NCBI RefSeq assembly: GCF_022869165.1
Contig: NZ_CP094929.1
Coordinates: forward strand, 1,178,001-1,242,000
From: Sphaerochaeta associata
Lineage (GTDB): Bacteria; Spirochaetota; Spirochaetia; Sphaerochaetales; Sphaerochaetaceae
DNA length: 64,000 bases
Direction: 5' to 3'
Shown: piece after piece, positions 1 to 64,000 of the stretch
Position numbering within the stretch: position 1 is the first letter of the stretch
How the letters are laid out: the number at the start of each line of letters is the position of its first letter
Translations under genes and position numbers: made by a program
The notes under the pieces: generated by a model
What the model saw: the letters and a program-made list of their open reading frames with translations, nothing else
What the model was told of the DNA's origin: nothing
Database searches by the model: none

Positions 1-457
1 TCGAGTTCATGTCCCAGTCGTTGCCGTGATAGCGCAAGTCATAGACATCGGGGAAGGTGTGGGTGCTGATGCGCACCCTTCCGGTATTGCTGACGATGTT
101 TGCACTTGCAAGATAGGTGTCCCCGCGCATCACGCTGAACAACAGCTGGTAGAGGTCCCGGCTGATGGTGGAGTTAGCCTCCAGCCTGTCCTCTTCCATA
201 ATGTGAACGATCAGAGGATTGGTTGAGAGCTGGTAGGCCTTATGCCGGTAGTCCTCTAAAACAGAGGATACTTTGTCAGCGTCTACGGCGACCAGATTCA
301 TAGTCTGCTCGGTGAGGTACCTCTCTTGGTTTCTTCCACCGATTAGTGCATAATAGGCGGAAAAGAGGCCGAGCGGTACGATGAGGACGATCAGAAAGTA
401 GATGAGTAGTCTTCCGAAGAGCGTTCGCTTTCTCCAGAAGTTGGGTTTGCTGTCCAT
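1..457 (-). CDS. Membrane sensor protein, N-terminal part (probable histidine kinase), cut by window edge
   Basis: The frame stays open from ATG 457 to the left edge, giving 152 residues. A short basic N-terminus (MDSKPNFWRKR) is followed by one hydrophobic helix (about residues 15-37). A polar, extracytoplasmic-looking stretch with helical heptads follows (ERYLTEQTMNLVAVDADKV and onward). This is how sensor kinases with a periplasmic sensing domain begin, but no kinase motif lies inside the window. A chemoreceptor or cyclase sensor would look the same here. There is no Shine-Dalgarno sequence, and a good promoter sits 6 nt upstream of the ATG. It is divergent from the ilv-leu operon. Confidence 0.6.
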   Translation of the reverse strand, partial: MDSKPNFWRKRTLFGRLLIYFLIVLIVPLGLFSAYYALIGGRNQERYLTEQTMNLVAVDADKVSSVLEDYRHKAYQLSTNPLIVHIMEEDRLEANSTISRDLYQLLFSVMRGDTYLASANIVSNTGRVRISTHTFPDVYDLRYHGNDWDMNS

Positions 458-463
458 GCCTGC

Positions 464-492
464 AGTGTATCTGCAATAGGGTGGGAGAGCAA
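464..492 (-). promoter_or_regulatory. Promoter of the left-edge sensor gene, leaderless arrangement
   Basis: On the minus strand, TTGCTC (492-487), a 17-nt spacer and TACACT (469-464) form a promoter. Six nucleotides then separate the -10 from ATG 457, so transcription should start at or next to the A of the start codon. No ribosome-binding site is present. Confidence 0.55.
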
Positions 493-549
493 TAACTTCG
501 ACTTATAGGAATTTTTACTGCATAAACATACTGTTTTTTGTATAAAGGG

Positions 550-579
550 TTGACAGAAATCCTAAAAGAGAGCTACAAA
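550..579 (+). promoter_or_regulatory. Candidate promoter of the ilv-leu operon
   Basis: A perfect -35 TTGACA (550-555), an 18-nt spacer and TACAAA (574-579) precede the leader ORF. The predicted start near 586 would place a 6-bp hairpin (AACGGC/GCCGTT, 585-601) at the 5' end of the mRNA. The -10 is only fair, so the position is an inference. Confidence 0.45.
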
Positions 580-617
580 CAAGAAACGGCCCATCGCCGT
601 TCATTGAGGAGAGTATC

Positions 618-821
618 GTGAACGCGTTCACCAAGCAGGTGCAGGCAATGCACCGGACAATTGAAAGGAAATGGAAGATGCAGGACTGCTCTCAGTTCTG
701 TTTCGGCACACCTGATTCTTCGCATGCCGCTCTTTCCTTGCTTCTTGGACGCACCATCCTCCTCCCCCTCATCTCCCTCATTACCCTCCTCATTATCGTA
801 GTAAGCCTAATTATTCTCTGA
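618..821 (+). CDS. Putative ilv-leu leader peptide (attenuation peptide)
   Basis: A 67-codon ORF starts at GTG 618 behind GAGGAG (606-611, spacing 6). An internal ATG at 678 behind AGGA (666-669) would give 47 residues instead. Its last 27 residues are LLLGRTILLPLISL followed by ITLLIIVVSLIIL. They contain 11 Leu, 7 Ile and 2 Val, 20 of 27 positions, and end just before the leader hairpins. It lies directly upstream of the ilvN-to-ilvB operon, whose products make exactly these three amino acids. That is the pattern of the enterobacterial ilv and leu leader peptides, in which ribosome stalling at regulatory codons controls the operon. A small membrane protein is the alternative reading, but the position and composition favour a leader. 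Confidence 0.65.
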   Translation: MNAFTKQVQAMHRTIERKWKMQDCSQFCFGTPDSSHAALSLLLGRTILLPLISLITLLIIVVSLIIL

Positions 822-890
822 CCACGGCTGCAGAGTGAGATACCTGCATGGACCGTGGACGAAGAGCCCCCAATTGAAGCCTGGGGAGCA
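822..890 (+). promoter_or_regulatory. Leader RNA hairpins between the leader ORF and ilvN
   Basis: CCACGG (822-827) pairs with CCGTGG (853-858), with an inner TGCA/TGCA pairing (829-832/845-848). A second stem, CCCCA with TGGGG, spans about 868-886. No U-run follows, so this is not a classical intrinsic terminator. GGGGAG at 883-888 is also complementary to CTCCCC at 762-767 in the leader codons, and AGGAG of the ilvN ribosome-binding site (917-921) to CTCCT at 759-763. Alternative folding that depends on ribosome position is therefore possible. Confidence 0.4.
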
Positions 891-932
891 ATCGCTTATA
901 CCCAAACACCATACGAAGGAGACAAACATCAC

Positions 933-1463
933 ATGAATAGTACAGAAAACCGCTACACACTGGCCATCCTGGTCAACAACCACCCCGGTGTCTTGATGCG
1001 TGTCGTCTCCCTGTTCTCCCGAAGAGGCTACAACATCGACAGCTTGTCGGTCGGAGAAACGGAGAACGAGGCGGTCAGCCGCATCACCATCGTAGTCAGC
1101 GGCGACCGTCCTGTTGTCGAGCAGATCAAGAAGCAGGTGGGCAAGCTCATCGATGTCAAGCGCGTGTATGAGATGACCCAGACGCGGAGCCTGCAGCGCG
1201 AGCTGGTCATGGTCAAGGTCTCCACCAAAAGTGAAAGCCGCTCGCAGGTGGTGGAGCTTGCCCAGATCTTCAAGGCAAAGATCATCGATGTCACCGCTTC
1301 CACGGTGTCCCTTGAGATGACCGGCAGCTTGGACAAGATTCAATCCTTCCTCGATCTTATGATGCCGTACGGTATTGTTGAGATGGCCAGGACGGGTATC
1401 ACGGCCCTCGAACGCGGCTCGCGGGCTCTCAGCTCGATCAGCTACAGCGAGGATGATGTCTAA
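933..1463 (+). CDS. ilvN: Acetolactate synthase, small regulatory subunit
   Basis: A 176-residue protein beginning MNSTENRYTLAILVNNH, with an N-terminal ACT domain (about residues 8-80, LAILVNNHPGVLMRVVSLF) and a conserved C-terminal ALS_ss domain. It binds the catalytic subunit IlvB, raises its activity and gives valine feedback inhibition in the first common step of Val, Leu and Ile synthesis. The ATG at 933 fits the family N-terminus and has AAGGAG at 916-921 with a rather long 11-nt spacing. It is the first structural gene of the operon. Its partner ilvB is the last, about 8.8 kb away, whereas the two subunits are usually adjacent. Confidence 0.93.
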   Translation: MNSTENRYTLAILVNNHPGVLMRVVSLFSRRGYNIDSLSVGETENEAVSRITIVVSGDRPVVEQIKKQVGKLIDVKRVYEMTQTRSLQRELVMVKVSTKSESRSQVVELAQIFKAKIIDVTASTVSLEMTGSLDKIQSFLDLMMPYGIVEMARTGITALERGSRALSSISYSEDDV

Positions 1464-1492
1464 ACGCAACGCCCCAAGGGCGCTTACCATAA

Positions 1493-2515
<1,023 letters not shown>

Positions 2516-2548
2516 CCAATTAAAACTACGAAAACCGGGAAGGACACT

Positions 2549-4162
2549 ATGGAAAAAGACAGAATCTACATCTTCGATACCACACTCAGAGACGGCGAAC
2601 AGGCTCCTGGCTACAGCATGAACCTTGATGAGAAAATTCGCATGGCACTCCAGCTTGAGGCTCTAGGTGTGGATATCCTGGAAGCAGGATTTGCCATAGC
2701 GTCCCCCGGCGACTTTGCCAGCGTACAGGCGATCAGCAGGGAGCTGAAACACACCGTGGTCGCCTCTCTTTCCCGCGCTTTGGAGAAGGATATCGATGCC
2801 GCCTGGGAAGCTGTCAAGCTCGCCAAACGGCCCAGGATCCATACCTTTTTGGCCACCAGCGACCTGCATCTGCAGTATAAGCTGAAGATGAGCCGAGAGG
2901 ACGCCCTTGCAAAAGCCAAGGCCATGGTATCGTATGCACGCAACCTTAATGACGACGTGGAGTTCTCCCTTGAGGACGCCACCCGCACCGACCTCGACTA
3001 TCTGTGCAAGGTGGTGGAGGAGGTGATCAAGGCCGGAGCGAAGGTGGTCAACCTGCCCGATACGGTCGGCTATGCCACCCCCGATGACATGACCAGAATG
3101 GTCGGGACGGTGATGAACAGGGTGCCGAACATCGACAAGGCGATCATCGCCGTGCACTGCCACAACGATCTTGGTCTGGCGGTCGCCAACAGTCTCGCCG
3201 GGCTGAAAGCCGGAGCAAGGCAGGCCGAGTGCACCGTATGCGGAATCGGCGAACGGGCCGGCAATGCCGCGCTCGAAGAGTTGATCATGGGCATCCGCAC
3301 ACGAAGCGACGAGTATCCCTTCTCTTACAATGTGAAGACAGAAGAGATCATCCGCTCATCGCGCCTGTTGACCCAGATCACCGGTGTCAAACCGAATCCC
3401 TCGAAAGCCATCGTCGGTGCGAATGCCTTCGCCCATGAGAGCGGCATCCACCAGCACGGCATGATGGCCAACAGCCTCACCTATGAGATCATGACTCCTG
3501 AAAGCGTGGGAGTGATGAACACCAGCCTGGTGCTCGGCAAGCACAGCGGCCAGCACGCTTTTGAGAAGCGTCTTGCCGATCTGGGCTATACCCTCGGCAA
3601 GGAAGAGGCGAAAAATCTCTTTGCCGAATTCAAGAACCTCGCCGACCGCAAGAAGACCATCACCGACCGCGACCTCATCGCCTTGGTGGAGAATGCAAGC
3701 CAGAGCTCACCGGTCATCTGGGAGCTGGAGAGTTTTGTGGTCAACAGCGGCAATATGATGACCAGCACCGCCTGTGTCACGCTTCGAAAGGGTGAGAAGA
3801 AATTCCAGGAAGTGGCATGCGGCACCGGACCGGTGTATGCATCACTGAGGGCGGTGGAGAAAATCATCCGCCATCCTTTCAGCCTTGAGGATTACAGCCT
3901 GCAGGCTGTAACCGAACATCGCGATGCATTGGGCGAGGTCTTTGTGAAAATCAGCGACGGCCATGGCATCTATCGGGGAAGGGGGGTGAGCACCGACGTC
4001 ATTGAAGCATCCATTCTGTCCTGCCTTGCAGCGGTGAACCGCATGCTGGATGAGACTGTTGCTGGACAGACGGGGAGCCTCAAGCCGACCACTCCTCCGA
4101 ATTTCGACAACGACATGCTCAGCACTCACTCCGACAAGAAAAAGGAGAGAGGCGATGCGTAA
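2549..4162 (+). CDS. leuA: 2-Isopropylmalate synthase
   Basis: A 537-residue enzyme condensing acetyl-CoA with 2-ketoisovalerate, the committed step to leucine. The N-terminal TIM barrel begins IFDTTLRDGEQAPGYSMN, and carries the metal-binding HCHNDLGLA and the GIGERAGNA motif. The LeuA C-terminal regulatory domain (about residues 390-515) binds leucine in characterised homologues. The ATG at 2549 has GGAAGGA upstream. Its 3' end overlaps the next, paralogous gene by 8 bp, so translation of the two is probably coupled. Confidence 0.95.
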   Translation: MEKDRIYIFDTTLRDGEQAPGYSMNLDEKIRMALQLEALGVDILEAGFAIASPGDFASVQAISRELKHTVVASLSRALEKDIDAAWEAVKLAKRPRIHTFLATSDLHLQYKLKMSREDALAKAKAMVSYARNLNDDVEFSLEDATRTDLDYLCKVVEEVIKAGAKVVNLPDTVGYATPDDMTRMVGTVMNRVPNIDKAIIAVHCHNDLGLAVANSLAGLKAGARQAECTVCGIGERAGNAALEELIMGIRTRSDEYPFSYNVKTEEIIRSSRLLTQITGVKPNPSKAIVGANAFAHESGIHQHGMMANSLTYEIMTPESVGVMNTSLVLGKHSGQHAFEKRLADLGYTLGKEEAKNLFAEFKNLADRKKTITDRDLIALVENASQSSPVIWELESFVVNSGNMMTSTACVTLRKGEKKFQEVACGTGPVYASLRAVEKIIRHPFSLEDYSLQAVTEHRDALGEVFVKISDGHGIYRGRGVSTDVIEASILSCLAAVNRMLDETVAGQTGSLKPTTPPNFDNDMLSTHSDKKKERGDA

Positions 4163-5747
4163 GATAGCACTGTTTGACTCCACCCTGCGCGATGGCAGCC
4201 AGGCCGAGGGCATCAGCTTCTCCGTCGAGGATAAGCTCAAGATCGTCCAGGCCCTGGATACGCTGGGGGTCAGTTTCATCGAGGCTGGGAATCCCGGCTC
4301 GAATCCAAAGGATCTGGAATTTTTCTTCCGCTCCAAGGATTTGTCCTTGCAGCACGCCAAACTGGTTGCCTTCGGTTCTACCCGCCGAAGAAATACCAAA
4401 GCCGAGGACGATCCGAACCTGAAGAGCCTGGTTCATGCAGGCACCTCCTGTGTCGCCATCTTCGGCAAGAGCTGGGACTTCCATGTGACGGACATCATCC
4501 GCACCACACTCGAGGAGAACCTTGCGATGATCGAGGATTCAATCCGCTTCATCACCGAGAGCGGGTCCGAGGTTTTCTTCGATGCGGAGCATTACTTTGA
4601 CGGCTATGTCGCTAACAAGGAGTATGCCCTCGCTTCCCTGAGGGCGGCCCTTGCAGGAGGAGCCACCACCTTGGTGTTGTGCGAGACCCGGGGGGGCATG
4701 ATCCCCTCCGAAGTGAAGCGAATCACCCAGGAAACCATTGCCCTGTTCCCGAATGTCGATTTCGGCATCCACACCCACGATGATGCAGGCTGTGCTGTTG
4801 CATCGTCCATCGCCGCAGTAGAGGCGGGCGTGGTGCAGGTTCAGGGAACACTGCTGGGTTTCGGCGAGCGCTGCGGCAATGCAAACCTCGCCTCCATTGC
4901 CGGCATCCTGGGAACCAAGCTTGGCTGCGACTGTCTCTGCGGTGAAAGCCTTGAGCGGCTTACCGGCATCTGCCGCCGGGTTGCCGAGGTCGCCAATGTG
5001 CGAATTTCCGGCAATGCCCCGTTCATCGGCAAGAGCGCCTTCGCTCACAAGGGCGGCATGCATATCGACGGGGTGCAGAAGAATCCGCACTCCTTCGAGC
5101 ATATCGATCCGATGGTCGTCGGCAATGAACGCAGGCTCTTGATGAGCGAGGTGGCGGGCCGTGCCCTGATGCTCAAGCGTATTGCAAGAATTGCCCCGAA
5201 CCTGGACAAGGACGATCCGGTGACCGTCAGCCTGATGGATGAGCTGAAGCGTCTTGAAGCCGAGGGGTATCAGTTCGAGGGGGCGGAGAGCTCTTTTGAC
5301 TTGGTGATCAGGCGGCATTTGAAGATGTATCGCCCCTATTTTACACTGGTGCACTACCAGACCATCGGCAGCAGCCCTTACGCCGACCCACAGAGCGGTG
5401 CAACCCACGCTGCGGTGGTGAAGGTAAAAGTCAAAGGGGAGAGTGCCATTACCGCCGCCGAGGGCGAAGGCCCTGTCAACGCACTCGACCGTGCCCTGCG
5501 CAAGGTGCTGGAGCAGTTCTATCCGACCCTTACGAGCGTACATCTGACCGACTACAAGGTGCGGGTGCTCGACTCAGCCGGGGCTACGGCTTCCAAGGTC
5601 AGGGTTCTCATAGAATCGACTGATGGAAAGGAGAGCTGGTCCACCATCGGGGTGAGCAAGGACATCATCGAGGCAAGCTGGTTTGCCCTCAGTGATAGTA
5701 TAGAATACAAATTAATCGCAGACGGCGTTGAGCCGTCGGGCGAATGA
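4155..5747 (+). CDS. cimA: (R)-Citramalate synthase
   Basis: A 530-residue member of the LeuA-like family that begins [20 protein letters not shown]. It has the metal-site segment [23 protein letters not shown] and a C-terminal LeuA-type regulatory domain. This sequence type corresponds to citramalate synthase, which condenses pyruvate and acetyl-CoA. The citramalate is carried by LeuCD and LeuB to 2-ketobutyrate for isoleucine, bypassing threonine deaminase. The start at 4155 lies inside the leuA stop region behind AGGAGAG, which makes the longer frame beginning at 4050 unlikely. Adjacency to leuC, leuD and leuB supports the role. A homocitrate or other acyltransferase role is less likely. 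Confidence 0.88.
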
Positions 5748-5766
5748 GAGTAAGGAGAGTTCCCCT

Positions 5767-7035
5767 ATGGGTATGACAATGACGCAGAAGATCCTGGCCC
5801 ACCATGCCAATCTGGAGTCTGTACGTGCAGGCCAGTTGATCATGGCGAACCTGGACATGGTGCTTGGCAACGATATTACGGCTCCGGTGGCCATCAATGA
5901 GTTCCCGAAGTTCGGCAAGCAGACCGTATTCGACAAGGATAAGGTGGCTTTGGTTCCAGACCATTTCTCCCCGAACAAGGACATCAAGGCAGCCGAGCAG
6001 TGCAAATGCCTGCGCACTTTTGCCAACGACCATGAGATCACCAACTACTTCGACGTCGGGCAGATGGGCATCGAGCATGCCCTGCTCCCTGAGAAAGGCT
6101 TGGTTGGAGCCGGAGACCTCGTCATCGGAGCTGACAGCCACACTTGTACCTATGGAGCCCTTGGAGCTTTCTCCACCGGTGTCGGCTCGACGGATATGGC
6201 ATGCGGCATGGCGACCGGCCAGGCTTGGTTCAAGGTTCCCTCCGCCCTGAAGTTCAATCTGAGCGGCAAGTTCTCCCCTTACGTATCGGGTAAGGACTTG
6301 ATCCTGCACATCATCGGCATGATTGGTGTGGACGGGGCTCTGTATCAGAGCATGGAGTTTACAGGCGAAGGTGTTGCCAACTTGACCATCGACGACCGCT
6401 TCACTGTTGCCAACATGGCCATCGAAGCCGGTGCAAAGAATGGGATTTTCCCGGTGGACGAGGTCACCCTTGCTTATTTGAAGGAGCACTGCCCCAAAGA
6501 TCCGGTGATCTACGAAGCCGATGCCGACGCACCCTATGAGGCGGTCTATGACATCGACCTTTCCACCATCAAGAGTACGGTCAGCTTTCCCCACCTTCCT
6601 TCGAACACCAGAACCATCGACGAGGTGGGCGAGGTGAGGATCGACCAGGTGGTCATCGGCTCATGCACCAACGGGCATATCAGCGACCTCAGGCAGGCCG
6701 CCGAGATTCTGAAAGGAAAGAAGATTGCCAAGCATGTGCGCGCCCTCATTTTCCCCGCCACCCAGAAAATCTGGAAGCAGGCTATGCATGAAGGGCTCTT
6801 CGACATTTTCGTGGACAGCGGCTGTGCCGTTTCCACTCCCACCTGCGGACCCTGCCTTGGTGGACATATGGGCATTCTGGCAGCGGGTGAGCGGGCGGTG
6901 AGCACCACCAACCGCAACTTCGTGGGAAGAATGGGACACGTGAAGAGTGAAGTCTATCTGGCAAGCCCTGCGGTGGCCGCCGCCAGCGCGATCGCCGGGT
7001 ACATCGCCGACCCGAACAAGGTTATGGAGGCATAA
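5767..7035 (+). CDS. leuC: 3-Isopropylmalate dehydratase, large subunit
   Basis: A 422-residue aconitase-family subunit of the short LeuC type. It carries the 4Fe-4S cluster ligands in [11 protein letters not shown] and in [13 protein letters not shown], plus the active-site segment [18 protein letters not shown]. With LeuD it isomerises isopropylmalate, and citramalate-derived intermediates in the CimA route. The ATG at 5767 is favoured by AAGGAG at 5752-5757, spaced 9 nt. A second in-frame ATG at 5773 is possible. It starts 19 nt after cimA. Confidence 0.94.
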
Positions 7036-7036
7036 G

Positions 7037-7534
7037 ATGCAGGTACAAGGAACTGTTTTCAGATACGGGGACAATGTCGACACCGATGTCATCATCCCCG
7101 CCAGATATCTCAATACTTCGAATCACAAGGAACTTGCCCAGCACTGCATGGAGGATCTCGACCAGAACTTCATCAAGCAGGTGAAGAAGGGCGACATCAT
7201 GGTGGCCGACAGGAACTTCGGGTGCGGCTCCAGCCGCGAGCACGCCCCGATCGCCATCAAGGAGAGCGGCATCAGCTGCGTCATCGCCCGCACCTTCGCC
7301 CGAATTTTCTACCGCAACGCGATCAACATCGGTCTTCCCATCCTGGAGTGTCCCGAAGCGTGCGACGCCATCAAGGCCGGCGATGTGGTTTCGGTGGATT
7401 TTTCTACAGGAACGATTACCAATGTGACCACCGGTTCGGTGTTCCATAGTGAGCCTTTCCCTCCGTTCATGCAGGACCTCATTGCAAACGGCGGTCTGGC
7501 CGGTTACATCGCCAACAGGGGGAAGCGGGCATGA
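7037..7534 (+). CDS. leuD: 3-Isopropylmalate dehydratase, small subunit
   Basis: A 165-residue swivel-domain subunit ([21 protein letters not shown], then [16 protein letters not shown]) that completes the LeuCD active site. The start at 7037 is one base after the leuC stop, and GGAGG within the leuC end serves as the ribosome site. Its last four bases overlap the leuB start (ATGA), so the leuC-leuD-leuB genes look translationally coupled. Confidence 0.94.
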
Positions 7535-8589
7535 AAAAGCATATAGCGGTGGTAAGCGGTGACGGAATCGGGCCGGATATCGTCCGGGAGGCCTTGAAGG
7601 TCCTCTTTGCCGTAGGAGCCAAATTCGGCCATACCTTCACCACGTCCTCCTATCTTGCAGGTGGAGCCGCACTCGATGCAGTGGGCATTCCTCTGCCCGA
7701 GGAGACGTTGGATGGGTGCAGAAACAGTGACAGCGTACTGCTTGGTGCCGTAGGCGGGCCGAAGTGGGACACTCTTGCAAGCAACCTCAGACCGGAGAAG
7801 GCGCTGCTGGGGCTGCGCGGCGGCTTGGGGTTGTTCTGCAACCTGCGTCCTGCAATCCTGTACAAGCAACTGAGTGATGCATGCCCTCTGAAAGCTGAGA
7901 TCATCGGCGAGGGACTGGATTTGATGGTGGTGCGCGAACTTACCGGAGGCATCTACTTCGGTGAACGCGGCCGAACCGATGACGCCGCCTTCGACACCAT
8001 GGCCTATACGGTCGGTGAAATCGAACGCATCGTGCGCAAGGCTTTCGAGATAGCACAGAAGCGTTCCAAGCGCCTTTGCAGTGTGGACAAGGCAAACATC
8101 CTCAATACCAGCCAGCTGTGGCGCGAGGTTGTGAAGCGGGTCCAGGGTGACTATCCCGATGTCGAGGTGAGCCACCTCTATGTGGACAACGCTGCAATGC
8201 AGCTTGTGCGCAATCCCAGGCAGTTCGATGTGATCGTGACCGAGAACATGTTCGGTGACATTCTCAGCGATGAGGCGAGCCAGATCACCGGCTCGATCGG
8301 TATGCTTCCCTCGGCCTCCTTGAGAGAGGACAGCTATGGCATGTATGAGCCGATTCACGGCAGTGCACCCGATATCGCAGGAAAGGACCTTGCCAACCCC
8401 ATTGCCACCATTTTGTCGGTGGCGATGATGCTTCGGTACAGTTTCGGCCTGCAAGCCGAGGCTGATTGCATCGAGAGTGCTGTCTCAAAGGTGCTGGATA
8501 ACGGCTATCGTACCGCCGACATCCATACACCGGGTATGAAGAAAATTGGTACGAACGATATGGGTTCGTTGATCGCCCAGTCCCTGTAA
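7531..8589 (+). CDS. leuB: 3-Isopropylmalate dehydrogenase
   Basis: A 352-residue NAD-dependent beta-decarboxylating dehydrogenase. It has [19 protein letters not shown] at the N-terminus, the substrate loop [16 protein letters not shown], the segment VDKANIL, and the cofactor motif [19 protein letters not shown]. It forms 2-ketoisocaproate for leucine, and 2-ketobutyrate from the citramalate branch. The gene starts inside the leuD stop codon with GGGGAAG upstream. Confidence 0.95.
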
Positions 8590-8605
8590 ACGGGGGAGGA
8601 AGAGG

Positions 8606-10291
8606 ATGGACAATACAAAGCAGCGTTCAGCACAGATGACCGAGGGAGCCCAAAGAAGCCCCCACCGGTCGTTGATGAAGGCCTTGGGATGGACCGACAG
8701 GGAAATCCATATGCCGATCATCGGCATCGTAAACGGGGCGAATGACATCATTCCCGGCCACATTCATCTCAACAGGATTGTGGAGGCGGTCAAGGCAGGG
8801 GTGCGTCAGGCAGGGGGGAACCCCGTCTCGTTCCCTGTCATCGGTGTCTGTGACGGCATAGCGATGGGGCATACAGGCATGAAGTACTCGCTTGCAAGCC
8901 GCGAGGTCATCGCCGACTCCATCGAGATCATGGCAACCGCCCATCCGTTCGATGCTTTGGTGTTCGTTCCCAACTGTGACAAGATCGTACCCGGTATGCT
9001 GATGGCTGCAGCCCGGATCAACATTCCCTCGATCTTTATCTCCGGCGGTCCTATGCTCGCCGGAAAAATTCCCGGCGATAGCAGCTGCGGCACCAGTCTT
9101 TCGGTGATGTTCGAGAAGGTAGGCACCCATGCAGCAGGCCTGCTCAGTGATGAACAGCTGCTCGCCTATGAGGACAATGCATGCCCCACCTGTGGTTCTT
9201 GCAGCGGTATGTTTACCGCAAACAGCATGAACTGCCTGACCGAGGCCATCGGAATGGGGCTTCCCGGCAATGGGACGGTCCCCGCTGTATACAGCGCCCG
9301 TGACCGGTTGGCCAAGGAGGCGGGGTATCAAGTCATGGAACTGCTGAAGAACAATGTTCGTCCGCTTGATATTATGACAGAAAAGGCGTTTGCCAATGCC
9401 CTGGCGGTAGATATGGCCCTCGGGTGCAGCACCAACACGATGCTTCACCTGCCAGCCATCGCCCATGAGGCGGGTGTGGACCTGGATATCTTCATGGCCA
9501 ATGACATCAGCGCCAAGGTTCCGAATCTCTGCCATCTCGCCCCTGCAGGCGAACATCACATCGAGGATCTCTATGCAGCCGGAGGTGTGCTTGCCGTAAT
9601 GCATGAGCTTGGCAAGGCCGGTCTGCTAGATCCTTCGCTTCCCACCGTCAGCGGCAAGAGCATCGGTGAGTTGTATGAACAGGCACACGTGTATGACCAC
9701 GAGGTGATTCGTCCAATCGAGCAGCCGTTCTCCCCCATGGGAGGCATTGCCGTTCTGAGAGGAAACCTGGCACCCGACGGGGCCGTGGTCAAGCGCAGCG
9801 CCGTGGATGGGAAAATGCTGGTGCATGAAGGTCCCGCCAGGGTCTTCGAAAGTGAAGAGGCCTCGATCGAGGCGATTTTCAGCGGGAGGATCAAGGCCGG
9901 CGATGTCATCGTCATCCGCTATGAAGGTCCCAAGGGAGGGCCCGGCATGCGTGAGATGCTCAGCCCGACCAGTGCAATCGCCGGCATGGGCTTGGACAAG
10001 GATGTAGCCCTGCTCACCGATGGCCGGTTCAGCGGAGCCACCCGCGGAGCTTCCATAGGCCATGTAAGCCCGGAAGCCGCTGAAGGCGGTCCGATAGGAT
10101 TGGTTGAGGAAGGAGACAGGATCAGGATAGACATTCACAAGGGAACGTTGGATGTGTTGGTTGATGAACAAGTGCTCGCCGAGCGCAGAAAGCATTGGGT
10201 CTGCAAGGAGAGTGAAATCCAGACCGGATACTTGGCCCGGTATGCCAAGCAGGTCAGCAGTGCGTCAACCGGAGCGATTTTCAGAACATAA
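8606..10291 (+). CDS. ilvD: Dihydroxy-acid dehydratase
   Basis: A 561-residue IlvD/Edd-family iron-sulfur enzyme that dehydrates the dihydroxy acids to 2-ketoisovalerate and 2-keto-3-methylvalerate. Cluster and metal residues are seen in [31 protein letters not shown] and [13 protein letters not shown]. The C-terminal [19 protein letters not shown] is typical. The start at 8606 follows leuB by 16 nt with GGGGAGGAAGAGG upstream. Confidence 0.96.
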
Positions 10292-10303
10292 GGAGTACCT
10301 ACC

Positions 10304-11986
10304 ATGCAGATGACAGGAGCCCAGATCATCATCGAGTGTTTGGTTGAACAGGGAGTGGATACCGTGTTTGGTTTTCCCGGCGGAGCCGTGCTTCCCCTCT
10401 ACGATGCCCTCTTCCAGAACCAGAGGCGTATACGCCATATTTTGACGAGTCATGAGCAAGGTGCCAGCCATGCAGCCGATGGGTATGCCCGCAGTACCGG
10501 AAAGGTCGGTGTGTGCATTGCAACCAGCGGGCCGGGAGCAACCAATTTGGTGACCGGCATTGCAACCGCCTACATGGACAGCGTCCCTATGGTGGCGATT
10601 ACCGGAAACGTGACCACCCAGCTGTTGGGCAAGGACAGCTTCCAGGAAGTTGATATCACCGGCATCACCATGCCGATCACCAAGCACAACTTCATCGTCA
10701 AGGATGTTGCAGACCTGGCAAAGACGATACGCAGGGCCTTCCAGATCGCCCAGGAGGGTCGCCCTGGTCCGGTCTTGATCGATGTCCCCAAGGATATTAC
10801 GGTTCATACCGCTGACTTTGTCCCCGAGGTTCCCCGGAAACTTGCTCCCAGAACTGAACGACTCAGTGAGAAGAGCATGGAAACAGCCCTCGATTTGATC
10901 CAGCATGCACAAAGGCCGATGTGCTATGTCGGTGGTGGAGTCATCAGGGCGAAAGCCAGTGACGATTTGACACAATTCTTGGAGAACATAGACAGCCCTG
11001 CCTGTACTTCGTTGATGGGGTGTGGAGCGGTGAACTCCTACAGCCCACGCTTCACGGGTCTGGTGGGTATGCACGGGACGAAAGTCTCGAATATGTGTGT
11101 CTCCGCCTGCGACCTCTTGGTGGTAATCGGGGCACGCTTCAGCGACCGTGTGGTCAGCAAGGCCAGTGCCTTCGCGAAGAATGCAAAGATCATCCACATC
11201 GATGTCGACCCGGCGGAAATCGACAAGAACATCAAGACCTACTGTCATGTGGTCGGCGACTTGAAGGTTGTGCTGGAGGAGCTGAACAAGCGTATTGCAA
11301 AGCCGATGGTCCACAAGGAATGGATGGATCAGGTAGCTGAATTCAAGAAGCGGTATCCCATCCGTGTGGACAGCGAGAGTGCACGCAGCAAGGAGATTCT
11401 GAAAGCACTGCAATCGGTTCTGCCTCCCAACTTCTTCGTGGTCACCGAAGTCGGTCAACATCAGATGTGGGCCGCCCAATTTCTCAAGCATGTGCAACCC
11501 GGTCACTTCCTTACCAGTGGAGGCCTCGGCACGATGGGGTATGGGACAGGGGCTTCAATAGGGGCGCAGGTGGGTAATCCTGAAAGCCGGGTGGTCAATG
11601 TAGCGGGGGATGGGTCGTTCAGAATGAATTGCAATGAGCTTGCGACCATCGCTCGCTACCGTCTGCCGGTGATCATCCTCTTGATGAACAACCACACTCT
11701 GGGTATGGTCAGACAGTGGCAGACGCTGTTCTTCGACAAGCACTACAGTGAAACCACCTTGGATACCGACATCGATTGGGTGACCCTTGCCTCGGCCTTC
11801 GGCGTCAAGGGCATGCGTATTCGGAGGGAGGACGACCCCAAGCCGATTCTCCAGGCCGCTTTGGAACTGGGAGAGGCTGTGGTCATCGACTGTGAGATCC
11901 CTGTGGATGACAAGGTCTATCCGATGGTTGCCCCCGGGGCCTCCATCGAGGATATGCTCGGCGTACAGGAAGTGGATGAATATTGA
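10304..11986 (+). CDS. ilvB: Acetolactate synthase, large catalytic subunit
   Basis: A 560-residue thiamine diphosphate enzyme with the usual three domains: an N-terminal PYR domain (GFPGGAVLPLYDAL, SHEQGASHAADGYAR), a central FAD-binding domain, and a C-terminal PP domain with GDGSFRMNCNELAT followed by NNHTLGMVRQWQ. It makes acetolactate or acetohydroxybutyrate. It is the last gene of the operon, 12 nt after ilvD. Its last 70 bp overlap the convergent XRE gene. Confidence 0.95.
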   Translation: MQMTGAQIIIECLVEQGVDTVFGFPGGAVLPLYDALFQNQRRIRHILTSHEQGASHAADGYARSTGKVGVCIATSGPGATNLVTGIATAYMDSVPMVAITGNVTTQLLGKDSFQEVDITGITMPITKHNFIVKDVADLAKTIRRAFQIAQEGRPGPVLIDVPKDITVHTADFVPEVPRKLAPRTERLSEKSMETALDLIQHAQRPMCYVGGGVIRAKASDDLTQFLENIDSPACTSLMGCGAVNSYSPRFTGLVGMHGTKVSNMCVSACDLLVVIGARFSDRVVSKASAFAKNAKIIHIDVDPAEIDKNIKTYCHVVGDLKVVLEELNKRIAKPMVHKEWMDQVAEFKKRYPIRVDSESARSKEILKALQSVLPPNFFVVTEVGQHQMWAAQFLKHVQPGHFLTSGGLGTMGYGTGASIGAQVGNPESRVVNVAGDGSFRMNCNELATIARYRLPVIILLMNNHTLGMVRQWQTLFFDKHYSETTLDTDIDWVTLASAFGVKGMRIRREDDPKPILQAALELGEAVVIDCEIPVDDKVYPMVAPGASIEDMLGVQEVDEY

Positions 11987-12192
11987 TACAGATAGTGCAT
12001 GAAATCGAGTAGTGAGACCGAGAGGGCTGCACAGATGCTCTGCATCGTCGGCAGCCTTGGAGTCCTTTTTCCCGATTCAATGTAATAGAGCTGGCTTCGC
12101 GAGAGGTCGGCTTTTTCTATGAGCTCTTCCTGGGTCATGTTTTGTGCAAGTCTTAGGGCCTTTATGGCTTGTCCAATCGGTAACTGTTCCAT
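11917..12192 (-). CDS. Small XRE-family transcriptional regulator
   Basis: A 91-residue protein with one helix-turn-helix of the lambda-repressor/XRE type at residues about 5-60 (IGQAIKALRLAQNMTQEELI, then LSRSQLYYIESGKRTPRLPT). The rest is short and gives no second domain. ATG 12192 fits the family start better than ATG 12198, but neither has a good ribosome site. The C-terminal part overlaps the ilvB 3' end by 70 bp on the opposite strand. Its target is unknown, and there is no direct evidence that it controls the ilv-leu operon. Confidence 0.7.
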   Translation of the reverse strand: MEQLPIGQAIKALRLAQNMTQEELIEKADLSRSQLYYIESGKRTPRLPTMQSICAALSVSLLDFMHYLYQYSSTSCTPSISSMEAPGATIG

Positions 12193-12435
12193 GCACATAG
12201 TCTGAAACCAAAAAAAAGTGAATGTCTGATATTTGTCAATTTAGTCGCTGTTGGTAAAGGATGTTTACTCAAGGAAAGGGCCATGCAACAGATGCTCCAT
12301 GATTAGATCTCGATTGAGCAATCAGTTAGCCAAGTATCGCTTAAAGCATGCAATCAGTGAATTCGGGTATGAAATTTCCACATTCCCGTCATCCAATGCT
12401 ATACTGGGTGCAGTACTGAATGAAGGAGGTCACTA

Positions 12436-12906
12436 ATGGAAGATGCCATGAGAGAACTTTCGGCCCAAGAGTTGGGTGCCTTATGCTCCAACCTGCAGAA
12501 AGCTTGTTCCAAGCAGATGAGGAGTGAAGAGGCTGCCTTGTTCGGCGAGCTTGCGTCCTTTTACGATCAGAGGCGGGAGGCCTTGCCCAAGGCTGAATAT
12601 CGAATGCTGTTGCAGCTAATCAATGATGATTTGGGTCGAGCCTACGCCGAGGCGAACGAACAAGCTTCAGCTGTAAAGGATCGTGGAGCCCTCAGGGCTT
12701 TGGTTTGGGGTGAAAAGGTCACCAAGCTGCTGAAGAGCTTGTTGGTCCGCTATGAGAAACAGCAAGCCGGCCTTCTGGAGAATACCAAGGTCTGGGTGTG
12801 TGAAATCTGCGGTTTTGTCTATGTTGGTGAACAACCTCCCGAGATTTGCCCCATCTGCAAGGTCCCGAGCTTTAAAATCCACGCTGTTCAGAAGGAGGCC
12901 GTCTGA
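12436..12906 (+). CDS. Protein with C-terminal rubredoxin-like domain
   Basis: 156 residues. The first 110 are helical with no recognised domain. The C-terminus is a rubredoxin-like knuckle pair: CEICGF at about residue 119 and CPICKVPSF about 18 residues later, the form found at the end of rubrerythrins. The iron-binding Glu/His four-helix motifs of rubrerythrin are not obvious. An electron-transfer or peroxide-defence role is inferred. GGAGG precedes ATG 12436, with a -10-like TATACT at 12400-12405. It shares one base with the next gene. Confidence 0.7.
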   Translation: MEDAMRELSAQELGALCSNLQKACSKQMRSEEAALFGELASFYDQRREALPKAEYRMLLQLINDDLGRAYAEANEQASAVKDRGALRALVWGEKVTKLLKSLLVRYEKQQAGLLENTKVWVCEICGFVYVGEQPPEICPICKVPSFKIHAVQKEAV

Positions 12907-13391
12907 TGCATGCTGCAAGAAATATAGCACTCTGTACCAAGGATTGTGTCTGTCTGTTCATCTGCCCCACCGGTGCTACCGATACAGAGAACGGCCAAAT
13001 CGACTTCTCCAAGTGTATTGACGGATGCCGCCTGTGTGTGGATGCCTGCCCCAGCCATGCCCTCTATCTGGTTCCCGGCACCTATCCTCAACCCCAGCCT
13101 AAGACGGAGCCTGTGAAGACAGCCCTGCTGGATCTCGCCAAGAGCAAGGCGGACCAGATGGCCCTTGCCGATCAGTTGGCCCAAGAGAGTGAAGACCCTG
13201 TCTTCCGTCAACTCTGCAAGACTGTCGCCATGAGCAATAGAATTCTGGCAGAGGATTGCTATCGGGAAGCAGGGTACATCCTACCCCAAAGCAATGCAGT
13301 ACGACAGTTGCTCAAAGAGCTTGTACAGAAGCATGAAGGAGATGACGCTTTTCCCAGGGATGCTGTTGAGGCCTTGCTGGCCAAGCTGTAG
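12906..13391 (+). CDS. 4Fe-4S ferredoxin-domain protein
   Basis: 161 residues. The N-terminal 50 hold Cys-rich motifs of a ferredoxin: KDCVCLFICPTGATD and CIDGCRLCVDACPSHAL. The spacing is irregular in the first motif. The C-terminal 100 residues are helical and unassigned, similar in style to the N-terminus of the gene before. The start overlaps the upstream stop (TGATG), so the two redox proteins are co-translated and probably work together. Confidence 0.75.
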   Translation: MHAARNIALCTKDCVCLFICPTGATDTENGQIDFSKCIDGCRLCVDACPSHALYLVPGTYPQPQPKTEPVKTALLDLAKSKADQMALADQLAQESEDPVFRQLCKTVAMSNRILAEDCYREAGYILPQSNAVRQLLKELVQKHEGDDAFPRDAVEALLAKL

Positions 13392-13398
13392 GCAATAC

Positions 13399-13429
13399 CC
13401 CCGAAGCGTTCAGTTTCGGGGTTTTTTTT
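13399..13429 (+). terminator. Intrinsic terminator after the ferredoxin gene
   Basis: CCCCGAA (13399-13405) pairs with TTCGGGG (13415-13421) and is followed by eight T residues. It ends the rubredoxin/ferredoxin operon and overlaps the 3' end of the convergent MFS gene. Confidence 0.9.
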
Positions 13430-14633
13430 CTGTCAGGTAGAGGATGAAAATTCCCAGTGAACCTATCAAGGCGCCGAGTCCTGTGGAAATCCACAGCAGG
13501 TTCATCGAGTGCGCCTCGATGATCGAGCCTCCGATGATCGGGGCCACCGCATGCCCTGTTCCCATAATGATGGGGAGAATCGCAGAGAAACGCGACCTGT
13601 GACTGATCGGGGTGTTGTTTGCAACGTAGAAGTGCTCGTTGGTGGCGTTGATGATCTCCCCGGTGGTAAAGATGACCGTCAGGGCAAGGAATGCAATCGG
13701 GCTGACGGCAAACGCGAAAAGAGAGAAGCCTACGGCATACAAGAGCCCGCTTGCTGTAATATTTGCGAGAGGGTGGAAACGCCTGAGCTTGGAGACGATG
13801 ATTGGATTGCCCAGGACCACCACAATTCCGTTGAGGGCCATCATTCTCCCATACAATGCCGCTCCATCCTGGCCGAACAGCTTGGTGGTCAACAGGGGGA
13901 GGGCGAAGAGGGTTTGGCTGTAGGCGTAGCTGAAGAAGGTGACCGAGAGTGCGAAGAACAGCAGCCGGGGGCGGGTGAACAAAGCCTTGAGTATGCCCCC
14001 TTCCTCGCCCTTCTCCGTGGTCTTCCACCGTTTGCTCTCCTCGATGGTCTCCTTGGATGGCTTGCTCTCCTTGATTTTAATCATCACCAAGAGAGTGGCG
14101 AAGGCTCCTGCGATGGCATTGCCGAAGAATATCCAGCTTGGGTAGGTGTAGAAAAGGTAGCCGGCGATGACCGGACCGATGGCAAAGCCGACGTTGTGGC
14201 CGAGATAAATCAGACTGAACGAGACTTGGCGGTTTTCCATGGTGGTGAGGTCGGTTTTCATCGCTTCCCGTGCCGGGTCGACCATGCCGTCAAAGAAGAG
14301 GGCCAGCAGGACCAGGTAGGGGATTATCGGTTTTCCTTCAAAAAAGCCGGCCAGCACGAAGCAGAGATCCATCATCAGTTGGAAGATTACCAATACTGGT
14401 TTCCGTCCGATGGTATCGGCGAGCTTGCTGCCGATCATGGAGCCGGGGACGTACAGTATGGATGCAAAGGTCATGTAGGTGCCGGCCTGAAGGGCGGTGT
14501 AACCAAGACGTCGGGTGAGATAAAGCGCCAAAAATGGATAGACGAAAATGCCCACTGCATTGATGACGGTGGAGAAAAAGAGTACGTAGATGGGCTGGGG
14601 GAGACCGCGATAGATACTCAGGCTCGATTTCAT
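13410..14633 (-). CDS. Major facilitator superfamily transporter
   Basis: 407 residues with about twelve hydrophobic helices split by a charged central loop (about residues 196-215, KESKPSKETIEESKRWKTTE). The loop 2-3 signature region reads GSKLADTIGRKPVLV, typical of MFS drug or sugar efflux carriers. Substrate unknown. It begins inside the stop codon of the upstream HAD gene (ATGA overlap), so the two are one transcript. Confidence 0.85.
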   Translation of the reverse strand: MKSSLSIYRGLPQPIYVLFFSTVINAVGIFVYPFLALYLTRRLGYTALQAGTYMTFASILYVPGSMIGSKLADTIGRKPVLVIFQLMMDLCFVLAGFFEGKPIIPYLVLLALFFDGMVDPAREAMKTDLTTMENRQVSFSLIYLGHNVGFAIGPVIAGYLFYTYPSWIFFGNAIAGAFATLLVMIKIKESKPSKETIEESKRWKTTEKGEEGGILKALFTRPRLLFFALSVTFFSYAYSQTLFALPLLTTKLFGQDGAALYGRMMALNGIVVVLGNPIIVSKLRRFHPLANITASGLLYAVGFSLFAFAVSPIAFLALTVIFTTGEIINATNEHFYVANNTPISHRSRFSAILPIIMGTGHAVAPIIGGSIIEAHSMNLLWISTGLGALIGSLGIFILYLTEKKPRN

Positions 14634-15436
14634 AGGACTGCCTCTATGGCAAGCGCCAGCCCATCCTCATTATTGCTTCTTGTCACTGCGATGGCATGAT
14701 CTTTCACTGCCTGGGGTGCATTGCCCATCGCCACCGAGTAGCCGCTTGCACGGAACATTCCGATGTCGTTGTAGAAATCACCGACGGCCATGACCGTACT
14801 CGCATCGATGGAGTACGCGTTGCACAACGACCGAACGGCATGGCCCTTGTCGACTCCCCTTGCCAGAATCTCGATATACTTCGGCGACGAGTTGAGGATG
14901 TTCAGTGAAGAACCAAAGGCCTGCTGCAACCCAGGCTGGACGCTTGCTACATAGGCAGGGTCGTGGTGCATGCACAGTACCTTGAAAGGCCTCTCCCCCG
15001 GATGAAATGCACAAGATAGTTCGCTGAAAGGAACAATTCGCCCTTCAGTCCGGGAAGCCTCGACTTCTATATCGTACCAAGGGCTTCTCGCTTTGGTGTA
15101 CCAGCTTTCATTGGTGAAGACAAAGGCCTCCAGCTCGGTATGACGGACAGCTTCCAATACTTCGAGGGCCTGCTCAAGTCGAATCGGGTGTGCTTCCAGT
15201 TCATTGCCGTCCTCATCGAGGGCCAATGAGCCGTTGAAACAACCCAACGGCCCTTGGATGCCGATTTCTTGCTGCAGGATGGCAAGGCTTGAGGCGATGC
15301 GTCCACTGACCAGGGCGACGATGATGCCTTTGCGTCGGGCTCTCCTCAAAGTCTCCTTGGTGCGCTCGGTGATCTGATGCCGGCTGTCCAGCAGGGTACC
15401 ATCGATATCGGTACAGATGAGTTTGCATTCAAACAT
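14630..15436 (-). CDS. Cof-type HAD-superfamily phosphatase
   Basis: 268 residues with the HAD motifs of the Cof/IIB subfamily: LICTDIDGTLLDSR at the N-terminus (nucleophile and general acid Asp), VALVSGR, and the C-terminal KGHAVRSL and AVGDFYNDIGMFR. Such enzymes hydrolyse sugar phosphates or other phosphometabolites in the cytoplasm. ATG 15436 is chosen because the first catalytic motif must lie close to the start. A TTG at 15454 would put the start codon inside the apparent -10 element. It is followed by the MFS gene with a 4-bp overlap. Confidence 0.85.
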   Translation of the reverse strand: MFECKLICTDIDGTLLDSRHQITERTKETLRRARRKGIIVALVSGRIASSLAILQQEIGIQGPLGCFNGSLALDEDGNELEAHPIRLEQALEVLEAVRHTELEAFVFTNESWYTKARSPWYDIEVEASRTEGRIVPFSELSCAFHPGERPFKVLCMHHDPAYVASVQPGLQQAFGSSLNILNSSPKYIEILARGVDKGHAVRSLCNAYSIDASTVMAVGDFYNDIGMFRASGYSVAMGNAPQAVKDHAIAVTRSNNEDGLALAIEAVL

Positions 15437-15442
15437 GCAAGC

Positions 15443-15471
15443 ATAGTAGTACAAGCTCCAAAGCTTGTACA
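15443..15471 (-). promoter_or_regulatory. Promoter and operator-like palindrome of the HAD/MFS operon
   Basis: On the minus strand TACTAT (15448-15443) lies 6 nt before ATG 15436. A weak -35, TGTACA (15471-15466), stands 17 nt upstream. A perfect inverted repeat GTACAAGCT-N4-AGCTTGTAC (15449-15470) fills the spacer, an ideal place for a repressor. There is no ribosome-binding site, so the mRNA is predicted to be leaderless. Confidence 0.5.
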
Positions 15472-15509
15472 GCCGGCCGATGTTGGTATTTAGCAGTAAC
15501 AGCTTGAGT

Positions 15510-15528
15510 ACACAATTGATAATTGTGT
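15510..15528. repeat. 19-bp palindrome upstream of the first Fic gene
   Basis: ACACAATT-GAT-AATTGTGT is a perfect 8-bp inverted repeat about 90 bp before the Fic start. A possible promoter (TTGTGA 15572-15577, TATGCT 15596-15601) lies between them. It may be an operator; no regulator is identified. Confidence 0.4.
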
Positions 15529-15619
15529 TGTTTCTTGCACCTTTTCAGATGTACGATACATACCATGAGAGTTGTGATACTTTTTGTATTAATTCTATGC
15601 TGATCGGAGGGAGGGGTTC

Positions 15620-16759
15620 ATGTTTATAGAAGACTATAGAGCTGGTGCGTACGAAACACAGACTGGGTTTAAATCCTTCATTCCGAGTCCAATAAATAGC
15701 TCATGGGAGTGGCGAAATACCAGAATCAACACATTATTGGAAAAAGCCAATATGGAACTGGGGAGTCTCAATGCATATGCTGAATTGATACCGAATATTG
15801 ATATCTACATTCGCATGCATATTCATGTAGAAGCAAACAAATCCAGCAAAATCGAAGGGACTAAAACAACGATTGAAGAAGATATGCTTCCTCTCATGGA
15901 AGTAGATCCTGAAAAACGCGATGATGTACAGGAAGTACAGAATTATATTGCTGCTTTGCAGTATGGGGTGGAACGAATAACAAAAGATGGGTTTCCCGTT
16001 AGTTCACGATTGATCCGTGAAATTCATCGATGTCTTATGAATGGTGTTCGTGGTGAATTCAAGACGCCGGGCGAGTTTAGATTGAGCCAGAATTGGATTG
16101 GGGGATCCATGCCGTCCAAGGCGTCATATGTACCTCCTGCACATATACATATACCTCAATTGATGTCTGATTTGGAGCAATTCATCCATAATGACTCAAT
16201 TGATGTGCCAATGTTGGTCAAAGCGGCATTGGTTCATTATCAATTTGAAAGCATTCATCCCTTTTTGGATGGTAATGGCCGTACTGGGAGAATTCTTATT
16301 CCGTTGATGCTTTTACATGAAGGCCTGCTTAAAAAACCATGCTTCTATATATCTGAATATTTTGATTTGCATCGTACCGAGTACTATGATGCACTCAATC
16401 GTGTTCGCACACATAATGATTTACTTGGTTGGTTGCTTTTCTTTTTGGAAGCTTCCGTCTCAACAGCTGAGGAAGCTCGGAAGAAATTCAGCAATGCTGT
16501 TGCTTTCGTAGGAGAGACTTCCAGGATTGCAAGACAACTATCTGGAAAGACCGATAATCTCATGCGGGTTCTTGATGTTTTTTTCGAGAAACCTGTACAG
16601 ACAGCGATTCAGCTTGCCAGTACGCTTGAGTTGAGTACCCAGACTGTAAACCGAGCTTTGAATCAGCTCATTCAGGAAAATCTCATTGAGGAGAAGACTG
16701 GAAACGCAAGGAATCGTGTATTTGTATGTAAGGGATATCTTGATATCTTCCAGGCGTAG
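15620..16759 (+). CDS. Fic-domain protein with C-terminal winged helix (class II)
   Basis: 379 residues. A helical N-terminal cap carries the inhibitory motif SxxxEG (S75-G80, SSKIEG). The Fic core holds the catalytic loop HPFLDGNGRTGR (His213 as base). A C-terminal winged-helix segment (about residues 315-375, ATTLE-like STLELSTQTVNRALNQL) suggests DNA binding. The family transfers AMP from ATP to target proteins and is held inactive by the N-terminal Glu. The start at 15620 has GGAGGGAGG upstream. The gene is far more AT-rich than its neighbours, suggesting acquisition by transfer. Three palindromic repeats follow it. The target is unknown. Confidence 0.9.
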   Translation: MFIEDYRAGAYETQTGFKSFIPSPINSSWEWRNTRINTLLEKANMELGSLNAYAELIPNIDIYIRMHIHVEANKSSKIEGTKTTIEEDMLPLMEVDPEKRDDVQEVQNYIAALQYGVERITKDGFPVSSRLIREIHRCLMNGVRGEFKTPGEFRLSQNWIGGSMPSKASYVPPAHIHIPQLMSDLEQFIHNDSIDVPMLVKAALVHYQFESIHPFLDGNGRTGRILIPLMLLHEGLLKKPCFYISEYFDLHRTEYYDALNRVRTHNDLLGWLLFFLEASVSTAEEARKKFSNAVAFVGETSRIARQLSGKTDNLMRVLDVFFEKPVQTAIQLASTLELSTQTVNRALNQLIQENLIEEKTGNARNRVFVCKGYLDIFQA

Positions 16760-16780
16760 GAGAGCCATATTGGCGCTCCA

Positions 16781-16891
16781 TAATTCCATAATCCGTACAT
16801 TTTGGAATTATAAAGTTTCTTAATTCCATAATCTCGAGATTTTGGAATTATGGAATCCCATACATCCATAATCTCAGGACTATGGAACTAT
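16781..16891. repeat. Three palindromic 31-bp repeats with exact 40-bp period
   Basis: Units at 16781-16811, 16821-16851 and 16861-16891 are separated by 9-bp spacers that differ. The consensus is TAATTCCATAATC-N6-TTTGGAATTAT. Each unit is an imperfect palindrome. In the middle unit 30 nt are symmetrical with one mismatched pair, around the core ATCTCGAGAT. The third unit is more diverged. They lie directly after the Fic gene. Confidence 0.75.
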
Positions 16892-16982
16892 AGCCAATAC
16901 ACACAAGTACTTTGAGCTAAAGCTAGGTAGTATTACTCTAAGCTAAGATTGTAGAACATGGACAGCATACGCTTGCAAGAGC

Positions 16983-17014
16983 ACGAGGGACCTCGAGTAT
17001 TCGAAGTCCCTCGT
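16983..17014 (-). terminator. Hairpin after adhE
   Basis: ACGAGGGAC (16983-16991) pairs with GTCCCTCGT (17006-17014). It sits 9 bp beyond the adhE stop. There is no strong T-run on the minus strand, so termination is probable but not certain. Confidence 0.5.
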
Positions 17015-17022
17015 CCATTGGT

Positions 17023-19686
17023 TTACGCTTCTGTATACGCCCTTCCATAGAAGGAGTCGAGGTACAGTTGCTTGATCTCGCTGATCAGGGGGTAGCGGGG
17101 ATTGGTACCTGTGCATTGGTCGTCGAATGCCTTGACGGCAAGTTCGTCGACCACTGCAAGGAAATCCTCTTCCTTGACGCCCCACTCCTTGATGGAGGAG
17201 GGGATGTCCAGCTCCTTCTTCAGCTTCTCGATGCCTGCTACCAGGGCCTCTACCCTCATCGCCTGCGTGTCGCTTAGGTTGGTTTGGATATACGGCGTGT
17301 TCTGCTGGTCGTTGACAGCCATGGCGATGTAATCGGCCGCCCTGGCGTACCTGCTCACCGCCGAGGGGTACTCGTACTGCGGGAAGGCCGCCTGCTTGGT
17401 CGGGTTGTCGGTGGCGTTGTAGCGGATGACGTTGCACAAGAGCAGGGCGTTGGCCATGCCATGTGGTACATGGAACTGTGCTCCCAGCTTGTGGGCCATG
17501 GAGTGGCAGACTCCCAGAAAGGCGTTGGAGAATGCCATGCCTGCGATGGTCGAGGCGTTGTGCACCTTCTCCCTGGCCTTCTTGTCATCACCGTTGCGAT
17601 AGGCCTGCGGCAGGTACTTGAAGATCATGCGTGCAGCCTCAAGGCTCAGTCCGTTGGTGTAGTCGGTCGACATGCTGGAGGCAAGGGCCTCCAGGGCATG
17701 GGTCAGGACATCCAGACCGCAGCTTGCCGTCAGGCCCTTGGGCTGGCCCATGGCCAGTTCACTGTCGACGATGGCCATGCTCGGGGTGAGGGCATAGTCG
17801 GCGATGGCCCACTTCATACCGGTTTTTTCATCGGTGATGATGGCAAACGGAGTGACCTCGCTGCCGGTTCCGCTGGTGGTGGGGATGCAGATAAGCTCTG
17901 CCTTCTTTCCCATGTCGGGGAAGGCGTAGATGCGTTTCTGGATATCCATGAACCTGAGGGCGAGGCCTTCGAACTTCACCTCCGGATGCTCATAGAGCAG
18001 CCACATGATCTTTGCTGCATCCATCGGGGATCCTCCGCCCAGGCCGATGAGCACATCGGGCTTGAAGGCGTTGATGAGCTTCATCCCCTCGGTGATCGTT
18101 GCCAGGGTCGGGTCGGGTTTGACTTGGTGGAAGGTCTCGGTCTCGATGCCCAGGCTGTCCAAGGTATCGGTGATTTTCTCGACCATCCCGCTGGAGAAGA
18201 GGAAGGAGTCGGTGATGATGAAAGCGCGCTTCTTGCCCTTCAGTTCGCCCAGTGCAATGGGCAGCGAGCCGTACTTGAAGTAGATTTTGGGAGGCAGTTT
18301 GAACCAGAGCATGTTTTCTCTCCTTGCAGCTTCGGTCTTGATGTTCAACAGGTGCTTGGGCCCTACGTTCTCGCTGATGGAGTTGTTGCCCCAGCTGCCG
18401 CAGCCCAAGGTCAAGGAAGGTTCAAGGCGGAAGTTGTAGATATCGCCGATTGCACCTTGGCTGGCGGGCATGTTCACCAAGATTCTGCTGGTCTTAACGG
18501 TCTTACTGAAGGTTTCCACTTTTTCGGTCTCTGTCTCGTCGATGTACAGGACACTGGTATGGCCGAAGCCCCCCAGGGCGACCAGCTTGGCCGCCTTGTT
18601 GGTTCCGTCACCGAAGTTGTCGCATGTGTACATCGCCAATACCGGGCTGAGTTTTTCGTGGGCGAACGGTTCGGCCTCCTCGATCGATTCGACCTCTCCG
18701 ATAAGGACCTTTGTGGATGCAGGTACCGAAAACCCCGCAAGTTCAGCGACTTTTGCGGCACTTTGGCCGACTATGGCCGGATTTACGGTCTTGCGCTTGG
18801 GGTCGATGATCACCTTGCGAAGCAGGTCGGCCTGTTCGGTGCAAAGAAAATAAGCCCCGCGGTTTTGGAACTCTTCCTTCATTGCATCATAGATGTCCTT
18901 ATGGCAGATCACAGCCTGCTCGGAAGCGCAGACAACCCCGTTGTCGAAGGTCTTGGACATGAGAATGGAACTTACCGCCATCTTGATGTCGGCGCTCTTG
19001 TCCACCAGGGCCGGGGTGTTGCCGGGTCCGACTCCGATGGCCGGAATGCCGGAAGAGTAGGCGCTTTTCACCATGGAAGGACCTCCGGTTGCAAGAATGA
19101 GGTTTACCAGGGGATTGCGCATCAAGTAATCGGTTTTCTGGATGGAAGGTTCGTCGATCCAGGCGATGATGTCCTCGGGGGCTCCAGCCTTCACAGCCGC
19201 CTCGAGGATGATGCGGGCTGCAAGGCAGGTGCACTCCTTGGCTCTGGGATGGGGGCTGAAGATGATGGCATTGCGGGTCTTCAGGCTTATGAGACTCTTG
19301 AAGATGGCGGTGCTGGTCGGGTTGGTGGTGGGTATGATGCCGCAGATGACTCCCTTGGGCTCGGCGATTTTCTTGATGCCGAAGCCTGCATCGGTCTCGA
19401 TTACCCCGCAGGTTTTCTCGTCCTTGTACTTATGGAAGATGTACTCGGCTGCAAAGTGGTTCTTGATGACCTTGTCCTCGACAATGCCCATGCCGGTCTC
19501 TCTGACGGCCATGGCTGCGAGCTTGATGCGCTCGTCGTTTGCTGCTATGGCAGCTGCCCTGAATATGGTGTCAACCTGCTCTTGGGTATAGGTTGAGAAT
19601 TTGATTTGCGCTCGTTTAACCCGTTCAATAAGGGCCTGCAGCTGCTCCTGTCCTGCAAAGAGCTCTGTGACTTGTGTTTCTGCCAT
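17023..19686 (-). CDS. adhE: Bifunctional acetaldehyde-CoA/alcohol dehydrogenase
   Basis: 887 residues, the normal AdhE length. The N-terminal aldehyde dehydrogenase domain (to about 440) has GIIPTTNPTSTAIFK and the catalytic Cys in DNGVVCASEQAVIC. A linker leads to the C-terminal iron-dependent alcohol dehydrogenase (about 455-880), with LIGLGGGSPMDAAKIMW and the metal-site His residues in CHSMAHKLGAQFHVPHG. It reduces acetyl-CoA to ethanol with two NADH and forms helical spirosomes in homologues. It implies a fermentative lifestyle. Single-gene unit with ribosome site AAGGAG at 19693-19698. The long open frame on the other strand (17284-19596) is a shadow. Confidence 0.97.
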   Translation of the reverse strand: MAETQVTELFAGQEQLQALIERVKRAQIKFSTYTQEQVDTIFRAAAIAANDERIKLAAMAVRETGMGIVEDKVIKNHFAAEYIFHKYKDEKTCGVIETDAGFGIKKIAEPKGVICGIIPTTNPTSTAIFKSLISLKTRNAIIFSPHPRAKECTCLAARIILEAAVKAGAPEDIIAWIDEPSIQKTDYLMRNPLVNLILATGGPSMVKSAYSSGIPAIGVGPGNTPALVDKSADIKMAVSSILMSKTFDNGVVCASEQAVICHKDIYDAMKEEFQNRGAYFLCTEQADLLRKVIIDPKRKTVNPAIVGQSAAKVAELAGFSVPASTKVLIGEVESIEEAEPFAHEKLSPVLAMYTCDNFGDGTNKAAKLVALGGFGHTSVLYIDETETEKVETFSKTVKTSRILVNMPASQGAIGDIYNFRLEPSLTLGCGSWGNNSISENVGPKHLLNIKTEAARRENMLWFKLPPKIYFKYGSLPIALGELKGKKRAFIITDSFLFSSGMVEKITDTLDSLGIETETFHQVKPDPTLATITEGMKLINAFKPDVLIGLGGGSPMDAAKIMWLLYEHPEVKFEGLALRFMDIQKRIYAFPDMGKKAELICIPTTSGTGSEVTPFAIITDEKTGMKWAIADYALTPSMAIVDSELAMGQPKGLTASCGLDVLTHALEALASSMSTDYTNGLSLEAARMIFKYLPQAYRNGDDKKAREKVHNASTIAGMAFSNAFLGVCHSMAHKLGAQFHVPHGMANALLLCNVIRYNATDNPTKQAAFPQYEYPSAVSRYARAADYIAMAVNDQQNTPYIQTNLSDTQAMRVEALVAGIEKLKKELDIPSSIKEWGVKEEDFLAVVDELAVKAFDDQCTGTNPRYPLISEIKQLYLDSFYGRAYTEA

Positions 19687-19719
19687 GGTGCACTCCTTAG
19701 ATGGTCTTGATGGTTTAAA

Positions 19720-19747
19720 TGTATAAAAATATATCTATTAGGGTCAA
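19720..19747 (-). promoter_or_regulatory. adhE promoter
   Basis: On the minus strand TTGACC (19747-19742), a 16-nt spacer and TATACA (19725-19720) lie 33 nt before the adhE start, within an AT-rich stretch. No clear Rex (redox repressor) palindrome was seen around it. Confidence 0.5.
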
Positions 19748-19886
19748 GAGTATTTAAAACATTCATGGAAGAAAAATAGAAAAAGAAATGCACTCAATTG
19801 CTTATGAATGCATTTAAAAGTAGTGTAATTGGAAATTGCTGTTTAATAATATTCTAAAAGTAAAAATAAAAGTGATTTATGTAATA

Positions 19887-20999
19887 TTATAAGAAGAATT
19901 TGCTACTTAATGACAATACCGACACAAGCACGGCTCCTGCAATGAAGAGGCCTGTGTTGATTCCTCTCTTTTGCTTGCCCGGTATGTTTGGCGCTGTCTC
20001 TGCACGTGCAACCCGTAAAAGCGTCTGGTCCACGCGCTCGGTCAAGCTTCCCTTGGTCGAGCGGAAGGATGTGGAGAGAAGACCGAAGTAGGAGAGAGTG
20101 AGTAAAAGGATTGCTCCGCCTTTTCCCTTGAGCTTGGGGTTGCTGGCCACCAGGCACTGGCTGGCTGCAAGCAGGCTCATCAGGCGCAGGGCTTTGCCCA
20201 GGGCGAGGATGAGCGAGCCTTCTGTGAAGGCTGCCGAACCAAGGGAGAGGAGTACCTTTCCGTTGGGTTCGAACAAGCTGAGTAGAATCAGCGAAAGAAG
20301 GAGCATCAGAGGGGGCAGCAGGCGCAGCCTCCTGCCGCTTATGATCTGCAGGAAGTACATAAGGGCGGTAACCAATGCCAAGACCAGCAAGCCTTCGGCT
20401 GTGATGATGGCAATGATGCAGAGCAGGCTTGCAAAGGCAACCGCGGGATAGTGTTTTGCTTCCTCGGTAAGGGGAATGGAGAGTTCAAGTGTCTCTTCAA
20501 CGAATGCTTTGGGCAGGGTTCCTTTCTGCAGGTAGAGTTCTGCAAGAAGTCCGAGGACAAGGCTTGAAACCACGCCGAGGGTGAGCATGAGCGGGGCTGC
20601 GATCCAGATGGAAGGGCCGTATGCGACCAGAGAGGCGACCTGAAGCTGGGCGAGGTTGCTGACAAAAGCTCCGGCTATGCTGCAGCCGATCAGCGATACC
20701 TTCCCTCCAAGCGCTGTTTTCAGTGCTTTCATGGCCAAGCCGCTGGATACGGTGCCTGCAAGGGAGATGAAGAAGAGGTAGGAGAACAGCGTGCCTGAGA
20801 CCATTCCTTGTCCGATGGCCTTGAGCAGCAGCACGATGCTGTAGGCCTTCAGGCTGAAGGTGTTAAGAATGAGGAGAAGCGGAAGGTTTGCAAGTCCGAG
20901 CCTGAGGAAAGGAAGGGGCTTGGGGATGAGGTACTCCAGGGTGGAGAGCAGCAGTGTGACTGCAGCGACAAAGGCGATTTTCCGTTCAGTTCGTGACAT
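19887..20999 (-). CDS. Gx transporter family membrane protein (EetB-like; Hpre_diP_synt_I domain)
   Basis: 370 residues. The N-terminal 170 residues form five or six hydrophobic helices with the Gly-rich signature region RLGLANLPLLL and GTLFSYLFFISLAGTVSSG. This matches proteins annotated as heptaprenyl diphosphate synthase component I, or Gx transporter family. The C-terminal half adds a second hydrophobic block and a basic tail. The start at 20999 is preferred over 21023 because GGAGG lies 6 nt upstream. It overlaps the NusG-II gene by 14 bp. As I recall, the same pair is called eetA-eetB in flavin-based extracellular electron transfer loci of Listeria; that role here is inference. Confidence 0.75.
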   Translation of the reverse strand: MSRTERKIAFVAAVTLLLSTLEYLIPKPLPFLRLGLANLPLLLILNTFSLKAYSIVLLLKAIGQGMVSGTLFSYLFFISLAGTVSSGLAMKALKTALGGKVSLIGCSIAGAFVSNLAQLQVASLVAYGPSIWIAAPLMLTLGVVSSLVLGLLAELYLQKGTLPKAFVEETLELSIPLTEEAKHYPAVAFASLLCIIAIITAEGLLVLALVTALMYFLQIISGRRLRLLPPLMLLLSLILLSLFEPNGKVLLSLGSAAFTEGSLILALGKALRLMSLLAASQCLVASNPKLKGKGGAILLLTLSYFGLLSTSFRSTKGSLTERVDQTLLRVARAETAPNIPGKQKRGINTGLFIAGAVLVSVLSLSSKFFL

Positions 21000-21363
21000 C
21001 GTCCACCTCCATGTCTCCTTCACTCTCTCCGACGATGGTCAGCAGGATTTGGTTGGGCAGGCAGGCGATCCAGCTTCTTGCACTGAAGATGGGCCGTTGT
21101 TGGGTGCAGCTTTTGGTGGGACAGGCTGAATCGTGGATGTGGGCTCTGCCGTCCTCGATGATGATGTGCGTATCGCCAAGCGGTCCTTGTACGTGGATCT
21201 CCCTGTCGGTTGCAAGTGCGTAGCGGTAGGTGCCGTCGTGCGTCTGTACCTGCAGATAGCCGCTGCCGGAACTGAGGGTATTGCCGCTGATCCATAGGAT
21301 GGCGGCAATCGCAAGGCCGAGTATGACTATATCGGTGAGCAGCGTGACAGGCGGACGTTTCAT
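20986..21363 (-). CDS. NusG domain II-containing protein (EetA-like)
   Basis: 125 residues: an N-terminal membrane anchor (about 8-30, LLTDIVILGLAIAAILWISG) and an extracytoplasmic NusG-II-type beta domain. The domain ends with the conserved Cys pair DSACPTKSCTQQ and CLPNQILLTIVG. Family members are always small anchored proteins next to Gx transporters, often with ApbE. An ApbE lipoprotein is encoded about 20 kb away here. There is no ribosome-binding site. A promoter abuts the start, so the mRNA is probably leaderless. Confidence 0.8.
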   Translation of the reverse strand: MKRPPVTLLTDIVILGLAIAAILWISGNTLSSGSGYLQVQTHDGTYRYALATDREIHVQGPLGDTHIIIEDGRAHIHDSACPTKSCTQQRPIFSARSWIACLPNQILLTIVGESEGDMEVDDVTN

Positions 21364-21370
21364 GGCATGC

Positions 21371-21400
21371 AGTGTAACGCGGAGGGGTGGGGGCTTTCAA
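21371..21400 (-). promoter_or_regulatory. Promoter of the NusG-II/Gx pair, leaderless arrangement
   Basis: On the minus strand TTGAAA (21400-21395), an 18-nt spacer and TACACT (21376-21371) are followed after 7 nt by ATG 21363. Confidence 0.55.
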
Positions 21401-21472
21401 TATGAACGTGAACCCAGTATTTCTTCATTCTCATGAGTGACCGGTGAAGTATGTGGATTGTCGGAGTTTAAT

Positions 21473-21502
21473 TTGACAGTTGGTTCACACTATGCGTATT
21501 AT
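21473..21502 (+). promoter_or_regulatory. Promoter of the two-component operon
   Basis: TTGACA (21473-21478), an 18-nt spacer and TATTAT (21497-21502) predict a start near 21509 and an 80-nt 5' leader. The leader contains the palindrome CGCTTG-T-CAAGCG (21553-21565), which may be a binding site or a small hairpin. Confidence 0.5.
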
Positions 21503-21589
21503 GATTAGGCATTGTGAAGATATTGTGTAGTAATGTGTTGACTGACCACAAACGCTTGTCAAGCGAACGAAGGTATGGTGATGTGATTT

Positions 21590-22315
21590 ATGAAAGTGAT
21601 TTATGTTGTTGATGGCAATCTTGAGGATCGGGAAGGGATCAAGCAGTACCTTGAATTGTCCGGTTATGAGGTGCAGGCGTACGAGGACCTGCACGGGGTG
21701 CAGATGGCTATTTCACGCCAGGCTCCCGACTTGTTGTTGTTGGAGGTTCAGTTGCCCGATGGCGATGGCTTTAACTTTTTAAAGAAGTTGAAGCAGTCAT
21801 ACTCCTTTCCGGTGATTTTTGTGACGGGACGGGTGGCTGAGAGCGACAGGATTCTGGGCTTCGAATTGGGTTCGGACGACTATGTCTGCAAGCCGTTCAG
21901 TTCGAAGGAGCTTGTGCTCAGGGTGCATGCCCTGTTTCGAAGGATCGATGTCAGCGTCTCTGCGTTCCGCAGTGGTTCGACCTGGACGCTTGGCAATTCG
22001 GTTCTGCAGCTTGATGAGGTGTCGCACATGTTCAGTGTCGATGGAAGGCAGGTTCCCCTTACTGCTGCAGAGTGGAGGATTATGAGTTATTTGGTGAGCA
22101 ACAGTGGAATTCTCATCACCCGGTCCCAGATTCTGGAGCACTGCTTCGACTATAGCTTCGAGTCGTACGATCGAATCGTCGATACCCATGTGAAGAACAT
22201 GCGGGCGAAAATGGGGCCGCTTGGTTCGCAGTGGATCGAGACGGTGCGCGGGTATGGATACCGGTTCGCCGGCAAGAGTACTTCCGGCAAGCCGGGAAGT
22301 GAAGGTCAGGATTAA
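21590..22315 (+). CDS. OmpR-family response regulator with degenerate receiver
   Basis: 241 residues: receiver (1-115) and winged-helix DNA-binding domain (about 130-232, ending VRGYGYRFAGK). The phosphoacceptor Asp is replaced by Glu52 (LLLLEVQLPDGDG), and the second Asp of the metal-binding pair by Gly9 (YVVDGN). Thr79 and Lys101 remain. Phosphorylation by the usual chemistry should be impossible, and Glu may mimic the active state. Its recognition region (RSQILEHCFDYSFESYDRIV) is nearly the same as that of the next gene, so both may bind the same sites. Three bases separate it from the second regulator. The ribosome site is weak. Confidence 0.88.
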   Translation: MKVIYVVDGNLEDREGIKQYLELSGYEVQAYEDLHGVQMAISRQAPDLLLLEVQLPDGDGFNFLKKLKQSYSFPVIFVTGRVAESDRILGFELGSDDYVCKPFSSKELVLRVHALFRRIDVSVSAFRSGSTWTLGNSVLQLDEVSHMFSVDGRQVPLTAAEWRIMSYLVSNSGILITRSQILEHCFDYSFESYDRIVDTHVKNMRAKMGPLGSQWIETVRGYGYRFAGKSTSGKPGSEGQD

Positions 22316-22318
22316 GCT

Positions 22319-23044
22319 ATGGCAGACCAAAAACAAGAGATCAAAGAGCTTATTTATATCGTTGAGGATCACGAGGTGATACGTGAGGGGGTGCGCCAGT
22401 ACCTGGAGCTCTCCGGCTATGCCGTTCGTGGGTTTGCCAATCTGAAGAGCGCCCGTGAGGCGTTTGCAGCCCAAGTCCCTTCCTTGTTGATTCAGGATGT
22501 GATGCTGCCCGACGGCGATGGCTTTGCGTTTGTGAAGCAGCTGAAGGAGAAAACCGATTGTCCGGTGATCTTCATGACAGCCCGCACCGAGGAGAGCGAC
22601 CGCATCCTGGGTTTTGAGCTTGGCGCCGATGACTACATTTCCAAGCCATTCTCGCCCAAGGAGTTGGTGCTGAGAGTCCAGGCGGTGCTGCGAAGGTACC
22701 GAAACGGCAGCTACGAACCCAGTGACGGCCTGCTCTATGTAGGGGAACACTGGATGCGTTTCGATGAGCAGGATCACCGCTTGGAGGTGGATGACAATCT
22801 GGTCATTCTCACTGCAGCGGAGTGGAGGATTCTCTCCCATTTGATTCAGAATTCCCATCACTTGGTTTCGCGCTCCCAGATTCTGGAGGAGTGTTTTGAT
22901 TATTCGGTTGAATCGTATGAGCGGGTGGTGGACACCCATATCAAGAACATCCGCTCCAAGCTCGGCGACGGGCCTTGGATCGAGACGGTGCGCGGCTATG
23001 GCTACCGCTTCATCGGTCATGAGAGAGAAAGAGCAGAGGTATGA
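22319..23044 (+). CDS. OmpR-family response regulator (canonical receiver)
   Basis: 241 residues and a close paralogue of the preceding gene. The receiver has the full set: Glu16-Asp17, phosphoacceptor Asp60 in LLIQDVMLPDGDG, Thr87 and Lys109. The C-terminal winged helix carries RSQILEECFDYSVESYERVV. It is the likely partner of the kinase whose ATG overlaps its stop (ATGA-type, 4 bp). The tandem pair probably arose by duplication followed by decay of the first receiver. Confidence 0.93.
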   Translation: MADQKQEIKELIYIVEDHEVIREGVRQYLELSGYAVRGFANLKSAREAFAAQVPSLLIQDVMLPDGDGFAFVKQLKEKTDCPVIFMTARTEESDRILGFELGADDYISKPFSPKELVLRVQAVLRRYRNGSYEPSDGLLYVGEHWMRFDEQDHRLEVDDNLVILTAAEWRILSHLIQNSHHLVSRSQILEECFDYSVESYERVVDTHIKNIRSKLGDGPWIETVRGYGYRFIGHERERAEV

Positions 23045-24534
23045 GAAAGCAATTTGTACGACTATTCCTAAGTTTTGTGTTGGTGCTTGCCGTTGTGTTG
23101 GGCATCCAGGGGATCGTCGTGTTTGCAAGCCTGCAAAATCAACGTGCTTCCTGGACCGAGTCGGTGTTTCAGGAGTATTTGGATACCTTCACTGCCAATC
23201 TGAAGGCCGGGCTCTCCAGCACGCCTTCCTCGTTCTTCGCCATCGAGCAGTTGCTGCTTGTTTCAGCCGATGACCGCGTCAGCGGTTTGTATATCCGTAA
23301 TCCCGATGGAACGGTAGCCGTTGCCTATGGGAATACCAGCAGCGGTAATTCGCTTCCCATCCCAAGGCCGAGACCCTCTGAGGGGCCGATGACGACGATG
23401 CACCACGATCTCCCAATGGCTGAGGAGGCGATAGGTGATCAGGGTTTCACCTCTTCTGAGATGCACAGTGATGTGTATGTGGTAAAGATTTTGCAATCGG
23501 GTTCGGTGACTTCGCTCATGGTGAGCAAGCAGAGTGAGCGGCAGAAGCAGACGGTTTTACTTCCGCCTCAGGTAAAGGCCAACGATATTGCAGGCAGTCT
23601 GGTGATCATGTACAACAATGAGGTGCTGGGGATGGTCGACGTGCTGACGTACACTCCCTTTACCTATAAGAATACGGGCAGGCTGTTCAAGGGCTTGCTC
23701 TACCCCTTCCTGTGGGCGATGCCGTTCGCCTTCATTATTGCTCTTTTGATGGCTGCCTCGGTATCCAGACGCAGCCAGCGCTATACCAGCGGTATCCAAG
23801 CAGCGCTTCAGCATCTCTCCAGCGGGGAGAACGGTGTCGAGCTTCCTTCCACCAAGATTGATGAGCAGAAGGTGATCAATGCTTCCATTCAACAGTTGGA
23901 TGAGAACTTGTTACTCAACAAGGTGAGCAGGCAGGCATGGCTTAGAAGCATCAGTCATGATCTCAATACCCCGGTTGCCAGCATGAAGCTCTTGCTTGAT
24001 GGGATGTCCGACGGGGTGTTCCCTGTTACTGAACAGATGCTTAGAAACCTGAAGAGGGAGAACGATACGCTCTCCGATCGTATTGCCTTGGTTTCCCTGT
24101 ATGCAAATCTACAAAGTCCCGACACAAAAGCCACACAATCGGAGCTTGATGTCGCTTCGTTCATCCAACAGGTATTCGATGCGTTCTCCGACGAGCAGAA
24201 GGACCGCATCTATATTGATGCCGATGATGCCCGGCTGATAGCCGACCAGAAACTCCTTTCCTATGCTTGCAAGGCTCTTTTGTCAAATGCCTTGCAAGCA
24301 AGCGATGAGTCGGTGGGGTGGGCGATCGGGGAGAACTGCATGACCTTCACCAATACGGGACATTTGGCTGAGGGCATCGATTTCTTCGAGCCCTGGACGA
24401 AGGGCGACAGCAGCCGCGGGACTGCAGGAAGCGGTCTGGGACTTCCAATCGTCAAGCAGGTGATGCGCCTGCATCAGGGGACGGCAATCATAGAAGAGCG
24501 TGAGGGCAATGTGATTGTCAGCCTCAGATGGTGA
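23041..24534 (+). CDS. Membrane sensor histidine kinase
   Basis: 497 residues: transmembrane helix 1 (about 8-30), an extracytoplasmic sensor (30-220), transmembrane helix 2 (about 224-245), a linker, the dimerisation box SISHDLNTPVASMK with His306, and the ATPase domain with LLSNALQAS (N box) and GTAGSGLGLPIVKQV (G2 box). The G1 box reads FTNTG, with Asn where Asp usually contacts adenine, a variant seen in some kinases. It should phosphorylate the second regulator upstream. The signal is unknown. Its end overlaps the convergent phosphodiesterase gene by 11 bp. Confidence 0.92.
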   Translation: MRKQFVRLFLSFVLVLAVVLGIQGIVVFASLQNQRASWTESVFQEYLDTFTANLKAGLSSTPSSFFAIEQLLLVSADDRVSGLYIRNPDGTVAVAYGNTSSGNSLPIPRPRPSEGPMTTMHHDLPMAEEAIGDQGFTSSEMHSDVYVVKILQSGSVTSLMVSKQSERQKQTVLLPPQVKANDIAGSLVIMYNNEVLGMVDVLTYTPFTYKNTGRLFKGLLYPFLWAMPFAFIIALLMAASVSRRSQRYTSGIQAALQHLSSGENGVELPSTKIDEQKVINASIQQLDENLLLNKVSRQAWLRSISHDLNTPVASMKLLLDGMSDGVFPVTEQMLRNLKRENDTLSDRIALVSLYANLQSPDTKATQSELDVASFIQQVFDAFSDEQKDRIYIDADDARLIADQKLLSYACKALLSNALQASDESVGWAIGENCMTFTNTGHLAEGIDFFEPWTKGDSSRGTAGSGLGLPIVKQVMRLHQGTAIIEEREGNVIVSLRW

Positions 24535-25063
24535 GGCTCATGATAACTTTGCCGGAGAAATCAAGGATTGTGAAGGTTCGGTCTTCCAATATACAATAGG
24601 AAGCAGGATAGCCGCCCTTTGGTATGGCCACAGAACCTGGATTGATGAAGACCAATCCATCCTTTTCTTCTGCTACGGGAATATGGGTGTGTCCGCTTAC
24701 GACAACAGTCCCTGAAGAGAGTGGTGGAAGCGGCTTATGCCCATGGTGTAGGTAGATCATTCTCCCTCCAAGCTGCTCAAGGTACATGATTGCGCTGTCA
24801 GCAAGTACGGGGAATTCCAGGACCATTTGGTCCACCTCGGCTTCACAATTACCTTTTACACAAATTAACGATTCTTTCAAACTATTTTGTAGCCTACTCG
24901 TTTCTTTTGGGTTATACTCATTGGGAAGGTCATTGCGAGGGCCATGATAGAGCAAGTCCCCTAGCAGTATAAGCTTGGAGGCTTTGGATGAGTGATAGAC
25001 TTCCAAAAGCTTATGCATTGCGTATGCACTTCCATGGATGTCAGAGGCAAAAAGGTATATCAT
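24524..25063 (-). CDS. yfcE: YfcE-type metallophosphodiesterase
   Basis: 179 residues with the calcineurin-like motifs in order: FASDIHGS, LLGDLLYHGPRN, VKGNCEAEVD, LHHGHKPLP and SGHTHIPV, ending with NPGSVAIPKGGYPASYCIL. Family members bind two metal ions and hydrolyse phosphodiesters in vitro; the physiological substrate is unknown. The family start fits ATG 25063. It has no ribosome site, and the -10 element lies 6 nt upstream. Confidence 0.9.
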   Translation of the reverse strand: MIYLFASDIHGSAYAMHKLLEVYHSSKASKLILLGDLLYHGPRNDLPNEYNPKETSRLQNSLKESLICVKGNCEAEVDQMVLEFPVLADSAIMYLEQLGGRMIYLHHGHKPLPPLSSGTVVVSGHTHIPVAEEKDGLVFINPGSVAIPKGGYPASYCILEDRTFTILDFSGKVIMSLTI

Positions 25064-25069
25064 ACTTAT

Positions 25070-25098
25070 ATGATACTAAAATCGGTTATGTACGGCAA
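25070..25098 (-). promoter_or_regulatory. yfcE promoter, leaderless arrangement
   Basis: On the minus strand TTGCCG (25098-25093), a 17-nt spacer and TATCAT (25075-25070) are followed after 6 nt by ATG 25063. Confidence 0.55.
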
Positions 25099-25103
25099 TG
25101 TTA

Positions 25104-25334
25104 TTGACAAAGTAAAAGATATTGTCTTTGTAACCTTCTCACCAATCACACAAAGTGGGTTTGTGCACACAAATCACACACAATTGCCAAAATACCTCAC
25201 ACAACCTCAAATAAACACATACATCCATCACACTAATCCATCATTCCCACAAGACTTGTCCATTCTACTCACAAAGTGCATCAGCATACTGATGTTACAA
25301 ATAAACTCTCACGCAAAAAATGGAGATTTACGTC
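25104..25334 (+). promoter_or_regulatory. Promoter region and G-poor leader of the beta-barrel gene
   Basis: A TTGACA at 25104-25109 is the best -35. A -10 is weak (TTGTAA, 25128-25133). From about 25165 to 25250 the plus strand has almost no G and is made of CA-rich runs (CACACAA, CTCACACAAC), so the mRNA leader should be unstructured. Such a leader could favour high translation or act as a small-RNA target. The ribosome site TGGAG is at 25321-25325. Confidence 0.35.
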
Positions 25335-26396
25335 ATGAAGAAAAAGTTTGTATTGACTCTGGCGCTGGTTCTCATGGTTGCAGCTGCTGTAGTTGCTGCC
25401 CCTCTCGAAGTAAGCGGTGAATTCAAGACTGGTTACAAGTTTACATTTGCAAATGGCACTACCATTGCTAATGCTGATCTTGATGCAAAGCAGTCCAATC
25501 TTGCAAGCATTGCCTTTACTGGTGATTTTTGGAAAGTAACCTTGAGCACCCAGGCTCCTACCTTTGGTGGTGATGGCCCGAACGCTGCTACTGCTGCTAT
25601 CTACCTTGACAAGGCTCTTGCTGCACAGGGTGTAGACATGGGAGACCTTACTGTAACCCTCGGTCTTGGTGATAAGGGTAACCTTTCTGCAAAGGACGTC
25701 TATTCTGATTCCAATGATGCAGTGAATGAACTGGCTATGCTTGGTGTCAAGAATACTGCTGATGTAACCGTCGGATATGGTTCGTTGGTAAGTGTCTATT
25801 TTGGTGCTTCCATCATGGATACCGTTAACAAGCCGATGGTGATTTCTGCAACTACTACCCCTGTTGAAGGCATCAAGGCTGGTTTTGGTTATACCAACTA
25901 TGCAAAGATTGGTGATATCAAAGTTGCAGGTTCTGACGTAGGTGATAAGATTTCCTCTAAGGGTGGAATCACTGGATCTGTTCTCGTAGATGTAGCAAAG
26001 CTTGCTGATCTTGATTTTGGTTTGACTGTATCTGCTATCGATGTATACTACTTTGAGTATGATGCTATCACTGGTGTTGGCGATGTTGCCACCAACAAGG
26101 CTATCAACAATCTCTATGCAGAAGTCAAGGCTTCTTTCGGCGACGTAGCTGCATGGGCTGAGTATCAGAACCTCGACAAGACAAACAACTTGATTGCAAA
26201 AGTCAGCTATGCTGGTATCGAGAATGTTGGTCTTTCCGCAAAGCTTGCTCTATCTGACCTTACCGGCACCATCGGCACTGTTGTTACCCTCGCTGGTGAC
26301 TACTCCATGGGCGGCGTGAAGTATGCTGTTTCTGCAGCTTATGACGTAAAGGCTGAAAGCCTGGCAATTACCCCGACCGTAGGAATCAAGTTCTAA
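25335..26396 (+). CDS. Probable outer-membrane beta-barrel protein
   Basis: 353 residues. A clear signal peptide (MKKKFVLTLALVLMVAAAVV, cleavage after AA) is followed by alternating polar and hydrophobic strands rich in Gly, Asp, Tyr and Val. It ends TPTVGIKF, a terminal Phe as in porins. ATG 25335 is chosen over 25320 because the signal peptide starts there, with TGGAG spaced 9 nt. The codon choice is noticeably uniform, as in highly expressed genes. It is probably an abundant outer-membrane protein or porin. No named family is recognised. Confidence 0.7.
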   Translation: MKKKFVLTLALVLMVAAAVVAAPLEVSGEFKTGYKFTFANGTTIANADLDAKQSNLASIAFTGDFWKVTLSTQAPTFGGDGPNAATAAIYLDKALAAQGVDMGDLTVTLGLGDKGNLSAKDVYSDSNDAVNELAMLGVKNTADVTVGYGSLVSVYFGASIMDTVNKPMVISATTTPVEGIKAGFGYTNYAKIGDIKVAGSDVGDKISSKGGITGSVLVDVAKLADLDFGLTVSAIDVYYFEYDAITGVGDVATNKAINNLYAEVKASFGDVAAWAEYQNLDKTNNLIAKVSYAGIENVGLSAKLALSDLTGTIGTVVTLAGDYSMGGVKYAVSAAYDVKAESLAITPTVGIKF

Positions 26397-26420
26397 GTTA
26401 ATTAGTAAAAAGATTCTTTC

Positions 26421-26451
26421 AAGTGGCCCATCGTTGATGGGTCACTTTTTG
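26421..26451 (+). terminator. Intrinsic terminator after the beta-barrel gene
   Basis: The arm 26421-26432 (AAGTGGCCCATC) pairs with 26436-26447 (GATGGGTCACTT) with one G-T pair, followed by TTTT. It is a strong hairpin between the barrel gene and the DUF1801 gene. Confidence 0.85.
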
Positions 26452-26487
26452 TATCTACGTGGTATACTCATTTCCAAGGAGCAACCT

Positions 26488-26931
26488 ATGACAACCAATG
26501 CCACAACTGTTTTAGACTACCTTGCTACCTTGACTGACGAACAACGCTCTATCATTGTCCCTGTTCGTTCCGTGATTCTCTCCCATCTCCCCTCAGGCTT
26601 TGTAGAAACCATCAATTGGGGCATGCTCAGCTATGAAGTCCCTCTAGAAATCTATCCAAACACGTACAACAAGAAGCCATTAAGCTATGTAGGCCTGGCA
26701 GTGCAAAAGCAGTACTACTCGCTTTATCTCATGCCTGCATACATGGATCAGAACGTGTATCAGACATTGATGGATGCCTTTGAGAAGGCAGGTAAGAAAC
26801 TTTCAATGGGGAAGTCCTGCATCCGCTTCAAGAAGGTGGAAGATCTCCCTCTTGATTTGATCGGTTCCATTATTGCTTCTCATAGTGTCAAATCGTTTAT
26901 TACAGCCTATGAAACAGCAAGGAAAGCTTGA
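26488..26931 (+). CDS. DUF1801-family protein
   Basis: 147 residues of the DUF1801 (YdhG-like) type: an N-terminal helix with LDYLATLTDEQRSIIVPVRS, ETINWGMLSYEVPL, then SYVGLAVQKQYYSLYLMP and KLSMGKSCIRFKKVEDLPLD near the C-terminus. The biochemical role is unknown; the fold resembles YjbR/frataxin-like proteins. ATG 26488 has AAGGAG at 26476-26481. The upstream in-frame start at 26434 lies inside the terminator and is rejected. Single-gene unit. Confidence 0.8.
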   Translation: MTTNATTVLDYLATLTDEQRSIIVPVRSVILSHLPSGFVETINWGMLSYEVPLEIYPNTYNKKPLSYVGLAVQKQYYSLYLMPAYMDQNVYQTLMDAFEKAGKKLSMGKSCIRFKKVEDLPLDLIGSIIASHSVKSFITAYETARKA

Positions 26932-27118
26932 TCGAGAACTTGACCACAATATGTGTTAGTCGTATAGTTTCCTCAGTCTTTCTACTACATGGAGTTTGGA
27001 TGTTACACTCAAATCTGGATTCGGTGATGCAACCCCGGTAACGGTGTTGTACAAGTTTCCCAGAAAAGAATCTTTCTGAAAGAACAATACCCAACACCCG
27101 TTCCGGGGCAATCCTACC

Positions 27119-27138
27119 AAACAGCGGTAGGCTGTTTT
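27119..27138 (+). terminator. Hairpin before rsgA
   Basis: AAACAGC (27119-27125) pairs with GCTGTTT (27131-27137), ending in TTTT. It is the likely end of the DUF1801 transcript. The rest of 26932-27163 holds no recognised gene. Confidence 0.5.
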
Positions 27139-27163
27139 GCATATCTTAACCGGACGGATAACC

Positions 27164-28261
27164 ATGAATACGAACACACAATGTATATCTTTTCTCGCTA
27201 CATATGGATGGAATGACTCACATTCCAACTCATTTCTACCGTATCAGAATCAAGGCTATATTCCCTTACGGATCAATAAGGAAGGGCGAGGCCTCTTTTG
27301 GGGAACCGATGGAGAACGCCAACTGATACTCGAACGTTCAGGAACCTTTCAGAACATGCAGGACCTTGGATTGCAACCATCACCGGTAGTAGGGGATTGG
27401 TGTGCTGTCCAAGCCTATGCATCTGACAGGGGCCTCATAGAAGCCGTACTGCCCAGGCAGAGTGTCTTTCATAAGCCGGTAGTACATGAAGCGTACGGCA
27501 TAGAAGGAGAATCTTTTGTTGTCGTTGCCAATGTCGATTACGGTGCGATAGTGATGGACGCAGTCCATGACTTCAATTTGCGTAGAATCGAGCGTTTCGT
27601 CTCGTTGCTCTATGCCGATGGCATACAGCCACTCTTGATCCTCACCAAGATTGATTTGCTCTCAGAACCAGAGGATTATCGCCTACGGGTCTTGGCTCGA
27701 TTTGCCGACTTGCCGGTCTTCCTGGTCGATTCGATATCTGCACATGGCATTGAAGCTCTATCGTCGTATCTTCAACGTGGCACCACCCTCATGCTGCTGG
27801 GCCTCAGCGGAGCCGGAAAGTCCACATTGCTTAACTGTCTGAGCAACAGCATGGTGGCAAAAACCGGTGAGGTACGTGCCCAGGATGGAAGAGGCCGACA
27901 TACCACAACCAGCCGACAGCTCTATGTGCTTCCCAACGGCACCATTCTCATCGATACTCCAGGCCTTCGGGCAGTAGGTATGAACAGCAGCTCTGGCGAT
28001 GTTTCCGAGTCTTTCTCAGATATTCATGCACTCGCTCTTCAGTGCAAGTTCTCTGACTGTACCCATACAGGTGAGCCTGGATGTGCTGTACAGCAGGCAC
28101 TGCTTGCAGGAGAGCTCGAGCAGGACAGGTTTCTAAATTTCTTGGAATTGCGGGGAGAAGCTTCGAGTTTTGAAGAAGTCTTGGCTAGACGGAAGCAGAA
28201 GGACAAGGCCTTGGGAAAGCTGTTGTACCACTATAGAAGAGGAATGAAGGAATATGACTGA
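27164..28261 (+). CDS. rsgA: Ribosome small subunit-dependent GTPase A
   Basis: 365 residues. An N-terminal OB fold is followed by the circularly permuted GTPase with G4 (TKIDLL) before G1 (GLSGAGKSTLLN), then RGRHTTTSRQL (G2) and DTPGLRAVG (G3). The C-terminal zinc finger is CKFSDCTHTGEPGC. The family tests maturing 30S subunits and releases assembly factors. ATG 27164 is used; a TTG at 27137 would overlap the hairpin. The ribosome site is poor. The stop overlaps the next gene by 8 bp. Confidence 0.93.
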   Translation: MNTNTQCISFLATYGWNDSHSNSFLPYQNQGYIPLRINKEGRGLFWGTDGERQLILERSGTFQNMQDLGLQPSPVVGDWCAVQAYASDRGLIEAVLPRQSVFHKPVVHEAYGIEGESFVVVANVDYGAIVMDAVHDFNLRRIERFVSLLYADGIQPLLILTKIDLLSEPEDYRLRVLARFADLPVFLVDSISAHGIEALSSYLQRGTTLMLLGLSGAGKSTLLNCLSNSMVAKTGEVRAQDGRGRHTTTSRQLYVLPNGTILIDTPGLRAVGMNSSSGDVSESFSDIHALALQCKFSDCTHTGEPGCAVQQALLAGELEQDRFLNFLELRGEASSFEEVLARRKQKDKALGKLLYHYRRGMKEYD

Positions 28262-28559
28262 GTCCGATGATTTTATCTGCATTCATTGCGGCATGCCTGT
28301 CTCCGGCTTGGCGTGGGGAACTAAGCACCGCAATCACTGTCCTCATTGCCTGCATAGCAGGCATGTGGACATGCGACCTGGAGACAGGGCATGTCTTTGC
28401 AAAGGGGAGATGCAGCCGATCGCATTGTGGCAGAAAGCCGATGGAGAACTCATGATCCTCCATCGCTGTAATACTTGTGGGATGATCAAGGCAAACAGGG
28501 CGGCAGGGGATGACGACCTGTCAGCCTTGGAGGCTCTGGTGCCGAAGGTTGTGGGGTGA
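28254..28559 (+). CDS. RNHCP-domain zinc-ribbon protein
   Basis: 101 residues carrying the family signature RNHCPHCLHSRHVD, with other metal-ligand pairs CIHCG near the N-terminus and CNTCG near residue 73, so one or two zinc sites are expected. The family is uncharacterised but commonly sits beside RsgA, and here it overlaps rsgA by 8 bp. A role with ribosome assembly or RNA is therefore a reasonable inference. Confidence 0.85.
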   Translation: MTESDDFICIHCGMPVSGLAWGTKHRNHCPHCLHSRHVDMRPGDRACLCKGEMQPIALWQKADGELMILHRCNTCGMIKANRAAGDDDLSALEALVPKVVG

Positions 28560-28638
28560 TTGTGAACCTTCATATTTCCTTCAAGTATGAAGATATGTGG
28601 AGTTATGTGAAATCCTATTGAATTGCTATTCAATATCA

Positions 28639-28690
28639 TTGACCTCCTGCAGTTCTCTGCACATACTGGATATATACCCGACAAGGGTAG
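28639..28690 (+). promoter_or_regulatory. Promoter and CsoR-like box of the SHOCT genes
   Basis: TTGACC (28639-28644), a 17-nt spacer and CATACT (28662-28667) form a promoter. Just downstream, ATACCC-N5-GGGTAG (28674-28690) matches 11 of 12 arm positions of the box in the csoR promoter. It overlaps the predicted start site, a repressing position. Confidence 0.55.
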
Positions 28691-28701
28691 TAGGAGTTTA
28701 T

Positions 28702-28875
28702 ATGATGTTGATTATTACAGCCATTATCCTGTTCGCTGTGTACTACATTTTGAAAAACAGAAATTCTGTAGCGCCGGTAAAGCAGCTGACCAATTTGGAA
28801 ATCCTGAAAAGACGATATGCAATAGGAGAAATCTCCAGAGAACAATACCTATTGATGCTTAAAGAATTTGAGTAG
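28702..28875 (+). CDS. Small membrane protein with SHOCT domain
   Basis: 57 residues: one transmembrane helix (MMLIITAIILFAVYYIL) and a C-terminal SHOCT motif (NLEILKRRYAIGEISREQYL). SHOCT is a short oligomerisation or targeting motif; its biochemical role is unknown. AGGAG (28692-28696) serves ATG 28702 or 28705. It lies 11 bp before a second SHOCT gene, and both follow the CsoR-like box, so copper control is inferred. Confidence 0.75.
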   Translation: MMLIITAIILFAVYYILKNRNSVAPVKQLTNLEILKRRYAIGEISREQYLLMLKEFE

Positions 28876-28886
28876 GAGGATACACA

Positions 28887-29153
28887 ATGTTTCACACCAT
28901 GTTTTGGAATACCGGAAGATTAGCCGGTCCTTGTTTCGGGTATGGTTGGTCAGGTGGCATGCCCTGGGTGATGGGCTTGGCATTGCTTGCACTGGTAGCC
29001 GCACTTGTCCTTTCCATCATCGCTATTGTCAGGACTTCAAAGGCCAAGAAGCAGAATGATACTTCCGAGGCCCTGAACATCATTGGACAACGGTATGCCA
29101 AGGGTGAGTTGACCAAGGAAGAGTATGAGGCGATGAAGAAAGACCTGCAGTAA
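28887..29153 (+). CDS. Small membrane protein with SHOCT domain and metal-ligand-rich N-terminus
   Basis: 88 residues. The N-terminus MFHTMFWNTGRLAGPC holds Met, His and Cys side chains that could bind a soft metal. One transmembrane helix follows (about 27-48), a basic linker and a C-terminal SHOCT motif (NIIGQRYAKGELTKEEYEAM). It is co-transcribed with the 57-residue SHOCT gene. A copper-related membrane role is suggested only by the operator upstream and these ligands. Confidence 0.75.
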   Translation: MFHTMFWNTGRLAGPCFGYGWSGGMPWVMGLALLALVAALVLSIIAIVRTSKAKKQNDTSEALNIIGQRYAKGELTKEEYEAMKKDLQ

Positions 29154-29169
29154 TGTATGTACTGTATTG

Positions 29170-29209
29170 GTGATATCCCGGTTGGAGGAGCCTTCGATCG
29201 GGATATCGC
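29170..29209 (+). terminator. Hairpin after the SHOCT genes
   Basis: GATATCCCG (29172-29180) pairs perfectly with CGGGATATC (29199-29207). There is no U-run, so it may terminate weakly or protect the mRNA end. Confidence 0.4.
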
Positions 29210-29384
29210 TGTATGGTCAGCCTTTTCGTCCAATAGTGTAGAGATGATAGAGTGGCCGTATTTCTATCGAGCAAAGTTACTTTTTGGGTCAGGTAGATAC
29301 TATTGCTAGTCTGTATATGCCATGGAATAATTACCTATCCACGATTGCTGATAAGCAACCCGTTTGGGAAAGGTAGGTGACTGT

Positions 29385-30230
29385 ATGGAATTCAGAAGAC
29401 TTGCGGCTATGGTACTTGTGGCACTGGTTCTCCCGTTCTCCTTCACCTCTTGTCTCTTGCTTGAAGAAGCTTTGCTCACTCCATCCGAGGCAGAAACAAC
29501 AATGGCAGTGAAGGATTCCGCTTCGATGGGTCCAAAGGTTGACTGGTTGCTTACAGCCGAAGGGTTGGATGCATCAGTTGGTCAGCGAGTTACCTTGAAA
29601 TTCCCTCCCAATGGCCAAGTTTCAAGTGTGTGGGGTACTGGAATCTACACCAATGATTCAAGCATTGGCTCCGCTGCCGTTCATATGGGTTTGCTTACAT
29701 TTGAGAAGGGAGGCGAGGTGACCATTGAAATCCGAAACGGGCAAGCCTCATATGAAGGATCGACTCGTAACGGAGTTTCAAGCAGTTCCTATGGTGAATG
29801 GGGTGGAAGTTTTGTGTTTATCAATCAAGATGGACAAGAGGTATTGATTGCTCCCGCACAGAGCACAGCTACTGCTGATCCCATCGCTTCCGCTCCATCA
29901 GCCAAGGAGCCTGCAAGCACAACCCCCGTGGTTTCAGATGCTGACTGGAACACTTCAGCAGAGCAATGGGAATTCAAGCCTGGTGTTCGTTACTCCGTGA
30001 CCCTGCCTCCCGGTGGATCTGCGGGTTCTGTCTGGGGTACCGACATCTATACCAACGACTCAAGCATTGGAACTGCAGCGGTGCATGCCGGCCTGATCAC
30101 CTTCAATGCAGGTGGACAGGTGACCATCGAACTGGTGGAAGGAAAGCCCTCGTATGAAGGGTCGACCAGAAACGGCGTCACCTCAAACTCGTATGGAGAT
30201 TGGGGAGGGAGCTATCGGTTTGTAAAATAA
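29385..30230 (+). CDS. Putative lipoprotein with two LCCL domains
   Basis: 281 residues. A hydrophobic signal ends in SFTSC, a plausible spirochaetal lipobox. Two homologous LCCL-type domains follow (about 45-145 and 190-281). Each holds VWGT-IYTNDSSIG--AVH and YEGSTRNGV, followed by a SYG-WGGS segment. A low-complexity Ala/Ser/Pro linker joins them. The two copies are very alike, so the duplication is recent or maintained. The domain occurs in secreted and surface proteins; its ligand here is unknown. ATG 29385 is used, since 29364 would add residues before the signal. Confidence 0.8.
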   Translation: MEFRRLAAMVLVALVLPFSFTSCLLLEEALLTPSEAETTMAVKDSASMGPKVDWLLTAEGLDASVGQRVTLKFPPNGQVSSVWGTGIYTNDSSIGSAAVHMGLLTFEKGGEVTIEIRNGQASYEGSTRNGVSSSSYGEWGGSFVFINQDGQEVLIAPAQSTATADPIASAPSAKEPASTTPVVSDADWNTSAEQWEFKPGVRYSVTLPPGGSAGSVWGTDIYTNDSSIGTAAVHAGLITFNAGGQVTIELVEGKPSYEGSTRNGVTSNSYGDWGGSYRFVK

Positions 30231-30241
30231 TCGAATGTAGC

Positions 30242-30268
30242 CTACGCTACCGGTGTATGGTAGCGTAG
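30242..30268 (+). terminator. Strong hairpin after the LCCL gene
   Basis: CTACGCTACC (30242-30251) pairs perfectly with GGTAGCGTAG (30259-30268). Only a short TTCCTT follows. It lies between convergent genes and may act in both directions. Confidence 0.55.
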
Positions 30269-30353
30269 TTCCTTGATGGATTATCTAATTCTGACCGAGA
30301 GTCCCCAAGGTGAAAGTATCTCCACCAAGCGGGGCATCACCATTAAATATTCT

Positions 30354-30776
30354 TCAGATCGGTTGAAAAACACCTTGTGTAAATGTTTTACCGTTCAAAG
30401 GACCTGATCCTGAACAAGATATGCTCAACTTACTATTATCTAAAGTGAACGTAATCGTGATTGGCAGATTTAATCCTGATGCATCATCATCAGCCGGAGA
30501 AGAGTCGACGCGGTTATAATCATACATCCCTGTGATCATTCCGTCTGCATACGTTCCTCCGCCCCAACACCAATATGAATAGGTTCCCTCTTCCCAACCG
30601 ATATCAGCCCCTGTGGCGTCAGTGAGGACATATGCGGTGATTTCTGTATACCCTCCTTGATCGGGGAAATTCCAATTCCCCTCAATATCGGTAACTGAAA
30701 ACGATATACCTTCATCACACCCTACAACCAAAGCAAGTGATGCAATTATTGCAACAAGTACGATTAATCTCTTCAT
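30354..30776 (-). CDS. Small putative lipoprotein, paralogue of the gene at 34478
   Basis: 140 residues. Signal peptide with lipobox LVVGC (Cys20), then a short acidic mature part predicted to be beta-rich (EGNWNFPDQGGYTEITAYVL). It ends SGSGPLNGKTFTQGVFQPI. The same closing pattern (GxLNGKT followed by aromatic or Tyr) and layout occur in the lipoprotein at 34478-34879, so the two are paralogues flanking the ABC operon. GAGG precedes the ATG. Function unknown. Confidence 0.7.
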   Translation of the reverse strand: MKRLIVLVAIIASLALVVGCDEGISFSVTDIEGNWNFPDQGGYTEITAYVLTDATGADIGWEEGTYSYWCWGGGTYADGMITGMYDYNRVDSSPADDDASGLNLPITITFTLDNSKLSISCSGSGPLNGKTFTQGVFQPI

Positions 30777-31101
30777 ACCCTAATTCCTCACAAGACAATT
30801 CAAACGGCCACGCCCATGAGTAGCCTCCATGTCCTTGTTGCAAGAAATGGTTATTCAAGTTGGTTGGTTATGAAGATGGGTTTCCTTTGGAGGAACGATG
30901 GTGAGGATCTGAAAGCGTGTTACTCCGATTGCTGCCTGATTGCTTTCATTACCTTCCCTGTAAGAGAATTATATTGGTTGGCTTATGATGGATGGAAAGA
31001 TGTAGTGCATAGTCGCCTCCAGACACATCCGTATATCTGTAGTATAGATTAAGGGGGCAGGAAAGCAAGAGGAGAGCCCCTTTCGGAGGCTCTCCATTCG
31101 C
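30777..31101. other. Intergenic stretch without a recognised gene
   Basis: The only open frame (30816-31052, plus strand, 78 codons) has no ribosome site and no family-like features, and is judged not to be a gene. A hairpin GGAGAGCC/GGCTCTCC at 31072-31095 probably ends the ABC permease transcript coming from the right. Confidence 0.5.
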
Positions 31102-32040
31102 TTACATCCTGATTTCCTTTCTTTGGAACAGCACGTAGGCAAGTGAAAAGAGCAGGATTATGGTGGCCAGGAAGGCGGTCAGATGAGGCCAGATGAGCAG
31201 CATGCTCTGACCAAAGGGAAGAGCACTTCCCATTATGGCTCCCTGCAACTGGGAGAAGAGTACGATGCCCAGTGATCGGGTTGAAGGATTGAGGATTGCG
31301 AGGGCCGACTCTATGTACAGACGATAAGGTGAAACTCTTCCGAGTACTACTTCGAGCTTGGCTGTAGTAAAACTGTCTCCACCACCCAGGGCATAGGCGA
31401 GCAGCTGAGCTATCATGGGCCAGAAGATCATGAAGAAGAGCCACAGTGCTATTGCCAGTAGTGCTGACACAGCACTTTGACGGAACATGATTGAGGCAGC
31501 CATACCCACCATGTACCACAAGAGTGAATACAAGAGCGTTACCACATAGAAGGCCATGGCCCTGGCAATCTGTTCACCCGATGGCGGAACGCCCAAAAAG
31601 AACATCGCGCAGCCGATTACCAGCAACCATAATGCAAGAAGCATGACTGCCATGGCACTGACGGCACCAAAAGCCTTGCCGAAGAGCAGGACATCGCGAT
31701 AGATTGGTTGTGAAAGAATTCTCCCAAGCGTCCTATTCTGGTACTCGCTGTTGATCGCATCAAACCCCAGTGCGATTCCGGTCAGTGGTACCAAGAATGA
31801 GATGAATGAGAGAAAGGAAGGAATCGGATCCTTGCCTATCGTAAACAGGTTCAGCAGCATGAAACTGTCTTCACCGACATATGTTCGTAGCGTCTGTGCA
31901 GCAACATACATGCTTGCCCCTGCTGTCAGGACAATGAGGAGCATCAGGACAATCATCCTGATGTTTCCCGCATAGTCCTGCATCTCCTTCAGCCAGACAA
32001 CCTTCAAGCCGGTTAATGCTGAACCCTCACGTTTGTTCAT
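31102..32040 (-). CDS. ABC-2 type transporter permease
   Basis: 312 residues with six hydrophobic helices and the ABC-2 family layout. The first helix is at about 25-48, then a cytoplasmic segment (FDAINSEYQNRTLGRILSQP) typical of this family's conserved motif before the second helix. It is the membrane part of the ABC system encoded with the ATPase just upstream, whose 3' end overlaps its start by 14 bp. Export of a lipid, peptide or antibiotic-like molecule is the usual role; the substrate is unknown. Confidence 0.88.
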   Translation of the reverse strand: MNKREGSALTGLKVVWLKEMQDYAGNIRMIVLMLLIVLTAGASMYVAAQTLRTYVGEDSFMLLNLFTIGKDPIPSFLSFISFLVPLTGIALGFDAINSEYQNRTLGRILSQPIYRDVLLFGKAFGAVSAMAVMLLALWLLVIGCAMFFLGVPPSGEQIARAMAFYVVTLLYSLLWYMVGMAASIMFRQSAVSALLAIALWLFFMIFWPMIAQLLAYALGGGDSFTTAKLEVVLGRVSPYRLYIESALAILNPSTRSLGIVLFSQLQGAIMGSALPFGQSMLLIWPHLTAFLATIILLFSLAYVLFQRKEIRM

Positions 32041-32980
32041 TGCTTGCCTCCTTGAATGCCAACTGATAGATGTCGTTAAGGCTGTGCTGTTTCAACTCCA
32101 GAGAAGACAGATTGCATCCTGATCCTATCACTGCCTGGGCAAGGCTTGGGCGTATATCCTTCTCTGCTTTAATCAGATAGGTGTGTTCTCCTTCTCGTTC
32201 CACGCTCAGGACACCTTGCTGGGTTTTAAGGAGCGGGAGCAGGTCGGTTGACCCTTCAGCTTGCAAATTGATTAAAACATCACTGCCGAAGTGTTGCTTT
32301 CCAAGCTCGGCTACAGTACCGAAACTGATCAGCTTCCCGCGTGAGAAGAGGCCTACCCGGTCGCATACCGACTGTATTTCGTCCAGCTGGTGGCTTGAGA
32401 GCAGGAACGTCATGCCTTCACTCTCACGCAGGGAAGCGATCAGGGAGAGGAACTCAACAATACTCTGCGGGTCCAGCCCCTGCGTCGGCTCATCAAGAAT
32501 GGCGATCTTGGGTTGTTTTACCAGGAGCTCAGCCAATCCAAGCCTGCGTTTCATCCCATGTGAAAAGGTGCGTACCTTGTCATTCATCCGGGATGAGAGC
32601 CGCATTTTGGCCAGGGATGCTGTGATTCTCTGCCTCCTCTGCTCGGCATCCAACCCGAGAAATCGTGCTGTATAGTCGAGGTTCTCGTATGCGGTCATAT
32701 ACTCATAGAACCCGATGGTATCGGGCATGTAACCTACCTGCTGCTTAACCGCAAGTGGCGTTCGGAAGGGGTCGTTGCCTAGTATGGACACACTTCCCTG
32801 TGTGCTCTCCAGCAGACCCAGGAGCATCAGAATGGTGGTTGTTTTCCCTGAGCCATTGGGTCCAAGCAATCCAAAGATTTCTCCTTCCCGTAAACTGAAA
32901 GAGATGTCATCTACTGCTCGAACGCCCTTGCGGTATTGTTTTGTCAGGTGGGAAACGCTTACTACGGTTTCGTTACCCAT
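32027..32980 (-). CDS. ABC transporter ATP-binding protein
   Basis: 317 residues. Walker A GPNGSGKTT, Q-loop VGYMPDTIGFYEYMT, signature FSHGMKRRLGLAELL (S-H-G-M instead of LSGGQ), Walker B AILDEPTQGLDP and switch His SSHQL are all present. A C-terminal extension of 100 residues is typical of ABC-2 type exporters. ATG 32980 has AGGAGG upstream; the longer frame to 33049 reads into the preceding gene. It forms an operon with the NEW3 protein and the permease. Confidence 0.92.
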   Translation of the reverse strand: MGNETVVSVSHLTKQYRKGVRAVDDISFSLREGEIFGLLGPNGSGKTTTILMLLGLLESTQGSVSILGNDPFRTPLAVKQQVGYMPDTIGFYEYMTAYENLDYTARFLGLDAEQRRQRITASLAKMRLSSRMNDKVRTFSHGMKRRLGLAELLVKQPKIAILDEPTQGLDPQSIVEFLSLIASLRESEGMTFLLSSHQLDEIQSVCDRVGLFSRGKLISFGTVAELGKQHFGSDVLINLQAEGSTDLLPLLKTQQGVLSVEREGEHTYLIKAEKDIRPSLAQAVIGSGCNLSSLELKQHSLNDIYQLAFKEASNEQT

Positions 32981-32993
32981 TGTTTTCCTCCTG

Positions 32994-34154
32994 TCATCGT
33001 CTTCCGAATTTCTTGACGGCAAAAACCAGCAGGACAGCAGCAAGAGCAATAATTACAATGGAGACGATTCCCCAGATTGAGGACGTCCTTACAGTAATCC
33101 TGAACTGTTCACTCACATTTCCGGCATTTTTTGAATTTGCTCTGAGGGTAAGGCTGTAGTCTCCATTGAGGGCCTCCGAGGAGGGCTTGAGTGTAGCCTT
33201 AACGGTAACGGTCTCGCCTGCTGGTAGTTCCTCAACTACAGCCGGATTATACGAGATGGTCCAGTTGGATGGAGTATAGCTGGAAAGCTCGATGTGCTGG
33301 GCATTGGCCGTTCCTGTGTTTTTCAGTTCAAGATCGAGGACTTTTTCTTTCCCGGCAACTGCACTGGAGCTTAGAATGCCTCCCACCCCGGAGAGTGTAA
33401 GAGTTGCTTGACCTTGTACTTCCAGCATCACCGGAAGGGATGCTTCGGCTCCCGAGGAACGAGCAGTGACGGTGATGGGGTAGGCCCCTTCCGAAACTCC
33501 GGCGGAGGGAGTAACTGTCACCTGAACAGAACGTGAGGAGCCGGCTCCCAGGGAGAGCGTGTTGATGGTCTTTGAGCCGTATTGTTCCTTGAAAGTGGCG
33601 TAGAAACCCTGGGGGACATCAGCATAGAGATCGATGAGGGTCTCATTTGCGCTGTTGTTCCTCAGTGTCACATTGAAGGTGAAATCGGACTTTGGATCGC
33701 CTTTGATCGTAGGAAGGTCTGTATCCAATGCAAGGCGTTGAGGCAACTGTCTGCCCATCGTGATGGTCAGTGGCAGGGAGTAGGAGTCTCCATTCTCACC
33801 GGTTGCGTGTACTGAAAAACTATACACCGCCTCCTGGTTCCCATCAGATGGAATAACCCACAGCTGTACAGTGGACGTACTATCCGGCTCGGTAAATACC
33901 GCATTCACCAACCCACCGCCTCCTACAAACTGATATTCCCAACCTTCAGGGAGACCTGTAAGGGAGAGATTGACTCGTTGGGGAGCCAGGCCATAGCTCT
34001 TGATTCTTAGGTCGAAGGTAATCATATCCGACGAGCTGACATTGAGCGACGGATAGTTGGTGGCTACTGACAATCCCTGATAGTCAGCGAACAGCGGCAA
34101 CGCGGCCATAAGAAACACAACAAGTACAGATACCAAATGAATGTTCCGTTTCAT
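32994..34154 (-). CDS. Exported NEW3-domain protein of the ABC operon
   Basis: 386 residues: signal peptide (MKRNIHLVSVLVVFLMAALP), three or four Ig-like beta domains with repeats such as LSLTGLPEGWEYQF and ELKNTGTANAQHIELSS that match the NEW3 (NPCBM-associated) domain, and a single C-terminal transmembrane helix (about 358-380) with a basic tail. It is therefore anchored by its C-terminus, with the bulk outside. Such proteins recur in operons with ABC-2 exporters, as here (13 bp from the ATPase), and may present or receive the transported substrate. GGAGGA precedes the ATG. Confidence 0.82.
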   Translation of the reverse strand: MKRNIHLVSVLVVFLMAALPLFADYQGLSVATNYPSLNVSSSDMITFDLRIKSYGLAPQRVNLSLTGLPEGWEYQFVGGGGLVNAVFTEPDSTSTVQLWVIPSDGNQEAVYSFSVHATGENGDSYSLPLTITMGRQLPQRLALDTDLPTIKGDPKSDFTFNVTLRNNSANETLIDLYADVPQGFYATFKEQYGSKTINTLSLGAGSSRSVQVTVTPSAGVSEGAYPITVTARSSGAEASLPVMLEVQGQATLTLSGVGGILSSSAVAGKEKVLDLELKNTGTANAQHIELSSYTPSNWTISYNPAVVEELPAGETVTVKATLKPSSEALNGDYSLTLRANSKNAGNVSEQFRITVRTSSIWGIVSIVIIALAAVLLVFAVKKFGRR

Positions 34155-34477
34155 GAAGCGTATTCCTCCAAGTAGTTTAAAAATCTACGAGGAGTAATAG
34201 GTTCAGAACAGAAAATCGTCAAGTTTCATGGTTCTTCATATTTCTTGACTGTTTCAAGTAGGTTTCAAGAACTTCACAGAACGTACAACTATGAGCTTCA
34301 TAGTATGCATGGAAGCTTCACACGTTCTTCAAGAAATCATTTTCCCTTTACAATAGAAACAACTACTTCAAATAGCCTTGCTGGAAAGCTTCAAGGTTCT
34401 TGATGATTTTTCATATGAGAAACTTGCACCACCATTGGAGTTATGAAAATTCGGTAATAAATCTAAGCTGGACCGGA
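34155..34477. repeat. Intergenic region with degenerate repeats
   Basis: No gene is seen. Three diverged copies of AAGYTTCA-N2/3-GTTCTT lie at 34221-34239, 34313-34332 and 34386-34404, with further TTCAAG fragments between them. The region is the upstream sequence of the NEW3/ABC operon (minus strand) and downstream of the next lipoprotein. The repeats could be binding sites or low-complexity drift. Confidence 0.4.
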
Positions 34478-34879
34478 TTATGGTGCCGCTGGGATTGGAA
34501 TCAAAGAATAGGTCTTTCCATTAAGGAAACCTTCCCCAGTGAATGTAAATGTGAGGTTTGGTGCTGAGTACGAGAGATGAACGGAAATGGGAAGATCAGC
34601 TTCATCCCCATCATTGTATGTTCCATGAATTGTATCCTCATCATATGAAGTCACAGGGATGTAATACATCGATAATAGGGCAAGACGGACATCCAAATGG
34701 CTGAGATCAGTCTCTGTGTCGTTTGCGACCAGAGAAATATGTACTTCATCACTTGGGCCGTTGTACCATTCTCTTTCAAGACTAAGAACTTCCTCCATGG
34801 TAAGTGAAGGTGTATCCTCACACCCCACCAACACCATCAAAGCCACCATTATCAGCACCAGAATACCTTTCTTTGCCAT
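34478..34879 (-). CDS. Small putative lipoprotein, paralogue of the gene at 30354
   Basis: 133 residues: signal with lipobox MVLVGC (Cys20) and a beta-rich mature part ending FTFTGEGFLNGKTYSLIPI. This shares the GxLNGKT closing motif and general layout with the lipoprotein at 30354-30776. AAGGAG lies 7 nt before the ATG. The function is unknown. Confidence 0.7.
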   Translation of the reverse strand: MAKKGILVLIMVALMVLVGCEDTPSLTMEEVLSLEREWYNGPSDEVHISLVANDTETDLSHLDVRLALLSMYYIPVTSYDEDTIHGTYNDGDEADLPISVHLSYSAPNLTFTFTGEGFLNGKTYSLIPIPAAP

Positions 34880-34970
34880 AGTTGACTCCTTCTTATCTGA
34901 AGTTATGATTATGTACTCTCAGTATAGGTGATGTTTCTGGAAATACAAGATTGTGACTTGAGGTTATAGA

Positions 34971-35002
34971 ACAAAACCCCTTGGGTTCCCAAGAGGTTTT
35001 GT
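34971..35002 (-). terminator. copA terminator hairpin
   Basis: The arms 34971-34985 and 34988-35002 pair at 14 of 15 positions around a TT loop. On the minus strand the 3' arm runs into GTTTTGTTCT. It lies 28 bp after the copA stop. Confidence 0.65.
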
Positions 35003-35030
35003 TGAATAATGCTGATATGTTTGTTTCCTG

Positions 35031-37229
35031 TTACTTGAACCTATTGAGTCTCAATGCATTGAGCACCACACAGACACTGGACATCGACATGGCGAATGCC
35101 GCAAACATCGGACTGAGCTGAGGGCCTGAGAAGAGTGTCAGGATGCCGGTTGCCAGCGGAATGCCCAGAATATTGTAGAAGAACGCCCAGAAGAGGTTCT
35201 GGTGGATATTGCGCATCGTCGCCTTTGAAAGTTGAATCGCCTTATTCACATCCCCCAGGTTGTTGCGCACAAGTACGACATCGGCCGTCTCTCTGGCCAC
35301 ATCGGTTGCACTGCCGACAGCGATGCCGATATCGGCCTTTGCGAGCGCGGGGGCATCGTTGATCCCATCTCCGACCATTGCAACCTTACCCAGCCTGGCA
35401 TACGAAGCTATCGCCTCTTCCTTCTGATTAGGCAACTGGCCCGCAAGGTAGGAGTCGACACCAGCTTCATTTGCAATCGCCTTGGCGGTACGCTCATTAT
35501 CCCCGGTGAGCATGATGGTCTTCAAGCCGAGTGCCTTGAGTTCTGCAATCGCTTGTTTAGTCTCCTTGCGCAGCGTATCGGCGACAGCGATGATACCGAT
35601 AAGCCTTTGGCCTTGTGCCACTAGAAGAGGAGTCTTGCCTTGGTCTGAAAGGTCGGCGATTGCTTGTTTGTCCTCTTCTCGTATAGTGATGGCATTGTCC
35701 TCCATCAGCTCGATATTGCCGATGCGTATTACCTCATTTTCAAGCTTGCCCTGAATGCCCCTGCCGACCAACGCCTCAAAATCCTGTACATCAGTCAGTT
35801 GGAGCTTCTCTTCCTTCGCTTTTGCAACTACGGCACGCGACAGTGGATGCTCACTTGCCTGCTCAATGCTTGCGGCAAGGCCAAGAACCGCTGTCGGGTC
35901 TTTTGCAAGAATATCGGTGACTTTAGGCTTGCCCTCGGTCAGGGTTCCCGTCTTGTCAAACATGACGGTTTGCACCTGCTTCAACTGCTCGATCGCCGCA
36001 GCATGACGGAACAGGATGCCCAGTCTTGCCCCCTTGCCCGAAGACACCATGATGGCGATCGGTGTGGCCAGGCCCAAGGAACACGGGCAGGCAATTACCA
36101 ATACGCTCACCGCCCTGAGAATGGCTATATCGATGTTTGTTCCTGCAATCAGCCAAGCCAAGAGGGTAAGGACCGAAATACCCATGACAATCGGCACAAA
36201 CACCCCTGAGATCTTGTCGGCAACCCTGGCAATGGGAGCCTTGGAACCCTGAGCCTGCTGTACAAGCGTAATGATGTTTGCAAGCGCAGTATCAGAGCCG
36301 ACCTTGCTCGCACGGTATTGCAGTACGCCGGTGGTATTGAGCGTTGCAGCATAGACCTCGCTGCCAAGGCTCTTTTCCACCGGAAGACTCTCGCCGGTAA
36401 GCAGCGACTCATCGATTGCAGAGAAGCCGGAGAGCACAACACCATCGACAGGCAGCTTTTCCCCGGGCTTGACCATGACAATGTCTCCGACCTGCACCTG
36501 ACTTGCATCGATGCTCACCTGCCGACCGTCACGCAGGACGGTAGCGATGGCCGGGGCAAGCTCCATGAGCTTACGGATGGCATCACCGGTCTTTCCCTTG
36601 CTGCGATGCTCAAGATAGCGACCAAGCATCACCAGCGTGAGGATTGTCCCCACACCTTCGAAGTACAGATGGTCATGGGCTGCCATATGGTTGCCCCTGA
36701 GTATCTCAAATATTCCCCAGAAGCTGTACAGAAAGCTTGCAGTCGTTCCAATGGCGACCAGACTGTCCATATTGGGTTCGCGCTTGACCAAGGTGCTGAA
36801 GCCCTTGGTGAAGAACGCGGAGCCCGCAATCATGGTACCGGCGGCGAATACCAATTGCAACAGAGCATTCGTCAGATGGGAAAGGGGGAGGGTGAGCCCG
36901 AGCATCGGGCCCATCGCCAACACCAAAAGGAACACCGTAAGGATGGAGGAGATGATGAGCCTATGGCCAAGGTTTGCCAAGTCACGGCGTTTCTCCTCTT
37001 CCTTGGTCTTCTGGTCGACCGTCTCTACGACCGAATACCCGATTCTCTGTACCGCCTTCTTGATCACATCCAAATCCAGATGGGACTCATCAAAGGCAAT
37101 CGTAGCTGTTTCTGTGGCGAGGTTGACCTGTGCCTTGTCCACTCCCTCCAGCTTGTTGAGCGTACGCTCGACAGCCGAGGAGCAGGAAGCACATGTCATG
37201 CCGCCGATACCTACCTGTATTTCTTTCAC
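35031..37229 (-). CDS. copA: Copper-exporting P-type ATPase
   Basis: 732 residues. One N-terminal heavy-metal domain (MTCASC, Cys13 and Cys16), then a P1B-ATPase with the transmembrane metal site [10 protein letters not shown], phosphorylation loop DKTGTLTEG, the P1B hallmark SEHPLSRAV and [19 protein letters not shown] with the upstream copper chaperone and CsoR supports Cu(I) export. The start overlaps the copZ end by 4 bp. The first domain is followed by a charged linker ([12 protein letters not shown]). Confidence 0.94.
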
Positions 37230-37429
37230 GCTTTCACCTCGAATCCTATGTCGGCGATCAGGCGCTTGGCCTCATCGACAGTCGCTTCATGCGTGTGCTT
37301 GATCACAACCTTGCCGCTCTTTGCATCGGCCTTTGCGCCCTTGATATCCTCGATCTGACTCAGTGCATTGACCATTCTTGTCTCGCAACCGTTGCAATGC
37401 ATCCCTTCAGTCATAATAGTAGTTTTCAT
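37226..37429 (-). CDS. copZ: Copper chaperone
   Basis: A 67-residue ferredoxin-like HMA protein with the metal loop [10 protein letters not shown] (Cys12, Cys15), the size of CopZ. It should hand Cu(I) to CopA, encoded next with a 4-bp overlap. AAGGAG precedes the ATG. A small inverted repeat TCCCTT-N4-AAGGGA (37447-37462) sits just upstream, but no ATACCC-type box was found in this promoter. Confidence 0.9.
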
Positions 37430-37529
37430 GGTAAAGCTTCTCCTTATCCCTTTTTGAAGGGAAAAATTTTCATATATCCTCTAGACAGAGCCAATTTTTT
37501 CAGCTACTATCGCTCATGTACTCGACAGC

Positions 37530-37601
37530 GGGCGGTTAACTCAGCGGGAGAGTGCCACGTTGACATCGTGGAAGTCGCCAGTTCAATCCTGGCATCGCCC
37601 A
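37530..37601 (+). tRNA. tRNA-Val (anticodon GAC)
   Basis: 72 nt fold fully into a cloverleaf: acceptor GGGCGGT/ATCGCCC with one G-T pair, D arm ACTC/GAGT, anticodon stem CCACG/CGTGG around loop TTGACAT, and T arm GCCAG/CTGGC with loop TTCAATC. Discriminator A is at 37601. CCA is not encoded. Confidence 0.95.
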
Positions 37602-37605
37602 TCGG

Positions 37606-37634
37606 CAAGCAACCAATTCGGTTGCTTGTTTTTT
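37606..37634 (+). terminator. Terminator after tRNA-Val
   Basis: CAAGCAACC (37606-37614) pairs perfectly with GGTTGCTTG (37620-37628), followed by six T residues. It overlaps the last bases of the convergent csoR gene. Confidence 0.88.
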
Positions 37635-37911
37635 ATTGCCTGCGGAAGCTGGACATGACATCCATCAATTCCTTGATCTTCCCATCCCGTTCCTGATCAT
37701 CATTGCTTCTCATTGCATCGACAACACAGGTGTTGAGATGGTTCTCCATAACCAAGTCCTCGACCTTCTTCAAGGCGGAGATTACCGCAGACAGTTGCAG
37801 AAGGATGTCGACACAATACCGGTCCTGCTGCACCATATTCCGAATTCCCTTCACCTGACCCTCGATCCTGGCAAGCCTGGGATCGATTTTTTGTTTGGTT
37901 TCAACTCTCAT
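37633..37911 (-). CDS. csoR: Copper-sensing repressor
   Basis: A 92-residue all-helical DUF156 protein starting RLARIEGQVKGIRNMV. The Cu(I) ligands Cys33, His58 and Cys62 have the same 25 and 4 residue spacing as in characterised CsoR. In the apo form it represses copper genes; Cu(I) releases it. There is no ribosome site. The -10 element is 6 nt before the ATG, so it should be made from a leaderless mRNA and is autoregulated through the box in its promoter. Confidence 0.92.
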   Translation of the reverse strand: MRVETKQKIDPRLARIEGQVKGIRNMVQQDRYCVDILLQLSAVISALKKVEDLVMENHLNTCVVDAMRSNDDQERDGKIKELMDVMSSFRRQ

Positions 37912-37917
37912 GTATTG

Positions 37918-37946
37918 AATATATACCCCCGTAGGGTATTAGTCAA
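37918..37946 (-). promoter_or_regulatory. csoR promoter with CsoR operator
   Basis: On the minus strand TTGACT (37946-37941), a 17-nt spacer and TATATT (37923-37918) form a strong promoter. The palindrome ATACCC-N5-GGGTAT (37923-37939) occupies the spacer, the usual place for a CsoR box. ATG 37911 follows the -10 by 6 nt. Confidence 0.8.
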
Positions 37947-38017
37947 TACGAGTAAATGAGGCAATTAATTACTGTCTATGTAGCTCAATTGCATAGTATC
38001 ACATTCCCTGAGTGACC

Positions 38018-38034
38018 ATACCCATTGGGGGTAT
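38018..38034. promoter_or_regulatory. Second CsoR operator
   Basis: ATACCC-N5-GGGTAT with all 12 arm bases identical to the box in the csoR promoter. It lies upstream of the promoter TTGCTT (38053-38058)/TATACT (38076-38081) of the thioredoxin-like lipoprotein, centred about 60 bp before its predicted start site. Confidence 0.65.
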
Positions 38035-38103
38035 TAAAGTAATAACTCTTGTTTGCTTTGCAGTTGCCGCTTCTGTATACTATATGCATACGTCGGAGGA
38101 CTC

Positions 38104-38655
38104 ATGAAACGCCTGCTCATTCTGCTCGTTCTTTCTCTCTTGCTGGCAACCGGTTGTACCACCGTTGCCGTTCAAACCAATCAAACACCTTTTGAAGTGT
38201 TGACTAGCTCGACAGTGAACCGTGAGGGCGTGAGTGTTCCCATCCATGCCGACTACATCCTTTTGTATTATGCAGCCGACTGGTGCCCGTACTGCATCGA
38301 GTATGCCGACCAGCTCAAGCAAACCTACACCCAACTCAAGCGCCTGTACGGATCTTCGATGGAGCTTGTGTTTGTAGGCCATGTCAACGACCAGTCCAAC
38401 GACGACCTGCTCTCTTTTCTCGACCAGGGATCCTATCCGTTTGCCTATCTGCCCTATGAAAAGCGGGCTCAGAGCGGGGTGATGGAGTTGCTGGGAGAGC
38501 ACCGCTTTTATATACCGGGTTTTTTGCTGCTTGATGGACAGGGTAACATCCTTGCTTCCTCAAACGGCGAAACAAAGGACGACTATGTCAGAGACCGTCC
38601 GATTTATCACCTGCAAAGCCTTTTGATACAGGACTGCGCTTCGTGTCAGAAGTAA
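38104..38655 (+). CDS. Thioredoxin-like lipoprotein
   Basis: 183 residues. Lipobox LLATGC (Cys18), then a thioredoxin-fold domain with the redox motif ADWCPYC (Cys61, Cys64) and a C-terminal CASC pair. It probably reduces or isomerises disulfides, or delivers metal, on the outer face of the inner membrane. ATG 38104 has GGAGG 3-7 nt upstream. Its promoter follows a perfect CsoR box, so it is likely copper-induced. A role in protecting or maturing copper-exposed thiols is inferred. Confidence 0.8.
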   Translation: MKRLLILLVLSLLLATGCTTVAVQTNQTPFEVLTSSTVNREGVSVPIHADYILLYYAADWCPYCIEYADQLKQTYTQLKRLYGSSMELVFVGHVNDQSNDDLLSFLDQGSYPFAYLPYEKRAQSGVMELLGEHRFYIPGFLLLDGQGNILASSNGETKDDYVRDRPIYHLQSLLIQDCASCQK

Positions 38656-38764
38656 CAACGGCTTTTCTCCATGAGAATTCCCGGCAATAGTTTGGAAACC
38701 CAACGGCTTGGGTGTTTGCCGATGCCTCCATGCTGACTATACTGTCACGTGTCAGGGGGCAGGA

Positions 38765-39196
38765 ATGCAATCCATAGAAGAACATGTCCACCACCTTTAT
38801 TGGGATCTTGACATCAATTGCGCCCGTACCACGCTGATGTACTTGGCTCAGTATTTCAAGATTCCTCTCAATGACCAAACCTTGCAAGCCGCCATCGGCA
38901 TGCATGGCGGGGGAGGGTTTGGAGCCCAATGTGGTTTGGTGGAGGGCTCTCTTATGTTTCTGGCAATCTACTGTGCCAGCATGGGACTGTCGGATGCATT
39001 AATCAGCAAGCTGTGTTTTTCGTATGCCCAGGCGTTTATCTCTACGTTCTCATCGCTTGAGTGCAGCGTTCTAAGACCCGGTGGGTTTCAAAGAAGTGAT
39101 CCTCCCCACCTTTGTGAAGGTCTGACGGTACGAGCAATTGCATTCACCCGTGACTTTATTGAGGATTTTTCCCATGCAACAAAGCCTGTTGACTGA
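38765..39196 (+). CDS. C_GCAxxG_C_C family protein
   Basis: 143 residues with the scattered Cys/Gly pattern of this small redox-type family: NCARTTLMYLAQYF, GMHGGGGFGAQCGLVEGSLM, then Cys-containing helices (IYCASMGLSDAL, LECSVL, HLCEGLTV). Family members are thought to bind metal or act in electron transfer, but none is well characterised to my knowledge. Promoter TTGCCG (38716-38721)/TATACT (38738-38743). It overlaps the next gene by 23 bp, so the two are co-translated. Confidence 0.75.
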   Translation: MQSIEEHVHHLYWDLDINCARTTLMYLAQYFKIPLNDQTLQAAIGMHGGGGFGAQCGLVEGSLMFLAIYCASMGLSDALISKLCFSYAQAFISTFSSLECSVLRPGGFQRSDPPHLCEGLTVRAIAFTRDFIEDFSHATKPVD

Positions 39197-40430
39197 ACGA
39201 ACCCATCTCTTCTGTCCCTGCATCAAGGTAGCGGTTCTCGTGGACATCGAGGGACCGGTCGACCTTGCAATGCTGGATGCAGCGATAGGGCAGGCCGTAG
39301 CCGCCAACGAGATTGTGTGCTCCACCATCGGCCTCAATCTGGATGGCAAGGCCTGCTACCGACCAACAGGAAAACCGCTCTATTCACTGAGTCTGTCGGC
39401 TGAGCCTTGGGAAGTCTTGGTTGCCTCGGCACATCGCAGGCCAAGCAATCTGGAAGAAGGGCCCTTGCTGGAGTGCTTTGCACAGCAGTTGGACGCGGCT
39501 TTGCAGCTTGTGCTGGTTGCTCACCATTTGGCGGGTGATGGGCTTTCCATGGCGTTTCTGATGCAGGACATCATGCGCTCTCTTGCCGGAGAACCGGTGG
39601 TATTCAAACCGCTGAAACTTCTTTGTCCGTCCACAATCGGCGATTCGCGTTCCCTGAATCCTGTGATGCGTTTCGTGCTGGAAAGACAGAACAGCTCTTG
39701 GCGCAAGACAGGAAAAGCTTTCACGTATTCCGATTACAACCGAATGGTGCAAGCCTACTGGGAGAACCGTCGGATATTCATTGCACATCGTCGAATGGAA
39801 GGTGAATCCTTTGCCAAGTTGCTTCAATTCGCAAAAAAAGGAAACATCACCCTCAACAGTGTTCTCTGTACCGCTATGTTCAAGGTGAAAGGCGGGAAAG
39901 TGAAGCTGGGGCTGGCTGTCAGCGTCCGCCCTGAAGGAGAGCAGGCGATGGGCAATTTTGCCTCCGGCATCTCGGTTCAGTATCGGTACAATAGCTCCAA
40001 GGACTTAGCCCTGAATGCCCAAGCGGTCCAGAAGCGTATCCGGAGAAAGACTCAAAGCAATGACGCCAGGCTCTTTCTGTTGCGGTTTCTCCAAGCCATC
40101 GATCCAACTCTCATCGATGCAGCCTATTTTGCCGCCTACGATGGGTATGATCACCCCATTGCACGACGAATGCAGGCAATGTTTGGGTATGAGGGAAGTC
40201 CCTTCCAAATCGGGATTTCAAATGTGCTGAGGCTTCCCATCCAAGAACTCTATGGTGACTATCGGCTTGCGAGATTCTGTTTCATACCGCCTCTGGTTCC
40301 CAACAATGCGTCCATTATGGGAGCCGCAACACTTGGCTCTGCCATGGAACTTTCCCTTATCGGCTCGAGTGAAGACACTCAAGCAGTACTCGATCGCATG
40401 GTGCAGGAACTCAAGAATCTCGTGAAATAG
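39174..40430 (+). CDS. Stand-alone condensation-domain (acyltransferase) protein
   Basis: 418 residues of the CoA-dependent acyltransferase fold. The active-site motif HHxxxDG is seen as HHLAGDGLSM, with a second-lobe structure through NFASGISVQYRYN and a C-terminal region typical of NRPS condensation or alcohol/wax acyltransferase proteins. No adenylation or carrier domain is encoded nearby. It may acylate a lipid, sugar or protein thiol. GAGGA at 39161-39165 serves ATG 39174; a 39138 start is weaker. Overlap with the C_GCAxxG_C_C gene points to joint function. Confidence 0.75.
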   Translation: MQQSLLTERTHLFCPCIKVAVLVDIEGPVDLAMLDAAIGQAVAANEIVCSTIGLNLDGKACYRPTGKPLYSLSLSAEPWEVLVASAHRRPSNLEEGPLLECFAQQLDAALQLVLVAHHLAGDGLSMAFLMQDIMRSLAGEPVVFKPLKLLCPSTIGDSRSLNPVMRFVLERQNSSWRKTGKAFTYSDYNRMVQAYWENRRIFIAHRRMEGESFAKLLQFAKKGNITLNSVLCTAMFKVKGGKVKLGLAVSVRPEGEQAMGNFASGISVQYRYNSSKDLALNAQAVQKRIRRKTQSNDARLFLLRFLQAIDPTLIDAAYFAAYDGYDHPIARRMQAMFGYEGSPFQIGISNVLRLPIQELYGDYRLARFCFIPPLVPNNASIMGAATLGSAMELSLIGSSEDTQAVLDRMVQELKNLVK

Positions 40431-40584
40431 GATCTAGCTTATTTTTAAAAATAGGAATTGTTCCCAATTGTATTCCATTATTAATACATAACCACTTTAT
40501 GTATCAGAATATAAGGCTGTCATAGACTTGAGTGTTCAATCTTTGTTAGGTATTCTCTTTATACGTAGACAAAAGGAGTCAACT

Positions 40585-40971
40585 ATGCCTGGGAAATTTG
40601 TCATCACAAAAACACCGAAAGGATTTTATCGTTTCAGCTTGCAGGCTGCGAACTATCAGACTGTTCTCACCAGCAAGAACTACTCATCCCTTGCCACGTG
40701 CCGGGATGGAGTGGAAACCATCAAGAAGAATGCTCTAGCTCCAGTCGAGGACCAAACACTGAAGAATCCCGAAACCTTGAAGTACCCAAAGTATGAGGTC
40801 TATTTCGACAGTGCCGGAAAGTATCGCTATCGCCTGCTTGCCTCCAACGGCCTCAACATCGCCATGGCTGAAGATGGCTATGCCACCAAATCAGGGTGCA
40901 TGAATGGCATCGATGCCATAAGCCGGGCGGCGGTCGATGCCACCGTGGATGAGAGTGCTCTCGAACAATAA
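40585..40971 (+). CDS. DUF1508 protein (YegP-like), two repeats
   Basis: 128 residues with two similar halves, each a beta-beta-beta-alpha unit: GFYRFSLQAANYQTVLTSKN and KYRYRLLASNGLNIAMAEDG, each followed by a helix. This is the DUF1508/YegP pattern. No signal peptide is present, so it is cytosolic. Function unknown, possibly a stress-related protein. ATG 40585 has AAGGAG at 40573-40578; the upstream frame from 40528 has none. Confidence 0.85.
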   Translation: MPGKFVITKTPKGFYRFSLQAANYQTVLTSKNYSSLATCRDGVETIKKNALAPVEDQTLKNPETLKYPKYEVYFDSAGKYRYRLLASNGLNIAMAEDGYATKSGCMNGIDAISRAAVDATVDESALEQ

Positions 40972-40979
40972 GCGTAAAC

Positions 40980-41011
40980 AGCCCGTCTTTGTTTTCCCGG
41001 CGGGCTTTTTC
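40980..41011 (+). terminator. Terminator after the DUF1508 gene
   Basis: AGCCCG (40980-40985) pairs with CGGGCT (41001-41006), followed by TTTT. It is a moderate stem with a 15-nt loop. Confidence 0.7.
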
Positions 41012-41016
41012 AACAC

Positions 41017-41045
41017 TTGCAATTCTGTCCTGTTCCGCCCATAAT
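41017..41045 (+). promoter_or_regulatory. Promoter of the ApbE gene
   Basis: TTGCAA (41017-41022), a 17-nt spacer and CATAAT (41040-41045) lie only 12 nt before ATG 41058, with no ribosome site. The mRNA leader would be at most about 6 nt. Confidence 0.5.
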
Positions 41046-41057
41046 GCCTAGCTGTAC

Positions 41058-42104
41058 ATGAAATACCGCAAACCCACCCTACAATTGTTACTTGCAGGCA
41101 TTGCCCTCATCCTTATACTCGGCTCATGTGCCAAGCGCCCTGTCGAGCCGCAGGCCCAAAGCTTTTTGATGCTCGGCACCGTTTGCAAGATAACCATCTA
41201 TGACAATCCCTCTGAAGAAGCCTTCAAGGCTGCCTTTGCGAGGTTGAGAGAGATCGAGCAGAAGATGACGCTGCACTCTGAAACCAGTGAAGTTGCATCG
41301 GTCAACCAACGTTCTGGTCTTGAACCGGTTGCAGTCTCAGCCGATACCTTCGCCGTCATTCAAAAAGCTGTGGAGATTGCACAGGCGAGCGGCGGGGCCT
41401 TCGATCCCACCATCGGACCGTTGGTTCAGGCCTGGGATATCGGGGGGGACAACCCGAGGCGTCCTTCAGAAGAGGAAATCCAAGCTTTGCTGCCGCTTGT
41501 GGACTACCGTCAGGTTGTCCTGGACGAGCAGAATCGGTCGGTTTTTCTGAAGCAGAAGGGCATGGTCCTCGACCTTGGAGGCATTGCCAAAGGCTATGCT
41601 GCAGACCAAGCGGCAGAGGTCCTTCGATCGCATGGTGTGAAGCAAGCCATCGTCAATCTCGGAGGAAATGTCCTGGTGCTGGGACGTAAACCCGACGGAA
41701 ACCTCTGGCGTATCGGGGTCCAGGACCCCGAGCAGGACAGAGGGGCCTACGCGATCATCGTGCAATTGGAAGACACCTCGCTGGTAACCAGCGGACCCTA
41801 TGAACGATTTCTCGTTCTGGAAGGTGAGACATACCATCACATCCTCGATACAAAGACCGGATATCCAGTCGACTCGGACTTCACCAGCGCCAGCATCATC
41901 ACCCACAGCTCCCTGCTTGCCGATGCACTTTCCACCAGTGTCTACGCCCTGGGATATGAGAAGGGCATGGCCCTGATAAACTCTTTTGAAGGGGTTGAAG
42001 CCATCTTCTTCACCGAGGACCACCTCATTCTGCAAAGTGAAGGTGTGAAACAGGGCACTGTTGCCTTTACCATCACCAATACAGCCTATCGAACCCAGAA
42101 CTAG
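41058..42104 (+). CDS. apbE: FAD:protein FMN transferase, lipoprotein
   Basis: 348 residues. Lipobox LILGSC near residue 24 and the ApbE fold: [39 protein letters not shown] and the metal-binding [20 protein letters not shown]. The enzyme attaches FMN to Thr of exported flavoproteins such as Rnf or Nqr subunits. None of these partners is encoded in the window; the EetA/EetB-like pair at 19887-21363 is a possible functional link. A very short or missing mRNA leader is predicted. Confidence 0.92.
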
Positions 42105-42114
42105 GGTCGTCATC

Positions 42115-42144
42115 TTGCCCACGGTGATGAGGACCTTCTACACT
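42115..42144 (+). promoter_or_regulatory. Promoter of the 178-residue envelope protein, leaderless arrangement
   Basis: TTGCCC (42115-42120), an 18-nt spacer and TACACT (42139-42144), then 6 nt to ATG 42151. Confidence 0.5.
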
Positions 42145-42150
42145 GTCCTC

Positions 42151-42687
42151 ATGAAACACCATCGAATTCTGCTTATGTTCTGCTGCCTGCTTTTAGTCGG
42201 GGCTTCTTCGTTGTATGCGTCCTCGTTCAACCGGGGCATCGGTGCCCAGGTCGGGCAACTATCCTCGGCCGGTTTGAGTTTTTATCAGCGCCTCGACGAC
42301 ACGCGTGCCTTGCAGGCGACCATCGGTTTGTCGCTCGATTCCAACTATTCGGTCGCCACCTTTCTTGATTACGGTCTGGGATTGGAGTATCAGCACACCT
42401 TTTTCTCTACAAGCTATCAGGATTGGTTTGCAAGCGATCTCTACTGGTTCGTAGGAGTGAATCATGGCGGCTCGGCTGGCTGGAACAGTGACGCCACCCT
42501 TGCACAGGCCTACACTCCCTCAGTAGGTATCGGAGCAGGCTTCGGTGTGGAACCTGTCTTCGTCAGCCATTTCTCCGTTCCTGTATCGTTTGGGTATGGC
42601 ATCTTTTATACTGCAGAAGGCTCGTCGGTGGTCGATATGCTTTCCATTTCATTTCTTGCCCAGATCGGGGTGCGATACCGTTTCTAG
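42151..42687 (+). CDS. Small exported, beta-barrel-like protein
   Basis: 178 residues. Signal peptide (MKHHRILLMFCCLLLVGASS, cleavage near YAS), then alternating strands rich in Gly, Ser and aromatic residues (YGLGLEYQHTFFSTSYQDWF), ending QIGVRYRF with a terminal Phe. This suggests an outer-membrane eight-strand barrel. ATG 42151 fits the signal peptide and the 6-nt distance to the -10 element. In-frame ATG 42127 would lie within the promoter. No family recognised. Confidence 0.6.
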   Translation: MKHHRILLMFCCLLLVGASSLYASSFNRGIGAQVGQLSSAGLSFYQRLDDTRALQATIGLSLDSNYSVATFLDYGLGLEYQHTFFSTSYQDWFASDLYWFVGVNHGGSAGWNSDATLAQAYTPSVGIGAGFGVEPVFVSHFSVPVSFGYGIFYTAEGSSVVDMLSISFLAQIGVRYRF

Positions 42688-42834
42688 CGTAGAGGGCAAG
42701 ACAGTCTTCCAGTTTTTTGATATCATTCCAAAGAATTCATCATATCGGTAATTAGGTCTTGAATAATTGCTGATATTGGTAGTTAAATAGGGAAAAACTA
42801 TGAGAAATAAGCAATTTTCCAATTGGAGGATTAT

Positions 42835-44079
42835 ATGACCGGTACACAACAGGAAATTTCCTACATTGTTCGTGAGCCACGCGAGAAAAACGTCGAGTTG
42901 GCTGCCAAGCTCTTTTCCATGAAGCAGGCGTACTGCTCCAGGCGGTTCCATCGGCAAATGCCCGGGTATCGGATGAGTCCGCTGCAGGGCCTCCCCAACC
43001 TCGCTACTATGTTCGAGGTGGGTGGTATCTGGACGAAGGATGAATCCAGCCGTCTTCAGCTCAACAGCTTCAAAGTACTCGGAGGCTCCTTCGCCCTGTA
43101 TCGGTATCTGCAAAAACAACTCGGAATTCTCGGTGAGGATACGCCGTTTGCATACCTCGCCAGTGATGAAGTCAAAGAGAAAGTGGGGAACCTTATCTTT
43201 GCAAGTGCCACCGACGGCAACCATGGCCGTGGTATTGCTTGGGCGGCAAAACGCCTGGGCTTCAAGTGTGTCATTTACGTTCACTCCGAAACCAGCGTAC
43301 GGCGCATCGATGCGATCAAGAGCAATGGCGCCAAGGTGGTCATCGTCGATGGCAACTATGACGACGCAGTGCGCCAAGTGGCAATCGATGCAGAGAAGAA
43401 TGGTTGGACGATCATCAGCGACACCAGCTGGGACAACTATACCGAGATTCCCACCTGGATCATGCAAGGTTATCTCACCCTGCTGGCAGAAGCTCAGGAG
43501 CAGTTCAGCGGGGTAGGTATTGTCAAGCCGACACACCTCTTCATCCAAGCCGGCGTAGGAGCACTTGCCGCATCGGTAATCGGCTTCTATCACGCATTGT
43601 TCGGGCAGGACGCCCCCAAGTGCATCGTCGTCGAACCCGACAAGGCTCCCTGTATTTATGAAAGTGCACTTGCCAATGACGGCAAGCCCCATACGGTAAC
43701 CGGTGCCCTGGACACCATCATGGCCGGTTTGGCCTGCGGCGATCCAAGCCCCATTGCGTGGGAAATTTTGAACGAGAACGCCGATGCCTTCATCATCGTG
43801 CCCGACTACATAGCCGCCAAGGGAATGAGAATGTATGCGACCCCGCTCAACGGTGATCCGTTCATCATCAGCGGTGAGAGTGGGGCGGTAACCCTTGGGG
43901 CCTTCGCCTCGATCATGCAGTATCCTGAGCTCAAGGAGCTCAAGGATGCACTGGGTCTGGACAAGGACAGCCAGGTGCTCTTCATCAATACCGAAGGCAA
44001 CACCGATCCCGTCCACTTCCGCCAGATCATCTGGGAGGGTGCCAATCCGGTACCCAAGCAGCACTGGATCAACATATAA
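42835..44079 (+). CDS. dpaL: Diaminopropionate ammonia-lyase
   Basis: 414 residues of the fold-type II PLP family, YgeX/DpaL type. The PLP lysine is Lys80 in LNSFKVLGGSFA. Also seen are FASATDGNHGRGIAWAAKRL, the cofactor phosphate loop QAGVGALAASV, and GESGAVTLGAF. It converts 2,3-diaminopropionate to pyruvate and two ammonia. ATG 42835 has GGAGG 5-9 nt upstream. It faces a sodium:solute symporter gene across a terminator, which may or may not import a related amino acid. Confidence 0.9.
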   Translation: MTGTQQEISYIVREPREKNVELAAKLFSMKQAYCSRRFHRQMPGYRMSPLQGLPNLATMFEVGGIWTKDESSRLQLNSFKVLGGSFALYRYLQKQLGILGEDTPFAYLASDEVKEKVGNLIFASATDGNHGRGIAWAAKRLGFKCVIYVHSETSVRRIDAIKSNGAKVVIVDGNYDDAVRQVAIDAEKNGWTIISDTSWDNYTEIPTWIMQGYLTLLAEAQEQFSGVGIVKPTHLFIQAGVGALAASVIGFYHALFGQDAPKCIVVEPDKAPCIYESALANDGKPHTVTGALDTIMAGLACGDPSPIAWEILNENADAFIIVPDYIAAKGMRMYATPLNGDPFIISGESGAVTLGAFASIMQYPELKELKDALGLDKDSQVLFINTEGNTDPVHFRQIIWEGANPVPKQHWINI

Positions 44080-44099
44080 ATCCAAGCCAGGAAACAACA

Positions 44100-44122
44100 G
44101 AGCCGTCGCATTGCGACGGCTC
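44100..44122. terminator. Hairpin between dpaL and the symporter
   Basis: GAGCCGTCGC (44100-44109) and GCGACGGCTC (44113-44122) pair perfectly around a 3-nt loop. It lies between two converging genes. Weak T tracts on both sides suggest a shared, possibly bidirectional terminator. Confidence 0.65.
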
Positions 44123-44143
44123 CTTGATTATTCGGGCTACCGA

Positions 44144-45589
44144 TCAGTCCTCTTCGTAGAGAAGGTCCAGTGTCTCTTTCTTCGGAGGCATGATCAACGA
44201 GAAGGCATAGAAGGCGACAAGACTTATCAAAAGAGCGGGTATGATGTTGTTCAGCTTCGGGATGGAGGGCAGTACCTTGGTGTCCATCAAGAAGAATACA
44301 ACGCTGCCGATGAGAATCGAGGCAATGGATCCTGCACTTGATGCTTTCTTCCAGAAGTGACCCATTACGTATGGAACGAAGGTTCCTGCGGCCCTGAGGG
44401 TGAACGAGAAGGCCAGGAGGGTGAGGATGTTGTTGGCGTATAACGCAGTCACCAGACTGAAGAGGGCGACGATGACCATCGTTATCTTGGTGACCAGCAT
44501 GACTTCCTTGTCCTTGGCACCCTTGCGGATGAAAATCTTATACAGGTCGTTTCCAAAAATAGAGCCTGCTCCAAGCAGGTCGCTATCAGCCGAACTCATC
44601 GTCGCACTGATGATGCCGGCAAATAGAATACCGGTGACCACTGCAGGCATCGTAGCCACAGCCAGAGCCGGAAGGGCATAGCGTGAGTTGTTCTTCAGTG
44701 CATCCACTACGCCGGGGTCGAGCAGGTTCTGGTTGAACAGGCTGAGCATGGTCAGTCCCAGTATTACGGGAATGAAGGCAAAGACAAAGTTTACGATTGC
44801 TGCAAGAATGGATCCTTGGATGGCTGCCTTGCCGTCGCGGGCGGCATAATAGCGGGAGACTGCTTCCTGTCCGACTGAGAAGGTGGCTACGTACATGATC
44901 ACAAAGCCTGCAATCTGTCCCCAGCCCCCGATTCCCTTGGTAAAGCTGAGATGCTCGACTGGAATGGTTTGCTTCACTGTCGCCCAACCGCCGGCCAGCT
45001 TCAAGGCAAACGGAATTGCAATTGCCATACCGAAGACAATGAGGAATACCTGGACAAAGTCGGTAAGCGTTACCGACCACAGGCCGCCCATAACCGCATA
45101 GACGGTGATGACGACGGTGACAATAATCAAGCTGGTGGTGTAATCAAGGCCCAGCATGACTTCCAGAATGGAAGCCGAGGCCTTGAACTGGCCTGCTGTC
45201 AATCCAACCAGGGCAGCCATCATGACAATGGCACTGAACCCGCCGGAGAACTTGTCATACCTTCTTCTGAAATATTCAGGTACCGTCTTTACTTGAGAGG
45301 ATCGAAATTTCGGGGCAAGGGGGATAAGAATCATAAAGGCAATTCCCATGGCGATGATGTACCAGGAAGCGCTCATGCCCCATTTGCCATATGCATTGGC
45401 GACAACACCCAGCGAACTTCCTCCGCCGATTTCCGTTGCTGCAAGGGTTCCCGCCATCAACAGGGGACCCAACCGTCTTCCTGCCACCATGAAGTCGGTG
45501 TTGGTGCTAATCTTCTTGGAAGAGTAGTAGCCAATAGCCAGCATCAAGAGCATGTACAATACTACGATGAGAATAATCGTACCATTCAT
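44144..45589 (-). CDS. Sodium:solute symporter (SSS family)
   Basis: 481 residues with about 13 hydrophobic helices. N-terminal features of the family are YYSSKKISTNTDFMVAGRRL and TEIGGGSSLGVVANAYGKWG. The sodium-site region ISATMSSADSDLLGAGSIFGNDLY and the C-terminal layout fit pantothenate, proline or sugar symporters of the LeuT fold. Substrate not determined. AAGGAGTG precedes the ATG. A long AT-rich region lies upstream. Confidence 0.88.
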   Translation of the reverse strand: MNGTIILIVVLYMLLMLAIGYYSSKKISTNTDFMVAGRRLGPLLMAGTLAATEIGGGSSLGVVANAYGKWGMSASWYIIAMGIAFMILIPLAPKFRSSQVKTVPEYFRRRYDKFSGGFSAIVMMAALVGLTAGQFKASASILEVMLGLDYTTSLIIVTVVITVYAVMGGLWSVTLTDFVQVFLIVFGMAIAIPFALKLAGGWATVKQTIPVEHLSFTKGIGGWGQIAGFVIMYVATFSVGQEAVSRYYAARDGKAAIQGSILAAIVNFVFAFIPVILGLTMLSLFNQNLLDPGVVDALKNNSRYALPALAVATMPAVVTGILFAGIISATMSSADSDLLGAGSIFGNDLYKIFIRKGAKDKEVMLVTKITMVIVALFSLVTALYANNILTLLAFSFTLRAAGTFVPYVMGHFWKKASSAGSIASILIGSVVFFLMDTKVLPSIPKLNNIIPALLISLVAFYAFSLIMPPKKETLDLLYEED

Positions 45590-45680
45590 ACCAAATCACT
45601 CCTTTTGTTCTGTGTATATGGTAGTATTTATTCATACTCAAACTTTTATCAATAAAATTATGTAATCGAAAAATAAAAGA

Positions 45681-45725
45681 AAAAAAACTGCAATAATATC
45701 AATATATCGTTTCAATTATTGCAGT
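45681..45725 (-). terminator. Terminator of the 177-residue envelope-protein gene
   Basis: ACTGCAATAAT (45687-45697) pairs perfectly with ATTATTGCAGT (45715-45725). On the minus strand the hairpin is followed by a run of T (45687-45681). Confidence 0.75.
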
Positions 45726-45785
45726 ATTTGATAAAAATCATACAAATTTGTTGTGATGTCTAATATACTAGGATTTTTCCTTTAC

Positions 45786-46319
45786 TCAGAAAGAGTAGAG
45801 CACTCCGATAGTGGAAGTAAACAGACCTGCAAGGGGTAAAAAAGCATTGAAGACAACGCCCCCGGTGAAGATTTCATCATCTTCCACATACCCGTAAGCC
45901 ATGACCGGAATATTAAGCGTCAGCGTCAGTCCGAAGTTCTTGTTGGGTACCCAGTACTCACCTTTGAGCACTGGACCCGCCAAACCGAAAATGGCTGATT
46001 TCAATTCTGTAAAGGCTGTTGTCCCGATTCCAACTTTAAAATCAAAATTCTCACTGAGGGCAAACGCTTGGCTTACATCGGCAGTGAGCGTGGCTACTTC
46101 CAGAAAAACATCCTCTGCACCTCCGGCAAAACCAATATACGAAAGACCCAGTGGATACCCGATTCCGGCATTCAGGTAGAGAGATCCAAGTCCGATATCC
46201 ACCACAGCCCCTGAAGAGGCAAACCCCAGCTGAGCTCCAATTGCAACACTGCTTGGGCGGGCAAAAGCAGAACCTACGACGAATAGGAGTATAAGAAGTA
46301 CAAGTGCAATTCGTTTCAT
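45786..46319 (-). CDS. Small exported, beta-barrel-like protein
   Basis: 177 residues. Signal peptide MKRIALVLLILLFVVGSAFA, then short amphipathic strands rich in Gly, Phe and Leu (IGLGSLYLNAGIGYPLG), and a C-terminal TSTIGVLYSF ending in Phe. An outer-membrane location is inferred. CAAGGAGG precedes the ATG. The family is not recognised. It resembles the protein at 42151 in style, not clearly in sequence. Confidence 0.6.
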   Translation of the reverse strand: MKRIALVLLILLFVVGSAFARPSSVAIGAQLGFASSGAVVDIGLGSLYLNAGIGYPLGLSYIGFAGGAEDVFLEVATLTADVSQAFALSENFDFKVGIGTTAFTELKSAIFGLAGPVLKGEYWVPNKNFGLTLTLNIPVMAYGYVEDDEIFTGGVVFNAFLPLAGLFTSTIGVLYSF

Positions 46320-46386
46320 ATGCAGCCTCCTTGGCTACCTATAAAAACACATGAACCAGTAAAATGTGACAAATAATGTACTTTGT

Positions 46387-47046
46387 CTAATGGTATTGAA
46401 TGGTATTCGCAAGGCGAATGATCTCAAACCGATCCTTCACTTCGAGCTTGGAGTAGATTGTGCTGATGTTGTTTCTCACCGTCTGTTCGGCAAGTTGGAG
46501 ACGATCGGCGATTTGCTGATTGTCAAAGCCGGTGGCGATGAGCCCGAAAATCTCCTTCTCCCTGTCGGTAAGGGTATCGAACCACTCGAAGCGGCTGGAG
46601 ACTTCGGGAATCTTCGGGCTGGTCCCGTCGTACATGGCATTGATCAATTTGGTGGCAATTTTGGGGGAAATCTGCACCAACCCTGTATGAAGAGCCCTGA
46701 TGGCGGCAATGAGCTCGGTGGGTGAGATGTCCTTGAGCAGGTAGCCGGAGGAGCCGATACGCAGGGCATCCCGTACATACTCATCCTCATCGTAGGTTGA
46801 AAGCATGACAATCTTTATCGAACGATGTGCTTCAAGTATGCGTTTTGTGGCCACAACCCCGCTGATATCAGGCAGGTGAACATCCATGAGGATGACGTCG
46901 GGAACCAAGGATTCAGCCATCGCTATTGCAGAGGTTCCGTTCTTGGCTATACCGACGACCTGCAGGTCATCGGTATAGTTCTCAAGGCTCATCCTGAGGC
47001 TCTCGACAAAAAGCGGTTGATCATCAACCAAGAGGATTCGTATCAT
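46387..47046 (-). CDS. NarL/LuxR-family response regulator
   Basis: 219 residues: receiver (1-120) with Asp9-Asp10 region LLVDDQPLF, phosphoacceptor in VILMDVHLPD, and the C-terminal LuxR helix-turn-helix (ERELI-like LTDREKEIFGLIATGFDNQQ, then TVRNNISTIYSKLEV). It forms a pair with the kinase encoded just upstream with a 23-bp overlap. The operon is divergent from the sugar ABC transporter, its most likely target. Confidence 0.92.
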   Translation of the reverse strand: MIRILLVDDQPLFVESLRMSLENYTDDLQVVGIAKNGTSAIAMAESLVPDVILMDVHLPDISGVVATKRILEAHRSIKIVMLSTYDEDEYVRDALRIGSSGYLLKDISPTELIAAIRALHTGLVQISPKIATKLINAMYDGTSPKIPEVSSRFEWFDTLTDREKEIFGLIATGFDNQQIADRLQLAEQTVRNNISTIYSKLEVKDRFEIIRLANTIQYH

Positions 47047-48307
47047 CGGTCTGCTCCTTCTGCAACGGAATGGTTACAGTAAGCTGAAAGCCTCCCTCCG
47101 GAGCGTTCTCAGCCCTCACCACACCACCAAGTCTGCTTATTCGTTCTTCCATACCGGCAAGGCCGATTCCTTTGATGATTTTCTTCGCACCGGTTCCATT
47201 GTCCAGGATGATCACCTGCACCGACTCATCCACTATCCAGAAGAGGATGCGTACGCAGGTGGCGTGGCCATGCCGGAGGGCATTTGTCAGGCCTTCCTGC
47301 ACGATGCGGTAGAGAACAAGATCCAGCTCATCACCGAAGGATGCCTCAAGATTTCCGCTTTCAATCTCGACTTTGACGCCTGTGGTGCTTTCAAAAATCT
47401 TCTTGATCTTGTAAATGGCACGCATCCCCACTTCCCGCTCGCTATCCGACTTTCGCAAGAGGTGCAAAGCCCTGCGTGTTTCGACCAAGCCCTCCTGGGC
47501 TTGGGAACGGGCTGCACTGCACATCTCGCTGGTCTTGTCGCTGTTGCGGCAGCCGGTGGCAATGATCGCGTCCATCATGGCAATGATGTTGGTGAACATG
47601 TACCCGCTGATATCGTGGATCTCCCGCGAGATCCGGTATCGTTCCTTCTTCGCCGCTTCCATCTCCGCTGTTCGGGCGTACGATTGCAGGCTCTGGCTGA
47701 AAATGGTCAGTTTTGTGATGGTGGTATTGAGGATCTCTATCTGGGCCTTGGCTTTTACGTGCAGTGCATAAAAGTGCTTTACTGCAATCTGCAGGTAGGC
47801 AAAACATAGCAGTATGGCTGAGAAGGCGATCAGCTCCTCTGTTTGGATGGGCCTGAGCTGTGCATTGAGGTCGTTCTCGCCTAGAAAAGGAGGCAGCAGC
47901 TGAAAGTAAAGGGCTGTCAAGGTATAGAGGAGCGGGAACGGAAGGTCATACGGCCAGGTGATAAGCGATAGGATTACAGTCTGGAATGCAAGGTAGAGCA
48001 GCAGGCGGATGGTCAGATAGTCGTTGAGCGAGTAATCAAGCACCAGCAAGGCGGTGAGGCCGAGGAAACACAGCAACAGGATTCCCAGCAAATGCCGGGT
48101 ATGGGAAAGGAGGACTATGCACAACGAATAGAAGAGAAAGAATATGAAAAAAGTGCGGTAGAACTCATAGGGACGGGTGCTGCTACCTCCCTCGATTCCA
48201 TACGTGGCAATAAAGATGACCAAGGCAAGGAGCAGCAACAGTACTGCATATGCCTGAAAGACATATGAGAAATACCTGTCTTTATTCAGCCGTGTCTTGA
48301 TTCCCAT
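47024..48307 (-). CDS. Membrane histidine kinase (HisKA_3/NarX type)
   Basis: 427 residues. Six or seven hydrophobic helices in the first 190 residues form a membrane sensor. A coiled linker leads to the dimerisation box REIHDISGYMFTNIIAMM with the phospho-His. The ATPase domain has EGLTNALRHGHA (N box), ILDNGTGAKK (G1) and GIGLAGMEERI (G2). It partners the NarL-type regulator. There is no ribosome site. TATACT (48320-48315) ends 7 nt before ATG 48307, so the mRNA may be leaderless, though the -35 is poor. Confidence 0.9.
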   Translation of the reverse strand: MGIKTRLNKDRYFSYVFQAYAVLLLLLALVIFIATYGIEGGSSTRPYEFYRTFFIFFLFYSLCIVLLSHTRHLLGILLLCFLGLTALLVLDYSLNDYLTIRLLLYLAFQTVILSLITWPYDLPFPLLYTLTALYFQLLPPFLGENDLNAQLRPIQTEELIAFSAILLCFAYLQIAVKHFYALHVKAKAQIEILNTTITKLTIFSQSLQSYARTAEMEAAKKERYRISREIHDISGYMFTNIIAMMDAIIATGCRNSDKTSEMCSAARSQAQEGLVETRRALHLLRKSDSEREVGMRAIYKIKKIFESTTGVKVEIESGNLEASFGDELDLVLYRIVQEGLTNALRHGHATCVRILFWIVDESVQVIILDNGTGAKKIIKGIGLAGMEERISRLGGVVRAENAPEGGFQLTVTIPLQKEQTDDTNPLG

Positions 48308-48478
48308 GGACGTCAGTATACCATATCCAAAAATGGGGACGGTACATTTGTACTCGTTGAAGGTAAGGAATTATGAGTTTTCAGTATTTCTGTCCCTTTC
48401 TTGCCCGCTGTATCGGACCTATCATGCATTTATAGAAAAAGTAGCAAACTTGTTCTAGAAACACAAGGAGGAAATGGT

Positions 48479-49780
48479 ATGAAAAAGACCATGTGTGTTG
48501 TTTTAGCGCTTCTTTTGGTTGTCTCGTCTCTTGCCTTTGCCGGCGGCAAGGCTGAGACTGCTGCAGTGGCAGCCGACCCGAATGCACCGGTGACCCTCAC
48601 TGTCTGGTGTTGGGACCCGATGTTCAACATCTTTGCGATGAATGAAGCAGCAAAGATCTATGCCGTCGACCATCCCAACGTAAAGGTCAACGTGGTTGAA
48701 ACCCCTTGGAATGACCTGCAGCAGAAGCTCATCACGAGCCTGTCTGCAAATGCAACTGCAAATCTTCCGGACATTATCCTGATGCAGGACAATGCCATCC
48801 AGAAGAACGTCATGACCTATCCCGAGGCTTATGTACCCCTCAATGGGAAAATCGACCTTTCCCAGTTCGCCCAGTTCAAGGTGGATGTGGGGACCATCGA
48901 CGGCAAGCATTATGGAGTCCCGTTTGACAACGGAGCCACCGGAACCTTCCTCAGGAGGGACATTGTCGAGAAGGCCGGCCTGAAAGTCAGCGATTTCAAC
49001 GACATTACCTGGGAACGCTTCATCGAGCTTGGAAAAATCGTCAAGCAGAAGACCGGCGTCGCCATGATTTCCACGGTAGCCAACGAACCCGACTTCCCGA
49101 TGCTGATGCTCCAAAGCGCAGGGACGTGGATGTTTGATGAAAGCGGCAAGGCCTTCATCAAGGACAACAAGGTGCTGAAGGAAGCCCTTCGCATCACCAA
49201 GGAAATGGTTGCAAGCGGCATCTGCATCCTCGTTCCCGACTGGAACGCCTATATTGCGACCTTGAACAACGGAACAGTGGCCTCCACCATCAACGGCTGC
49301 TGGATCAGCGGATCTATACAGGCCGAGAAGAGCCAGAGCGGCAAATGGGCGGTGACCAATACTCCCAGATTCGCCAACATCGCCAGTTCGGTGAACTACT
49401 CCAGCCAAGGTGGATCGGGCTGGATGGTCATGGCCAACTCGAAGAATCCCGACGTCGCCATCGACTTCCTGGCAAAGACCTTCGGTGGAAGCGTCGCCCT
49501 CTACGAGACCATTCTTCCTGCCAGCGGAGCCATTGCAACATGGCTGCCCGCAGCAAAGAGTCCTGTATACTCCACTCCCATCGAGTTCTTCGGTGGACAG
49601 AAGATTTACGAGGACCTGGTCAACTATGCAGGCAAGGTTCCCAATGTAAAGTATGGTGTCTATAACTATGAAGCCCGCGATGCAATCGCCCGTGCTCTGA
49701 GCGAAGTCATGCAGGGTGGAGACATCGATGCCGCTCTTGCAACCGCCCAGAAGAACGTAGAATTCTTGATGAGCGAGTAG
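48479..49780 (+). CDS. Sugar ABC transporter solute-binding protein
   Basis: 433 residues of the cluster B (maltose-type, SBP_bac_1) family. Signal peptide ending SSLAFA, mature start GGKAE, then the typical VTLTVWCWDPMFNIFAMNEA and VNVVETPWNDLQQKLITSL. ATG 48479 is set by AAGGAGG at 48465-48471. The permeases and beta-galactosidase downstream suggest a galactoside or similar oligosaccharide. No ATPase gene is present, so a shared MsmK/MalK-type ATPase elsewhere is likely. Confidence 0.9.
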   Translation: MKKTMCVVLALLLVVSSLAFAGGKAETAAVAADPNAPVTLTVWCWDPMFNIFAMNEAAKIYAVDHPNVKVNVVETPWNDLQQKLITSLSANATANLPDIILMQDNAIQKNVMTYPEAYVPLNGKIDLSQFAQFKVDVGTIDGKHYGVPFDNGATGTFLRRDIVEKAGLKVSDFNDITWERFIELGKIVKQKTGVAMISTVANEPDFPMLMLQSAGTWMFDESGKAFIKDNKVLKEALRITKEMVASGICILVPDWNAYIATLNNGTVASTINGCWISGSIQAEKSQSGKWAVTNTPRFANIASSVNYSSQGGSGWMVMANSKNPDVAIDFLAKTFGGSVALYETILPASGAIATWLPAAKSPVYSTPIEFFGGQKIYEDLVNYAGKVPNVKYGVYNYEARDAIARALSEVMQGGDIDAALATAQKNVEFLMSE

Positions 49781-49797
49781 GAATCGACTAACGCATG

Positions 49798-49830
49798 CTC
49801 TGATACCGCTGTATACTGGCGGTATCGGAG
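49798..49830 (+). promoter_or_regulatory. Intercistronic hairpin between binding protein and permease
   Basis: GATACCGC (49802-49809) pairs with GCGGTATC (49819-49826), extended by CTC/GAG after one mismatch. Such hairpins between binding-protein and permease genes often stabilise the upstream mRNA and lower permease expression. Confidence 0.55.
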
Positions 49831-49866
49831 TTGTTTGATTGAGCATCTGAAGAAGGGAAAGGCATC

Positions 49867-50741
49867 ATGGCAAAGACAACATTGACAAAGAAAATCAACC
49901 TGTTCGGCTGGTTGTTTGTCATACCCGCTGCACTGTTCATATTCATCCTGAATTTCTATCCGATGGTCAGTGCATTTCTGCTCTCATTGCAATCGGGTAG
50001 GGGAAACAATCTGAAATTCGCCGGGCTGAAGAATTACGCCCGACTCTTCGAGGACGAGATGTTTCTCACGTCGGTGGGAAACGTCATCACCTATCTGGTG
50101 ATTCAGGTCCCTGTAATGCTTCTCTTTGCGTTGGTCCTCGCCTCATTGCTCAACGACCCGAAACTCAAGGGCAGGGGAATGTTCAGAACACTCATTTTCC
50201 TGCCGTGTGCGACCAGCCTGGTCTCATCGGCAATGATTTTCAAATCGTTCTTCTCCATCGATGGAATCGTGAATACCACCCTCATCGGCCTTGGTGTCCT
50301 TGAAGGTCCTATGAGCTGGCTCACCCATCCAGTTTGGGCTAAGTTCGTCATAATCCTGACCATTACCTGGCGTTGGACCGGTTACAACACCGTATTCTAC
50401 CTTGCCGGACTTCAAAACATCGACCGCAGCGTCTATGAGGCCGCCCGCATCGACGGAGCATCGGCCTCCCGCCAGTTCACCTCCATAACCATCCCGCTGC
50501 TCAAGCCGGTCATTCTCTTGACCACCATCATGTCCACCAATGGAACGCTTCAGCTCTTTGACGAGGTGCGCAACATCACCAATGGAGGACCGGGCATCGC
50601 AACACTGTCCATCAGCCAATACATCTACAACCTCTCGTTCATGTACAATCCTCAGTTCGGCTATGCAGCAGCCGTTTCGTACGCAATCCTGGTGATGGTT
50701 GCCATCCTCTCATTCGTCCAAATCAAGGTGGGGGACAAGCG

Positions 50742-50745
<4 letters not shown>
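49867..50745 (+). CDS. Sugar ABC transporter permease (MalF-type)
   Basis: 292 residues, six transmembrane helices, with the EAA motif for ATPase contact as YEAARIDGASASRQFTSITI. N-terminal basic residues then WLFVIPAALFIFIL are typical. It overlaps the second permease by 4 bp. Part of the oligosaccharide importer encoded with the binding protein at 48479. Confidence 0.92.
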
Positions 50746-54718
<3,973 letters not shown>

Positions 54719-54724
54719 GGACTT

Positions 54725-54750
54725 GCATCCTGCCCCAAAAGGCAGGATGC
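54725..54750 (+). terminator. Hairpin after lacZ
   Basis: GCATCCTGCC (54725-54734) pairs perfectly with GGCAGGATGC (54741-54750). Only TTGGTGT follows, so termination may be partial and the glutathione peroxidase gene could receive some read-through. Confidence 0.6.
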
Positions 54751-54772
54751 TTGGTGTAAGAGGAGATCTGCG

Positions 54773-55318
54773 ATGCACCTATACGATATTGAAGTTTCTG
54801 CAATGGACGGAAAGCCAGTCAAGCTTTCTGCTTTTAGGGGCAAGGTACTGTTGATCGTCAACACGGCAACCCACTGCGGTTTTACACCCCAGTACGATGA
54901 ATTGGAAAAGCTCTATAAAGCGTACAAGGAAAAGGGTCTTGAGGTTCTCGACTTCCCCTGCAACCAGTTCAAGGAGCAGGCTCCCGGGTCCATCGAGGAG
55001 ATCAACCAGTTCTGCACCCTCAACTTCGGCACCACCTTCAAGCGGTTTGCAAAGCTGGAGGTCAATGGGAAGGGCGAACACCCGCTCTATACGTTCCTTA
55101 AATCGAAGAAGGGCTTTGCGGGCTTCAATCCCCTGCATGAGAAGAGCGCCCGGCTGACCGAACGCATGCGTGCTGCAGACCCCGAGTTCGAGAAGGACAG
55201 CTCGATCAAATGGAACTTCACCAAGTTCCTCATCGACAGGAACGGCGAGGTGGTCGAACGTTTTGAGCCGACCAGTTTCATGCCCGAAATAGAAGAGAAG
55301 GTAAAGGCTTTGCTGTAA
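54773..55318 (+). CDS. Glutathione peroxidase-family protein 1
   Basis: 181 residues with the thiol peroxidase motifs: VNTATHCGFTPQYDELEKLY (peroxidatic Cys at about 36), DFPCNQFKEQAPGS (Gln and the second Cys), and SSIKWNFTKFLIDRNGEVVER (Trp, Asn). The active-site selenocysteine of animal enzymes is Cys here. Bacterial members usually use thioredoxin as reductant to remove peroxides. A close paralogue lies at 57137. GGAG precedes the ATG. Confidence 0.92.
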   Translation: MHLYDIEVSAMDGKPVKLSAFRGKVLLIVNTATHCGFTPQYDELEKLYKAYKEKGLEVLDFPCNQFKEQAPGSIEEINQFCTLNFGTTFKRFAKLEVNGKGEHPLYTFLKSKKGFAGFNPLHEKSARLTERMRAADPEFEKDSSIKWNFTKFLIDRNGEVVERFEPTSFMPEIEEKVKALL

Positions 55319-55326
55319 ACGGGAGA

Positions 55327-56856
55327 TTACTCGATGAAGAGTCGCTCATATAGTTGCTCGAACCTTTCAATCTGGGTTTGTGATAGAGCATGAAATTCTT
55401 TTTCTTGTGCCCGCTTGGACAGTTTTCCTCCGTTTTGTGATAAGAAATTGTAAAGCAGGAAAACAGTAGTATCGGGTATTTCAATACCGTCTTGTACTGT
55501 TTTCCTGAATGTATCATAACGCACAAGAAAATGCGCTTCTTCAGGAATTTCATGCTCTATTGTTTCCTTGACACACTGATAGAGAAAGACAGCGTGTGCT
55601 GTCGCATCAAAGTAACGGTAATAATCGACGGTGTCATTGAGAACACGTACGTTATGATCTTTTGTTGTTTCCCATTTGATGAAGGGCAGTATTGTTTGTG
55701 AGTAACCTCTTAATACTACTTCATATTCTGCTATTCGATTCAGCATCGAACTGGATACCGGAAATATCATACCTGGGGGATTATACCCATTTTCTGCCAG
55801 GATATGATGGATGAGATACCGATGAATACGTCCGTTCCCATCCACAAATGGGTGGATATAGACGAATCCGAACGCGATTGCTGCCGCTGCACAGACCGCG
55901 TCGATTGTGTGGGTGATTTTTTTGCTGTATGCAACCAATCCATCTATCAAAGAATCAATATCCTCATGCTTCGCGCTGAAATGTTCCACAACAGGCATTC
56001 CCGTATCTCTATCATGTTCGCCGACGAAGCCTCCAGTCTCTCTATACCCAGGTTTCACAAAACGGCTGTCTCCAATTACCATTTTTTGAAGTTGTACAAG
56101 CGCATCCTTGCTGATTGGTGACTTCCCGGCATCACGAATCGCATTGCCCCATCGCATGATTCTATCGTGGGGAGGTGCTTCATTTTCAATGGCAAAACTT
56201 GCTTGTGAATCTTTTAAAAGTAGAAATGCAGCCGCACGGGCAACTACGTCCTTGGGGATATTCGTCGAGACGAGAAGGGCTTTCTCTTTGAGATTCATGG
56301 AAATGTATGCATCCAATTCCTCAGTTCGTCGTATCAGGGGACAAAAATCCGGAGTCCCTGGAAGATTGTTTACAACTCGATGCCGCATCGATCTCTTTCC
56401 GGTTACGGCCAACTGTTTCAGAGGATCGAGCGCATGCACATAATTGCCTCTTTGTACATCCGGCAAATCGAGGGCTTTTCCCATCAGCCATTCATAGAGG
56501 AACCAAATTCGTCTGCTATAGGCTCCCGTTATTGAGGCCTGAACCATCTTGCATATTTCGTTCGGGTCAAGGAGTTCGAATAATTTCTTAAGGACGCATA
56601 AATCAACGCCTTCATATTTCAATGCAAAAGCCAGATGTCCTTTTACGGAATTTTCCGGCTGATATCTAGGAGTGAGCAAATGCCAATCATTCTCTTTTAC
56701 GATGGTGTGTTTCGTCCCGATTGCCATTTTAATTGTGGGAAATGGGCAGGGAAGGTTATATGCATCAATAAGGGCTGCATACCCGACAGGGGTGCCTTTT
56801 TCGGGTAGAGAGAATTCATGAAAAACGATTACTGGACCTGAAAAACGATTATTCAT
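55327..56856 (-). CDS. Fic-domain protein 2 (class II)
   Basis: 509 residues. Inhibitory motif SFAIEN (Ser220-Asn225) and catalytic loop HPFVDGNGRIHR (His335 as base), so AMPylation activity with auto-inhibition is expected. The N-terminal 200 and C-terminal 110 residues are helical with no recognised domain, and there is no winged helix like that of the first Fic protein. The gene is AT-rich and transcribed against both flanking peroxidase genes, which suggests insertion. Direct repeats begin at its start codon. Target unknown. Confidence 0.88.
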   Translation of the reverse strand: MNNRFSGPVIVFHEFSLPEKGTPVGYAALIDAYNLPCPFPTIKMAIGTKHTIVKENDWHLLTPRYQPENSVKGHLAFALKYEGVDLCVLKKLFELLDPNEICKMVQASITGAYSRRIWFLYEWLMGKALDLPDVQRGNYVHALDPLKQLAVTGKRSMRHRVVNNLPGTPDFCPLIRRTEELDAYISMNLKEKALLVSTNIPKDVVARAAAFLLLKDSQASFAIENEAPPHDRIMRWGNAIRDAGKSPISKDALVQLQKMVIGDSRFVKPGYRETGGFVGEHDRDTGMPVVEHFSAKHEDIDSLIDGLVAYSKKITHTIDAVCAAAAIAFGFVYIHPFVDGNGRIHRYLIHHILAENGYNPPGMIFPVSSSMLNRIAEYEVVLRGYSQTILPFIKWETTKDHNVRVLNDTVDYYRYFDATAHAVFLYQCVKETIEHEIPEEAHFLVRYDTFRKTVQDGIEIPDTTVFLLYNFLSQNGGKLSKRAQEKEFHALSQTQIERFEQLYERLFIE

Positions 56857-57019
56857 ACTACCATCCTATGAAATATAATTATATTATACTGATTTTTATG
56901 AAAAGTACATATGCTTCTTCTGAACTTTTTGGGTATCGGCATTAATTCAAGCATCCTGAAAAATCATTACGGAATCTGAAAAGCAATTATATTTATTCTA
57001 CTATATGAAAAACTGTTAC
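56819..57019. repeat. Direct repeats around the start and upstream region of Fic 2
   Basis: Five copies of TGAAAAnCnRTTAY lie at 56819-56831, 56838-56851, 56957-56970, 56977-56990 and 57006-57019. Two pairs are spaced 19 and 20 bp, about two helical turns. The first pair is inside the first codons of the Fic gene, and the rest are in the AT-rich upstream region. This looks like a set of operator half-sites. No other gene is seen in 56857-57136. Confidence 0.6.
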
Positions 57020-57136
57020 ATTTTTTTTGATTGAAGAAATTCATACTATAACACTTGACAAATTGGCATGGGGTGATTAGTATGTACATATAAGTTGCGA
57101 AAAATAAAATAGTGAACGATATAACAGGAGGAGCAC

Positions 57137-57682
57137 ATGAGCGTATATGATTACACCGTACACGGAAGAAAAGGGGAGGAAGTCAAGCTTTCCACCTATA
57201 AGGGCAAGGTGCTCTTGATCGTCAATACAGCAACTCAGTGCGGGTTCACCCCCGAGTACACCGAGCTTGAGAAATTATATGAAGCATACAGGGCGAAGGG
57301 TTTTGAGATCTTGGACTTCCCCTGCAATCAGTTCGATGGACAGGCTCCTGAGTCGATTGAGGAGATCCACGAAATCTGCAAGCTCAAGTTTGGAACCCAG
57401 TTTCCCCAGTTTGGAAAGGTTGAAGTCAACGGCGAAGGTGCAATCCCGTTGTACAAACACCTCAAGGACAAGAAGGGATTCGCGGGCTTCGATATGAGCC
57501 ACAAGATCGCACCCATTCTTGATGGAATCCTGCGCAAGGCCGACCCCGAATATGAGAAGAGCAGTGAGATAAAGTGGAACTTCACCAAGTTCCTTGTCGA
57601 TCGCAACGGAAACGTTGTACAGCGCTTCGAACCCTCCCATGATTTGGGCAAGGTGGCGAAGGCCATCGAGAACCTTCTGTAA
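57137..57682 (+). CDS. Glutathione peroxidase-family protein 2
   Basis: 181 residues and the same length and motifs as the copy at 54773: VNTATQCGFTPEYTELEKLY, DFPCNQFDGQAPESIEEIHE and EIKWNFTKFLVDRNGNVVQR. The two are clear paralogues, both on the plus strand, separated only by the AT-rich Fic gene. GGAGGAG precedes the ATG. Its promoter must lie in the repeat-rich region at 56857-57136, so its control may be shared with the Fic gene. Confidence 0.92.
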   Translation: MSVYDYTVHGRKGEEVKLSTYKGKVLLIVNTATQCGFTPEYTELEKLYEAYRAKGFEILDFPCNQFDGQAPESIEEIHEICKLKFGTQFPQFGKVEVNGEGAIPLYKHLKDKKGFAGFDMSHKIAPILDGILRKADPEYEKSSEIKWNFTKFLVDRNGNVVQRFEPSHDLGKVAKAIENLL

Positions 57683-57715
57683 CATTCCAAAAACACACAC
57701 AGTAAATCCCATTTT

Positions 57716-57750
57716 CGACGTTGCCTTTGCCAGAGGGCAACGTCGTTTTT
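57716..57750 (+). terminator. Terminator after glutathione peroxidase 2
   Basis: CGACGTTGCC (57716-57725) pairs with GGCAACGTCG (57736-57745), followed by five T residues. Confidence 0.88.
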
Positions 57751-57755
57751 CGGTT

Positions 57756-58083
57756 TCAGCACTCCAGCTCCTGGCTGAGAAGGTTTGCACAGTACACAAG
57801 CCTTGCCATATCCTTCTGGCCGATTTTTCCTTTGAACAGCAGCAATCTTGCATTGGCATCAGCTATGGCTTGCACCAGTTCTCTGCTTTGGGCAGCTGAC
57901 ACCCTTGCAACCGATCCATACCCTGCTTCAAGGAGCAACCTTGCAAAGAGGGGGCTGACCCATTGAATGCGGGAAAGGTCGCACAGGCATGCAAGACAGA
58001 TGGCTGGGAATAAGGTCCTCTTGTAAAAGTCGACGCTTGAGGAAATCCAAATCAAGTTGGGAAAAATCCAGATGGTAGCTCAT
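57756..58083 (-). pseudogene. DUF4332 protein, remnant with internal deletion and frameshift
   Basis: A good ribosome site (AAGGAG, 58096-58091) precedes ATG 58083. The frame from there reads MSYHLDFSQLDLDFLKRRLL then QEDLIPSHL, which resembles the N-terminus of full-length DUF4332 proteins, and stops after about 50 codons. In another frame, with no start signal of its own, the sequence CDLSRIQWVSPLFARLLLEA, then GYGSVARV and FKGKIGQKDMARLVYCANLL, matches the family C-terminus. The junction is near 58005-58010. The middle of the usual protein is missing and the frame is broken, so this is probably inactive. The family comparison is from memory. Confidence 0.6.
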
Positions 58084-58188
58084 CATAACTCTCCTTGCTT
58101 CAGCTTTGGTATACTCCAGGTTGGAAGGTGGGACAAGAGCTTGCTCTGCTCTTTGTTGTGGTCTAGGATGACGGGAGGGGGAAATGGT

Positions 58189-59304
58189 ATGCTTTGTGGC
58201 GTCGACAAGGCGGTGGATGCACTCTCGGGGATGCACTTGGGCGACAAGCGCTTGGCATTGGTGACTCATGCTGCAAGCCTTACAAAAACCTTTGAGTCCT
58301 CGAAGTCCTTTCTGTGCAGACACCTGAATATAACCGATCTCTTCGCCCCCGAACACGGCCTGGGCTCCTTCATTGCAGATGGGAAGGATGTTGAGGACCA
58401 ACGGGACGAAGAAACCGGTTTGGTGGTTCACAGCCTCTACAGCAGTGGGGGAAAGGCCGTCGATCCTGACGTATTTCAGAACCTTGACGGTATTCTCTTC
58501 GATATACAAGATGTAGGGTTACGCTTCTATACCTATATAGCGACTCTTAAGCAATTGCTTGAGCTTGGAAAACCGGTGATCGTACTGGACCGGCCCAATC
58601 CTTTGGGAGGTTCCATTGTGGAAGGACCCATTCTTCCCCCATCCCTGGAAAGCTTTGTCGGCCACGGCGGGCTTCCCGTCCGCTACGGCCTTACCATCGG
58701 AGAACTTGCATTTTGGATGCAACACCACTACCGCTTGTGTGGTGAACTTGGAATTGTAGAGCTTTCCGGGTATGGACGTTCTTCTCTATGGCAGCAGACC
58801 GGTCGACCCTGGACCATGACCAGTCCCGCCCTATCCCATGTCGAGGCGGTGTTTCTCTATGCAGGATTCTGCCTCTTCGAGGGGACCAACCTGAGCGAGG
58901 GAAGGGGAACCAGTGCACCCTTCGAGCTTTTTGGAGCCCCGTTCATCGATCCCTGGAAATTGGCAAGCGAAGTTGCCAAGTTGGGCCTGACATCGGTAGT
59001 GTTCACCCCGATTTCATTCATTCCCGGCCAGAGCAAGCATCAGGGCCGACTCTGTCACGGCCTGTACGCCCACATTCTGGATTACCATACCCTGCGTCCG
59101 TTCAGCATCTGTCTACAGGTGCTTTCAACCATCCATCGGCTGTATCCTGATCAGCTTGACTTCAATGCACATTTCTCCAAGCTTGCAGGCTTCGAGCCTG
59201 AAGAACTCTTTGCCGACAAGCTTGAATACACATTGCAGAGATCAGAGGCGGACGCGCAGACGTTCATGAACGAGAAGAGGAGATTTGAACGATATGGGAA
59301 TTGA
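58189..59304 (+). CDS. namZ: Exo-beta-N-acetylmuramidase (NamZ, DUF1343)
   Basis: 371 residues. Signature segments of DUF1343/GH171 are LALVTHAASLT, LFAPEHGLGSFIADGKDVED, DPDVFQNLDGILFDIQDVGLR, DRPNPLGG, and EGTNLSEGRGTSAPFELFGAPF. The family removes MurNAc from the non-reducing end of peptidoglycan fragments. No signal peptide is seen from ATG 58189, which has GGGAGGGGG 7 nt upstream, so it acts on imported fragments. It is the first gene of a four-gene salvage operon. Confidence 0.9.
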   Translation: MLCGVDKAVDALSGMHLGDKRLALVTHAASLTKTFESSKSFLCRHLNITDLFAPEHGLGSFIADGKDVEDQRDEETGLVVHSLYSSGGKAVDPDVFQNLDGILFDIQDVGLRFYTYIATLKQLLELGKPVIVLDRPNPLGGSIVEGPILPPSLESFVGHGGLPVRYGLTIGELAFWMQHHYRLCGELGIVELSGYGRSSLWQQTGRPWTMTSPALSHVEAVFLYAGFCLFEGTNLSEGRGTSAPFELFGAPFIDPWKLASEVAKLGLTSVVFTPISFIPGQSKHQGRLCHGLYAHILDYHTLRPFSICLQVLSTIHRLYPDQLDFNAHFSKLAGFEPEELFADKLEYTLQRSEADAQTFMNEKRRFERYGN

Positions 59305-60841
59305 GAGACGGATTATGATCGGCCAGCACTTTGTCTGCGGGTTTGAGGGAACTGGAATGGACGACTCCTTCATTGAGGCTGTGCGGCGCTACAAAATCGG
59401 CAATGTCATTCTCTTCTCGCGCAACATTGCAAGCAAGGAACAGCTGTACAAGCTGTGTTTTGATATTCAAGAATTGGTGCAGCATGAGTGCGGTCACCCC
59501 GCCCTTATCACGATCGACCAAGAGGGTGGCATGGTTACCAGGCTCTCTGGCGACTGCACAAACGTCCCTTCTGCCATGGCGATTGCCGCAACAGGTGAAG
59601 AGAAGTCGGCTTTTGATGCGGGTCTGTTGACGGCGACCGAGCTTAGGGCCCTTGGTGTGAATGTGGATTTCGCACCGTGTTTGGATGTGAACAGCAATTC
59701 GCATAATCCGGTGATCGGGGTGAGAAGCTATGGCGATCGCAGCGAGGTTGTCTCTTCCTACGGGCTGTCGATGATTGATGGATTACAAAGTGGCGGGGTA
59801 ATGGCCGTAGCCAAGCACTTTCCCGGCCATGGCGATACACACCTCGACAGTCATGTGGCCCTCCCGGTTGTCGAAGGCACCAAGGAAGAGCTGGCGATGC
59901 ATCTTGCTCCATTCAGAAGTGCGGTGGCAGGTGGAGTGATGGGCATAATGACAAGTCATATCCTGTTTCCCCAACTTGAAAAGAACAATGTCCCTGCTAC
60001 GATGAGCAGAAGCATCATCACCGATTTTCTACGTAGTGAATTAGGATTCAAAGGTCTGATCTTCAGTGACTGCATGGAGATGGATGCGATAGCAAAGCAC
60101 TATGGCACCGTCAAGGGAGCGGTTGCGGCACTTAAGGCCGGAGTGGACCTGGTATGCATCAGTCACCATGTCTGTCTCGGCTGTGAAGCCGTTGAAGCCG
60201 TTGAAGCCGCCTTGGATGCCGGAGTGTTGAGTGAGGCGGATCTTAAGCAGTCGACACACAACATTCTCATGGCAAAATCTATGCTTGCAGAAGAGCAGAG
60301 ACCGCCCTTGTCGGTTGTCGACTGCCCTGAGCACCGCGCGATGAATCAGAAACTCCACCGGCAGAGTCTTACCCTGGTGCAGGATGTGCCGTTTGCATTA
60401 GGCGACAATCCCTGTTTTGTCGGTCCCAAATGCTTCCGGGCGACCAACGTTTCCAGTGATGAGGAAGCGTTGGTGTTCGCCCCGTACATGGCCGCCTTGT
60501 TGGGAGGATCCTCAATCGTGACCGATGAGAATCCCGGCAACGAGGAGATCGAACGCGTAGGTGGGCAGACAAGCAGCAGTTCATCGGTAGTCTGTGCAAC
60601 CTACAACGGTCATCTTCATCCAGGGCAAATACAACTGGTGAACTCCCTGGTGGAAAATAAGCCTGTGCTTTGCATCGCCTTGCGCAATCCGTACGACTTG
60701 GCCCTCTTGGATGCACGGATTCGCAGCATAGCCGCATATGCCTATACAAAACCAGTGTTAGCCGCCTTTGCGAAGTATGTACAGGAGCCTTTCCCACTGG
60801 AGGGTAGGCTCACCGTCTCATTGGGAGGTTCTCATGCCTGA
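59294..60841 (+). CDS. nagZ: Beta-N-acetylglucosaminidase, glycoside hydrolase family 3
   Basis: 515 residues. The N-terminal barrel has the NagZ signature AKHFPGHGDTHLDSHVALP, ALITIDQEGGMVTRL and the nucleophile Asp in LIFSDCMEMDAI. A C-terminal alpha/beta domain follows (about 345-515), as in the two-domain Gram-positive type. It removes GlcNAc from muropeptides or chitin fragments, complementing NamZ. ATG 59294 overlaps the namZ stop by 11 bp; a TTG at 59285 is too close to GGAG. Confidence 0.92.
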   Translation: MGIERRIMIGQHFVCGFEGTGMDDSFIEAVRRYKIGNVILFSRNIASKEQLYKLCFDIQELVQHECGHPALITIDQEGGMVTRLSGDCTNVPSAMAIAATGEEKSAFDAGLLTATELRALGVNVDFAPCLDVNSNSHNPVIGVRSYGDRSEVVSSYGLSMIDGLQSGGVMAVAKHFPGHGDTHLDSHVALPVVEGTKEELAMHLAPFRSAVAGGVMGIMTSHILFPQLEKNNVPATMSRSIITDFLRSELGFKGLIFSDCMEMDAIAKHYGTVKGAVAALKAGVDLVCISHHVCLGCEAVEAVEAALDAGVLSEADLKQSTHNILMAKSMLAEEQRPPLSVVDCPEHRAMNQKLHRQSLTLVQDVPFALGDNPCFVGPKCFRATNVSSDEEALVFAPYMAALLGGSSIVTDENPGNEEIERVGGQTSSSSSVVCATYNGHLHPGQIQLVNSLVENKPVLCIALRNPYDLALLDARIRSIAAYAYTKPVLAAFAKYVQEPFPLEGRLTVSLGGSHA

Positions 60842-61313
60842 CATGTTGGTACGACTCTATGACCTGCCCTGCAGTGATTCCTTGCTGGCAAACCTGAAAG
60901 AGCAGGGTATTTCCATTCAGCGGGCCATGGCTCCTGATAAAATGCGGGTCCTCTCCTGGATAGGCGAGCACTCCTCGCCCGCAGCACAGGGGGAGGCCGA
61001 TGTCTGTTTTGCCCGCCATCCCATCTCGCTCTTCCTTGCAGTGAAGGAGAAGCAGATTCTTGGGTATGCCTGTTATCATGCAACCGCCTTGGATTTTTTC
61101 GGTCCGACCAGGGTGCTGGACAGCATGCAGGGCAAGGGTATTGGAAAGGCCCTCTTGCTGCGTTCCCTCCACGCTCTCTGTGATGAAGGCTATGCCTATG
61201 CAATCATCGGCGGGGTGGGACCTGCCGCCTTCTACGAGAAGTGCGTCGGGGCGACCCTGATCGAAGGGTCGACTCCCGGCATCTACAAGGATTTTTTGGG
61301 GGCCCGGACATGA
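60834..61313 (+). CDS. GNAT-family acetyltransferase
   Basis: 159 residues with the acetyl-CoA site MQGKGIGKALLLRSLHAL and the C-terminal VGPAAFYEKCVGATLIEGS. The substrate is unknown; position in the operon suggests an amino sugar or muropeptide derivative. GGGAGG precedes ATG 60834. It overlaps nagZ by 8 bp and anmK by 4 bp. Confidence 0.88.
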   Translation: MPDMLVRLYDLPCSDSLLANLKEQGISIQRAMAPDKMRVLSWIGEHSSPAAQGEADVCFARHPISLFLAVKEKQILGYACYHATALDFFGPTRVLDSMQGKGIGKALLLRSLHALCDEGYAYAIIGGVGPAAFYEKCVGATLIEGSTPGIYKDFLGART

Positions 61314-62461
61314 GCCTGGTCATCGGACTGATGAGCGGGACCAGCGCCGATGGAGTCGATGCCGCCTTGGTCCGCATCGAAGGTGAAGGAGAATCTCTTT
61401 GCCTCGAGGAACTGGCATTTGTTTCGTGTCCCTATTCCGATCAGGTGCGCTCCCGCCTGCTGGTCCTCGCCCAAGGTGAGGAGGGAGGCAGCCGGGAGCT
61501 GTGTCTGATGGATGCACTCTTGGGTCATCTCTTTGTGGAAGCAGCCCTCGAGGTCTGTAAAACCGCCGGTTTGAAGCCTTCGGACATCTCTTTGATCGGG
61601 ACGCACGGCCACACGTTCCACCACATTCCGCAGAGTACCGACTATTTGGGGCGAGCGGTCCGCTCTACGTTGCAATTAGGCCAAAGCAGCTTCCTTTCTG
61701 AAACCTTCGGTTGTCCTGTAGTCAGCGACTTTCGTCCGCGTGACCTTGCAGCAGGCGGTCAAGGCGCCCCTTTGGTTCCCTATACCGAATACCTGCTGTT
61801 CAGACGAACTGATGCTTCGATCGCCCTGTTGAATATTGGAGGAATCGGCAACATCACCATTCTGCCTGCAGCCTGCTCCCCCGATGAAGTGCTCGCCTTC
61901 GATACCGGGGTGGGAAACATGGTCATCGATGAGCTGGTCGCCCGCTACAGCAACAATGCACTTCGTTACGATGAGGGAGGAGCCTGGGCGCAAAGAGGCG
62001 TCGTCGATGCTGCGTTTCTTTCGTGGATGGAACAGGTCGATTCGTATCTCCCCCTCGGTCTGCCCAAATCTACGGGAAGGGAGTTGTATGGAAAAGCCTA
62101 TATCCAGCGGCTCTTGGAGCAGGCGGACAGCAGGCGGCTTTCATCATCCGACGTATTGGCAACAGCCACCCGGTTCATCGCCCGTTCGGTTAAGATAGGC
62201 TTGAAGCGTTTCTATAACGCCGACCTTGACTATCTGGTCGTCGGTGGGGGAGGAAGCCACAACCTGGCAATCCTGAATGCACTGGAACAAGAGTTGGGGA
62301 CGGCTGTCCATACCTGGCAGGATTTCGGCCGTGACAGCGACAGCAAGGAGGCTGTAGCCTTCGCGCTTTTAGCATGGCAGCGGCTGGTTCGAAAGCCGAA
62401 TACCCTACCTTCCGCAACCGGGGCAAATCATAGCGTGGTAATGGGAAAATTGGAGTTGTAA
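61310..62461 (+). CDS. anmK: Anhydro-N-acetylmuramic acid kinase
   Basis: 383 residues. Begins MSLVIGLMSGTSADGVDAAL, the family signature, followed by GTHGHTFHHIP, LNIGGIGNITIL and FDTGVGNMVIDELV (the phosphate-binding motifs of the ASKHA fold). It phosphorylates and opens 1,6-anhydroMurNAc to MurNAc-6-phosphate. The 4-bp overlap with the GNAT gene and the NamZ and NagZ genes make a muropeptide salvage route. MurQ is not in the window. Confidence 0.93.
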   Translation: MSLVIGLMSGTSADGVDAALVRIEGEGESLCLEELAFVSCPYSDQVRSRLLVLAQGEEGGSRELCLMDALLGHLFVEAALEVCKTAGLKPSDISLIGTHGHTFHHIPQSTDYLGRAVRSTLQLGQSSFLSETFGCPVVSDFRPRDLAAGGQGAPLVPYTEYLLFRRTDASIALLNIGGIGNITILPAACSPDEVLAFDTGVGNMVIDELVARYSNNALRYDEGGAWAQRGVVDAAFLSWMEQVDSYLPLGLPKSTGRELYGKAYIQRLLEQADSRRLSSSDVLATATRFIARSVKIGLKRFYNADLDYLVVGGGGSHNLAILNALEQELGTAVHTWQDFGRDSDSKEAVAFALLAWQRLVRKPNTLPSATGANHSVVMGKLEL

Positions 62462-62508
62462 CTAAAAAATATTTTCAGTTTTATTTCCAACTACAGTAAA
62501 AAATATTG

Positions 62509-62556
62509 TTGCTAGTTGCTGGAATTGGTGCATATACTATACAAGTGGTGTACACC
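62509..62556 (+). promoter_or_regulatory. Promoter and palindrome of the last binding-protein gene
   Basis: TTGCTA (62509-62514), an 18-nt spacer and TATACT (62533-62538) predict a start near 62545. The perfect 10-bp palindrome GGTGTACACC (62547-62556) follows immediately, where a repressor would block the start. Confidence 0.45.
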
Positions 62557-62647
62557 TGTTGTTCCTTGCACCCTCGCGCTACTGTGCACCTGATGTTGTC
62601 CGAAATCACCGTTTTACGGTTGTTTCTAATACAAAAGGAGGGGCACT

Positions 62648-64000
62648 ATGAAGAAAACCCTGTTGGTTGCTCTCTTGGTTTTGGTTTCACTTTCCTTCTC
62701 GCTGTTTGGGGCGGGGGTTAAGGAGACCACAAGCGGCCCGATTGCATTTTCCGTATTTTATTCGGACAATGCCACCCTGCCGTTCAAGCATGATTGGTTG
62801 ACAGTCACCGAAGTCCAGAAGCGGGTGAATGCCAAGGTCGAATTTGAAGTAATCCCGATCGTCGATTACCAGACGAAGGTTTCATTGGCGCTGAATACCG
62901 GAACCAATGCACCTGATGTAATCCTCTATCAGTCCACCAAGGGTGAGAATGCCGCCCTTTCGCTCAATGGTGCCATTGTGCCCATCAGCGATTATGAGGC
63001 CTGGACACCCAACTTCAACTCCAGAGTCAAGGAGTTCGGTCTTGAGGAGGATGTAGCGGCTCTCAAGCTCAAGGACGGCAAGCGGTACTTCCTGCCTGCT
63101 CTCTTTGATGTCCCGTTCTACGACGGCGGCCTGATCTTGCGTGAGGACCTCCTGAAGAAGTACAACCTTACAGCACCAAAGACCTTTGACGACCTGTACC
63201 AGGTGCTCAAGGTGTTCAAGCAGCACAACCCATCCTCCTATCCGTTGACCATCCTGGCCGGCCCGCGGGTGCTCTACCGCATGACCATGCCCGCGTGGGG
63301 CATCAGCCTGGGCAAGAACGGCGCCAGTGGAAGCAACACCCTCAGCTGGGACTATGCAACCAAGCGCTACTTTGCCGGTGCCATCAGCGAGCAGTACAAG
63401 AGCTACATAACTTATATGCACAAGCTCTATGCCGAAGGCCTGCTCGATCCTGAGATGGCCGAACCAATCGACGGCGACCGCTGGACGCAAAAGCTTGCGA
63501 CCGGCAAGGCCATGGCCAGCTATGCCTACTACGACCAGATCGGCGGGGTGACGGCGAACAGCACCATCGATGGTTTCAAGCTGCAGATGTATCCCGCCCT
63601 TGCAGGGCCTGCCGGTGCACACCATCAACCCAAGAGCAAGACAGGGTCGGGAATCCTCTTCCCGATCAAGACGGCCAAACGCTCCGATTTCGAGCAGCTC
63701 GTCCGTACAGTCGACGAGATGTTCTTCTCCGAGGAGAACGCCAAGCTCTGGTGTCTGGGTGTTGAAGGTACGACCTATACCGTGCAGAACGGCAAGGTGG
63801 TCTTCTCCGATGAGATCCGAAACTCCAGCGAAGGCATCTACAAGAGTCTGCAGGTCAAGTACGGCTGCGGCAGCGATGTAACGCAGATGGTGTGGGTCAA
63901 TGCCCGTGAGATGACCAAGTACGATGAGAACTATGCGCGCATCAACGCAGAGGTTGAGGCCATCGGTGATGTCATCCAGGCCATCCCTCCGACTCCGAAG
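62648..64000 (+). CDS. Extracellular solute-binding protein, cut by window edge
   Basis: 451 codons visible. Signal peptide (MKKTLLVALLVLVSLSFSLF), mature start GAGVKETTSG, then FSVFYSDNATLPFKHDWLTV and VILYQSTKGENAALSLNGAI, as in ABC binding proteins of the oligosaccharide (LplA/SBP_bac_1) type. It follows anmK, so it may bind a muropeptide sugar. A separate promoter and 105-nt leader, and AAAGGAGG before ATG 62648, argue for its own transcript start. Confidence 0.88.
   Translation, partial: MKKTLLVALLVLVSLSFSLFGAGVKETTSGPIAFSVFYSDNATLPFKHDWLTVTEVQKRVNAKVEFEVIPIVDYQTKVSLALNTGTNAPDVILYQSTKGENAALSLNGAIVPISDYEAWTPNFNSRVKEFGLEEDVAALKLKDGKRYFLPALFDVPFYDGGLILREDLLKKYNLTAPKTFDDLYQVLKVFKQHNPSSYPLTILAGPRVLYRMTMPAWGISLGKNGASGSNTLSWDYATKRYFAGAISEQYKSYITYMHKLYAEGLLDPEMAEPIDGDRWTQKLATGKAMASYAYYDQIGGVTANSTIDGFKLQMYPALAGPAGAHHQPKSKTGSGILFPIKTAKRSDFEQLVRTVDEMFFSEENAKLWCLGVEGTTYTVQNGKVVFSDEIRNSSEGIYKSLQVKYGCGSDVTQMVWVNAREMTKYDENYARINAEVEAIGDVIQAIPPTPK

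Follow-up and report, generated by a model that had tools for sequence, protein, structure and literature searches.

Organization of the Locus

The window analyzed here is a stretch of 64,000 nucleotides from the 3.55-Mb single-contig genome of Sphaerochaeta associata. It holds a tight operon of two response regulators and a membrane sensor histidine kinase in the order RR1-RR2-HK, with a 3-bp gap between RR1 and RR2 and a 4-bp overlap between RR2 and the kinase gene (Table 1). Both regulators show the Response_reg (PF00072) and Trans_reg_C (PF00486) domains above the Pfam cut-offs, and RR1 has the receiver and the C-terminal winged-helix domain that define the OmpR/PhoB family. Kinase, canonical regulator and pseudo-receiver regulator thus stand together in one operon, an arrangement of the CmrRST type. 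A first-pass annotation had described Gly9 and Glu52 in the first receiver, a complete pocket in the second, and one kinase beside the pair; the open reading frames, coordinates and codons have all been confirmed, and the neighboring gene encodes a histidine kinase with HisKA and HATPase_c domains.

Table 1. Features of the RR1-RR2-HK locus and its surroundings (positions within the window)
Feature	Position	Strand	Description
Divergent genes	19887-21363	-	Genes for a Gx-type membrane protein and a NusG-II-like protein; names rest on resemblance only
Predicted sigma-70-type promoter	21473..21502	+	TTGACA-N18-TATTAT; 11/12 consensus positions; block conserved in genus alignment
Candidate operator	21513..21541	+	11-bp direct repeats TGTGAAGATAT-TGTGTAGTAAT-GTGTTGA, just downstream of predicted transcription start
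RR1	21590..22315	+	OmpR/PhoB-type regulator with pseudo-receiver: D8, G9, E52, T79, K101
RR1 codon GGC	21614..21616	+	Gly9, replacing the directly metal-binding second acidic residue
RR1 codon GAG	21743..21745	+	Glu52, replacing the phospho-accepting Asp
RR1 Cys100 codon	21887-21889		Directly precedes the pocket Lys
RR2	22319..23044	+	Canonical OmpR/PhoB-type regulator: E16, D17, D60, T87, K109
Histidine kinase (HK)	23041..24534	+	Membrane sensor; HisKA 297-354, HATPase_c 402-491; start codon overlaps RR2 stop
Leader of downstream gene	25064-25334		Upstream of an outer-membrane-type gene

A pseudo-receiver is understood here as a receiver that lacks one or more of the five key residues (DD, D, T/S, K), and an aspartate-less receiver as one missing the phospho-Asp. 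RR1 of this genome belongs to both classes (G9 and E52), while the group of first copies includes 29 pseudo-receivers among 36 and is only partly aspartate-less, the Asp being kept in 5 of the 22 genus members. Among the 35 full-length receiver matches of the genome, the phospho-Asp or the second acid is missing solely in RR1 and one other, a share near the 4% published for aspartate-less receivers (PMC4395418). This other pseudo-receiver (L268, G000:C1:3125012-3125344) lies outside the window in a 678-residue open frame, and its pocket reads D-V, with Glu at the phospho-site, Ser, and Arg replacing Lys.

The AlphaFold2 model of RR1 (mean pLDDT 86.6) has shown the layout of a receiver and a winged helix, and it matches full-length OmpR/PhoB regulators, among them PrrA, MtrA and KdpE as well as the atypical RitR, CosR and HP1043. 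Regarding the relation between the two copies, the recognition regions had been called near-identical, which is a fair description: the helices DRIVDTHVKNMRAKM of RR1 and ERVVDTHIKNIRSKL of RR2 share 9 of 15 residues, and all six differences are conservative. The complete DNA-binding domains are 66% identical, the α4-β5-α5 dimer faces 80%, and the first halves of the receivers 43%; in the kinase-docking helix α1, 8 of 13 residues are alike. Within the genus, the DNA-binding domain of RR1 has been found to be the best-kept part of the pair, with a mean identity of 88% and a median dN/dS of 0.037, compared with 76% and 0.129 for that of RR2, and the receivers of both are about equally kept (78-79% mean identity). 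Pairwise dN/dS of RR1 amounts to ∼0-0.1, and its reading frame is intact in 22 genomes. A further observation concerns Cys100, which is invariant in 22 of 22 genus RR1s and likewise in g4 but is absent from more distant RR1s, e.g., those of G130 and G142; the RR2s paired with these RR1s have Ser or Thr at this position. It represents a possible redox handle.

The Pocket of RR1 Within the Genus

RR1 is present in 22 of the 26 genomes of the genus, this one counted, and its position 9 is non-acidic in every one of these orthologues (G, S, A, P, T or L). At position 52, 17 of them carry Glu and five carry Asp, among the latter the nearest relative (G018), whose RR1 is 95% identical and has the codon GAT in place of the GAG found here. 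No variation occurs at D8 or K101, and position 79 holds Thr or Ser. The constant trait of RR1 in the genus is thus the missing metal ligand with an acid retained at the phospho-site, not Glu52. This bears on the first-pass annotation, which had considered RR1 blind to phosphorylation on account of both residues and had taken an Asp kept at position 52 by close relatives as speaking against this. In the formal sense, such an Asp is what G018 and the four others have; as the second acid is missing in all 22 orthologues, Asp52 alone restores no normal pocket. The proposed blindness itself has remained well supported, with its fixed signature moved from Glu52 to the lost ligand at residue 9.

Position 52 needs two changes on a genus tree built without the pocket columns, and its history is best read as one exchange of Asp to Glu in a large subgroup and a reversion to Asp in G018. 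Such exchanges at the phospho-site after the loss of the metal ligand suggest that Glu52 may be just a tolerated acid rather than a purpose-made phosphomimic. In published cases, Glu alone has often been neither needed nor enough for constitutive activity (PMC4395418; PMC12632262). The genus pattern, with D8 and K101 retained and the second acid gone, fits that of aspartate-less receivers, in which it is usually the second acid that is lost, with the first acid and the Lys mostly retained (PMC4395418).

Origin by Duplication and Loss of the Pocket

For the tree and the tally of pocket residues, ∼110 loci of the family have been gathered. RR1 and RR2 separate on the two sides of a split with support of 98/96, so that the pair goes back to one old duplication in Sphaerochaetaceae, followed by losses of either copy. 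The pocket is full in all lone regulators beside a kinase, whether they belong to the RR2 clade (58/58) or to the RR1 clade (6/6; genera g5, g42 and g45), and it is canonical in all second copies of tandems (40/40). Among the first copies, 29 of the 36 readable ones are non-canonical and seven canonical, four more being incomplete, and both orphan RR1s without a kinase are non-canonical (2/2). The phospho-pocket is therefore lost solely in the first copy, and solely where a canonical partner exists or existed. Which residue replaces the Asp at the phospho-site depends on the lineage: most of the genus and g39 have Glu, G130 and G066 have Ala, and G064 has Ser. The tree requires 2-3 changes between canonical and pseudo pockets.

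RR1 Without Partner and Kinase

In two genomes of the genus, G015 and G021, RR1 has retained its usual flanking genes and is directly followed by a yfcE-like gene, which elsewhere stands beyond the kinase. RR2 and the kinase are missing at the locus and elsewhere in both genomes, the best kinase matches being ∼26% identical and adjoining another regulator on another contig, and the G015 assembly is 99% complete. The deletion junction is identical in the two genomes, which is most simply explained by one shared deletion of RR2 and kinase. As many of the compared genomes are drafts, single absences are weaker than this shared one. Between the RR1s of G015 and G021, 36 silent and 2 replacement codons have been counted (dN/dS 0.03), corresponding to strong purifying selection; consequently, RR1 must serve some function that depends on neither RR2 nor the kinase. 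Its persistence makes it very probable that RR1 works without the kinase signal and lends indirect support to a function without phosphorylation.

A possible second kinase loss has been noticed in G009 (L126:7994-9809), where RR2 is cut after the receiver beside an IS110-like transposase gene, RR1 is intact, and the kinase is missing genome-wide. It has been set aside as weak, since elements of this kind are places where draft assemblies may be interrupted or wrongly joined.

Predicted Promoter, Candidate Operator and Possible Targets

Regulators of the OmpR/PhoB family bind to direct repeats of about 10-11 bp, and the repeats of the candidate operator are clearly retained in 18 of 20 tandem loci of the genus. 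A motif model trained on the genus, with a threshold passed by 5% of shuffled sequences, has placed a site upstream of 5 of 6 RR1-only and 13 of 58 RR2-only loci. A family-trained motif, strong at most loci, has been dropped in favor of this genus-only model because training on the scored loci inflates the result. The candidate repeats fit a picture in which regulators of both lineages recognize similar sites and the operon is autoregulated, and their placement just after the predicted start would lead one to expect repression. At the two orphan loci (G015 and G021), the genus-trained model finds no site upstream of RR1, so that the candidate operator is dispensable for the function kept by RR1 there. 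A strict search for TRTGNAGNNNNTGTGNAG in ten genus genomes has yielded 0-4 sites each, and the non-operon sites whose flanks were read all lie inside genes; therefore, no target is claimed beyond the operon itself.

The leader of the downstream outer-membrane-type gene has been considered as a target and rejected: it is G-poor and CA-rich overall, and its match to the operator is loose. This long leader contains CACA many times over, ends in a strongly conserved part that includes the small inverted repeat CATCAG-CATA-CTGATG, and is kept across the genus though the encoded protein is just 34-49% identical. The genes divergent to the operon hold their place in several genera, so that the intergenic region may act on these genes as well as on the operon. 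In tandems of g39 and g11 (L139, L145 and others), an operator-like repeat, weaker with the genus-only model, lies between RR1 and RR2, ∼45 bp before RR2, and suggests separate transcription of RR1 in these genera.

Proposed Function of RR1 and Alternative Explanations

Taking the above into account, we consider it fairly likely that RR1 is a pseudo-receiver regulator of the OmpR/PhoB type that works independently of phosphorylation and probably shares its sites with the kinase-driven RR2. Both regulators derive from one old regulator duplication in a regulator-kinase operon of Sphaerochaetaceae, after which RR2 would have retained the signaling job, the kinase phosphorylating D60 and RR2-P dimerizing and binding DNA. 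RR1 lost the metal-binding acid, with a change of Asp52 to Glu in most of the genus, and consequently would no longer take phosphate efficiently. T79, K101, the α4-β5-α5 face and the DNA-binding domain have been kept, and RR1 therefore most likely dimerizes and binds DNA regardless of the signal; the earlier notion of an "always on" regulator is plausible. The output of RR1 would then be set by its level rather than by phosphorylation. It probably reads the 11-bp direct-repeat sites of RR2, among them the one that closely follows the operon promoter, at which binding would be expected to repress. In the five orthologues of the genus that combine Asp52 with Thr/Ser and Lys, to which both orphan RR1s belong, acetyl phosphate or a different kinase may still phosphorylate RR1 weakly. 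The modest operator match at RR2-only loci and the lack of a detected regulon count against the preferred explanation.

It is also possible, if doubtful, that RR1 acts mainly via heterodimers with RR2 or via competition with RR2-P at the operator and thereby tunes the output of the kinase, as the first-pass annotation had suggested. The recognition helices are alike and the dimer face is far closer between the copies than the first half of the receiver; heterodimers have been co-purified for CmrR and CmrT (PMC12548384) and described for BldM and WhiI in Streptomyces (PMC4125116, according to PMC12632262). However, the same face also serves homodimers, a general OmpR/PhoB feature, and neither mechanism explains why the DNA-binding domain of RR1 is more conserved than that of RR2. 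Moreover, RR1 stays under selection in G015 and G021 without RR2 or kinase, so that heterodimers or competition are not its only role. Of the earlier suggestion, shared sites find support in the helices and in the repeats upstream of RR1-only and, more weakly, RR2-only loci, but as less than the whole function of RR1. That RR1 serves as a decoy which docks on the kinase and lowers phosphotransfer to RR2 appears very improbable: the docking helix α1 is similar and such binding competitors have been discussed for pseudo-receivers (PMC12632262), but a decoy could do without the DNA-binding domain, which is the most strongly constrained part of the pair, and would not survive the loss of the kinase.

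Rather unlikely, yet of more weight than the decoy, is a receiver that is not constitutive and still senses a ligand, a redox change via Cys100 beside Lys101, or weak phosphorylation. The RR1 receiver is as well kept in the genus as that of RR2 (78% mean identity), Cys100 is invariant there, and RitR appears as a redox-regulated atypical regulator in the reference list of PMC12548384; the absence of this Cys from distant RR1s speaks against such a role. The state of the first copy in genera g11 and g39, where it is frequently absent, truncated or on a long branch, would suit a decaying pseudogene, but for the genus this explanation is contradicted by the substitution pattern and the intact frame in 22 genomes, and we give it hardly any credence. 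Returning to a phosphorylation-independent RR1, we propose more tentatively, and somewhat short of an even call, that one copy has taken on a fixed output on the sites of the signal-driven copy, that its pocket has been lost only with a canonical partner present or past, and that one lineage has then dropped kinase and partner, giving a natural series from a two-component regulator to a one-component transcription factor.

Comparison With Known Systems

A 2025 perspective (PMC12632262) regards the switching of bacterial pseudo-receivers between on and off as a mystery. The family described here shows several stages together, i.e., the lone canonical regulator, the canonical pair, the pair with one dead pocket, and the kinase-less orphan pseudo-receiver, each of which lends itself to phosphotransfer and DNA-binding assays. 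Among the papers searched for tandem regulators with a pseudo-receiver and for response regulators of Sphaerochaeta, no earlier description has been found.

ChxR of Chlamydia (PMC3960148; PMC4395418) differs from RR1 in that several pocket residues are missing. The orphan RR1s of G015 and G021 come nearest to it. To our knowledge, ChxR does not stand in tandem with a canonical paralogue and a kinase. HP1043 of H. pylori and CosR of Campylobacter resemble RR1 as atypical, phosphorylation-independent regulators of the OmpR/PhoB type and have been recovered as structure matches (2hqr, 8uvk), but share only ∼22-23% sequence identity with it. Both are essential regulators of the orphan type, and the receiver of HP1043 is highly degenerate. 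BldM and WhiI of Streptomyces are likewise atypical regulators, acting as a homodimer (BldM) or a heterodimer (PMC4125116), but they differ in being not co-transcribed and having no known partner kinase, according to PMC12548384 and PMC12632262, respectively.

The closest known system in arrangement and residues is CmrRST of Clostridioides difficile, in which two OmpR-family regulators and one kinase are encoded in one operon (PMC12548384; PMC12632262). CmrT shows the same changes as RR1, with D9-G10 and E53 replacing the acid pair and the phospho-Asp and with T and K retained; it forms homodimers and has been inferred to be constitutively active (PMC12548384). The likeness lies in arrangement and residues. 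CmrR and CmrT have been described as unlikely to have arisen by duplication; CmrT is encoded at the end of the operon, and the site bound by CmrR is an inverted repeat. In Sphaerochaetaceae, by contrast, the regulators are true duplicates with the pseudo-receiver copy in front, the candidate site consists of direct repeats, and RR1 has outlived its partners in some genomes. Intermediate and end stages of this duplication have been preserved, which provides an unusually clear evolutionary record for a system of a known kind.
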